Positions 1-40,099 of a stretch of DNA of 40,099 nucleotides are shown here, piece after piece; position 1 is the stretch's first letter, and every line of letters begins with the position of its first letter. Position numbers and translations under genes: made by a program. This DNA is from Candidatus Bipolaricaulota bacterium (GTDB lineage Bacteria > Bipolaricaulota > Bipolaricaulia > UBA7950 > UBA9294): assembly GCA_026390345.1 (NCBI GenBank), contig JAPLGD010000028.1, forward strand, positions 1 to 40,099, given 5' to 3'. Under the pieces are notes generated by a model that saw nothing but the letters and a program-made list of their open reading frames with translations, was not told the origin of the DNA and did not search any database.

Positions 1-1
1 C

Positions 2-199
2 GAGGCCAACAAGCATTGGATCACGACAGCCGAGAAGATGAAGCTGACGAACAACGCGATCTACATGCACTGCCTGCCGGCGGATCGTGACATGGAGGTC
101 ACCGACGACGTCATCGACGGCCCGAACTCCGTGATCATCGAACAGGCGGCGAACCGCCTCCACGGCCAGAAAGGGATGATGGCCTGCATCATGGGCTAG
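2..199 (+). CDS. YgeW/ornithine carbamoyltransferase family protein, 3' end only
   Basis: Only the last 65 codons are visible; the gene enters from the left edge. The fragment carries the carbamoyltransferase signature HCLPAD (binding of carbamoyl phosphate and the second substrate) followed by the C-terminal helix [18 protein letters not shown], which packs back on the carbamoyl-phosphate domain in this family. The downstream gene at 676 ends with a closely similar segment (ILDQAENRLHTQKAIL), so the two are paralogues; this copy keeps the canonical HCLP motif and is probably the catalytically competent one. Substrate cannot be told from the fragment. Family assignment is secure; exact enzyme (YgeW-type, ornithine or another acceptor) is inferred from the neighbour. 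Confidence 0.85.
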
Positions 200-205
200 A
201 ACGGG

Positions 206-659
206 AAAGCACACCGCAGAGGACGCAGAGAGACGACCCATGGACCTGGGGAAAAGCCTGAATCAGACCACGGACCCGATCATCGGCGCCGCCGTCCGTG
301 TGCACGCGGCGTTGGGTCCTGGGTTGCTCGAGTCGGCGTACGAAGCATGCCTGGAGTGCGAACTCGCTCAAGCCGGCCTGCGCGTGGACCGACAGCTGCC
401 GCTGCCTATTGTGTATCGAGAGGTGAGGCTGGATTGCGGCTACCGCCTCGACCTGTTGGTCGAGCAGAAGGTCGTCGTGGAGGTGAAGTCCGTCCGGGAG
501 ATCGCGCCCATTCGTGAAGCCCAGGTGCTCTCCTACCTGCGCCTGTCCAGGTGCAAGGTTGGACTCCTCCTGAACTTCGATGTCCTGCGACTGAAGGACG
601 GTATTCGACGGTTCGTCAACGAGTTCCCCGATCCTCTGCGCTCTCTGCGGTTCGTGCTG
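206..659. repeat. Imperfect inverted-repeat pair bounding the GxxExxY gene
   Basis: The left arm (about 206-232) and the reverse complement of the right arm (about 633-659) share the pattern GCAC-n-ACCGCAGAG-nn-CGCAGAG, differing mainly by a 2-base gap and two swapped bases. They lie immediately outside the core of the 240-689 gene, giving a unit of roughly 450 bp. No target-site duplication is evident. The arms look like cassette ends; no transposase is present. Confidence 0.6.
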
Positions 660-689
660 TTGCAAAGGAGGTTTCATGAGTTGGTTTGA
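240..689 (+). CDS. GxxExxY family protein (PD-(D/E)XK-like fold)
   Basis: A 149-residue member of the GxxExxY family, named after its signature, here G28-LL-E31-SA-Y34. Residues D71, E81 and K83 (motif RLDLLVEQKVVVEVKS) match a PD-(D/E)XK nuclease-type core. The biological role of the family is unknown; nuclease activity is inferred from fold only. The recognisable domain ends near residue 129 (RRFVNEF); the last 20 residues are translated from the flanking inverted repeat and from the ribosome binding site of the next gene, so the true end is an accident of where a stop falls. It overlaps the start of the next gene by 14 nt and sits between two paralogous carbamoyltransferase genes, suggesting insertion into a tandem pair. 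No clear Shine-Dalgarno precedes the ATG. Confidence 0.8.
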   Translation: MDLGKSLNQTTDPIIGAAVRVHAALGPGLLESAYEACLECELAQAGLRVDRQLPLPIVYREVRLDCGYRLDLLVEQKVVVEVKSVREIAPIREAQVLSYLRLSRCKVGLLLNFDVLRLKDGIRRFVNEFPDPLRSLRFVLLQRRFHELV

Positions 690-1578
690 TCTCGCGGGAC
701 GGGACCTCATCAGCGAGCTTGATTGGACGAAGGAAGAATACGACGTCGCGATGAAGGTCACGGACCAGTTGAAGGGCGCGTACTACAGTCGCACCCCACA
801 CATGCGGCTCTCGCTCGAGGACAAGCCCGGTGCGGGGGAGACGGTGAAGGACACCGCCGAGGCGATGGAGCGGTACTGCGACGGGATCGGCATCCGCTTG
901 CTCGACGACGCGGTCGAGCACTACGGGCAGGGCGACCTTGTGATGCAGAAGTTCGCCGAGCACTGCCGCGTGCCGATCATCAACATGGCGTCGGACATCA
1001 ACCACCCGTGCCAGTCGCTGACCGACATCTATACGATGCACGAGAAGCTCGACGGAGCCGTCAAAGGGAAGAAGATCGTGATCATGTGGGCCTGGTCGCC
1101 GTGGATTCGCGGCTGGTGTTCGGTGCAGGGAACGGCGCTCATCTCGTCCTTGTACGGCATGAACGTCGTCGTGGCCAACCCACCCGAGTATGACCTTGAC
1201 CCGAAGGTCATGCAGGATTGCCGCGACCTCGCGGCGGCGTCCGGCGGCTCGTTCGAGATCTCCCACAACCTCGACAAGGCCCTCGACGGGGCAGCCGTCG
1301 TCTTCCCGAGGAACTGGTTCACCAAGGACCGGTACGAGATCGGCAAGGAGAAGGAAGCCGAGATCGCGAAGAAGTATGTGAGCTGGAAGTACTCGACGGA
1401 GCGCCAGAAGAAGCTTGGCGCACCGGGACACCTCCTGCAGTGCATGCCCGTCGACCGCGGCAACGAGGCGGACGCCGAGGTGTGCGACAACAAGCTGTCG
1501 TGGATCCTTGACCAGGCGGAGAACCGACTGCACACGCAGAAGGCCATCCTCACCCTCACGATGGGAGGTCGCCTCTAG
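676..1578 (+). CDS. ygeW: Divergent knotted carbamoyltransferase (YgeW family)
   Basis: A 300-residue aspartate/ornithine carbamoyltransferase-fold protein. The N-terminal helix, HPCQ (110-113), the segment GKKIVIMWAWSPW and the ASGGSF stretch match E. coli YgeW, a knotted carbamoyltransferase of unknown substrate encoded in a purine-catabolism cluster with xanthine dehydrogenase genes. Two catalytic features are damaged: the carbamoyl-phosphate loop STRTR is missing, with a deletion of roughly 35 residues leaving only PHMRL at 41-45, and HCLP has become QCMP (255-258). HPCQ is retained. The upstream paralogue keeps HCLP, so this copy may be a non-catalytic partner or have a new function. Start ATG 676 follows a perfect AAAGGAGG (664-671). 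It ends 2 nt before the molybdenum hydroxylase gene and is almost certainly cotranscribed with it. Confidence 0.85.
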   Translation: MSWFDLAGRDLISELDWTKEEYDVAMKVTDQLKGAYYSRTPHMRLSLEDKPGAGETVKDTAEAMERYCDGIGIRLLDDAVEHYGQGDLVMQKFAEHCRVPIINMASDINHPCQSLTDIYTMHEKLDGAVKGKKIVIMWAWSPWIRGWCSVQGTALISSLYGMNVVVANPPEYDLDPKVMQDCRDLAAASGGSFEISHNLDKALDGAAVVFPRNWFTKDRYEIGKEKEAEIAKKYVSWKYSTERQKKLGAPGHLLQCMPVDRGNEADAEVCDNKLSWILDQAENRLHTQKAILTLTMGGRL

Positions 1579-1580
1579 GG

Positions 1581-3848
1581 ATGGAGAAGCGGACGACGCT
1601 GATCGGCGCGAGCGTTCCTCGACCGGACGCGGTCGACAAGGTCCGGGGCGAGGCGAGGTACGTCGACGACCTCGCCTTCCCCGGCATGCTCCACGTCGCC
1701 GTCGTTCGCAGCCCCCACCCGCACGCCAAGGTCCTCTCGATCGACGCTTCCAAAGCGCTCGGCGAGCCGGACGTCGTCTGCGTCGTCACCCACCGAGACG
1801 TCCCCGGCGCAAACGTCGTCCACGTGATCTACGACGATCAACCGGCGCTCGCGGACGGCGTCGTTCGCTACATCGGCGAGCCGGTGGCCCTCGTCGGCGC
1901 GGTGTCGCGCCGTGCTGCCCGAAAGGCGACGCTCGAGGTGCGCGTCGAGTACGAGGCACTCCCGGCGGTCACCGACACGCGGCGGGCTCTCGAGTCGGGC
2001 GCCCCCGTCATCTGCGTCCCCGCGGCCGCTGAGGGCGGCGGCAACGTCTTCAACAGGATGGTCCTCGTCAAAGGCGACGTCGACACCGGGTTCGGCCAAG
2101 CGGACGTCGTTGTCGAGGGGGAATACGAGACCGGATACCAGGAGCACGCGTACCTCGAGCCCCAGGGAGCGATCGCCGTCCCCGACGAGGCCGGATCGAT
2201 GGCGGTCTACGCATCGATGCAATGCCCGTTCTACGTACAGGGTGCGGTCGCCAAGGCCCTCGGCCTTCCGCTTGCCAAGGTCCGCGTGGTCCAGACAACG
2301 ACCGGGGGCGCGTTCGGCGGCAAGGAGGACGTTCCGTCACAGATCGCCACTCTGGCGGCCCTCGTCGCGTGGACGGCGCGCCGGCCGGCGAAGCTCGTCC
2401 TCGATCGCGGCGAGGACGTGCTCACGACGAGCAAGCGACACCCGTCTCGTGTTCACTATCGAACGGGCGCGAAGGCCGACGGCACGATCACGGCCATTGA
2501 CGTCGACGTCGTCCTCGACGCCGGCGCCTACCAGACCCTCTCCTCCGCCGTCCTCTGGCGAAGCCTGGTGACGGCGGCCGGACCGTACCGAGTTCCGAAC
2601 GTGCACGTCGTCGCACGCTCCGTCGCCACGAACACCGTGCCGAACGGAGCGTTTCGCGGGTTCGGGAGCCCCCAGGTCATCTTCCCCCACGAGTCGCAGA
2701 TGGACCGGATCGCAGAGCGCCTCGGCCTCGATCGCGCCGAGGTGCGGCGGCGCAACGTCCTCCGCCCCGGCGACCGGACCTCGACCGATCACCGGATCGA
2801 AGAGAGCGTGGGGATCGCGGAGACGCTCGACCGCGCCGTGGTGCTCGCTGATTGGGCGGAGCGACTCTCCCGCGTCGAGGCGTTCAACAAGACGCACGCG
2901 GATCGCCACCGGGGTTTGGGGATCTCCTGCGTCCTCTACGGCGTCGGACTAGGCGGGAAGGCGCCGTCGCTCGACAAGGCCGGAGCCACGATGAAGCTCG
3001 AGGCCGATGGCTCGGTGACGGTGGCCGTCGGAACGGTGGAGATGGGTCAGGGCCTCTCCACGGCGATCCTTCAGGTCGCCTCCGAGGCCCTCGGAATCCC
3101 CATGGAGCGCGTCCACCTCGCTCCGATGGACACATCGCGAGTCCCGGACGGCGGTCCGACCGTGGCGTCACGCGGGACGATGATGGCTGCACTCGCCGTG
3201 CTCGACGCGGCGCGCAAGCTTCGCGAGCGGGTGGTCGCCGTCGCCCGCGAGGTCGGAATCCCCGACGCCGCAGCCGCCGAGCGCTGGAGCGAGATCGCGC
3301 GGGCCTTCTGGACGCGCAACGTCGACCCCGCTGTCGAGGGTTGGGCGAAGACGGAGCCCGTGAGCTGGGACCCGACGACCGGACTCGGCGACGCGTACCC
3401 GGTCTACGCGTTCGCGACGCATGTCGCCGAGGTCGAGGTGGACCTCGCTACGGGGGAAGCCCATGTCGTCGACTTCGCCGCGGCCCACGATTCCGGCACG
3501 ATCCTCAACCGTGCGCTGGCCGCGGGGCAGGTCGAGGGCGGGATCGCCCAGGGTCTCGGGTTCGCGCTGTCGGAGTCAATCCCGCAGAAGGAGGGTCGCC
3601 TCGTCGTCAACGGCCTAACGACGTACCGGCTGCCGACGATTCGCGACGTTCCGCTCAACGCCCGCGTCGACTTCGTCGAGGCGGCGTTTCCTGCCGGGCC
3701 GTTCGGAATGAAGGGGATCGGCGAGGTGCCGCTCATGGCGGCCCACGCCGCGGTTGCCCGGGCCGTGGCCCACGCGATGGGCCGCGATCCGGCCCGCTAC
3801 CCGCTCGATCCCCCGTACGTGCGAGAGCTGCTGAGCGCGTCAGCCTAG
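1581..3848 (+). CDS. Xanthine dehydrogenase-family molybdenum-cofactor subunit
   Basis: The 755-residue large subunit of a molybdenum hydroxylase (xanthine dehydrogenase/aldehyde oxidase superfamily). An alpha/beta hammerhead domain (about 17-125) is followed by the molybdopterin-binding domains. Visible motifs are GGAFGGKED (near 242), FRGFGSPQ (near 357), EMGQG (near 485) and KGIGE (711-715), whose Glu is the base that activates the metal-bound hydroxyl. The AFRGFG loop is xanthine-dehydrogenase-like, not the Cys-bearing loop of CO dehydrogenase. No FAD or 2Fe-2S subunit lies downstream, so partners must be upstream of the window or elsewhere. The carbamoyltransferases just upstream recall the E. 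coli ygeW-xdh cluster, making a purine or related N-heterocycle the likely substrate (inference). A GGGAGG lies 13 nt before the ATG. Confidence 0.9.
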   Translation: MEKRTTLIGASVPRPDAVDKVRGEARYVDDLAFPGMLHVAVVRSPHPHAKVLSIDASKALGEPDVVCVVTHRDVPGANVVHVIYDDQPALADGVVRYIGEPVALVGAVSRRAARKATLEVRVEYEALPAVTDTRRALESGAPVICVPAAAEGGGNVFNRMVLVKGDVDTGFGQADVVVEGEYETGYQEHAYLEPQGAIAVPDEAGSMAVYASMQCPFYVQGAVAKALGLPLAKVRVVQTTTGGAFGGKEDVPSQIATLAALVAWTARRPAKLVLDRGEDVLTTSKRHPSRVHYRTGAKADGTITAIDVDVVLDAGAYQTLSSAVLWRSLVTAAGPYRVPNVHVVARSVATNTVPNGAFRGFGSPQVIFPHESQMDRIAERLGLDRAEVRRRNVLRPGDRTSTDHRIEESVGIAETLDRAVVLADWAERLSRVEAFNKTHADRHRGLGISCVLYGVGLGGKAPSLDKAGATMKLEADGSVTVAVGTVEMGQGLSTAILQVASEALGIPMERVHLAPMDTSRVPDGGPTVASRGTMMAALAVLDAARKLRERVVAVAREVGIPDAAAAERWSEIARAFWTRNVDPAVEGWAKTEPVSWDPTTGLGDAYPVYAFATHVAEVEVDLATGEAHVVDFAAAHDSGTILNRALAAGQVEGGIAQGLGFALSESIPQKEGRLVVNGLTTYRLPTIRDVPLNARVDFVEAAFPAGPFGMKGIGEVPLMAAHAAVARAVAHAMGRDPARYPLDPPYVRELLSASA

Positions 3849-3882
3849 CGTCGAAGTCCCGGTCACCGGGGAGAGAGGTGCG

Positions 3883-4950
3883 ATGGCCTACGCCGTAGTC
3901 TCGGCTCTTCTGTTCGGCATCTCCGCTCCGCTGTCCAAACTCCTCCTCGCGAAGGTCGATCCGATCGCCCTCGCAGGACTCGTCTACCTCGGCGCGGGAG
4001 CCTTCCTCGGGATTCTCGCCCTCCTGTCGCGCGCGCTCACTCCGTCGTCGAGAGATCGCGCCCCCTCCCATCGAGAGGCGGGACTCGAACGGCAAGACCT
4101 TCCGTGGCTTGCCGGAGCCGTCGTCGCGGGCGGAGTGGCCGGACCGATCCTCCTCCTCCTCGGGCTGTCGACGACACCGGCGGCAACGGCGTCCCTTCTT
4201 CTGAACTTCGAAGTGGTCGCTACGGCGCTCATCGCGGGCGCGCTGTTCCGGGAGGCCGTCGGATGGAGGACGTGGGCCGCGGTGGCCGCCGTCTCGGCCG
4301 GCGGCGCTCTTCTGTCCGTCGATTCGTCGGCGGGCTGGGGCTTCGCGCCGGGGGCTCTGCTCATTCTCGCCGCGTGTGCCTTCTGGGGACTCGACAACAA
4401 CCTTACTCGCCAGATCTCGCTCCGCGACCCCAAGCTGATCACGACCGTCAAGGGACTCGTCGCCGGCAGCTTCTCCCTCGGGCTCGCGGTGAGCCTGGGC
4501 CGCCCGCTGCCGTCGTACGGAACCGTCCTCGCGGCCTTGGCGCTCGGTGCCGCGTGCTACGGGGCCAGCATCGCTCTCTTCGTTCGCTCGCTGCGCAATC
4601 TCGGGACGGCAAGAACCGGCGCCGTCTTCGCGGCCGCCCCGTTCGCCGGCGCCGTCCTGTCGTTCACCCTGTTTCCCGAGGCGCCGCGCGCCTCGTTCTA
4701 CGGGGGCGCTCTGTTGATGGTCTTCGCCCTCGTGCTTCTCCTACGTGAGCGACACGCGCACGGGCACACCCATGAGCCGATCGTTCACACGCACGCCCAC
4801 GTACACGACGAGCACCATACCCACGTGCACGCAGCGGAGATCCCGGAGTCAGCTCAGCACACGCACGTTCACACGCACGCTCCGCTCGAGCACTCCCACC
4901 CGCATTCCCCGGACGCGCACCATCGGCATTCGCACGAGCCTTCCGCGTAG
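3883..4950 (+). CDS. DMT/EamA transporter with histidine-rich C-terminal tail
   Basis: A 355-residue inner-membrane protein. Residues 1-290 contain about ten hydrophobic helices in two EamA-type halves (second half from about 155), typical of the drug/metabolite transporter superfamily. The last 66 residues are hydrophilic and contain 23 histidines in HxH, HTH and HH runs, a probable metal-binding cytoplasmic tail. This suggests a metal ion as substrate or regulator, but EamA proteins carry many substrates and direction is unknown. GAGAGG precedes the ATG. It is 34 nt downstream of the molybdenum hydroxylase gene, so it could be in the same transcript; a functional link is not demonstrated. 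Confidence 0.85.
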   Translation: MAYAVVSALLFGISAPLSKLLLAKVDPIALAGLVYLGAGAFLGILALLSRALTPSSRDRAPSHREAGLERQDLPWLAGAVVAGGVAGPILLLLGLSTTPAATASLLLNFEVVATALIAGALFREAVGWRTWAAVAAVSAGGALLSVDSSAGWGFAPGALLILAACAFWGLDNNLTRQISLRDPKLITTVKGLVAGSFSLGLAVSLGRPLPSYGTVLAALALGAACYGASIALFVRSLRNLGTARTGAVFAAAPFAGAVLSFTLFPEAPRASFYGGALLMVFALVLLLRERHAHGHTHEPIVHTHAHVHDEHHTHVHAAEIPESAQHTHVHTHAPLEHSHPHSPDAHHRHSHEPSA

Positions 4951-4963
4951 CCAGAAAAGAGAA

Positions 4964-4990
4964 GACGGGAGGCCGCTTGGGCCTCCCGTC
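4964..4990 (-). terminator. Rho-independent terminator of the 5018-5704 gene
   Basis: A perfect 11-bp stem (GACGGGAGGCC / GGCCTCCCGTC) with a 5-nt loop lies between convergent genes. On the minus strand it is followed by the T-rich run TTCTCTTTTC, so it fits termination of the leftward gene. On the plus strand no T tract follows, so it may only partly stop the transporter transcript. Confidence 0.8.
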
Positions 4991-5017
4991 ACGATCGTCG
5001 TAAGACGCTGCCGGTGT

Positions 5018-5704
5018 CTACAGGCCGAGCGCGTTCAAGAGCGCAGAGAAGTCGACGGCCCCCTGGAGAAGATCCCCGATCGAGGTCACGCCGAGCATCC
5101 CCACGATGGTGTTGAAGAAGTTCTGAATCCCCTCAGCCGGCGCCGACATGATGATCGGCATCAGCGAGTCCTGCAGCGACATGCCGAGCGACGCCGACAG
5201 TCCGGCGAGGTACGCCTGGTTGTCGGCGAAGAACTGCGCGAACGCCGCCCCGAGCGCCTCCGGGTTGCTCTCGCGCAGATGGACGATCCCCACACCGAAG
5301 AGGTATCCGAGCTGCGCCACCGTCGTGAAGTACGGCTTGCCCGCCGCGCGCTCGCCGTTCATCCACATGATGTACGACGGCTTCGCGTCAGCCGGCTGCC
5401 ACTCCAAAATGAGGGTTCCGCCCGCCACGAGCGACCCACCGTTGAAGTCAAACGTCGTTCCCGTCGCTCCGCCCAGCGCCGGAAGGAATCCACCGACCTC
5501 GACTTTGCTGGTCATGGTGACCGCTTGGTCGAACTCGATGTGGATCCCGGTCACCGCGGCTCCCGTGTCGTTGTTCAGCATCCAAGCCGCCACGTCGCCT
5601 ACCACGTACGCGTCGAAATCCATCGCATACGCCGAGGCGGCGACTCCGAGAACGAGAACCGCCACGACAAACACCAATCCCACGCTCTTCTTCGCTCGAA
5701 CCAT
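5018..5704 (-). CDS. Secreted protein of unknown function
   Basis: A 228-residue protein I do not recognise. It begins with a clear signal peptide (MVRAKKSVGLVFVVAVLVLG, cleavage likely after ASAYA near residue 26). Residues about 28-115 look beta-rich (alternating hydrophobic strands, Gly-rich turns), as in a small sandwich domain; residues about 120-228 look mostly helical, with no membrane anchor, lipobox or catalytic motif. ATG 5704 was chosen over upstream starts because it follows AAGGAGG and begins the signal peptide. It has its own sigma70-type promoter (5736-5764) and terminator (4964-4990), so it is a monocistronic unit, which suggests a relatively abundant exported product (inference). 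Confidence 0.75.
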   Translation of the reverse strand: MVRAKKSVGLVFVVAVLVLGVAASAYAMDFDAYVVGDVAAWMLNNDTGAAVTGIHIEFDQAVTMTSKVEVGGFLPALGGATGTTFDFNGGSLVAGGTLILEWQPADAKPSYIMWMNGERAAGKPYFTTVAQLGYLFGVGIVHLRESNPEALGAAFAQFFADNQAYLAGLSASLGMSLQDSLMPIIMSAPAEGIQNFFNTIVGMLGVTSIGDLLQGAVDFSALLNALGL

Positions 5705-5735
5705 GAACGCCTCCTTGACAGACAAGTCGGGGAGC

Positions 5736-5764
5736 ATTCTAGCCGGGGTCACCGAACCGGACAA
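5736..5764 (-). promoter_or_regulatory. Promoter of the secreted-protein gene
   Basis: On the minus strand TTGTCC (5764-5759), a 17-bp spacer and TAGAAT (5741-5736). A start near 5729 gives a leader of about 25 nt that contains the AAGGAGG. The promoter lies within the 3' end of ispD. Confidence 0.6.
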
Positions 5765-6443
5765 CGCGCGGCCCGAGGTGTGCGAGGAACGCCTCGGCCA
5801 AAGCGAGGTCGGACGCCGTCGTGACCTTGAGGTTCTCCCGTTCTCCCTCGACCGTGACCACGGGAATCCCGAGGTTGAGCACGGCGGCAGCATCGTCGGC
5901 AAGCGCCGGATCGGTCGTCTCCTCAAGACTCCGGCGGATGAGCTCGGCGCGAAACCCCTGCGGAGTCTGGATGTTCACAAGCCTGACCCGCTCGATGGCG
6001 GCAGGAAGGAGGAAGCCCGCCTCGTCGACACGGCGAACCGTGTCGACCGCGGGAACCACGGGGACGCACGCGCCGTGGGCCGCCGCACCGTCGATGACGC
6101 GATCGATCAAGTCAGCGGTCACGAGGGGTCTCGCTCCATCGTGGATCAGGACGAGGTCGCCCGTAGCCGCGCACACCCCCGCGAGGGAGGAGTCGCGCCT
6201 TTCTTTGCCCCCCCGCACGAGGCGTACGCGTCCCTCCGCGCGGGGGGGAAGGAGGGAAGCGACCCTCTGCTCTTCTCCTTGCCGCACGACCACGATGATC
6301 TCCGAGATGCGGTTCGTGCACGCGAACGCGGCGATCGTCCGCGTGAGGATCGGCGTCCCGCCGAGAGGAAGGAAGACCTTGTTCTCCGCCACCCCCATTC
6401 GGACTCCACGGCCCGCGGCGACGATGATCGCGCTAACCTGCAC
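5739..6443 (-). CDS. ispD: 2-C-methyl-D-erythritol 4-phosphate cytidylyltransferase
   Basis: Third step of the MEP isoprenoid pathway: MEP plus CTP gives CDP-methylerythritol. The 234-residue protein has the nucleotidyltransferase N-terminus AAGRGVRMG (9-17, with R15 and K22 in the positions of the catalytic Arg and Lys), the GGKERRDSSLAG segment, IHDGARP and the NIQTPQGF motif that is diagnostic for IspD. Length is normal. The upstream lipoprotein gene ends 1 nt before it, and a PIN-TRAM membrane protein precedes that, an arrangement recalling yacL-ispD in Firmicutes. dxr, the second MEP-pathway enzyme, is also in this window (34718-35902). Confidence 0.95.
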   Translation of the reverse strand: MQVSAIIVAAGRGVRMGVAENKVFLPLGGTPILTRTIAAFACTNRISEIIVVVRQGEEQRVASLLPPRAEGRVRLVRGGKERRDSSLAGVCAATGDLVLIHDGARPLVTADLIDRVIDGAAAHGACVPVVPAVDTVRRVDEAGFLLPAAIERVRLVNIQTPQGFRAELIRRSLEETTDPALADDAAAVLNLGIPVVTVEGERENLKVTTASDLALAEAFLAHLGPRVVRFGDPG

Positions 6444-6444
6444 G

Positions 6445-6942
6445 CTACTTGTCCTTGGCGGACGTTTCGGTCAGCTTCGTGAGCCCGCTCGCGTCCGGGC
6501 CGACGGCGTAGATCTCCCAGACGCCGGACCGATTGGAGTTGAAGTAGATGCGCCCGTCGCTGCCCCAGCTGGGGTTGATGTCATCGCCGGGGTCGGTCGT
6601 AACCCGCGCGGCCTCCCGCGTCGAGAGATCGAGGACGTAGATGTCGTTGTTGTCGCCGCGGCTCGAGGCGAAGGCGATCCGCGCGCCGTCAGGGGACCAA
6701 GCGGGGGCCCAGTCTTCATCCTTGTTCTCGGTCAGCTGCTCGGTGGACCCCGTCGCAAGGTTGCACACAAAGAGCTCGAGGTGCTTGTCGACGAGCGACT
6801 CGAACGCAAGGCGCGTTCCGTCGGGCGACAGCACCGGCTCCCAGTTCGTGAGCGCCGGCTCCTCCCTCCCGAAGAAGGAACACCCACCCACGGCGACGAG
6901 CACCGCAAGTCCCAACACGATCGACTCCACCCCTCTGCGCAT
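6445..6942 (-). CDS. TolB-like lipoprotein with PD40 beta-propeller repeats
   Basis: A 165-residue exported lipoprotein: an N-terminal MRRG, a hydrophobic stretch and the lipobox VAVGGC with the lipidated Cys at about 21. The mature part has three PD40-type repeats with the SPDGTRLAF, SPDGARIAF and SDGRIYF signatures, each preceded by a conserved Trp or Pro. TolB-type propellers usually have six blades, so this is half a propeller and may dimerise or pair with another protein (inference). AGGAGG precedes ATG 6942; an upstream in-frame ATG at 6969 lies within the preceding gene and would spoil the signal peptide. It sits between the PIN-TRAM gene (15-nt gap) and ispD in one apparent operon. 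Confidence 0.8.
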   Translation of the reverse strand: MRRGVESIVLGLAVLVAVGGCSFFGREEPALTNWEPVLSPDGTRLAFESLVDKHLELFVCNLATGSTEQLTENKDEDWAPAWSPDGARIAFASSRGDNNDIYVLDLSTREAARVTTDPGDDINPSWGSDGRIYFNSNRSGVWEIYAVGPDASGLTKLTETSAKDK

Positions 6943-6956
6943 GCCCCCTCGGCCTC

Positions 6957-8015
6957 CTATCGATCCCATCGCACCGCCTCGTTCGCCGGCTCGACGAAGA
7001 GCATCCGGCCCGCCTCCGTCTGGAGCGTGCTCTTCACCGTCGCCTTGATCGTGCGTCCGATGTGACGTCGCCCGTTCTCGACCACGATCATCGTACCGTC
7101 GTCGAGATAGCCCACGCCCTGGTTGATCTCCGCGCCCCGATCGATGACTTCGACGTCGATCGGCTCGCCCGGCACGAAGCGCGGCCTTACCGCGTTCGCA
7201 AGCTCGTTCACGTTGAGGATCCCAATCCCTTCCACTTGCGCCACCCGGTTCAGGTTGTAGTCCGTCGTGACGAGGACGGCGTTCTCCTCGTGAGCCAGAC
7301 GGATGAGCTTCCGGTCGACCTCCGCGATCGTCGGGTAGTCCCGGCGGACGACCCGGATGTTGACAGCGTCGTTCTCCATCAGGCCTCGAAGGATCTCGAG
7401 GCCTCTTCGCCCCTTCCGTCGGCGAAGCGCGTCCGAAGAGTCCGCGACGTTCTGCAGCTCCGCCAGGACGAACTCGGGAATCAGAATCTCGCCTTCGAGG
7501 AACCCCGTGGAGGCCAGGTCGCCGATGCGTCCGTCGATGATGACGCTCGTGTCGATCACCTTCGCGCGCCCCTCGAGCCGTTTCGGGGACCGCGGCGCCT
7601 CCGCGCTTTCTGCGCCCGCAAGCCGCAGTAGAGCGCACGGAAGCGAGAGGCCTACGCCCATCCCCGCAAGGGCGCCACCGGCGAGGAGGGTCCCCTGGGC
7701 AATCCGCACACCGACGGACGGCGGAAGAAGGAACCCGAGCGCCGCGCAGAAGACCGCTCCGAAAAGGGCGCCCGCAAGGCCGACAACCAGCGCGTTCACG
7801 ACCTTCACGCCACGCCCCTCTTGCAGGGCCGGACGTATGAGCCTTCTCCAGGCAACGCAGGCCAGGCCTGCGAAGACCGCTCCCCCCAGCGCGCCGAAGA
7901 ACGCACTCGAGGTGGACGCCGACCACCCTCCGACGGGTGGAAAGATCCGATAGGAATACGAGACCGCTCCCCCCAGAACCAGGAGGACGGCAACGAAGAC
8001 TCCAGGGATGAGCAT
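6957..8015 (-). CDS. Membrane-anchored PIN-TRAM domain protein (YacL-like)
   Basis: A 352-residue protein. Residues 1-140 contain about four membrane helices; a PIN ribonuclease-like domain follows (about 147-275, with the acidic residues of KVIDTSVIIDGR and VTTDYNLNRVA); residues about 285-345 form a TRAM domain (GYLDDGTMIVVENG, then TVKSTLQTEAGRMLF). This is the architecture of B. subtilis YacL, whose substrate is not established; RNA or nucleotide binding is inferred from the domains. ATG 8015 is preceded by GAGGTGA at good spacing and is preferred to an upstream ATG at 8039. First gene of the leftward operon with the TolB-like lipoprotein and ispD, driven by the promoter at 8060-8088. Confidence 0.88.
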   Translation of the reverse strand: MLIPGVFVAVLLVLGGAVSYSYRIFPPVGGWSASTSSAFFGALGGAVFAGLACVAWRRLIRPALQEGRGVKVVNALVVGLAGALFGAVFCAALGFLLPPSVGVRIAQGTLLAGGALAGMGVGLSLPCALLRLAGAESAEAPRSPKRLEGRAKVIDTSVIIDGRIGDLASTGFLEGEILIPEFVLAELQNVADSSDALRRRKGRRGLEILRGLMENDAVNIRVVRRDYPTIAEVDRKLIRLAHEENAVLVTTDYNLNRVAQVEGIGILNVNELANAVRPRFVPGEPIDVEVIDRGAEINQGVGYLDDGTMIVVENGRRHIGRTIKATVKSTLQTEAGRMLFVEPANEAVRWDR

Positions 8016-8059
8016 CGCGTCACCTCGGGCGGGGCCCATGGATCCTCGGAACCCGCACC

Positions 8060-8088
8060 ATTATAGTCGTTGCTTGAATTCCCTACAA
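8060..8088 (-). promoter_or_regulatory. Promoter of the PIN-TRAM/lipoprotein/ispD operon
   Basis: On the minus strand TTGTAG (8088-8083), a 17-bp spacer and a consensus TATAAT (8065-8060), about 38 nt before the predicted transcript reaches ATG 8015. It interleaves with the rightward prmC promoter. Confidence 0.65.
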
Positions 8089-8102
8089 GGTTTTGCTATG
8101 GT
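8074..8102 (+). promoter_or_regulatory. Promoter of prmC-ftsE-ftsX
   Basis: TTGAAT (8074-8079), a 17-bp spacer and TATGGT (8097-8102) with an extended -10 TGC. The expected start near 8109 leaves a leader of about 40 nt before GTG 8148. Confidence 0.55.
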
Positions 8103-8147
8103 ATCGAACGGGGGCGAGCGTACCGCTCGCAAGATGGGGGGATCAGG

Positions 8148-9005
8148 GTGGCTGCTGAGTGGACGATCCGCGAGGTATTGAGTTGGACTCGCGGCTACTT
8201 CGAGGGTGCTGGCATCGTCCAGCCGCGTCTCGAAGCGGAGATCCTCCTCGCGCATGCCCTCGAGGTGGACCGCCTTCACCTCTACCTCTCCCCGGACAAG
8301 CCGCTCAGCGTTGAAGAGCGATCACGGTTCCGTACGTTCGTCCAGCGGCGTCGCGCGGGCGAGCCGCTCCAGCACCTCATCGGCGAGGTCACCTTCTTCG
8401 GGCTTCGCTTCCGCGTGAGTCGCGATGCGCTCATCCCGCGGTCGGAAACCGAGGAGCTGCTCGACCACACGCTGCGTCTTGCGCCGCGTGATCGGGAGAT
8501 CCGCTGTCTCGACCTCGGAACAGGCTCCGGCGTCATTGCCGTCTGTCTTGCACGCTATCTCCCACGAGCGGCGGTCACGGCGGCCGACGTTTCCACGGCG
8601 GCCATCGACTTGGCCCGCGCCAACGCCACGCTCAACGACGTGGCCGACCGGATTGAGTTCGTCGAGAGCGACTGGTTCCGGAACGTCTCCGGCCGGTTTG
8701 ACCTGGTGGTGTCGAATCCCCCCTACGTCGAATCGAACGCCGTGGAGGGTCTGGCTGTCGAGGTTCGCGACCACGAACCACGAGTCGCCCTCGACGGCGG
8801 CGAGAACGGCACGCAGGCGATCTCTTCGATCCTGGCGGGCATCGGGGATCATCTCCTGCCCGGCGGACGCGTGCTGTTGGAGATCGGCGACGGTCAAGGC
8901 GACACGGTGTCGCGCGAGATGACGGCCGCCGGACTGACCGACGTACGGATTGACCGCGACCTGTCGGGGCGAGAACGGTTCGCAAACGCGCGAGGATCGT
9001 CATGA
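8148..9005 (+). CDS. prmC: Peptide chain release factor N5-glutamine methyltransferase
   Basis: Methylates the Gln of the GGQ motif of release factors RF1/RF2 using S-adenosylmethionine. The N-terminal helical domain (about 1-75) is followed by a Rossmann methyltransferase with the SAM motif DLGTGSG and the catalytic NPPY (190-193), diagnostic for N5-glutamine methyltransferases. A GTG start at 8148 (VAAEWTIREVL) gives 285 residues, the family length; the reading frame runs further upstream, but that stretch overlaps the promoter and does not look like protein. A G-rich stretch precedes the GTG. The stop overlaps ftsE by 4 nt, so translation is probably coupled. Confidence 0.92.
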   Translation: MAAEWTIREVLSWTRGYFEGAGIVQPRLEAEILLAHALEVDRLHLYLSPDKPLSVEERSRFRTFVQRRRAGEPLQHLIGEVTFFGLRFRVSRDALIPRSETEELLDHTLRLAPRDREIRCLDLGTGSGVIAVCLARYLPRAAVTAADVSTAAIDLARANATLNDVADRIEFVESDWFRNVSGRFDLVVSNPPYVESNAVEGLAVEVRDHEPRVALDGGENGTQAISSILAGIGDHLLPGGRVLLEIGDGQGDTVSREMTAAGLTDVRIDRDLSGRERFANARGSS

Positions 9006-9655
9006 TCCAAGTCTCGGAGCTTCACTACTCCACCGAGGATGGGATCAAGATCCTCGAGGACATCCATCTTCACGTCGACCGCGGGGAGTCGGTGGCTCTT
9101 CTCGGCCCCCCATCCTCCGGCAAGTCCCTTCTGCTTGCGCTGCTCGCCGCCGTCATTCCGCCGCAGCGAGGACAGATCCTCGTCCACGGGCGGAACGTGG
9201 CCCGACTAAGCCGGCAGAAGATCCTCGAGCTGCAGCGGAGAATCGGGTTCTACCCGCAGGGGTTCTCTCCGCTGCCGCGCACCGTCCTCGACAATGTGCT
9301 GTTCAAGCTGCGGGTTCTCGGCGAGGTCCACGACCAGGCCCAGGAGAAGGCGTACGTCGCCCTCGAGGCCGTCGGCATGATCCGGGAGCAGTCTACCGAC
9401 GCTGAGGAACTGTCTCCCGTCGAGCGCGCCAAGCTTGGCCTCGCCCTGGCTGTCTGCAACTCGCCGCTCGTGCTGCTCCTCGATGACCCGTTCGCGGGAC
9501 TCGATCCCGCCGAGCAGGAAGAGGTCGGCGCGCTCGTCAACCGATTCCACGACGGACGGTCGACGGTCGTGGTCGCCACGCGCGGTCCGCTTCCCCACGC
9601 GGCCGCCGCGAGCCGAACCCTCCACCTGGTCGACGGGACGGTGGTCTCCCCATGA
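9002..9655 (+). CDS. ftsE: FtsE-like ABC ATPase with degenerate catalytic motifs
   Basis: A 217-residue ABC ATPase, partner of the FtsX protein encoded directly after it (4-nt overlap). In known systems FtsEX couples divisome or elongasome ATP hydrolysis to activation of peptidoglycan hydrolases outside the membrane. Walker A is intact (GPPSSGKS, 35-42) and the Q-loop Gln is present (FYPQGF). The other catalytic parts deviate: the signature LSGGE reads LSPVE (137-141), the Walker B Glu is Asp (LLLDDPF, D162), and the H-loop His is Arg (VATRG, R194). ATP binding looks possible, but normal hydrolysis is doubtful; it may act as a nucleotide-sensing switch (inference). The sequence shows no frameshift. 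Confidence 0.85.
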   Translation: MIQVSELHYSTEDGIKILEDIHLHVDRGESVALLGPPSSGKSLLLALLAAVIPPQRGQILVHGRNVARLSRQKILELQRRIGFYPQGFSPLPRTVLDNVLFKLRVLGEVHDQAQEKAYVALEAVGMIREQSTDAEELSPVERAKLGLALAVCNSPLVLLLDDPFAGLDPAEQEEVGALVNRFHDGRSTVVVATRGPLPHAAAASRTLHLVDGTVVSP

Positions 9656-10479
9656 ACGAGTTCCTTTTCCTCGAACGGGAGCTGCTTGGGGCGATTCGCG
9701 CGCGGAGCGGCGTTCTGCTCTCGTTGGCCGTCCTTTCCCTGTTCCTCTTCCTTGCGGCGTTCGCCTCGTTCTACCTGTTTCCGAGTGCCAGCGGAACCCA
9801 GGGCGGCCTTCTGACGGCCGATCGGGTGGTGGTCTACCTGTCGCCGCGGTTGTCGACCACGGCGATCGACGACCTGTTCGCCACGATTCAAGAGCGCCCG
9901 GACGTCCGGGAGGTCCGCTTCGAATTTGCGACCCGGGTGACGCCGACGTCGTCGGGAGGGCGGTTCCTGCTCCGTGCGACGTCGGTCGCCGCCGCGCGCG
10001 GCCTCATCGACGTGCTCCGAGCGATGAGCGGCGTGGACAACGCGGAGGTGGGTACCACACCGATCGGCACGCCGGGGCTGGTGTTGTCCAGGAACGCCCG
10101 CATTGGCCTTCTGTGTGGGCTTCTCGTCAGTGCGTGCGCCTTCCTATTCCTAACGCGGAGAGGGTTTCGCGCGCTTCTCCACACGTTCCGCAGTGAGATT
10201 CGGCTGATGCGCCTGTCCGGCGTCTCCGAGCGTACGATGTACCCGCCGCTCGTCGTGCTCGGCCTTCTCATGGGTGCTCTCGCCAGCGTCATCCTGTTCG
10301 TCGGCCTCTACGTGTTCCAGGCGACGACGGGCGGAGCGAATCCCGCGCTGCCCCTGACCACGCCGCGCCTCATCGGCGTGGGACTCTTGTCGGTACTGCT
10401 GGGGCTCTTGATGGGAGGGCTCGCCGGCTTGTTCGGAGCCAGCCGCCTCACGGCTCGCGAGTTCGATCCCTTGCCGTAG
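9652..10479 (+). CDS. ftsX: Cell division protein FtsX
   Basis: A 275-residue permease-like protein with FtsX topology: one N-terminal membrane helix (about 20-45), a periplasmic loop of about 110 residues (55-160, including DRVVVYLSPRLS and the DVREVRFE strand typical of the FtsX extracellular domain), then three C-terminal helices (about 153-175, 207-235, 245-265). The extracellular loop normally recruits amidase activators or hydrolases; none is encoded nearby. The start overlaps ftsE by 4 nt. The 3' end overlaps, tail to tail, the convergent gene at 10448 by 32 nt. Confidence 0.9.
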   Translation: MNEFLFLERELLGAIRARSGVLLSLAVLSLFLFLAAFASFYLFPSASGTQGGLLTADRVVVYLSPRLSTTAIDDLFATIQERPDVREVRFEFATRVTPTSSGGRFLLRATSVAAARGLIDVLRAMSGVDNAEVGTTPIGTPGLVLSRNARIGLLCGLLVSACAFLFLTRRGFRALLHTFRSEIRLMRLSGVSERTMYPPLVVLGLLMGALASVILFVGLYVFQATTGGANPALPLTTPRLIGVGLLSVLLGLLMGGLAGLFGASRLTAREFDPLP

Positions 10480-11536
10480 GCGCGGCGGGGTCGTTCTGCG
10501 GGCTCATCCTCTCCTTCTTCCGGCCGAGGAAGCCCATGCCCCGTTGGAACATATACCAGACCCCGACGATCACAAGCAGCCACTCGGCGAACTTGAAGAC
10601 GAGCGAGTACGCGACGGCTGCGCCGCTCGTCACCTGCGGTTCCACAAGGCGGAAGATCCCGATCAGCCCCGCCTCGCTCGTGCCCAGACCTCCTGGGGTA
10701 ATCCACAGGAAGAAGGACAGGAGCACGTTCAGCGTGAACAGGAGCGAGAGCTGCGAGAAGGTGAACCCGTGCCCCGCCGAGAAGCGAAAGAACACCTCGG
10801 GGCGCATGAATGCGCAGAAGGTCGCTACGCCCTGAAGCATCAAGACGACCAGCGTCGCCCTCCAGTGCTTCGTGAACGCGACTCCCACTTCGTCTTCGGT
10901 CTCGGAGACCTTGTCGGCAGCGCGCCGCAGGGCGCCTCGCCAACGGGGGATCGGCCGCCCGAGGGAGCGGATGATTCGGCTGATCCATTTGAGGTTCCCG
11001 GCAAAGTTGACGAACCCCAGGATGATCCAGAACGTGATGAACGCAAGGCCGGCGATGAGGAGGCGCTTCTCGCTTGCGGGAAGGTCCGGGGACACGATGG
11101 CGTAGAAGCTTCCGATCAGAATGAAGCCGACCATGCTCAGGCCGCCGAGGAACCGCTCGACGATGATCGTGCCGAAGACCCGCGTCATCGGCGCGCGCTC
11201 CTTGTCGGCCACGAGGAAGGCACGGATCGGCTCTCCGCCGAAGTACATCGTCGGCGTGAGGTACGTCATCGAGTACCCACTGAGCTGTGCGCCGATGCGC
11301 CGCGGCAGCGGAATCCGAATCCCGTGGGCATGGAGGATCACGCTCCAGCAGACGATCCACGCGAGCATCGGGAGGGCGACCAAGCCGAGAACGGAGAGCA
11401 TGCCGAGCGCTCCGAGCGCCTTCATCTGGGCGAGAGTCTCTCGCCAGCCGACGAAGTAGAGGACGGCCGCGACGCCGCCCAGCCCGACCCCGAGAGATGC
11501 GAGGAACTGCAGCATACTACGGAGCGGCCGATTCAT
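10448..11536 (-). CDS. LPG synthase TM-region/UPF0104 family membrane protein
   Basis: A 362-residue integral membrane protein with about eight or nine helices. It carries the family landmarks GGEPIRAFLV (about 100-110) and TPGGLGTSE (about 285-295), found in lysylphosphatidylglycerol synthase transmembrane regions and the YbhN-like flippase family. There is no C-terminal aminoacyl-transferase domain, so a lipid flippase or transporter role is more likely than synthase; the substrate is unknown. ATG 11536 has no Shine-Dalgarno, but a TTGATC-18-TAGACT promoter puts the expected transcript start at the ATG itself, suggesting a leaderless mRNA. The 3' end overlaps ftsX by 32 nt on the opposite strand. 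Confidence 0.82.
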   Translation of the reverse strand: MNRPLRSMLQFLASLGVGLGGVAAVLYFVGWRETLAQMKALGALGMLSVLGLVALPMLAWIVCWSVILHAHGIRIPLPRRIGAQLSGYSMTYLTPTMYFGGEPIRAFLVADKERAPMTRVFGTIIVERFLGGLSMVGFILIGSFYAIVSPDLPASEKRLLIAGLAFITFWIILGFVNFAGNLKWISRIIRSLGRPIPRWRGALRRAADKVSETEDEVGVAFTKHWRATLVVLMLQGVATFCAFMRPEVFFRFSAGHGFTFSQLSLLFTLNVLLSFFLWITPGGLGTSEAGLIGIFRLVEPQVTSGAAVAYSLVFKFAEWLLVIVGVWYMFQRGMGFLGRKKERMSPQNDPAAPTARDRTREP

Positions 11537-11542
11537 GTGCGG

Positions 11543-11572
11543 AGTCTAGCCCGGACAGCGAGCGGGGATCAA
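11543..11572 (-). promoter_or_regulatory. Leaderless-type promoter of the UPF0104 gene
   Basis: On the minus strand TTGATC (11572-11567), an 18-bp spacer and TAGACT (11548-11543), with only 6 nt between the -10 box and ATG 11536. The -35 box lies at the 3' end of the cinA-type gene. Confidence 0.55.
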
Positions 11573-12069
11573 GGCGTCCCCGACCGCGGCGATCCCGCGG
11601 CGCGGACGGCCGCAAGAGCGAGCCGAAGCGCCGCTTCCACGGCCTGGCGCCTCACCGACGCGCGGTCTCCCGAGAAGTGCTCTTCCTCGGACAGCTCGCT
11701 GCTCCGGGTCGCGGCAGCGATGTAGACGAGTCCGATCGGCTTGTCGGGCGTTCCCCCTCCGGGGCCCGCGATCCCCGTGATCGACACTGCGACGTCCGCT
11801 CCGAAGCGGCGCAAGCAGCCTGCCGCCATGGCCTCGGCCGACGGCCGACTCACGGCTCCCGACTCGGCGAACACGGCTTTGGGAACGCCGAGCATGTCCT
11901 TCTTGACTTGGTTGTCGTACGCGATGATCCCGCCGAGGAAGTAGGCGGAGCTTCCCGGAGTGTCCGTGATCCTTGCTCCGAGGCCGCCCCCCGTGCACGA
12001 CTCCGCGACGGCGAGCTTCCACCCTCGCGCCAGGAGCTCCTTGGCCAGCAACTCCACGGAATCTCGCAT
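11569..12069 (-). CDS. CinA C-terminal domain protein (NMN amidohydrolase, PncC type)
   Basis: A 166-residue stand-alone CinA C-terminal domain. Enzymes of this family deamidate nicotinamide mononucleotide to nicotinate mononucleotide in pyridine-nucleotide recycling. Visible motifs are AESCTGG (22-28, Ser24 the likely nucleophile), the [17 protein letters not shown] segment and [17 protein letters not shown], all diagnostic. The N-terminal molybdopterin-binding-like domain of full CinA is absent, as in E. coli PncC. AGGAGG lies 5 nt before ATG 12069. It follows nth on the same strand after a gap of 22 nt. Confidence 0.9.
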
Positions 12070-12091
12070 CGTTTCCTCCTACACTCGCAGG

Positions 12092-12760
12092 TCATGATAG
12101 CTCAGTCCGCACGCGGCCGCCGTAGGCGCAACGCTCCCGGAGCGGGCAGATCCCACACTCGGCCCGGCGCGCACGGCAGACCCTCCGTCCGAGTTCGATG
12201 AGAAGGAGATGCAGGTCTCGCATCCGCACGGGGTCCTTGGGAAGAAGCTCGTTGGCCTCCAGGTAGGGGCTGCCGCTGCCGGTGATCCAGCCAAGGCGAG
12301 TCAAGACGCGGCGGATGTGGGTGTCCACGGGGAAGACCGGCCGCCCGAACGAGAACAGGAGCACAATGCTCGCCGTCTTCTCGCCGACGCCGGGGGACGC
12401 GAGGAGCCACTCGAGCGCCTTGTCGGTCGACATCCGCCCGAGGAACGAGAGATCCAGGGTTCCTTCGCGGGCCCTGATTCTCCCGAGAACGCCGCGGACC
12501 GACGCCGCCTTCTGGCGCTGGAGACCTGCCGCGGAGATCGCGGCCGCAATCTCGTCGACCTCGGCGTCCGCGATCGCATCGAACGACTCGAATTGAGCCA
12601 TCAAGGACGCGTAGGCGCGGTCTCGGTTGACGTCCGTGGTGTTCTGAGAGAGGATCGTCAGGACGAGCGTCTCCAAGGGATCGCTCGCGACCTCCGGGAC
12701 AGGCCCAAGGACACCGCGCAGCCGACGCAGGACCCAATCGGGATCAGCTTGTCGCCCCAT
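12092..12760 (-). CDS. nth: Endonuclease III-type DNA glycosylase/AP lyase
   Basis: Base excision repair of oxidised pyrimidines with AP-lyase activity. The 222-residue protein has the helix-hairpin-helix SPGVGEKTA with catalytic Lys128, the GPD-type loop FPVDTHIRR with Asp146, and a C-terminal 4Fe-4S ligand set in exact C-x6-C-x2-C-x5-C spacing (CRARRAECGICPLRERC). The start at 12760 was chosen because a promoter-like TTGTGC-17-TATCCT ends 7 nt upstream, predicting a leaderless mRNA; the longer in-frame extension to 12832 would cross that promoter and lacks similarity. The exact glycosylase subtype (Nth or a related HhH enzyme) is less certain. Confidence 0.88.
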   Translation of the reverse strand: MGRQADPDWVLRRLRGVLGPVPEVASDPLETLVLTILSQNTTDVNRDRAYASLMAQFESFDAIADAEVDEIAAAISAAGLQRQKAASVRGVLGRIRAREGTLDLSFLGRMSTDKALEWLLASPGVGEKTASIVLLFSFGRPVFPVDTHIRRVLTRLGWITGSGSPYLEANELLPKDPVRMRDLHLLLIELGRRVCRARRAECGICPLRERCAYGGRVRTELS

Positions 12761-12767
12761 GGGTGAC

Positions 12768-12796
12768 AGGATAGGGAGCAGGCCGCCGGTGCACAA
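12768..12796 (-). promoter_or_regulatory. Leaderless-type promoter of nth
   Basis: On the minus strand TTGTGC (12796-12791), a 17-bp spacer and TATCCT (12773-12768), with 7 nt to ATG 12760. Confidence 0.5.
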
Positions 12797-12846
12797 GCAG
12801 GTTTGGTGCTTCCACAGCGTAGGGTCCCGCACCGGGAAGGAGAGAC

Positions 12847-13263
12847 ATGTTCCAAGCGAAAGACGGAAACGACCTCGTCGTCCGCCTCGTCGACGGCGAA
12901 GACCTAATGGCTTGCCTGGGGGATCTCGCCATCGACTCGGGCGCGATCCTCGCCGGAATCGGGATGCTTCGAGGCCTCCGAACGGGATACTGGAACGGCA
13001 AGACCTACGAGGAGCACCGCATCGAGGAGCCGGTTGAACTCCTCTCGATGCAGGGCAATTTCGCCGTGTCCGCGGAGGGGCGCGTCATCCACTGCCACGT
13101 CTCGGTCGCGAGGCAAGATGGATCCGCGTGCGGCGGCCACCTGCTCGGAGCGACTGTGACGAACACCGCCGAGATCACGATCCGCGTCTTCGAGGGCATC
13201 CGATTGGAGCGCCGCACGCAGCCGTGGGGCGGCGTGGGCCTCTACCCGACCAGCGGCCACTGA
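12847..13263 (+). CDS. PPC/DUF296 domain protein
   Basis: A 138-residue protein made of a single PPC (plants and prokaryotes conserved, DUF296) domain. The metal-site signature is visible as HCHVSV (about 82-87) followed by CGGHLLGATVTNTAEI (about 99-114). In plants the domain accompanies AT-hooks; the bacterial stand-alone proteins form trimers and their role is not established, although DNA binding is sometimes annotated. There is no AT-hook here. GGAAGGAGAGAC precedes ATG 12847. It is a single-gene unit, divergent from nth and convergent with fmt. Confidence 0.85.
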   Translation: MFQAKDGNDLVVRLVDGEDLMACLGDLAIDSGAILAGIGMLRGLRTGYWNGKTYEEHRIEEPVELLSMQGNFAVSAEGRVIHCHVSVARQDGSACGGHLLGATVTNTAEITIRVFEGIRLERRTQPWGGVGLYPTSGH

Positions 13264-13271
13264 ACCGGTCC

Positions 13272-13327
13272 CCGCTGACACTCACTCGAAGCGGGCCCCC
13301 CGCTGGTGTTCACTCGAAACGGGCCCC
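13272..13327. repeat. Two abutting 28-bp repeats at the 3' end of fmt
   Basis: Copies 13272-13299 and 13300-13327 match at 23 of 28 positions; all five differences are transitions. The second copy contains the last codons and stop of fmt (GARFE-stop), so the first is a duplicated fmt tail outside the gene. The junction also forms a 6-bp hairpin (AGCGGG-CCC-CCCGCT, 13290-13304). Confidence 0.75.
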
Positions 13328-14233
13328 GGACCTCATCCCATTCAGGAACTCGCGCCCCGTCGTCCGCGGACGTCCTTCCCGCTGAACCTCGACGATCTCG
13401 AGCAGTTGGTCGGCACAGGCGATCAGGAGCTGCCGCGCCTCTCGCGGCCCGACAGAGCCGGGCTCGATCCGCCCCGTCGCAACGCCCGTCCTCGCACTGC
13501 GCAGGAGCTTGATCCGCTCCCCCGAGAGGGACGTCCACGCGCCCGGCCACGGAGACGTGCCACGGACGAGGTTGTGGACCTCCGCGGCCGTCCTCGTCCA
13601 GTCGACGTGGCCGTCGTCCTTCGTCAGTCGAGGAGCGAGCGAGACGCCGTGTTCCGGTTGGAGTCGCGGGACGATCGATCCGGTCTCGAGGCCTGCGAGA
13701 GTCTCGAGGATCAAGTCCGCTCCGAGTACGGCCATGCGGCGCTCGACCTCTCCTGCGGTTTCGTCCGGGCCGATGTCAAGCGGTTTCTGCAGAAGCAACG
13801 GACCGGTGTCCATCCCTCGATCAAGCTGAAACGTAGTACTTCCGCTCTGTGACTCGCCCCGTCGGATGGCCCACTGAATCGGAGCCGCGCCGCGGTACGC
13901 GGGAAGGAGCGAGGCGTGGATGTTCACCGCACCGCGGGGTGCAGCGTTGAGCACCTCCGGCTTGAGGAGTTGCCCGTACGCCGCCACGACGAGGATGTCG
14001 GCCTCCGCTGAACGCAACCGGGATACGGACTCCGGGGTGTTGATCCGCTCCGGCTGGAAGAGCGGAAGAGCGAGCAGGTCCGCCTCGTCCTTGACCGGCG
14101 GGGCCGACGGCTCGGCGTGGCGGCCTGCGGGACGATCCGGTTGGGTGACGACGAGGACGACGTCGTGTCGCTCCGCCAGCCGGGAGAGCGCCGGACGAGC
14201 GAATGCGCCGGTCCCGAGGAAGGTGACGCGCAC
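13310..14233 (-). CDS. fmt: Methionyl-tRNA formyltransferase
   Basis: Formylates initiator Met-tRNA using 10-formyltetrahydrofolate. The 307-residue protein begins VRVTFLGTGAFARPAL, contains the formyltransferase core with NIHASLLPAYRGAAP (catalytic Asn and His) and TTFQLDRGMDTGP (catalytic Asp), and a C-terminal OB-like tRNA-binding domain (about 205-307). GTG 14233 is the start: it follows GAGGAGG located in the last codons of def and lies 1 nt after the def stop. def-fmt is a classic operon. The 3' end carries a duplicated 28-bp segment. Confidence 0.95.
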   Translation of the reverse strand: MRVTFLGTGAFARPALSRLAERHDVVLVVTQPDRPAGRHAEPSAPPVKDEADLLALPLFQPERINTPESVSRLRSAEADILVVAAYGQLLKPEVLNAAPRGAVNIHASLLPAYRGAAPIQWAIRRGESQSGSTTFQLDRGMDTGPLLLQKPLDIGPDETAGEVERRMAVLGADLILETLAGLETGSIVPRLQPEHGVSLAPRLTKDDGHVDWTRTAAEVHNLVRGTSPWPGAWTSLSGERIKLLRSARTGVATGRIEPGSVGPREARQLLIACADQLLEIVEVQREGRPRTTGREFLNGMRSGARFE

Positions 14234-14234
14234 G

Positions 14235-14741
14235 CTAGCCCTCCTCGTCGGGCTTCCGGCGCTTGTACTGCTGAAGCAGGCTCCGCCTGCGAGCGGGGCT
14301 GAGGTGGTCCAGAAACAGCTGACCGTCCAGGTGATCCATCTCATGCTGGATGGCGCGAGCGAGCAGGCCCTCGCCCGTGATCTCGATCCGCTCCCCGTCG
14401 AGCGTGGTGCCGGCAACTGTGGCCCGTGTGCTGCGGGTGACCGGCGCGCTCACCCCCGGAACGCTCAAGCAGCCTTCCGTCGTTTCCTCCGTCTCTCCCT
14501 CGCTCGAGACAAGCGCGGGGTTGATGAGGACGTGGAACTGCCCGTCGACGTCGAGGGCGATGATCCGCTTGGCGATTCCGATCTGCGGGGCGGCAATCCC
14601 CGCTCCGCCTGCGCGCAGCATCGCCTCGACCATGACGCGGCAGATCTCCCGGACCTCGTCGTCGATCGCCTCGACAACCTCGGCCGGGCGCCGCAATGCG
14701 GGATCGCCAAAGGTGCGAATGGAGCTCTTCTTTCCTTGCAT
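14235..14741 (-). CDS. def: Peptide deformylase
   Basis: Removes the formyl group from nascent proteins, undoing the modification made by the neighbouring Fmt product. The 168-residue metalloenzyme has all three motifs: GAGIAAPQIG, EGCLSVPG (metal Cys) and IQHEMDHLDG (HExxH). The start ATG 14741 (MQGKKSSIRTFGDP) is chosen because TATAAT lies 13 nt upstream on the same strand, so the transcript should begin about 6 nt before it; ATG 14756 overlaps the -10 box. Divergent from recG with overlapping promoters. Confidence 0.95.
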   Translation of the reverse strand: MQGKKSSIRTFGDPALRRPAEVVEAIDDEVREICRVMVEAMLRAGGAGIAAPQIGIAKRIIALDVDGQFHVLINPALVSSEGETEETTEGCLSVPGVSAPVTRSTRATVAGTTLDGERIEITGEGLLARAIQHEMDHLDGQLFLDHLSPARRRSLLQQYKRRKPDEEG

Positions 14742-14762
14742 GGCCGTCGGGCGCATTATAAA
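14736..14762 (+). promoter_or_regulatory. Promoter of recG, overlapping that of def
   Basis: TTGCAT (14736-14741) and TATAAA (14757-14762), with a short 15-bp spacer. The -10 box shares four base pairs with the def TATAAT. The expected leader of recG is about 5 nt. The -35 box falls at the def start codon. Confidence 0.4.
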
Positions 14763-14783
14763 GTAGCGTTCGATATGCCACAA
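14755..14783 (-). promoter_or_regulatory. Promoter of def-fmt
   Basis: On the minus strand TTGTGG (14783-14778), a 17-bp spacer and consensus TATAAT (14760-14755). Expected leader of def is about 6 nt. The -35 region lies inside the first codons of recG. Confidence 0.65.
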
Positions 14784-17027
14784 GAGAACGGCGATCCAAG
14801 AACCACGGTCGAGAAGGTCCTCAGGCTGGAGCGGTCGACCGGGTTCCAGGACACGGCCGTGACCTGCGGGATCGAGGCGTTCGTCGAGCGCCAGCTCCCC
14901 TCGGCTCATCCGATCATCGCTGGCTACAGCAGAGCCTCCCATTTCGACCGCCAGCGGATGATCGCGAAGCTGATCGATCACCTTCAGGGCCCGTCTTCGG
15001 ATGCCGGCGCGGCGGACCTGACGGCGCCCGTTGCCGGCCTCCGCGGAGTCGGCGCCAAGCGAGCCGAGTTGCTGGAGAAGCTCGGGGTACTCACGGTCGA
15101 AGATCTGCTCTACTACCTTCCCCGCCGGCTCGAGGATCGGACGCGCTTCGCCTCCATCGGCAGTCTAAAGTCGGGCGATGAGGCCGTCGTCCGCGGCAAG
15201 GTCCTTGCCGTCGACCAGCACCGCGTCGGTCGGGGGATGACCGTGGTCAAGGCGGCCATCGGCGACGGGACCGGATTCCTGTACGGCGTTTGGTTCAACC
15301 AACCGTGGATCGCGCAGCAGCTCCGCCGCGGTGAGGAGATCGACGTGTTCGGCCGCGCGGAGTGGAAGTTCCGCGAGTGGCAGATGCCTTCCCCGACGTG
15401 GGAGCCCGCGGGGGCGGGACAGGAAATCGGGCGGCTCGTCCCGATCTACCCGGCCACGGAGGGACTCACCGATCGCTTCGTCCGGTCGCTCGTCGAGCGA
15501 AACCTCGCCCCATACCTCCCCGCAATTCGCGACGTTGTCCCCGCCGACGTCCGCGCCGAAGAGGGCCTTCCAGACGCACGCGAGGCGATCGCGTCGATTC
15601 ATCGTCCCTCCGGATCCGACGACTTCGAGCAAGCGCGTCGCGCCCTCGCCTTTGAGGAGCTGTTCCTGCTTCAGATCGGACTCCTGGCGACGACTCGGGA
15701 TCGCGCCGGCGTGCCCCATGCCGGACCCGGCCAGCTCGTGAACTCGCTCTTCGCCAGCCTCCCGTTCCCCCTCACCGCCGCGCAACAGCGCGCTCTGCGC
15801 GAGATCCGGCGCGACCTCTCGGAGTCCTATCGCATGATGCGTCTCCTCCAGGGCGACGTCGGTTCCGGCAAGACGCTCGTCGCCGTCGCGGCCGCCCTGT
15901 ACGCCATCGAGGCGGGGTTCCAGGTCGCGCTGATGGCCCCGACCGAGATCCTCGCCGAGCAGCACGCCGAGAACCTGACGAGGCTTCTGGCGGGGCTCCC
16001 AGTTCGCGTCGGCCTCCTGACGGGAACGACGTCTGGAGACGCCGATCTGCGGCGCTCCGTTGAAGACGAGCTCGATCTCGTGATCGGGACCCACGCTCTG
16101 ATTCAGGAGTCCGTGACGTTCGGGCGGCTCGGGCTTGTGATCATCGATGAGCAGCACCGCTTCGGCGTCGTTCAGCGCTCGCAGATCGAAGAGAAGGGCG
16201 AGAGCGTCGACCTCCTCGTGATGAGTGCAACGCCCATTCCTCGGACGATCGCGCTGACTCTGTTCGGCGAGTTCGACGTGTCGATCCTCGACGAGCTGCC
16301 GATGGGTGAGAAGCAGACGAAGACGCATTGGGTTGCCGAGTCGCGGCGCGAAGCGGTCTATGACGAAGTGAGGAAGGCGCTCGAAGACGGGCGGCGCGGC
16401 TACGTAATCCTTCCTCTGGTCGAGGAGTCCGAGAAGATCGACGCCAAGGCCGCGGTGAAGGTCCATGAGGAGTTGTCCGAGCGGTTCTCCCGCGCCCGCG
16501 TTGGTCTCCTACACGGGCGGCTCCCGGCGGCGGAGAAGGCGGACGTCATGGCTCGGTTCCGCAGGGGCGACGTTCACCTGCTCGTGTCGACGACCGTCGT
16601 TGAGGTGGGGGTCGACGTTCTCGACGCGGACTTCATGGTGATTGAGCACGCCGATCGATTCGGGCTCTCCCAGCTGCATCAGCTGCGTGGAAGGATCGGG
16701 CGATCCGGTCAACCGTCCGTGTGCTTTGCGCTGGCGGATGCGCGCACCGACGACGCGCGTCGGCGCCTCGAGGCGTTTCGCGACGTCTCGGATGGGTTCG
16801 CGATCGCCGAGGAGGACCTTCGCATTCGCGGTCCAGGGGACCTCCTCGGAACCCACCAGCACGGCTTTCTCACGCGATTCCGCGCTGCGGACCTGGTCGC
16901 CGATCTGGGCTTGATGGAGGCCGCTCAGGCAGCGGCGCGAGCCGTGCATCGGCGCGGAGTGGACGCAGAGACCGCGGCAGCCGCCGATCGGCGCTTCGGC
17001 GAGGTCATCCGCTGGCTCCGCGTGTAG
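14775..17027 (+). CDS. recG: ATP-dependent DNA helicase RecG
   Basis: Replication-fork regression and branch-migration helicase. The 750-residue protein has an N-terminal helical extension (about 1-70), a helix-hairpin-helix-like GLRGVGAKRAELL, the wedge/OB domain (about 110-230), then helicase motifs: LLQGDVGSGKT (I), IDEQHRFGV (II, DEQH), MSATPIPRT (III), LLHGRLPAAEK (IV), STTVVEVGVDV (V) and HQLRGRIGRSGQ (VI). ATG 14775 (MPQENGDP) is the first start downstream of the divergent promoter region; the open frame continues upstream across def and fmt but that part is antisense. No Shine-Dalgarno is obvious, consistent with a leaderless or near-leaderless mRNA. Convergent with pyrH. Confidence 0.95.
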   Translation: MPQENGDPRTTVEKVLRLERSTGFQDTAVTCGIEAFVERQLPSAHPIIAGYSRASHFDRQRMIAKLIDHLQGPSSDAGAADLTAPVAGLRGVGAKRAELLEKLGVLTVEDLLYYLPRRLEDRTRFASIGSLKSGDEAVVRGKVLAVDQHRVGRGMTVVKAAIGDGTGFLYGVWFNQPWIAQQLRRGEEIDVFGRAEWKFREWQMPSPTWEPAGAGQEIGRLVPIYPATEGLTDRFVRSLVERNLAPYLPAIRDVVPADVRAEEGLPDAREAIASIHRPSGSDDFEQARRALAFEELFLLQIGLLATTRDRAGVPHAGPGQLVNSLFASLPFPLTAAQQRALREIRRDLSESYRMMRLLQGDVGSGKTLVAVAAALYAIEAGFQVALMAPTEILAEQHAENLTRLLAGLPVRVGLLTGTTSGDADLRRSVEDELDLVIGTHALIQESVTFGRLGLVIIDEQHRFGVVQRSQIEEKGESVDLLVMSATPIPRTIALTLFGEFDVSILDELPMGEKQTKTHWVAESRREAVYDEVRKALEDGRRGYVILPLVEESEKIDAKAAVKVHEELSERFSRARVGLLHGRLPAAEKADVMARFRRGDVHLLVSTTVVEVGVDVLDADFMVIEHADRFGLSQLHQLRGRIGRSGQPSVCFALADARTDDARRRLEAFRDVSDGFAIAEEDLRIRGPGDLLGTHQHGFLTRFRAADLVADLGLMEAAQAAARAVHRRGVDAETAAAADRRFGEVIRWLRV

Positions 17028-17041
17028 CGGCAGCCGAGAGG

Positions 17042-17734
17042 CTAGTGGATTCGCGTCCCGACGCGGTCGCCCTCCGCGAGGGCACGAAGAGCACCCGGTC
17101 GGTCGAAGTCGAACACCTCGATCGGAAGACGGTGCTCGCGGCAGATCTCGACGGCCACCTGATCCATCACGCCATACCGCGCCGCGAGGAACTCATCGAA
17201 CGAGACATCGGACAAGCAACGGGCGTTCGAGTTCTTCGCCGGATCGCGATCGAACACCCCGGGGACGTTCGACGCCTTGGCGAGAAGGTCGGCGCCAATC
17301 GACACGGCCCGCAACGCTGCGGCCGTGTCGGTCGTGACGAGCGGGCTTCCCGTCCCACCGGCAAACACGACAATCGCTCCTCCGGCCAGCGCCTTCTTGG
17401 CGTCGCGAGGGGAGATCGGGTCAGTCAGCTCGGTGTCGATCGCCGACTGGATGAAGACGTCGCGCCCGGCTCGCTCGAGGTACGTTCGGAGCGCGAGGGC
17501 GTTCAGGACCGTCGCCAGCATCCCGAGCGTGTCCGCTTCGACACGGTCAAACCCCTCGGTGCGGGCTCCGCGAATGACGTTCCCTCCGCCGACGACGATG
17601 GCGATCTCGGTCGAAGAGAGAGGCGCGATCTCTCCCGCGATTCGGCTAAGCGAATCGGGAGAGAACGCGCCTTCGGGTCCTTTCAGGGCCTCGCCGCTCA
17701 GCTTGAGCAGGATTCGCGAGGGCCGCTGCTTCAT
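17042..17734 (-). CDS. pyrH: UMP kinase
   Basis: Phosphorylates UMP to UDP in pyrimidine nucleotide synthesis; bacterial hexameric UMP kinase of the amino-acid kinase fold. The 230-residue protein shows the N-terminal KLSGEAL, the VVGGGNVIRG loop, NALALRTYLE, the TGSPLVTTDTAAALRA region and NVPGVFDRDPAKN, all typical of PyrH. ATG 17734 overlaps the tsf stop by 4 nt, so the genes are translationally coupled. The usual downstream neighbour frr (ribosome recycling factor) is absent; recG converges here. Confidence 0.95.
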   Translation of the reverse strand: MKQRPSRILLKLSGEALKGPEGAFSPDSLSRIAGEIAPLSSTEIAIVVGGGNVIRGARTEGFDRVEADTLGMLATVLNALALRTYLERAGRDVFIQSAIDTELTDPISPRDAKKALAGGAIVVFAGGTGSPLVTTDTAAALRAVSIGADLLAKASNVPGVFDRDPAKNSNARCLSDVSFDEFLAARYGVMDQVAVEICREHRLPIEVFDFDRPGALRALAEGDRVGTRIH

Positions 17735-18333
17735 GCTGCGCCGGCCCCCACCTCGTAGCGGGCAAACCGCTTGATGAGGATGTTCTCGCCGGTCTTCGTC
17801 CGGAGGTCCGCAAGCAGGTCTTCGACGCGCACGGTGGGGTCCTTCGCAAACGCCTGTTTGAGGAGGCAGGTGTCCTCGTAGAAGCGGTTCAGCCGCCCCT
17901 CGACCGCCTTCTCGATGATGTGCGCAGGCTTCCCTTCCTTCTCGAGCTGCTTGCGGTACACCTCTCGCTCCTGGTCGAGGTCGGCGGCGGGAACGTTCTC
18001 CGGGGCGATGTAGCGCGGGTTCGAGGCCGCGATGTGCAGCGCGAGATCCTTCGAGAACTGGACGAAATCGGCGCTCTTCGCGGCAAAGTCGGTATTGCAG
18101 GCGATTTCGACCATCGCGCCGATCTTCGCGCTGTGGTGCATGTAGCACTCGACGCGGCCTTCGCTCGCCTCGCGTCCCTTCTGCCCCATGAGCTCGAGCC
18201 CTTGCTCGCGCAGGATCTGCTTCGCCCGGGTGAAGTCGCCGTTCGCGTCCTGGAGCGCCTTCTTGCAGTCCATCATCCCCACGCCCGTCTCGGCGCGGAG
18301 CTTTCTCACGTCTTCGCTTCGAATGGTGGTCAT
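17731..18333 (-). CDS. tsf: Translation elongation factor Ts (short form)
   Basis: Guanine-nucleotide exchange factor for EF-Tu. The 200-residue protein starts with a UBA-like domain (VRKLRAETGVGMMDCKKAL) and has the conserved exchange motif CNTDFAAKSADFVQF (about 80-94, TDF essential). At 200 residues it has a single core subdomain like the short EF-Ts of Thermus, compared with about 280 in E. coli, so a dimeric form is possible (inference). ATG 18333 lies 4 nt after the rpsB stop. Middle gene of rpsB-tsf-pyrH. Confidence 0.95.
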   Translation of the reverse strand: MTTIRSEDVRKLRAETGVGMMDCKKALQDANGDFTRAKQILREQGLELMGQKGREASEGRVECYMHHSAKIGAMVEIACNTDFAAKSADFVQFSKDLALHIAASNPRYIAPENVPAADLDQEREVYRKQLEKEGKPAHIIEKAVEGRLNRFYEDTCLLKQAFAKDPTVRVEDLLADLRTKTGENILIKRFARYEVGAGAA

Positions 18334-18337
18334 GGTC

Positions 18338-19153
18338 CTAGGCGCTCTCTTCCTCGGTCTCGACTCCCGCGGCGGCGGCGAGTTTCTCGACGGCGGGGTC
18401 TTCTTCCGCGGCCGGGGCATCGGCGTTCACGGGCGCGGCGGGTGCCGCGGCGGCTTCCGGAGCGTCCTGCCGCCCTTCGCGTCCCTCAAGCACGGCGTCG
18501 GCAATCCGGGCGGTGATGAGCTTGGTCGCCTTGATGGCGTCGTCGTTCCCTGGAATCAGGAAGTCGATAGGATCGGGGTTGCAGTTCGTGTCCACGATCG
18601 CGATGACGGGGATTCCCAGGATGTTCGCCTCGCGGACGGCGTTCAACTCGACGTCGGGGTCGATGATGTAGAGCACATCGGGTCTTCGCTCCATGTGCCG
18701 AAGACCGTCAAGGTTCCGCTGCAGCTTGGAGAGCTCGCGGCGCAGCCGGCTCGCTTCCTTGTTCGGCATGTGCTCGACGGTTCCGTCCTCGACCATCGTC
18801 TCGAGCTTCTTCATCCACTCGATGGAGAGCTTGATCGTCGCGAAGTTCGTGAGGGTGCCTCCGAGCCAGCGGCGGTTCACGTAGTGGGCACCGCATCGCA
18901 GGGCCTCTTCGGCGATCGTCCCCTGAACCTGCTTCTTCGTGCCGACGAACAGGACCTCGCCGCCCCCGGCGGCGCGATCGCGCACGAAGTAGTAGGCCTT
19001 ACGGAACATGTCGACGGTCTGCTCGAGGTCGATGATGTGGATCCCCTTGCGCTCGGTGAAGATGTACCGAGCCATCTTCGGATTCCACTTTCGCGTACGA
19101 TGTCCGAAATGGACGCCCGTCTCGAGCAGCTCCTTCATCGTTAGAACTTCCAC
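18338..19153 (-). CDS. rpsB: 30S ribosomal protein S2
   Basis: A 271-residue S2 with the near-universal N-terminus [33 protein letters not shown] and the C-terminal [11 protein letters not shown]. After about residue 225 comes an Ala/Glu/Pro-rich acidic tail of about 45 residues, longer than in E. coli and probably disordered. A GTG at 19153 ([10 protein letters not shown]) is chosen as start because GGAGG lies 5 nt before it; the internal Met five codons later is the alternative. First gene of the operon, with a good promoter at 19188-19216. Confidence 0.95.
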
Positions 19154-19187
19154 ATCACCCTCCAAGGTTCTGAAATCATCTCGCGCG

Positions 19188-19216
19188 AGTATAGCCAACC
19201 CTCAATGCCCCTTCAA
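19188..19216 (-). promoter_or_regulatory. Promoter of rpsB-tsf-pyrH
   Basis: On the minus strand TTGAAG (19216-19211), a 17-bp spacer and TATACT (19193-19188). Expected start near 19181, giving a leader of about 28 nt with the GGAGG. Confidence 0.65.
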
Positions 19217-19238
19217 TCCATGCGTTGCAGGGAAGAGG

Positions 19239-19259
19239 CCGATCGGGGTCCCCCATCGG
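19239..19259. repeat. 21-bp palindrome between rpsB and dnaB promoters
   Basis: CCGAT-C-GGG, loop GTC, CCC-C-ATCGG: nine-position arms with one central mismatch. It lies between the divergent rpsB and dnaB promoters, where an operator could act on either; no T tract follows, so it is not a terminator. Confidence 0.4.
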
Positions 19260-19266
19260 TCCGCGG

Positions 19267-19296
19267 TTGGGTCGCGCCGGCGGGACGGTCTATAAT
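19267..19296 (+). promoter_or_regulatory. Promoter of dnaB
   Basis: TTGGGT (19267-19272), an 18-bp spacer and consensus TATAAT (19291-19296), 15 nt before ATG 19312. The expected leader is about 8 nt, too short for a normal Shine-Dalgarno. Confidence 0.6.
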
Positions 19297-19311
19297 GCCC
19301 GTCGTCCCGTC

Positions 19312-20718
19312 ATGAAACAACCCGACGTTCCATCGACCCCTAGCGAAGGCGTCCGCGAGCTTCCGAAGAACGTGGAGGCGGAGCAGCAGGTGTTGGGTGC
19401 CGCCCTCCTCGACCCGGACGGGAGCGTCCCGATCCTCATCGAGCGGTTGACCCCGGAGCACTTCTACCTGCAACGCCACCGCGTGTTGTTCCGGACGATC
19501 CGCGAGCTTTTCTCCCGCGGGGAACCGGCGGACATCATCACAGTCGCGAACCGCCTCGACGAGCGGGGGGATATGGAGCGCGCCGGCGGCCGTGTGTACC
19601 TGAATGAGCTTCAGAACCGAAGCGTCACGACCGCGTCGCTCGGGTACTATACGGACATCGTCCGTCGGAAGGCGGTTCTCCGAGCCCTCATCCAAGCTGG
19701 CGGAGAAATCTCCGAACTCGGCTACGACGAGGTCAGCGAGGCGGACGAGATCCTCGACCACGCAGAATCCCTGATATTCAAGATCACCGAAAGCAGCCTT
19801 GACCGTCCATACTTCCTGGTCAACGATTTCCTCTACGAGCACATCGGCTCGCTGGAGGAGATCCACCGCGACCCGGAGCATCAGACGATCCGCGGCTTCT
19901 CGACGGGTTTCAAAGACCTCGATGAGCTCACCTCCGGGATGCAACGCTCCGACTTGGTCATCGTGGCTGGCCGCCCGGGAACGGGAAAGACGAGCCTTGC
20001 GCTAAGCCTCGCACGGCACGCAGCCCTTCGAGACAAGGCGGCGGTCGGCATCTTCTCGCTCGAGATGACGAAGGAACAGCTCCTGGAGCGGCTCCTGTGC
20101 GGCGAGGCGAAGGTCAGCCTGCACCGACTGCGCGGCGGGTATGTGCCGGCCCCCAAGTGGCGCGACATCGCCAACGCGGCGAGCAAGTTCCAGAAGTCGA
20201 CGATCGTCATCGACGACACGCCGGGCGTCTCCGTGCTGGAGATTCGGGCAAAAGCCAGGCGAATGGCCACTCAGCATGGGCTGGACATGATCATTGTCGA
20301 CTACCTTCAGCTCGTCGATGCCGGAATCCGGACCGACGTCCGAGAACAGGAGATTGCCTATATCTCGCGTTCTCTCAAGAAACTGGCGCGCGAGCTGAAC
20401 GTTCCCGTCGTCGCCGTGTCCCAGCTCTCCCGCGCCGTGGAGCGGCGCGAGTCGAAGCGCCCGGTCCTGTCGGACCTCCGCGAGAGCGGCGCCCTCGAAC
20501 AAGACGCCGACGTGGTCATGTTCATCTATCGGGAGGACTACTACGCCCAGCCCTCGGAGGCGGTCGAGACGTCGGGCCAAGGCGCAGGTTCGGAGGCGGA
20601 GATCATTGTCTCCAAGCAGCGCCATGGTCCCCCGGGCACCGTCAGGGTCTACTTCAACAAGGCGTACGCGAGCTTCTACCCCATGACGGGAGGCGAGAGC
20701 AGCGCCGCTCCATTCTGA
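19312..20718 (+). CDS. dnaB: Replicative DNA helicase
   Basis: Hexameric replication-fork helicase, 468 residues. The N-terminal primase-interacting domain (about 20-120, starting with VEAEQQVLGAAL) is joined by a linker to a RecA-like motor with Walker A AGRPGTGKTS (near 218-227), Walker B MIIVDYLQLV, and the SLKKLARELNVPVVAVSQLSR and DLRESGALEQDADVVMF segments. No intein interrupts the Walker A or other usual insertion sites. ATG 19312 is used because the TATAAT at 19291 would put transcription start just upstream, with no ribosome binding site. Confidence 0.96.
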   Translation: MKQPDVPSTPSEGVRELPKNVEAEQQVLGAALLDPDGSVPILIERLTPEHFYLQRHRVLFRTIRELFSRGEPADIITVANRLDERGDMERAGGRVYLNELQNRSVTTASLGYYTDIVRRKAVLRALIQAGGEISELGYDEVSEADEILDHAESLIFKITESSLDRPYFLVNDFLYEHIGSLEEIHRDPEHQTIRGFSTGFKDLDELTSGMQRSDLVIVAGRPGTGKTSLALSLARHAALRDKAAVGIFSLEMTKEQLLERLLCGEAKVSLHRLRGGYVPAPKWRDIANAASKFQKSTIVIDDTPGVSVLEIRAKARRMATQHGLDMIIVDYLQLVDAGIRTDVREQEIAYISRSLKKLARELNVPVVAVSQLSRAVERRESKRPVLSDLRESGALEQDADVVMFIYREDYYAQPSEAVETSGQGAGSEAEIIVSKQRHGPPGTVRVYFNKAYASFYPMTGGESSAAPF

Positions 20719-20745
20719 GCGGTGGTCGCTCGGTCTCACGCCCCG

Positions 20746-20751
20746 TATAAT
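20746..20751 (+). promoter_or_regulatory. -10 box upstream of gcvH
   Basis: A consensus TATAAT, with only a poor -35 match (TGGTCG, 20723-20728, 17-bp spacer). The transcript would carry a leader of about 33 nt including GAGGAGGAG before ATG 20791. Weak because only the -10 is convincing. No riboswitch-like fold is apparent in the short leader. Confidence 0.4.
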
Positions 20752-20790
20752 CCCCCGCGAACCGCGATTCAGGGCGGACGAGGAGGAGAA

Positions 20791-21168
20791 ATGGCGTATC
20801 CAACGGCGTACCGCTACACCAAGGAGCACGAGTGGGTGAAGATCGAGGGGAATCGCGCCCGAGTCGGGATCACCGATCACGCCCAGGCGGAGCTCGGTGA
20901 CGTTGTGTTCGTCGAGCTCCCTACGGTCGGCGCCGACGTCAAGCAGGGCGGGCTCCTCGGCACCGTCGAGTCCGTCAAGGCCGTGAGCGACGTCTACGCC
21001 CCCGTGAGCGGGAAGGTCGTTGAGGTGAACCGAGACCTCGAGCAGTCTCCCGAGACGGTGAACCAGTCGCCCCACGAGGCCGGTTGGATCGCCGTGATCC
21101 AGCTCGCGGACCCCTCCGAGACCGGGGGGCTTCTCGACGCAGCGGCCTACGAAGCGCTCATCGCCTGA
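20791..21168 (+). CDS. gcvH: Glycine cleavage system H protein
   Basis: Lipoyl carrier of the glycine cleavage complex, shuttling the aminomethyl group from P protein to T protein. The 125-residue protein has the lipoyl-domain motif TVESVKAVSD with lipoylated Lys63 and the N-terminal YTKEHEWVKIEG typical of GcvH. ATG 20791 follows a strong GAGGAGGAG. First of three collinear glycine cleavage genes, 13 nt before gcvPA. Confidence 0.96.
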   Translation: MAYPTAYRYTKEHEWVKIEGNRARVGITDHAQAELGDVVFVELPTVGADVKQGGLLGTVESVKAVSDVYAPVSGKVVEVNRDLEQSPETVNQSPHEAGWIAVIQLADPSETGGLLDAAAYEALIA

Positions 21169-21181
21169 AAGGCGACGCCCC

Positions 21182-22507
21182 ATGCGCTACATCCCGAACG
21201 CTGACGCAGACCGCCAGGCTATGTTGCGGGAGATCGGGCGGTCGTCGATCGACGAGCTGTTCGCCGACATCCCGCAGTCCGTGATCGACGCGTACCGCCC
21301 GCTCAACCTCCCACCGCGAAGTGAACTCGAGGTGTTCGACGAGTTGACGAGGCTCGCGAACGCCAACGAGGCTCCCGGGCGCGTCCCGCTTCTCGGCGGG
21401 GGCGTCTACGACCACTACGTGCCGCGCGCCGTGCATCACCTCACGTCCCGCTCCGAGTTCTACACGGCCTACACGCCGTACCAGCCGGAGATCAGCCAAG
21501 GAACGCTCACGGTGATGTTCGAGTTCCAGACGATGATCTCCGAACTCACGGGAATGGAGATTGCGAACGCGTCCATGTATGACGGCGCGACCGCCCTCGC
21601 CGAGGCGGTCCTCATGGCCGAGCGCATTCGGAAGCGCGGCAGGATTGCGGTGGCGGCCAACCTCTTCTCGCACGACCGGCGCGTCGTCAACACGTACGCT
21701 TGGGCGGCTGGAATCGAGCTCGTCGACGTGCCCTTCACTTCGGCGGGCCGCTCTGACCTCGCTCGGCTCCCTGAGGGCATCTCCGCCCTCGTCATCCAAT
21801 CCCCGAACGCCTTCGGCGTCATCGAGGCTCTCGATGGATTGAAGGCCCGCCTCGGCGACGCACTTCTCATTGTGGCCACGTACCCCCTCGCCCTCGGGAT
21901 CCTCGAGCCGCCGGGGGCGTTCGGCGCCGACATCGTCGTCGGCGAGGGGCAGTGCCTCGGCCTCCCCATGGGGTATGGGGGACCTCTCCTCGGCCTCTTC
22001 GCAACCAAGAAGGAACACCTGCGGCAGCTCCCGGGACGGGTGTCCGGCCGCACGGTGGACGTCGACGGGCGCCTCGGGTACACGATGACGGCTCAGACGC
22101 GCGAGCAGCACATCCGCCGCGAGAAGGCCACGTCCAACATCTGCACGAACTCGGCCCACTGCGCGTTGACGGCCACCGTATACCTTGCGAGCATCGGAGC
22201 CGGCGGACTTCGTCAGGTCGCTCTCCTGAACCTTGAAAAGGCCCACTACCTCGCCACGAAGATCGCGAAACTCAGGGGCTACTCGCTCGTCTTCGAGGGC
22301 CCGTTCTTCAACGAGTTCGTCGTCCGGCCCTCCGACGGAGACGCCGACGCGCTCCGCGAACGGCTCGAGGCCGGTGGGTTCCTGGTAGAGTCGTCGCAGG
22401 CGATGGCCGATCTCGGCGTGCCGAACGCGCTCCGCCTGGCAGTGACGGAACGACGCACTCGAGCCGAGCTCGATCGCGTGGTCGACATCCTCGGAGGCAA
22501 GCGATGA
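21182..22507 (+). CDS. gcvPA: Glycine dehydrogenase (decarboxylating) subunit 1
   Basis: N-terminal half of the split P protein, 441 residues. Landmarks are the start MRYIPNADADRQAML, the GGGVYDHYVPRAVHHL segment, YTPYQPEISQGTL and ITAQTREQHIRREKATSN-like MTAQTREQHIRREKATSN near 300, all characteristic of GcvPA. With GcvPB it forms the PLP enzyme that decarboxylates glycine onto the H protein. The split form is common in Firmicutes, Thermotogae and other anaerobic lineages, unlike the single GcvP of proteobacteria. The stop overlaps gcvPB by 4 nt. Confidence 0.96.
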   Translation: MRYIPNADADRQAMLREIGRSSIDELFADIPQSVIDAYRPLNLPPRSELEVFDELTRLANANEAPGRVPLLGGGVYDHYVPRAVHHLTSRSEFYTAYTPYQPEISQGTLTVMFEFQTMISELTGMEIANASMYDGATALAEAVLMAERIRKRGRIAVAANLFSHDRRVVNTYAWAAGIELVDVPFTSAGRSDLARLPEGISALVIQSPNAFGVIEALDGLKARLGDALLIVATYPLALGILEPPGAFGADIVVGEGQCLGLPMGYGGPLLGLFATKKEHLRQLPGRVSGRTVDVDGRLGYTMTAQTREQHIRREKATSNICTNSAHCALTATVYLASIGAGGLRQVALLNLEKAHYLATKIAKLRGYSLVFEGPFFNEFVVRPSDGDADALRERLEAGGFLVESSQAMADLGVPNALRLAVTERRTRAELDRVVDILGGKR

Positions 22508-23958
22508 GAACGATCTTCGAACGGGGCGCCGCCGAGGCTGCCGACGGAATCTTCCCCGCGTGCGACGTCCCCGCGAAGGGTGCCGCCGCGTGGCTCGGCG
22601 CAGGCCTGGTCCGGTCGAAGCCGCCGCGTATCCCGAACACGAGCGAGACCACGGTCGTTCGGCACTACACCCGCCTCTGCAAGCTGAACTACGGCGTCGA
22701 CGACGGGATCTATCCGCTCGGCAGCTGCACGATGAAGTACAACCCGAAGGTGAACGAGGACACGGCTGCGCTTCCGGGGTTCACCGACGCGCATCCCGGC
22801 GCCGACGAGCGCTACGTCCAGGGCTCCCTCGAGCTCTTGTACGAGCTCGCGCGTCTTCTCCAGGGCATCGCCGGTCTTCCCGCCGTTACGCTCCAGCCGG
22901 TCGCCGGCGCCCACGGCGAGCTCACCGGGATGTTCCTCTTCCGGAAGTACTTCGAGTCCCGCGGCGAGACCCGACGAACGCGCATCCTGCTCCCCGACTC
23001 GGCGCACGGGACGAACCCCGCGTCGGCCGCGGTCGCCGGCTTCTCCGTGACAGAGATCCCGTCGAACGCCCGCGGCACCGTCGACCTCGAGGCCCTGCGC
23101 GCCCAACTCAACGACACGGTAGCGGGGATCATGCTGACCGTTCCGAATACGCTTGGCATCTTCGAGGAGAACATCCTCGAGGTCACGCGCGCGGTCCATG
23201 AGGCCGGAGGACTCTGCTACTTCGACGGCGCGAACCTGAACTCGTTCATCGGCAGAGCGCGGCCGGGCGACATGGGCGCCGACGTCTTCCACTTCAACCT
23301 TCACAAGACCCTGTCGACGCCGCACGGCGGCGGCGGCCCGGGAGCCGGCGCCGTGGCTGTCTCGAAGCCCTTGGTCGACTTCCTCCCGGTTCCCCGCGTC
23401 GTCAAGCGCCGCGATCGATTCGCCCTCGACTGGGACTGCCCGAAGTCGATCGGGAGCGTCCATTCGTTCTTCGGCAACGTTCTCGTCGCCATCAAGGCCT
23501 ACACCTACGTGCTGCAACTCGGCGACGAAGGATTGCGAGCCGTCAGTGACAACGCCGTCCTGAACGCCAACTACCTCCAGGAGCGTCTCAAGCGGACCTA
23601 CGTCCTTCCCTACGATCGCCTTTGCAAGCACGAGTTCGTGCTGACCTCGGAAGGGCTGGCGAAGGGTGTCACGACGCTCGATGTCGCCAAGCGGCTGATC
23701 GACTACGGCATTCACCCGCCGACCGTGTACTTCCCGCTCATCGTCCACGAGGCCCTAATGATCGAGCCGACGGAGACCGAGTCGAGGGAGACCCTCGATC
23801 GGTTCGCGGAGATCCTGGAGCGCATCGCCGCCGAGGCGCGCGAACACCCGGAACTCCTGCATGACGCTCCGACGCGAGCCCCGGTGCGGCGGCTCGATCA
23901 GACGACGGCGGCTCGGAACCCCGTGTTCACGTTCCCCTTCGAGGCACACCCGGCGTAG
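22504..23958 (+). CDS. gcvPB: Glycine dehydrogenase (decarboxylating) subunit 2
   Basis: PLP-bearing half of the split P protein, 484 residues. The Schiff-base Lys is K268 in FNLHKTLSTPHGGGGPG; other landmarks are YPLGSCTMKYNPK and LPDSAHGTNPASAAVAGF. The gene is last in gcvH-gcvPA-gcvPB; gcvT (aminomethyltransferase) and lpd are not in the window, so the complex needs genes elsewhere. It ends 8 nt from the convergent glmM; no terminator hairpin fits in that space. Confidence 0.96.
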   Translation: MRTIFERGAAEAADGIFPACDVPAKGAAAWLGAGLVRSKPPRIPNTSETTVVRHYTRLCKLNYGVDDGIYPLGSCTMKYNPKVNEDTAALPGFTDAHPGADERYVQGSLELLYELARLLQGIAGLPAVTLQPVAGAHGELTGMFLFRKYFESRGETRRTRILLPDSAHGTNPASAAVAGFSVTEIPSNARGTVDLEALRAQLNDTVAGIMLTVPNTLGIFEENILEVTRAVHEAGGLCYFDGANLNSFIGRARPGDMGADVFHFNLHKTLSTPHGGGGPGAGAVAVSKPLVDFLPVPRVVKRRDRFALDWDCPKSIGSVHSFFGNVLVAIKAYTYVLQLGDEGLRAVSDNAVLNANYLQERLKRTYVLPYDRLCKHEFVLTSEGLAKGVTTLDVAKRLIDYGIHPPTVYFPLIVHEALMIEPTETESRETLDRFAEILERIAAEAREHPELLHDAPTRAPVRRLDQTTAARNPVFTFPFEAHPA

Positions 23959-23966
23959 GCCGCGTG

Positions 23967-25313
23967 TCAGGCGGCTGGCGAAGCTCGACCGATCTCGCGC
24001 TCGAGGCCCGTCGCGAGCTCTTCGCATGTCCGGTCGCACAGCGACTGGTCGTCCGCCTCGACCAGGACTCGTAGAAGCGGCTGGGTTCCCGACGGACGCA
24101 CGATCACGCGACCTCGCCCTCCGAGTGCCTTCTCGGCCTTCGTGACCAGGGCGGCCGCCGCCTTGCGCCCGGCGAGTTCGTTCGGACGTGGACATGGGAC
24201 GTTCCGCAACGCCTGGGGGTAGAGGGGTATGCGGAGTGCCAGGGTCTCGAGGTCGGTCTTCGCCTCGTGGGCGATCTCGAGGAGCTTCACGGCCGTAAGG
24301 ATTCCATCGCCCGTGGGAGCGTGATCAGCAAAGATCACGTGCCCGGACGGCTCTCCGCCGATCTTCGCGCCGCGCGCGATCATCGCCTGGGCGACGTTCC
24401 GATCCCCAACCTGTGTCCGGACGACCTCAACGCCGCGCTCGGCAAGGACCTTCTGCAGACCGAAGTTGGAGAGCACGGTCGTCACGACGACGCGCGGGGT
24501 GAGGAGGCCGCGGTCAAGCCAGTGCTGGGCAACGATTCCGATGACCTGGTCGCCGTCGATCGTCCGGCCGCCTGCCGAGACGAGAAGGACGCGATCTCCG
24601 TCGCCGTCGAACGCGAGTCCGAGATCAGCGTGGTGCTCGGCCACGGCGGCACGCACGGTCTCCAAGTGGGTCGAGCCGCACCCCACGTTGATCCGATCGC
24701 CGTCGGTCGCCGTGTTCAGTTCGATGACGCGAGCTCCCAAGTGGCGCAGGACGTGGGGAGCGATCGGTCCCGTAGCTCCGAACGCGCAGTCGATCACGAT
24801 GGAGAGGCCGGACAGGTCGACGTCCTCACTCTCGATGGCCCCCGTCAGGAAGGCCGCGTACCGCGTGGCCGCCGCCTCGAGCCGTCGGATCGTCGCGGCG
24901 CGCGGCGCCGGGACGAACGGACCTGAAAGGGCGGCTTCGATCTCGATCTCCTGATCTGCCGCAAGCTTGCATCCCGACCGATCGAAGAACTTGATCCCGT
25001 TGTCCTCGGGAGGGTTGTGCGATGCGGAAATCACGGCACCGAGATCCGCTCGCTCGTCCTTGATGAGGAACGAGATGGCAGGCGTTGGGATGATCCCGGC
25101 AAGGCCCACGTCGACGCCGGCCGAAGCGAAGCCCGCGGCAAGCGCGGCTTCGAGCATCGGCCCGCTCGTCCGAGAGTCTCGTCCGATGATGACGCGCCCG
25201 CCGTCGGGCACGAGGCACGACGACGCCGCCCGCGCGAGGGACACCGCAAGCTCAGGAGTCAGGAGGCGGTTCGCTTCGCCTCGGACCCCGTCGGTTCCGA
25301 ACAGAGGCGTCAT
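23967..25313 (-). CDS. glmM: Phosphoglucosamine mutase
   Basis: Interconverts glucosamine 6-phosphate and glucosamine 1-phosphate, supplying UDP-GlcNAc for peptidoglycan and other glycans. The 448-residue phosphohexomutase has MTPLFGTDGVRG at its start, the catalytic phosphoserine loop ISASHNP (Ser98), the metal loop DGDGDR, the sugar loop GGEPSGH and the phosphate-binding RPSGTQP near the C-terminus. GlmM is preferred over phosphomannomutase from FGTDGVRG and GEPSGH. ATG 25313 overlaps the preceding gene's stop by 4 nt. Last gene of a long leftward run. Confidence 0.94.
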   Translation of the reverse strand: MTPLFGTDGVRGEANRLLTPELAVSLARAASSCLVPDGGRVIIGRDSRTSGPMLEAALAAGFASAGVDVGLAGIIPTPAISFLIKDERADLGAVISASHNPPEDNGIKFFDRSGCKLAADQEIEIEAALSGPFVPAPRAATIRRLEAAATRYAAFLTGAIESEDVDLSGLSIVIDCAFGATGPIAPHVLRHLGARVIELNTATDGDRINVGCGSTHLETVRAAVAEHHADLGLAFDGDGDRVLLVSAGGRTIDGDQVIGIVAQHWLDRGLLTPRVVVTTVLSNFGLQKVLAERGVEVVRTQVGDRNVAQAMIARGAKIGGEPSGHVIFADHAPTGDGILTAVKLLEIAHEAKTDLETLALRIPLYPQALRNVPCPRPNELAGRKAAAALVTKAEKALGGRGRVIVRPSGTQPLLRVLVEADDQSLCDRTCEELATGLEREIGRASPAA

Positions 25314-25783
25314 CCGGGAGACCACCTTCCGGCGATGGTCATGAGCGGCACCGGAAACGACAGTGGATAGAGGAACTCGCCCGCGAGGGAGGCTGTGATC
25401 GCCGAGGTCAGCCGCACGTCCCACGACAGGCCGGCCCCGAGGAACGGGGCTGGGTAAGGCTGTGCGGGGTCGAAGTACGAGATCCCCGTCGACAGCCGAA
25501 GGAAGATCTCCGCGGAGCTGGGATCGTTCGACAAGCGGATGTCGCCCGAGATCGCAATCAGCGTCTCGCCGCGCGTGGAGAGGAAGAACGTCGCGGAGGC
25601 GACGCCGAACGAGACGTCGGCCGCCGCCTCCAGGCCGAGAAGGAACGGGACGTCGCCGAGCGGAACGACCGCCCGTAGGCCGATCGATCGAAACGACACG
25701 CCCAGACAGGCCGTCGCGGTCACCGTCACGAGCACAACGGCCACGACGAGGCACCGAGGCCCTCGCACACCGCGATGGATCAT
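25310..25783 (-). CDS. Putative exported beta-rich envelope protein
   Basis: A 157-residue protein I cannot assign. It opens with a signal-peptide-like stretch (MIHRGVRGPRCLVVAVVLVT, cleavage or possible lipidation near TATAC). The rest shows alternating short amphipathic strands separated by turns (LRAVVPLG, FLLGLEAAADVSFG, ATFFLSTRGETLIAISG, PFLGAGLSWDVRL), compatible with a small outer-membrane barrel. The lipobox lacks the usual aliphatic residue at -3, so lipidation is doubtful. A TAGACT -10-like box ends 6 nt before the ATG but has no -35 partner. It is tightly coupled to glmM (4-nt overlap) and 37 nt after the CARDB-CsgG gene. Confidence 0.6.
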   Translation of the reverse strand: MIHRGVRGPRCLVVAVVLVTVTATACLGVSFRSIGLRAVVPLGDVPFLLGLEAAADVSFGVASATFFLSTRGETLIAISGDIRLSNDPSSAEIFLRLSTGISYFDPAQPYPAPFLGAGLSWDVRLTSAITASLAGEFLYPLSFPVPLMTIAGRWSPG

Positions 25784-25820
25784 GGCGGAAGTCTATCCGA
25801 AAGCGCGCCGGCCGCGCGAT

Positions 25821-27476
25821 CTACGGTTCGATCCAGCGGGCGACGTCCCCGATGCTCGGCTCGAAGTCGGATGTTCGAACCCCGTAGGACACGCGATCGC
25901 GCACTTCCACGATCTCGATCTCGCCCTTCTTCTCCGTCACATCGAAACCCAGGATCTCGAGGCTCTGAGGATCGGAAACGAGGTTCTCGACGGCAAGGAT
26001 CTCAAACCGATCCCCGACAGCGACGCCAGACGACGACCCGATGTTGATCGCGACTCGCCCGTCCGGGAGCGTGGCGGCGACTTGGCCAACCCTCGCAAGC
26101 GCCGGTTGCTGTCCGGCGGCCGGCGAGGCTGCACCCCAAGGCACCCCTTCGTTCGCAGTGCGCGAGGCGTCGCTCGCCACGGCCGAGAGAACAGACGCCG
26201 CAAGTTGGTCTACGACCTGATGCACGGCCATGCCGGCGATGGTGCGGTCGAATGCCTCAGTCCCGACGGTGATCTCCCCCATCGGAGGTGTGGAGGCGCT
26301 CCACCCGGGACGGATCTGGAAACCCACGGCGGCGACGTACGACTCGCCGTTCCACAGCTTGGCCTTGTAGACCCCCGAGCCAACCTGGGCTCCCAACGTA
26401 TCCCGCTGATCCCAGAACCACTTCCCGCACTCGCTGGCACCGATGAAGCGCCATCCGAGCCAGCCGAGGAACTCGTCCGACGCCGTGTAGATTTCGACGC
26501 TGAACCAACCGCCGTCCGCATCGTTCGCATAGCCGATCGGCACGGTCTCCCCGACCGAATACACCGCGTCGTCGCTCCGCAACCCTCCGCCGCACACGTC
26601 GTACGCGTTCGCCAGGGCAAGGAATCCTGTCAGATCGACGGAGACACCGGTCGCGCCCTCCTCCCGCCCCTCAGCCGACACCGAGGACACCGAAACCCCC
26701 GTCTCCACATCGACCACCTGAGCCGAGGCGCGGACGTCGACCGCAGCGCTGGTGAACCGGACGATTCCCAAGTTGAGCGCGACCTCTTCAACGTCCACCG
26801 AGTCCGCCGCGCCGGTAATCACCAGGTCCACGCCGAGCTCCCGAGCCGCAAGGATCAGGTTCTCGAGAAGAAACGGGTCCAAACTCCGCTCCTGCAGAAT
26901 GGCTTCCAGCTCACCGCGTTGAACCACCACGAGGCCGGACTCGCCAAGCCGATCGGCCAACTCGTCCGCGACGCCCGCACCCACGTTCACAAACCCGGCA
27001 CGGCTTCGGTCGACGAACTCGGCTACCGCCACGCGCACGCCGCTGACGGCCCGCGACGATGCGGCCGCGAACGGCACGAAGACTGTGATCGACGCAGAGT
27101 TGTTGGTCTCCCGCGATTCGGGGACGCGGTTGAATGGTTCGTCGACGTCCACCGTGAGGATGTGCGGCCCCTCCTCCGCAATCCACGACGCCGACACCTC
27201 GCGCCGGTCCCGTGCCTCCATTCCTCCAACGATTGTAGGGCTGGCGATCTCCTCGCCGTCGACGGAGAACCGTACGGAGACCGATGAGCCGAAGTGGCCG
27301 TCCCCCACGTTCTCGACGACCGCCACCAGGGTGGCCACGGTCCCAGGAAAGGGCACCGGGGGTCGGAGCTCGAAGCTCGACACAATCAGGTCCGACCGAG
27401 CGGCCGCGGAGATCGAAACCAACACAATCGCCGCCGCGAGAACCCACCCTGTGCCTACGATCCGCCTCGCCATCAC
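25821..27476 (-). CDS. CARDB-CsgG multidomain exported protein with inserted domain
   Basis: A 551-residue exported protein: signal peptide (1-27), a CARDB adhesion-type immunoglobulin-like domain (about 29-132, with PGTVATLVAVVENVGDG and ETNNSASITV), then a CsgG-type domain (about 146-290, beginning VRVAVAEFVDRS, with VVQRGELEAILQE and VDVETGVSVSS). The CsgG fold appears interrupted by an unrelated beta-rich insert (about 292-390, SDDAVYSVGETVPIGYAN, Cys295 and Cys350) before its C-terminal part resumes (MGEITVGTEAFDRTIAGMAV). Residues about 455-551 resemble the FlgT/C-terminal beta domain (RVAINIGSSSGVAVGDRFEI). CsgG proteins form secretion pores; there is no lipobox, so this is probably a periplasmic or surface relative. 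GGAGGAG precedes two adjacent ATGs (27476, 27473); the second has better spacing. Confidence 0.75.
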   Translation of the reverse strand: MMARRIVGTGWVLAAAIVLVSISAAARSDLIVSSFELRPPVPFPGTVATLVAVVENVGDGHFGSSVSVRFSVDGEEIASPTIVGGMEARDRREVSASWIAEEGPHILTVDVDEPFNRVPESRETNNSASITVFVPFAAASSRAVSGVRVAVAEFVDRSRAGFVNVGAGVADELADRLGESGLVVVQRGELEAILQERSLDPFLLENLILAARELGVDLVITGAADSVDVEEVALNLGIVRFTSAAVDVRASAQVVDVETGVSVSSVSAEGREEGATGVSVDLTGFLALANAYDVCGGGLRSDDAVYSVGETVPIGYANDADGGWFSVEIYTASDEFLGWLGWRFIGASECGKWFWDQRDTLGAQVGSGVYKAKLWNGESYVAAVGFQIRPGWSASTPPMGEITVGTEAFDRTIAGMAVHQVVDQLAASVLSAVASDASRTANEGVPWGAASPAAGQQPALARVGQVAATLPDGRVAINIGSSSGVAVGDRFEILAVENLVSDPQSLEILGFDVTEKKGEIEIVEVRDRVSYGVRTSDFEPSIGDVARWIEP

Positions 27477-27554
27477 TCCTCCGTGTGCAGTCTACGTACA
27501 CGCCCGCCGACGCGGAGTTTCGCGCCGCCTCCCACGCAACACGGTTCTGGCTCG

Positions 27555-30305
27555 TCAGATCTCCCCCCAATGCCTTCCGACGGACATCTTCACTTCGAGG
27601 GGAACGCGGAGCTCGAGGACCTCCCGCATCGCCCGCTCGATTTCGACCGAGACCTCGGAGCAGGCGCTCTCCTCGACCTCGAAAACCAGCTCGTCGTGAA
27701 TCTGCAGCAGCATCTTCGCCGGCCACCGCGCGTCTCGGATCTTGCGATCGATGTCGATCATGGCGAGCTTGATCAGGTCGGCCGCGCTTCCCTGAATCGG
27801 CGTGTTTACGGCGTTTCGCCGGTCGAAGTTTCTGCGGGACGCGTCCTTCGAGGCGAGGTCGCGCAACGGGCGTCGGCGCCCAAGCAACGTCTCCGCGTAG
27901 CCGCGCTCGGTAGCCCGCTGGATCAACGTTTCGATGTACGCGTGGGCGTCCGGGTACGCCGCGAAGAATCGGTCGATGTACGCCTTCGCCTCCGCCTGAG
28001 AGGTCCCCAGTTCCTTCGCGAGGCCGAATGGGCTGATCCCGTACAGGATGCCGAAGTTGATCCGCTTGGCCGCGTCCCGCTGTGCCGCCGTCACAAGGTC
28101 CTCGGCTACCCCGAACACGCGGCTCGCCGTGACCCGGTGCAGATCGGCGCCCGCCTCGAACGCCTTGCGGAGCTCCGGATCGCCCGACAGGTGGCACAAC
28201 AGGCGCAGCTCGATCTGGGAGTAGTCGGCGCCCAACAAGACCCACCCTTCGGGCGCCACAAACGCTTGCCGGATGCGTCCGCCGATCTCCGTGCGGGTGG
28301 GGATGTTTTGCAGGTTCGGGTCGGACGACGACAACCTTCCCGTCGCCGTCGACGTTTGATGGAAGCTCGTGTGAATCCTTCCCGTGCGGCGATTCACGGC
28401 CTTGGGAAGCTGTTCAATGTACGTCGAGAGGAGCTTCTTCAGCTCGCGGTGGACGATGAGCTTGCCGGGGAGCGGGTGCTGAACCGCCAGTTCGGCGAGC
28501 ACGTCCGCACTGGTGGACGGTCCGCTCTTCGTCCGCGCCAGAACGGGCAGCCGAAGGCGATCGAAGAGGAGCTCGGCCACCTGCTTGGGCGAGTTCGGGT
28601 TGAACGGGCCGCCGGCGATGTCGAACAGGTCGAACTCGACGATCGCAAGCTCTTTGCGGATCTCGTCGCCTTGGGCGGCCAGTTCCCCGCAGTCCACAAG
28701 GATGCCGTTTCGCTCCATCCGCGAGAGCACCGAGACGAGGGGGACTTCCACGGTCTCGAACAGGCACGTGGCTCCGACCTCTCGAAGCGCGTTCGAGAGG
28801 GGGCCATACAGCCGCTGGACCACCTCCGCGTCCTCCGCCGCGTAGCGCGTCGCCTGGTCCACCGGCACGGCGGCAAAAGCTCCGTTCTTCCCGGCCACCT
28901 GTTCGTAGGTCAGCGTCTCGTACCCCAGCACCGTGCGCGCGATCTCGTCCAAGTTGTGCCGACGTTCCTCGGGGCGAACGAGGTGCGAGGCGATCATGGA
29001 ATCAAAGGCGACGCCGCTCGGGTGAACGCCGTACCGCTCGAGGATCGTGATGTCGTACTTCAGGTTCTGCCCGATGATCGCGGGGGTCTCGGCTTCGATG
29101 AGCGGCCGCAGGGCCTCCAGCACACGGTCGACGGGAAGCTGCGGCGGCGCACCCAAAGCGTCGTGCCCGACCGGGATGTAGTACCCGAGAAGAGGGGCCG
29201 GGGACACCGCGATCCCGACGATCTGCGCGTCCATGGGGTTGAGGCCGGTCGTTTCGAGGTCAAGGGCAAACCGCTCGACGGCGGCGAGAGCCGCCGTCAC
29301 CTCTGCCAGACTCGTCTCGTCGAGCACGCAGCGGTAGTCCAGGACCGGGGCTGCTGCCACGGGCCTCGGCACTGCCGATGGCGAAGCGGAGAGGCTCAGC
29401 TTGAGCTCGTCGAGCGCACTCCGAAACCCCACGTCGGCAAAGAAGCGAGCCAGTTGCGCAGCATCCACTCCCCGAAGGCGGCAGACCTCGCGAACGTCTG
29501 CCGTCGGAAGGTTCGTCCGAAGCCGAATCAGTTCCTGCGCCCGGTGCGCGACGCTCTCGTTCTCTCGGAGCTTCTCGCGAATGCGGGCATTCCGAACCTC
29601 GCCGAGGGAACGGAGGATGTTGTCGAGCGAACCGAACTGGCGAAGGAGCTCGACCGCCGTCTTCTCTCCGACCCCGGGGACGCCCGGGACGTTGTCCGAC
29701 GTGTCGCCGACCATGGCGAGGAAGTCGACGATCTGGTCGGGCGAGACTCCGTACGTACGGCGGACCCCGTCTGGATCCAGGACTTGCCCCTCGGCGTCGG
29801 CGCCCCGCCCCGTCGGGCGAATCAAAGCGACCTGCTCGTTCACGACCTGTGCCATGTCCTTGTCGCTCGTCGAGATGAGGCACCGCAGCCCCTCCGCCGG
29901 CGCCCGACCCGCCAGGGTCGCCAGCACGTCGTCGGCCTCGACCCCCGCAAGGCTCACGACAGGAATCCCGAGAAAGCCGAGGAGATCGACAATCAGAGGC
30001 ATCTGGGCCGAGAGGTCGTCGGGCATCGGCTTGCGCGTCGCCTTGTACTCGCCATACAGGTCGTGCCGGAACGTCCGTCCGCCCGCGTCGAGCACGACCG
30101 CCGCGTAGGCCGATGGGTAGTCGCGGAACGCGTGGAGGAACGCCTTCCAGAACCCGAAGACGGCGTTGATGGGGCGCCCATCCGGAGCGGACAGGTCACG
30201 GATGGCATAGTAGGCGCGGTAGATGTGAGAATGCCCGTCGAACAGGAGAACGCGGGACTCATCCTGCGGCCCGGGAAGCCGAAGGATCTCCTCATAGGTA
30301 GACAT
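27555..30305 (-). CDS. polA: DNA polymerase I
   Basis: Family A polymerase for Okazaki-fragment maturation and repair, 916 residues. The 5'-3' nuclease domain (1-about 300) has DGHSHIYRAYYA, VEADDVLATLA, STSDKDM and GDTSDNVPGVPGVGEKTA. The 3'-5' exonuclease domain (about 330-510) keeps its acidic residues: LDLETTG (DxE), GQNLKYD and YAAEDAEVV (YxxxD), so proofreading looks intact, unlike in Thermus-type PolA. The polymerase domain shows TATGRLSSSDPNLQNIP, GADYSQIELR, the O-helix RDAAKRINFGILYG and QIHDELVFEV. GGAGG lies 8 nt before ATG 30305, and the start overlaps the ruvC 3' end by 14 nt. Confidence 0.97.
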   Translation of the reverse strand: MSTYEEILRLPGPQDESRVLLFDGHSHIYRAYYAIRDLSAPDGRPINAVFGFWKAFLHAFRDYPSAYAAVVLDAGGRTFRHDLYGEYKATRKPMPDDLSAQMPLIVDLLGFLGIPVVSLAGVEADDVLATLAGRAPAEGLRCLISTSDKDMAQVVNEQVALIRPTGRGADAEGQVLDPDGVRRTYGVSPDQIVDFLAMVGDTSDNVPGVPGVGEKTAVELLRQFGSLDNILRSLGEVRNARIREKLRENESVAHRAQELIRLRTNLPTADVREVCRLRGVDAAQLARFFADVGFRSALDELKLSLSASPSAVPRPVAAAPVLDYRCVLDETSLAEVTAALAAVERFALDLETTGLNPMDAQIVGIAVSPAPLLGYYIPVGHDALGAPPQLPVDRVLEALRPLIEAETPAIIGQNLKYDITILERYGVHPSGVAFDSMIASHLVRPEERRHNLDEIARTVLGYETLTYEQVAGKNGAFAAVPVDQATRYAAEDAEVVQRLYGPLSNALREVGATCLFETVEVPLVSVLSRMERNGILVDCGELAAQGDEIRKELAIVEFDLFDIAGGPFNPNSPKQVAELLFDRLRLPVLARTKSGPSTSADVLAELAVQHPLPGKLIVHRELKKLLSTYIEQLPKAVNRRTGRIHTSFHQTSTATGRLSSSDPNLQNIPTRTEIGGRIRQAFVAPEGWVLLGADYSQIELRLLCHLSGDPELRKAFEAGADLHRVTASRVFGVAEDLVTAAQRDAAKRINFGILYGISPFGLAKELGTSQAEAKAYIDRFFAAYPDAHAYIETLIQRATERGYAETLLGRRRPLRDLASKDASRRNFDRRNAVNTPIQGSAADLIKLAMIDIDRKIRDARWPAKMLLQIHDELVFEVEESACSEVSVEIERAMREVLELRVPLEVKMSVGRHWGEI

Positions 30306-30795
30306 CGTCGGTTCCTCCCGGACTACGAAGGTCGAGAAGGTAGCAGAGCGCCAGGGCGAGGGCGTCCGCCATGTCGTCGGGTCTCGGCGTCTCCGAAAGG
30401 GCGAGAAGCCGCTTCACCATCGCCTGGACCTGCGCCTTGTTGGCCCGCCCGTATCCGGTGATCCGCTTCTTCACTTGCAGAGGCGTGTAGCCGCGCACGG
30501 AGAAGCCGGCCGAGGCGACGAGGATTGCACCTCGCGCTTCCGCGGTTCTCATGGCCGACTTCGCGTTGGTCGCGAAGTACACCTCTTCGACGGCGATACC
30601 ACGCGGGCGGTAGAGGACAACGAGTTCTCTCGCCTCGGCGGACAGAGTCTGGAGGCGATCTGCACGCGGATGGTTCGCCGGCGTCTCAATGACTCCGCCC
30701 GCCAGGACATGCCACCCCCGGAGCGTCGCCTGGACAACGCCGTACCCCGTCGTCGCCAGACCCGGATCGAAGCCGATGGCTACTTCGTCGACCAT
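30292..30795 (-). CDS. ruvC: Crossover junction endodeoxyribonuclease RuvC
   Basis: Holliday-junction resolvase, 167 residues, normal length. The four catalytic acids are visible: Asp10 in GFDPGLATTGYG, Glu70 in VEEVYF, and Asp141 and Asp144 in PDDMADALALAL. The conserved NAKSAMRTAEARGA helix follows. ATG 30795 overlaps the 3' end of the DUF177 gene by 16 nt and lies 11 nt after a GGGGGAG. ruvA and ruvB are not adjacent. Its own 3' end overlaps polA by 14 nt, suggesting cotranscription of two DNA-repair enzymes. Confidence 0.95.
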   Translation of the reverse strand: MVDEVAIGFDPGLATTGYGVVQATLRGWHVLAGGVIETPANHPRADRLQTLSAEARELVVLYRPRGIAVEEVYFATNAKSAMRTAEARGAILVASAGFSVRGYTPLQVKKRITGYGRANKAQVQAMVKRLLALSETPRPDDMADALALALCYLLDLRSPGGTDDVYL

Positions 30796-31250
30796 GACTC
30801 GAAGAACTCCCCCAGCTTCCGCCGCCCGTCGTCGCCGGCCGCGTGACGGTGATCTGGATGCCAATTCAAGTCCTCTCCGCAGATCGGACACAGTCCACGG
30901 CAGTCCGGGCGGCACAGCACGTTCGGATCGTGGGAGGAGAGCACAAGTTCGATGACGTGCGGCCGCACGTCGATGGTCTCCGCCTGAGGGGGAATCGGGA
31001 AGGTGAACGACTCGCGCAGCTTGAACGGGATCTCGATCGAAGCGAGGCACCGCCGGCATGGCTGAACGATGTTCGCGGAGATGTCCACATCCAAGTAGAG
31101 CGTGGAGAGCTGAGCGAACGCCTCCCCGTCAAGCTGGATCTCGCCGATCGTCCGAACGCCATCCACCTCGACGTGCGAACCGTCGAGCACGGCATGCACC
31201 GGAAGCCGCCGCCCCGGACGGTCGAGGAACTCGAGGACGTTAATCGGCAT
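30780..31250 (-). CDS. DUF177/YceD family protein
   Basis: A 156-residue DUF177 protein. The family (E. coli YceD, plant chloroplast homologues) is linked to 23S rRNA accumulation. Seen here are CRRCLASIEIPF (about 65-76) and a cysteine cluster CRPDCRGLCPICGEDLN that could bind zinc. In most bacteria the gene is followed by rpmF (ribosomal protein L32); here no rpmF is present and ruvC overlaps instead. It overlaps folP by 11 nt at its start. Confidence 0.88.
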   Translation of the reverse strand: MPINVLEFLDRPGRRLPVHAVLDGSHVEVDGVRTIGEIQLDGEAFAQLSTLYLDVDISANIVQPCRRCLASIEIPFKLRESFTFPIPPQAETIDVRPHVIELVLSSHDPNVLCRPDCRGLCPICGEDLNWHPDHRHAAGDDGRRKLGEFFESWSTK

Positions 31251-32073
31251 GTTGACGTAGGCGGCGGGCCACGTCGGCCGCCCGCCGTCCCTCCTTCACA
31301 TCGTGAACACGAATGAGGTCCGCGCCGTGCGCCACGGCGACCGCGTGAACCGCCAGGGTGCCCTCCAGCCGTTCCTCGGCCGGAAGGCCGAGGATCTCGC
31401 CCAGAAACGACTTCCGCGACGCCCCGATCAGCACCGGAGGACCTAGGTCGGTGAACCGCTCGACGTTGCGCAGGAGCTCCAGGTTGTGGGGCAATCTCTT
31501 CCCAAACCCGATCCCGGGGTCGACGATGACGCGTTCTCGAGGGATCCCGGCGGACTCGGCCGCTCGAATCCGTTCGGCAAGAAACTCGTGCACCTCGTCC
31601 ACCACGTCCTTGTACTCGGGTCTTTTCTGCATCGTGGTCGGCGTCCCCTGCATGTGCATCAGGACGACGTAGGCGTCGCCGGCGGCGGCAATTCCGGCCA
31701 TGGCCGTGTCGAACCGAAGCGCGCTGATGTCGTTCACGATCGTAGCCCCCGCTCCTAGAGCCTCCCCGGCCACCGCGGACTTCACGGTGTCCACCGAGAT
31801 GAGGACGTCGCTCCGCTTCCGGATTCCTTCGATGATCGGAACGACCCGCGCCGCCTCGACGTCCGCCGGCACCGGCTCCGACCCCGGCTGGCTCGATTCG
31901 CCGCCTACGTCGATCACGTCGGCGCCCTCGGCTTCCATCTCTAGGGCACGCTCGACCGCCTCCAACGCCGACGGGAACCGACTCCGCTCAAAGAAGGAAT
32001 CCGGAGTCGCGTTCAGGATCCCCACCACGAGCACGCGGTCACGCCGCTCGAACCACCGCACCAAGTCCACCAT
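31240..32073 (-). CDS. folP: Dihydropteroate synthase with variant pABA loop
   Basis: Condenses p-aminobenzoate with dihydropterin pyrophosphate in folate synthesis. The 277-residue TIM barrel has GILNATPDSF, VNDISALRFD, LMHMQGTPTTMQ, DPGIGFGK, GASRKSFLG and IRVHDVKE, all canonical. The substrate loop usually read as ESTRPG is ESSQPG here (59-64): Thr is Ser and the conserved Arg is Gln62. A natural difference in substrate or inhibitor affinity is possible but untested. ATG 32073 follows a TATACT -10-like box by 8 nt with no ribosome binding site in the right place, suggesting a leaderless mRNA. First gene of the long leftward run through DUF177, ruvC and polA. Confidence 0.94.
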   Translation of the reverse strand: MVDLVRWFERRDRVLVVGILNATPDSFFERSRFPSALEAVERALEMEAEGADVIDVGGESSQPGSEPVPADVEAARVVPIIEGIRKRSDVLISVDTVKSAVAGEALGAGATIVNDISALRFDTAMAGIAAAGDAYVVLMHMQGTPTTMQKRPEYKDVVDEVHEFLAERIRAAESAGIPRERVIVDPGIGFGKRLPHNLELLRNVERFTDLGPPVLIGASRKSFLGEILGLPAEERLEGTLAVHAVAVAHGADLIRVHDVKEGRRAADVARRLRQHAD

Positions 32074-32081
32074 CGTGGAGG

Positions 32082-32087
32082 AGTATA
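32082..32087 (-). promoter_or_regulatory. Probable -10 box of folP
   Basis: TATACT on the minus strand, 8 nt before ATG 32073. No convincing -35 box at 15-19 bp spacing, so confidence is low; the position fits the leaderless arrangement seen elsewhere in the window. Confidence 0.35.
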
Positions 32088-32114
32088 TCCGTCCCGTGCG
32101 GTCCGAAGCGCAGT

Positions 32115-32143
32115 TTGACGGGGTGTCCCACCCCTTCTACAAT
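32115..32143 (+). promoter_or_regulatory. Promoter of rplI
   Basis: TTGACG (32115-32120), a 17-bp spacer and TACAAT (32138-32143), close to the sigma70 consensus. Expected start near 32150, about 20 nt before ATG 32171. Confidence 0.65.
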
Positions 32144-32170
32144 CACCCGACGATCGAACACTATGGGGTG

Positions 32171-32641
32171 ATGATCATCGCTAAGGTGCTTCTGACTACA
32201 ACGATTGACAAGGTCGGCCACGTCGGCGAGGTTGTGAACGTGGCGAGCGGGTTCGCGCGCAACTACCTGTTCCCTCGCGGCCTTGCCATCGAGCCGAGCG
32301 AGCACAACATCGCTCGCTTTACCAAGGAAAGGGCCGCCCATGAAGCGGAGCTCCTCCAGCGCGCGGAGAAGGCCCGACAGCTCAAAGCCAAGCTGGCGGA
32401 CCAGACGTTCGTCTTCACGCGCAAGGCTCACGGAGACGGTCATCTGTACGGATCGGTGCGTTCGGAGGACATCGCCGTCCAAATCGAGGAGACGACCGGC
32501 GAGCACATCGAGGCCTCGAAGATCCGCATGGACGCAGCCATCGAGACGCTCGGCCCGCATGCCGTGACCGTCAGCCTCTACAAGGACATCGCCGTCGACG
32601 TACGTATCCGCGTCGACGAGGAGGGCAAGAAGGAGGAGTAG
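32171..32641 (+). CDS. rplI: 50S ribosomal protein L9
   Basis: A 156-residue L9: N-terminal domain IIAKVLLTTTIDKVGHVGEVVNVASGFARNYL-type signature (about 2-32, including GFARNYLFPRG), a long connecting helix rich in Ala, Glu and Lys (about 40-80), and a C-terminal RNA-binding domain. ATG 32171 is preferred; an in-frame GTG lies just before it. It is not in the usual rpsF-ssb-rpsR-rplI operon: folP diverges upstream and a tiny ORF plus murJ follow. It has its own strong promoter. Confidence 0.95.
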   Translation: MIIAKVLLTTTIDKVGHVGEVVNVASGFARNYLFPRGLAIEPSEHNIARFTKERAAHEAELLQRAEKARQLKAKLADQTFVFTRKAHGDGHLYGSVRSEDIAVQIEETTGEHIEASKIRMDAAIETLGPHAVTVSLYKDIAVDVRIRVDEEGKKEE

Positions 32642-32646
32642 CACCC

Positions 32647-32820
32647 ATGAGCGACGGGGGGGAGAGAGAGAACCGTCGCCTGTTGTCTGCTTTCCTGCCT
32701 CGTCCTCGCGGACGGCGCGGGATGGGCCTTGTTCGACCTCGGTATAGGATTCCGGGCCAACCCGACTCCATCGAAGTCGGAGAGCGTCCTCTCTCGCGCC
32801 GTCTTCTCCGCTCCCCATGA
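32647..32820 (+). CDS. Possible 57-codon ORF or remnant between rplI and murJ
   Basis: A 57-codon Arg-rich ORF begins 5 nt after the rplI stop, behind AAGGAGGAG, and its TGA overlaps the murJ ATG by 4 nt, exactly as expected for a translationally coupled leader. The product resembles no family I know. In the +1 frame the same DNA reads as a signal-peptide-like hydrophobic run (VACCLLSCLVLADGAGWALF then DLGIGFRAN) after a run of seven Gs at 32655-32661, so it may instead be the decayed 5' end of an exported-protein gene. Either way, coding status is uncertain. Confidence 0.35.
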   Translation: MSDGGERENRRLLSAFLPRPRGRRGMGLVRPRYRIPGQPDSIEVGERPLSRRLLRSP

Positions 32821-34388
32821 GAGTGTGGCGGGGAGTCGACGGCCGCGGTTCGGCGGTTCGTCCCCGGCGCGTTCTGAAGGGTCTAACCGCGGACATCCTT
32901 CTCATCGCCCTTGCCACGGGGATCTCGCGGGTCCTGGGGCTCGTGCGGGACGCGTCGATCGCCCGCCAATTCGGAGCCACGGCGGCGTACGACGCCTTTC
33001 TGATCGCGTTCTACGTGCCTCAGCTTCTCCGACAACTGCTTGGCGAGGGTGCCTTGTCGACCGCGTTCGTCCCGCTCTACGCGGGCCTACAGGAGGCGGG
33101 AGACGATGCGGATCGATTCGCGAGCAACGTCCTCTCGCTTCTCGTCGTTCTCTTCCCGATCGTGTGCGTCGCCGGCATTCTGCTCGCCCCGGTGTATGTT
33201 CCATTCCTCGCAAGCGGGTTCGTAGCGGACAAGCTCACTCTGACCGTATCGCTCTCCCGATGGCTGTTCCCCTCCATCGCACTCGTCGGCTTCGGGGCCG
33301 TCTTCATGGGCATCCTCAACGCTCACCATCGCTTCTTCGCCGCCTCGTTCTCGCCGGTATGGTTCAACGCAGGTGTGATCCTCGGCGCGCTCGTGGCGGC
33401 CCCGTACTGGCCAGGTCCTCCGATTTTCGGCCTCGCTGCCGGGGCGCTGTTGGGAGCGGCAGCGCAGACTGCGTCTCAGCTGCCCCTACTGCGCCGTGTG
33501 CACTTCCGCTTCTCATTCACGTTGTGGCCGGTCCATCCGGATGTGCTCGTCCTCGCGAAGCGCATGCTGCCCGCGGTCGTCGTGTTGGCCATGGCGGACA
33601 TCAACTTGCTCGTCGATAACAAGTTCGCGTCCTACCTTCCGGACGGAAATATCGCCGCACTGCAGTACGCGATGCGCCTGTTTCAGCTTCCTCTCGGGAT
33701 GTTCGCCGTCAGCATCGGGACAGCTCTCTTGCCCCGTCTGGCCGTGGCTGACGCGAGAGGCGACCCAAGCCTGTTCCGACGGTACCTCGGCGACGGCTTG
33801 GCGACGACGGCGCTCATTCTCATTCCAGCCACGGTCGGCCTGATCCTAGTAGGAAAGGACACCGTCGGCCTTCTCTTCCAGCGCGGGAGTTTCTCCGCGG
33901 CCGACACGGCTCGGACCTATTCCGTCCTCGTGTCGTACACGTTCGGGCTCCTCGCCTACGGATGGGACTACGTTGGGGTTCGCGCCTGCTACGCGCTCGG
34001 ACGGACGGGCCTTCCGATCGTGGGGGCCGTGGCGTCCATGGCGGTCAACGCGGTACTCGATGCCGCGCTGGTCGGCCCGCTCGGCGCCCCCGGCCTCGCG
34101 CTCGCCTCGGCGGTGGCCGGCGCCGTCGACGCAGCCATCCTGCTCGTATTCCTGCGACGGCGCGTCTCCTGGGGTCCCCTGAGGCCTCGCCTTCTTCTCA
34201 TTGCCGGGGGAACCCTGCTCATGGGAGGCGCGGTGTTCGGGATCCAGTCCGTGGCACGAGCGGCACCTCTCGCGGTGCGCGTCTTCGCACCCATCCTCGC
34301 CGGCATCCTTGTCTACGCGCTGTGCGTCCGCCTCACCGAGCTCTGGGAACTCGTGCACCGTCGCTCCACCGACGCTCAGCTGTCGTAA
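32817..34388 (+). CDS. murJ: Lipid II flippase MurJ
   Basis: Moves the peptidoglycan precursor lipid II across the inner membrane. The 523-residue protein has about fourteen membrane helices of the MVF fold, with the family segments ISRVLGLVRDASIARQFG (about 36-53), LLGEGALSTAFVPLY (about 72-86) and the central-cavity helix residues in the first half. The N-terminus is slightly long and basic. ATG 32817 overlaps a tiny upstream ORF and has no strong Shine-Dalgarno of its own, so coupling to upstream translation is likely. Its 3' end overlaps the convergent DUF59 gene by 13 nt. Confidence 0.93.
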   Translation: MRVWRGVDGRGSAVRPRRVLKGLTADILLIALATGISRVLGLVRDASIARQFGATAAYDAFLIAFYVPQLLRQLLGEGALSTAFVPLYAGLQEAGDDADRFASNVLSLLVVLFPIVCVAGILLAPVYVPFLASGFVADKLTLTVSLSRWLFPSIALVGFGAVFMGILNAHHRFFAASFSPVWFNAGVILGALVAAPYWPGPPIFGLAAGALLGAAAQTASQLPLLRRVHFRFSFTLWPVHPDVLVLAKRMLPAVVVLAMADINLLVDNKFASYLPDGNIAALQYAMRLFQLPLGMFAVSIGTALLPRLAVADARGDPSLFRRYLGDGLATTALILIPATVGLILVGKDTVGLLFQRGSFSAADTARTYSVLVSYTFGLLAYGWDYVGVRACYALGRTGLPIVGAVASMAVNAVLDAALVGPLGAPGLALASAVAGAVDAAILLVFLRRRVSWGPLRPRLLLIAGGTLLMGGAVFGIQSVARAAPLAVRVFAPILAGILVYALCVRLTELWELVHRRSTDAQLS

Positions 34389-34681
34389 CCAAGAGCATGT
34401 CGACCCTCCGCCGAGAGACGGTCGGCGGTCCAAGGCGGATCCCACACAACGCGGACGGAGACGTCGGTCCCGGGCAGAGCCTGTCGGATCGCCTCTTCGA
34501 CGTCCGAGGCGATGAGTCGCCCCATCGGACACCCCGGGCTCGTCAGCGTCATGTCCACGTCGACACGCCGATCGCCCAGTCGAACGTCGTAGATCAGTCC
34601 CAAGTCCACAACGCTGATCCCAAGCTCCGGATCAGTCACGCCGCGAACCGCCGCCATCACCTGCTCGGTTGTCATCTCCAT
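34376..34681 (-). CDS. MIP18/DUF59 family iron-sulfur assembly protein
   Basis: A 101-residue protein of the MIP18/DUF59 family (SufT/PaaD relatives), which helps deliver iron-sulfur clusters to client enzymes. Visible are DPELGISVVDLGLIYDV (17-33) and the TSPGCPMG motif with the functional Cys51. GGAGG lies 4 nt before ATG 34681 (a second in-frame ATG at 34675). It is the last gene of the ftsH-dxr run, 36 nt after dxr; clients in this window could include the Nth-type glycosylase and the molybdenum hydroxylase partners (inference). Confidence 0.9.
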   Translation of the reverse strand: MEMTTEQVMAAVRGVTDPELGISVVDLGLIYDVRLGDRRVDVDMTLTSPGCPMGRLIASDVEEAIRQALPGTDVSVRVVWDPPWTADRLSAEGRHALGYDS

Positions 34682-34717
34682 GAGCCCTCCAGATCGAGTT
34701 CGCTCCGCCTGACTTCT

Positions 34718-35898
34718 TCAGACAAGAGCTAGGTCCTGTGCCATTCGGCGCGCCCAGCGGTCGGCCGCGAGAAGCTCGCCCAGATCGCTCGCGTCGTCCC
34801 CGTCGCTCCCCATCTCCGCGTGCCACCGCTCGAGGATGACGGCCAGCCCCCGGGCGATGCCGAGGAACGGGATCTCCCCGCGCAAGAAGCGGCGCACGAG
34901 CGCCTCGTCCGCCGCGTTGAGCGCCGCCGGAGCGCTCCCGCCAACCCTCGCCGCGGACATCATCGTGGCGAATGCCGGGTACCTCGCGGGGTCGAGGGGT
35001 CGGAACTCGAAAGCAAGGGGCGACGTGAAGTCGAGGCGCGGCAGGTCCGTCGCCAGTCGGTCCGGGTACGTGAGCGCATACTGGATAGGAATCCGCATGT
35101 CGTGCGTTGCGAGCTGCGCGAGGATCGACCCGTCGCGGTACTCGACGAGTGAGTGAACAATCGACGCCGGGTGCAGAACCACGTCCACTTCGTCGTAGGA
35201 CACTCCGAAGAGGTAGTGGGCCTCGATCACCTCGAACGCCTTGTTGACCATCGTCGCCGAGTCGATCGTGATCCTCGCCCCCATCGCCCACGTGGGGTGC
35301 CGTAGCGCATCCTGAGGCGTGACGTGGCCGAGTACGCTCGGGTCGGTGTCCCGGAACGGGCCGCCCGACGCCGTCAAGAGGAGCCGCCGCACGTCCTTGC
35401 GTCGCCCGGCCTCGAGGCACTGGAGCACGGCGCTGTGCTCGCTGTCGATGGGAATGAGGCGGCCGCCGCCCGTCTTGAGCGCGTCGCGTACGAGGCCGCC
35501 GCCTACGACGAGGCTCTCCTTGTTCGCCAGAGCGACGATGCGGCCGCGCGACACGCCAGCGAGCGTGGGCATCAGGCCCACGGCGCCGACGAGCGCGTTG
35601 ACGACAACATCCACGTCGTCCTCCGCGGCAAGGTTCGTCGGTCCTCCGTCCCCGCTAAGGACCCGAAGACTCGGAAAGCGGGCCGTCAGTCTCTCTGCGT
35701 GCGCTTCCGATGCGACAGACACCACGTCCGGTTCGACGCGCTCGATTTGCCGTTCCAGGAGCTCGACGTTCGAACCGGCCGCCAGCCCGACGATACGCAA
35801 TGGCACGCCAGCGGCTTGTAGTCGTTCGACGACGTCGAGCGTCTGCGTTCCGATCGATCCGGTGGAGCCGAGAACAACGACGTTGCGGGGGCGCTTCG

Positions 35899-35902
<4 letters not shown>
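34718..35902 (-). CDS. dxr: 1-deoxy-D-xylulose 5-phosphate reductoisomerase
   Basis: Second step of the MEP isoprenoid pathway, NADPH-dependent. The 394-residue protein has the nucleotide-binding VVLGSTGSIGTQTLDVV, NALVGAVGLMPTLAG, ALANKESLVVGGGLV, the metal-site IPIDSEHSAVLQCL, LTASGGPF and the MGARITIDSATMVNKAFEV segment, all diagnostic of Dxr. ATG 35902 overlaps the ftsH stop by 4 nt. rseP or cdsA, common dxr neighbours, are absent; instead ftsH precedes and a DUF59 gene follows. ispD of the same pathway is at 5739-6443. Confidence 0.96.
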
Positions 35903-37746
<1,844 letters not shown>

Positions 37747-37772
37747 GACCGACTCCTTGTCGCTTCGCCTTG

Positions 37773-37802
37773 ATTGTAGCACCCGTCCGGAGGAGCGTCC
37801 AA
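37773..37802 (-). promoter_or_regulatory. Promoter of ftsH-dxr-DUF59
   Basis: On the minus strand TTGGAC (37802-37797), an 18-bp spacer and TACAAT (37778-37773). Expected start near 37766 leaves a 20-nt leader containing AAGGAG. Confidence 0.6.
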
Positions 37803-37830
37803 CGCTATTCTGGACTGGGTTACATCCGGC

Positions 37831-38481
37831 CTACTTCCGAAGGAGACGCCTCCAGAACTGCAGATTCGGAAATGCCCGCTCCGTCCCGGCGACCAGGCGG
37901 CGGATGTTGGCTCGGTGGGTGTAGGTGATGAAGACGGCGAGGACGAACGTCAGCGCGACGAAGAGGGGCGGATACGGCGGCTCTCCCGGATGCACAAGGG
38001 TGACAAGCGGCACGGTCCACGCGCCAAGAAGCGACCCGAGCGACACCCACCCGGATGCGACGACCGCGACGGCAAAGACCCCGGCTCCGATGGCCACGGG
38101 AATCGGAACGAGCGCAACGAGCATGCCAGCCGCCGTGGCGACTCCCTTTCCCCCTCGGAATCCGATGTACACCGGGAAGACGTGACCGACCACGGCGACG
38201 ACCCCGCAGAACACCGCGACGGTGGACGCATCCACGGGCATCGGGCCAAGAGGGAACGGGATGCGCGGAACCACGGCGGTCGCAAGGATCCCCTTGGCCA
38301 AGTCGACGATGAGAACGGCGACGCCCAGTCGCCACCCGAGCACCCGCCATGCGTTCGTCGCGCCCGCGTTCCCGCTCCCGTGTTGCCGCACGTCGATGCC
38401 TCGAAAGACACGCCCGAACACGACCGACGAGGGAAACGCCCCCAGGAGATAGGCCGCGACAAGAACCGCTGCAAGCGCCAT
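37831..38481 (-). CDS. plsY: Glycerol-3-phosphate acyltransferase PlsY
   Basis: Transfers an acyl group from acyl-phosphate to glycerol 3-phosphate, the first step of phospholipid synthesis. The 216-residue membrane protein has about five to seven helices and the three PlsY motifs: GSGNAGATNAWRVLG (about 36-50), VGHVFPVYIGFRGGKGVAT (about 98-116) and a C-terminal THRANIRRL. It lies 11 nt downstream of a DAK2-DegV fusion gene, whose relatives make acyl-phosphate from free fatty acid, so the two products could act in sequence (inference). GGAAAGGAAC precedes ATG 38481. Confidence 0.95.
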   Translation of the reverse strand: MALAAVLVAAYLLGAFPSSVVFGRVFRGIDVRQHGSGNAGATNAWRVLGWRLGVAVLIVDLAKGILATAVVPRIPFPLGPMPVDASTVAVFCGVVAVVGHVFPVYIGFRGGKGVATAAGMLVALVPIPVAIGAGVFAVAVVASGWVSLGSLLGAWTVPLVTLVHPGEPPYPPLFVALTFVLAVFITYTHRANIRRLVAGTERAFPNLQFWRRLLRK

Positions 38482-38492
38482 GTTCCTTTCCC

Positions 38493-40099
38493 CTAGCTCC
38501 GGCCCACTTCGCGAGCAACGCTCGCCGCATCCAAGACCGCGATGGTCGCGCCCCCGGGACCCGCGTGGCTTCCCAGGGCGGGCGCCGCGTCCGCCGTTAG
38601 CACGTCTGCATCGGGAAACCGCTCGTGGAGCGCAAGCTCGTAGTACCGGGCAAGATCGGGAGCGTTCGAGTGACTGATGGCGAAGATCGGACGGTTCATG
38701 GCTGTGGCACGTCGCGACACCAGGCTCAAGACTCGCTGGCGAGCCGAGCGGAGGCCGACGCGCTTGCCGGCCGAGGCCACTCGACCCTCCCGCACGGTCA
38801 GGACGGGCAGGATCCGCAGGAAGGAAGCGATTCGCCCCTGAAGCGGAGAGACACGCCCACCTCGAACGAAGTACCGCACCGTGGGAACGTACACGTAGGT
38901 GTCACTCGCTGCCGCCGAGGCCGCGGCCACTCGAGCGCAATCCTGGAGGGGAAGCTCCGCTTCGATCGCCTGCAACGAGGCCCACACGACCAGTCCCTCC
39001 GCCGCCGAGGCGGAACGGCTATCCACGACCTGGATGGGCACTCCCGTCTCCGCGGCGACCTGCCGGGCCGCGACCTCCGCGCAGCTGCACGTCCCGGAGA
39101 CGCCAGCCGACACATGCACGGAAAGGATCGCATCGAAACGGCTCGCAAGGTGGCGATACGTCGCCAGGAAGTCCGCCGGAGAGGGTTGCGAAGTGGTCGG
39201 GAAGCTCGGATCTGTCTGAAGCCGCTCGTAGAACTGGCGCGGGGTGATGTCGACGCGATCGAGATACGTGTTGTCGCCGAACGCCACGCGAAGCGGAATC
39301 ACCTGAACCCGTCCGGCGGTAAGCATGGCCGTGGGCAAGTCACACACGGAGTCGGTCACGAGCGCCACACCGGATCGTGGCCCGCACGGCTCACCGGGCG
39401 GAAGCGCCTGCCACATGTCATCGACCTTCCGCCGCTCCAGGGTGCCAAACTCCTCAAGCGCCTCGAACACGAGGGCGGGCGCGTTCGAGTGCACATGCGC
39501 GTGGATCTCCTCCGCGGAGCCAGCCACGACGACGGAGTCTCCCAGATCTGCGAGCGTCTTCTGCACCAGGACCCGATCCGCGTCCGACGCCAGGACGACC
39601 GCCTCCGCGCAGTAGCGGAAGTCGACGGGCTCTGATTCCACCCTGCTCAAGAGGACGTCCGGCACGAACGCCTCATCCGGGAGCCCCGCATCGTGGCGAT
39701 CCTCGTGCCACAGATGGTCGCGGATCCCCTCCAGGAAGCGGACGAACCCCAGCGCGCCGGCATCGACGACGCCCGCCTTCCGCAGAACTGCGAGCTGATG
39801 CTGTGTTTCGGCGAGCGAGCGTCGGGCGACCTTCAACCCTTCATCGAGCAGAACGCGGAAGTCGGAAACCCGATCCCTGCAGCTCGCTAGGTGCTCGGCC
39901 ACCGCGCTCATCACCGTGAGAATCGTGCCCTCTCGAGGCTGAGCGAGCGCCTCGCGGGCTCGGTCCGAAGCGTGTCGAACGGCCCCCGTGAAGCGCTCGA
40001 CGGTCAGGTGTGCGCAGTCGGACATCCCCTCCCGCAGACCCTGAAAGAACTGCGCAAGGATCACACCGGAGTTGCCCTGCGCGCCCGATAGGGCGGACA
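38493..40099 (-). CDS. DAK2 (DhaL)-DegV fusion, FakA-FakB-like, 5' end outside window
   Basis: The gene runs off the right edge; 535 codons are visible. The visible N-terminal part is the end of a DhaL/DAK2 ATP-binding domain (GAQGNSGVILAQ, then about 120 residues of helices), followed by a FakA-like middle domain (about 150-240, with EIHAHVHSNAP) and a C-terminal DegV fatty-acid-binding domain (about 245-530, VTDSVCDLP, TSQPSPADF, HVSAGVSGTC, VDSRSASAAEGLV). In Firmicutes the kinase FakA and the fatty-acid carrier FakB are separate proteins that make acyl-phosphate; here both are in one chain, and the usual FakA C-terminal domain appears to be replaced by DegV. plsY, which consumes acyl-phosphate, follows at 11 nt. 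Confidence 0.85.
   Translation of the reverse strand, partial: SALSGAQGNSGVILAQFFQGLREGMSDCAHLTVERFTGAVRHASDRAREALAQPREGTILTVMSAVAEHLASCRDRVSDFRVLLDEGLKVARRSLAETQHQLAVLRKAGVVDAGALGFVRFLEGIRDHLWHEDRHDAGLPDEAFVPDVLLSRVESEPVDFRYCAEAVVLASDADRVLVQKTLADLGDSVVVAGSAEEIHAHVHSNAPALVFEALEEFGTLERRKVDDMWQALPPGEPCGPRSGVALVTDSVCDLPTAMLTAGRVQVIPLRVAFGDNTYLDRVDITPRQFYERLQTDPSFPTTSQPSPADFLATYRHLASRFDAILSVHVSAGVSGTCSCAEVAARQVAAETGVPIQVVDSRSASAAEGLVVWASLQAIEAELPLQDCARVAAASAAASDTYVYVPTVRYFVRGGRVSPLQGRIASFLRILPVLTVREGRVASAGKRVGLRSARQRVLSLVSRRATAMNRPIFAISHSNAPDLARYYELALHERFPDADVLTADAAPALGSHAGPGGATIAVLDAASVAREVGRS

Follow-up and report, generated by a model that had tools for sequence, protein, structure and literature searches.

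The REPIN/RAYT system is defined by a Y1 HUH transposase and comprises one or a few gene-bearing units beside many short palindromic repeat pairs; the repeat is lineage specific and a clear target duplication is absent (PMC3116915). Insertion sequences with their MITEs have terminal inverted repeats, deletion derivatives dispersed in trans, and decayed copies. Rpn (YhgA-like transposase_31) proteins are PD-(D/E)XK nucleases, for which we know of no terminal arrays or miniatures. They form a separate Pfam family (PF04754) and, in the available portion of the source, are linked as nucleases to RecA-independent DNA mobility (PMC5350276). The intervening sequence (IVS) of Coxiella 23S rRNA, an element of 428 nt whose ends are inverted repeats and which carries a single small ORF, has long been suspected of mobility (PMC4990558). 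Geobacter multicopy nucleotide sequences are abundant intergenic palindromes with short direct repeats, and a gene family tied to them was not found in the searchable portion of their description (PMC2996986). The two papers found to name the GxxExxY family (TIGR04256/PF13366) give it neither a function nor a linked DNA element (PMC8934634, PMC12085832).

The element described here lies near the start of a 40,099-nucleotide contig (JAPLGD010000028.1; herein the window, meaning the whole stretch of DNA analyzed) from a Candidatus Bipolaricaulota MAG of 1.98 Mb in 119 contigs (G000). Its build is that of the 23S IVS, with inverted ends around one small ORF: arms of the form ACCGCAGAG-n2-CGCAGAG at 213-230 and 634-651 enclose the core of a GxxExxY gene. 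It also shares abundant palindromes and short direct repeats with the Geobacter sequences. The features of the locus are as follows.

2..199, + strand: upstream carbamoyltransferase, 3' part; a host gene outside the element, with its 5' part beyond the contig end.
200..212, no strand: left junction; a host intergenic remnant outside the element, judged from the hairpin-only sites of G011 and G025 and from empty sites.
213..230, + strand: left arm core ACCGCAGAGGACGCAGAG, two units of period 9; outside the core, the likeness to the right arm is looser.
240..689, + strand: ORF of 149 aa for the predicted GxxExxY PD-(D/E)XK nuclease; residues 10-126 match TIGR04256.
634..651, - strand: right arm core, the inverted copy ACCGCAGAGAGCGCAGAG, translated in frame within the protein C terminus.
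652..675, no strand: right junction with the Shine-Dalgarno sequence of the downstream gene (AAAGGAGG); aligns to G011, G025, and G019.
676..1578, + strand: downstream carbamoyltransferase paralog; a host gene; the GxxExxY ORF runs 14 nt into its start.

Each arm is 18 nt long; the two are complementary at 16 of 18 positions (ACCGCAGAGGACGCAGAG and CTCTGCGCTCTCTGCGGT) and are spaced 403 nt apart. Profile searches place both neighbors of the GxxExxY gene in the OTCace family of carbamoyltransferases. The last ∼20 codons of the ORF consist of the right arm followed by the Shine-Dalgarno sequence of the next gene, and the protein C terminus from about PLRSLRF is translated right arm. A first interpretation made from the letters alone (the sequence-only reading) had proposed inverted repeats bracketing the GxxExxY core between carbamoyltransferase paralogs, with the last 20 residues being translated repeat and ribosome binding site; the arm positions, the profile matches, and the comparisons below bear this out. 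It had also stated that no transposase is encoded, which agrees with PF13366/TIGR04256 being the sole family match of the ORF between the arms. An Rfam search of window positions 1-1700 gave no match, and the genome holds one GxxExxY gene. Directly after the carbamoyltransferase genes, a large ORF (1581-3848) resembles, by eye, a xanthine dehydrogenase-type molybdopterin subunit; the cassette may therefore sit in a purine-catabolism operon. Farther along the window, a PIN-domain match (7239-7559, - strand) lies inside an open frame of 367 codons.

Against the window's own sequence, the inverted repeat stands out only moderately: its score is equaled or beaten at 0.4% of 3,000 equally spaced places, a figure that speaks for a fortuitous repeat around an ordinary acquired gene. 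GxxExxY loci were collected by profile search of relatives and a scan of GTDB representatives, and arms were counted as matched when the inverted-arm score of a locus against itself was at least 13. By this measure, matching arms flank GxxExxY genes at 37 of the 54 loci (69%), in several phyla, which answers the question raised by the sequence-only reading of whether they do so elsewhere; the background is 5.4% of cross-locus pairings and 0.6% of 1,100 control windows. Own-locus scores sum to 900, compared with 469 ± 20 (maximum 571) in 10,000 permutations. Because of this comparative evidence the doubt about the window repeat is removed, and chance, ruled out by the matched arms at these loci, retains a negligible probability. 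Matched arms were found at none of 29 PIN-domain genes in the same genomes, which rules out generic small-gene cargo.

Armed GxxExxY genes occur in Bacteroidota, Acidobacteriota, Planctomycetota, Kiritimatiellota, Abditibacteriota, Rhodospirillales, Desulfuromonadaceae, and one archaeal MAG. The arm unit varies by lineage (CGCAGAGRN, CACAGAGAC, CRCAAAGRN, CGCCGAGNN, CACGAAGGA, CGCCAAGR, AGGAAGCCA, CAGGATTTA), yet both ends of one element agree, and across phyla arm similarity correlates with protein identity (r = 0.40, p = 0.0005). These observations show that the arms and the GxxExxY gene are one inherited unit. The correlation is also expected if arms and gene simply travel together; that the nuclease recognizes the arms is something we infer.

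The window ORF matches TIGR04256 (E = 5.6e-42, 142.8 bits; curated cut-off 35) and PF13366 (E = 1.6e-40, 138.6 bits; curated cut-off 22), both well above the family thresholds. Residues E31, D71, E81, K83, Q95, and Y99 are invariant in 31 GxxExxY sequences and compose a D...ExK active site of the RecB/Cas4 type with a QxxxY motif (E81-x-K83, Q95-x3-Y99). The AlphaFold2 model has a pLDDT of 90; its nearest folds in Foldseek include Cas4 SSO0001 and lambda-type exonucleases, although the E-values are weak (best 3.4e-3), and sequence searches of the PDB gave no match. Motif and model together predict that the protein of the element is a RecB/Cas4-type PD-(D/E)XK nuclease. Pairwise dN/dS is 0.14-0.22 among the copies at the carbamoyltransferase (OTC) site and 0.02-0.26 over all pairs with estimable dS, values that indicate purifying selection on the nuclease.

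Relatives with an undivided carbamoyltransferase pair help to define both junctions. The two genes lie 15-28 bp apart in G014, G004, G010, G015, G018, G020, G021, and others; a hairpin of ∼27 bp made of two arm cores separates them in G011 and G025, and other hairpins occupy the site in G005, G022, and G007. The gene-bearing cassette is found in G000, G003, G016, and G019, which belong to four genera. Empty, hairpin-only, and filled sites together support the earlier proposal that the unit was inserted as a piece of DNA. The four OTC-site GxxExxY genes form one clade (support 98/89), which rules out repeated independent insertion there; because they do so, the simplest history would be one old insertion of single origin, after which some lineages lost the gene. 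Two further arrangements were seen in this region. In G019 (L042), the left arm and ∼95 bp adjoining it are present in about six tandem copies beside the GxxExxY gene, and in a relative of the same genus (G001:C56:8111-10587) 2.4 kb of other content separates the carbamoyltransferase genes.

The site can be read in another way, in which dispersed hairpins predate the gene-bearing form and owe their spread to something else, and GxxExxY is a homing-type nuclease that cuts hairpins of its own class, so that recombination copies its gene into them through arm homology. Such homing would account for the exact position of the gene between its arms, and for the presence within one genus of both hairpin-only (G011, G025) and gene-bearing (G019) sites. 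The single clade of OTC-site genes weighs against it, since hairpin-only sites can then be deletions, and the miniatures described below place the gene-bearing form first in at least one genus. Overall, we regard homing as unlikely, if the strongest of the rivals considered here.

Movement of the element as a unit is visible in the genus of G015. Over a 449-bp stretch, arm to arm, two G015 copies at unrelated loci (L011 and L036) are 86% alike, and outside it they are unrelated; a third copy is frameshifted and has the same arms. Between two genomes of this genus, the match of L038 to L024 is essentially confined to the element. As in insertion sequences, inverted terminal repeats thus bound the unit. 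Copies decayed by frameshifts or stops occur more widely, as is usual for mobile elements.

In genus g3, short elements of ∼130 bp consist of an arm and the first ∼14 codons of the gene fused to the last ∼14 codons and an arm, the interior reading AATGGA..GAGCTGTCGAATGCGGTGATTGGCTGTG joined to ATGTCACCAAGCTCAAGA..ATCAAGCGCTTTGTCCTTTGA. The 5' gene end is recognizable in seven of eight elements and the 3' end in all eight (p about 0.002 per end against shuffled sequences). Because the fusion is common to the short elements, it suggests a single internal deletion that was later dispersed. With inverted ends, no ORF, and an origin by internal deletion, these are MITEs by definition, and the gene-bearing and short forms of g3 appear from their sequences to be related as autonomous element and MITE. 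A short element in g11 shares ∼45 bp past the arm with a gene-bearing element. These comparisons show that the gene-bearing element is mobile as a unit, with the arms as its limits, and that deletion of the gene yields dispersed ∼130-bp miniatures. The sequence-only reading had left a choice between a nonautonomous cassette and a nuclease that itself acts on the repeats. Of these, the nuclease would fit better, as the gene-bearing form looks parental and the gene-less copies keep gene ends. The g3 miniatures likewise argue against homing, since they hold both deleted ends in a common fusion. Elsewhere the picture is more favorable to it: gene remnants were not found in the short elements of G000, F. 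piscis, and M. psychrotolerans, where only the arms are common with the resident gene. The window's genome has about ten short elements with window-type arms whose interiors are shared neither with one another nor with the gene, which suits old copies.

Unlike insertion sequences, the unit encodes no transposase of the DDE, HUH, serine, or tyrosine kinds. Target sites may be a second difference, and one that counts against transposition: among 78 elements we saw no target-site duplication of at least 5 bp beyond single chance matches. TTAA is present at many Bacteroidota element ends, a 4-bp signal that is palindromic and therefore ambiguous as a duplication.

Arms are also dispersed far beyond the genes. 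Arms of the CACGAAG class number 39, 54, 37, and 23 in four g3 genomes and 0-5 elsewhere, AGGAAGCCA arms are confined to g11, and CGCAGAG arms are found chiefly in g1, g2, g8, g10, and part of f4; reversed-pattern controls are near 0. The GxxExxY genes of these genera mostly bear the dispersed arm class of their genus, with exceptions such as G021 and G027, which additionally hold a gene element of the CGCAGAG type. Flavobacterium and Mucilaginibacter genomes contain 30-100 arms each (reversed-pattern control 0), many as convergent pairs 75-200 bp apart, and of 40 such loci taken there regardless of genes, one contains GxxExxY; that most hairpins are gene-less is again as homing would have it. 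The sequence-only reading had set against itself a repeat that is common but has no link to GxxExxY: the repeat did prove common, but it is linked to these genes. In Mucilaginibacter psychrotolerans, a gene-sized CACAAAG hairpin element (L219:1504-2204) encloses what by eye is an ORF-less remnant resembling a group II intron.

Short inverted pairs that are dispersed, numerous in each genome, and lineage specific in sequence are the hallmark of REPIN/RAYT. The present element departs from that system in encoding a PD-(D/E)XK protein in place of the defining Y1 HUH enzyme, in arms built up from repeats of an 8-10 bp unit, with the gene inside them, and in g3 miniatures that are internal deletions of the gene. 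Several genomes are rich in arms with no GxxExxY gene detected (G029, with 112 copies; G018; G024; G004; G011), so a strict per-genome rule of arms if and only if gene fails; these genomes are incomplete MAGs or may have undergone gene loss. They are the chief difficulty for a nuclease-driven mechanism. Three G029 loci (L247, L250, L252), in a genome where the gene was not detected, carry CGCAGAG arrays every ∼75-90 bp in a single orientation. Because the arrays sampled in G029 often have one orientation, they may represent a different, decayed state.

Arm-rich genomes without a detected gene would also be expected if an unrelated host transposase, such as a Y1/RAYT enzyme, mobilized the arms in trans with GxxExxY as selfish or regulatory cargo. 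A nuclease alone would be an unusual mobilizer, and 11 of the 13 genomes examined for one gave a Y1 transposase match. However, no Y1 (PF01797) match was found in G000 or G004, which are 91-92% complete and have 13 and 39 exact arm matches, respectively. Arms accompany GxxExxY and four-helix-bundle genes specifically rather than small genes generally, arm class tracks GxxExxY clade, and the catalytic residues are retained. Mobilization as a passenger is therefore improbable, slightly more so than homing.

The four-helix-bundle genes connect the element to the rRNA IVSs. Genes for the 23S IVS protein (TIGR02436) have matched inverted short tandem arrays at 17 of 25 loci. Those in relatives (L106-L132) and at G000:C104:3904-4227 have unit classes GTTCGTAGA, GATTGAGT, GTCCGCG, and others, mostly unlike those of GxxExxY, and the GTTCGTNG arms of such genes are likewise dispersed, in g1, g6, and g8. 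The window element is not itself an IVS: it encodes a predicted nuclease and not S23p, it adjoins protein genes rather than rRNA, and GxxExxY arm units are mostly of another class.

The RecB/Cas4-like fold and the long vertical retention at the OTC site would also suit a housekeeping role, in which GxxExxY would limit or repair hairpin-forming repeats produced when replication slips and switches template. This leaves unexplained the position of the gene inside the arms, the arm-to-arm homology at unrelated loci, and the dispersed gene-derived miniatures, and we consider it very improbable.

The best reading, and in our judgment the probable one, is a mobile element operating in the manner of REPIN/RAYT, with a Cas4/RecB-type nuclease replacing the Y1 HUH transposase. 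In its gene-bearing form, of ∼420-500 bp, a GxxExxY nuclease gene lies between inverted arrays of an 8-10 bp tandem unit. The nuclease would recognize the arms, or the hairpin or cruciform they form, both in cis and in trans, and would cut there, starting the copying or re-insertion of gene-bearing and gene-less forms, which host replication and repair would complete. The window copy looks like an old, settled resident from one ancestral insertion; purifying selection maintains it, and at the 3' end its reading frame runs on through the arm into the next gene. The part given here to the nuclease in mobility is inferred from these comparisons; to our knowledge, no single nuclease transposes DNA unaided.

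Text searches, which covered neither subscription journals nor preprints, returned no paper linking GxxExxY genes to these repeats, and the link is probably new. The evidence points to a widespread, apparently undescribed kind of bacterial mobile DNA. A broader proposition, which we hold to be evenly balanced, is that GxxExxY elements are a distinct, phylum-spanning autonomous class whose sole enzyme is a Cas4/RecB-like PD-(D/E)XK nuclease acting on short tandem arrays, that they gave rise to the abundant repeats of the CACAGAG/CGCAGAG/CACGAAG type in environmental genomes, and that the rRNA IVS/four-helix-bundle elements are a second branch of like architecture. A large family of uncharacterized small nucleases would thereby gain a context that bears on its function, very common dispersed repeats of environmental genomes would gain a source, and the long-debated rRNA intervening sequences would take their place in a broader class of small inverted-array elements. 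The finding also suggests that DNA mobility may rest on a nuclease alone together with host repair.
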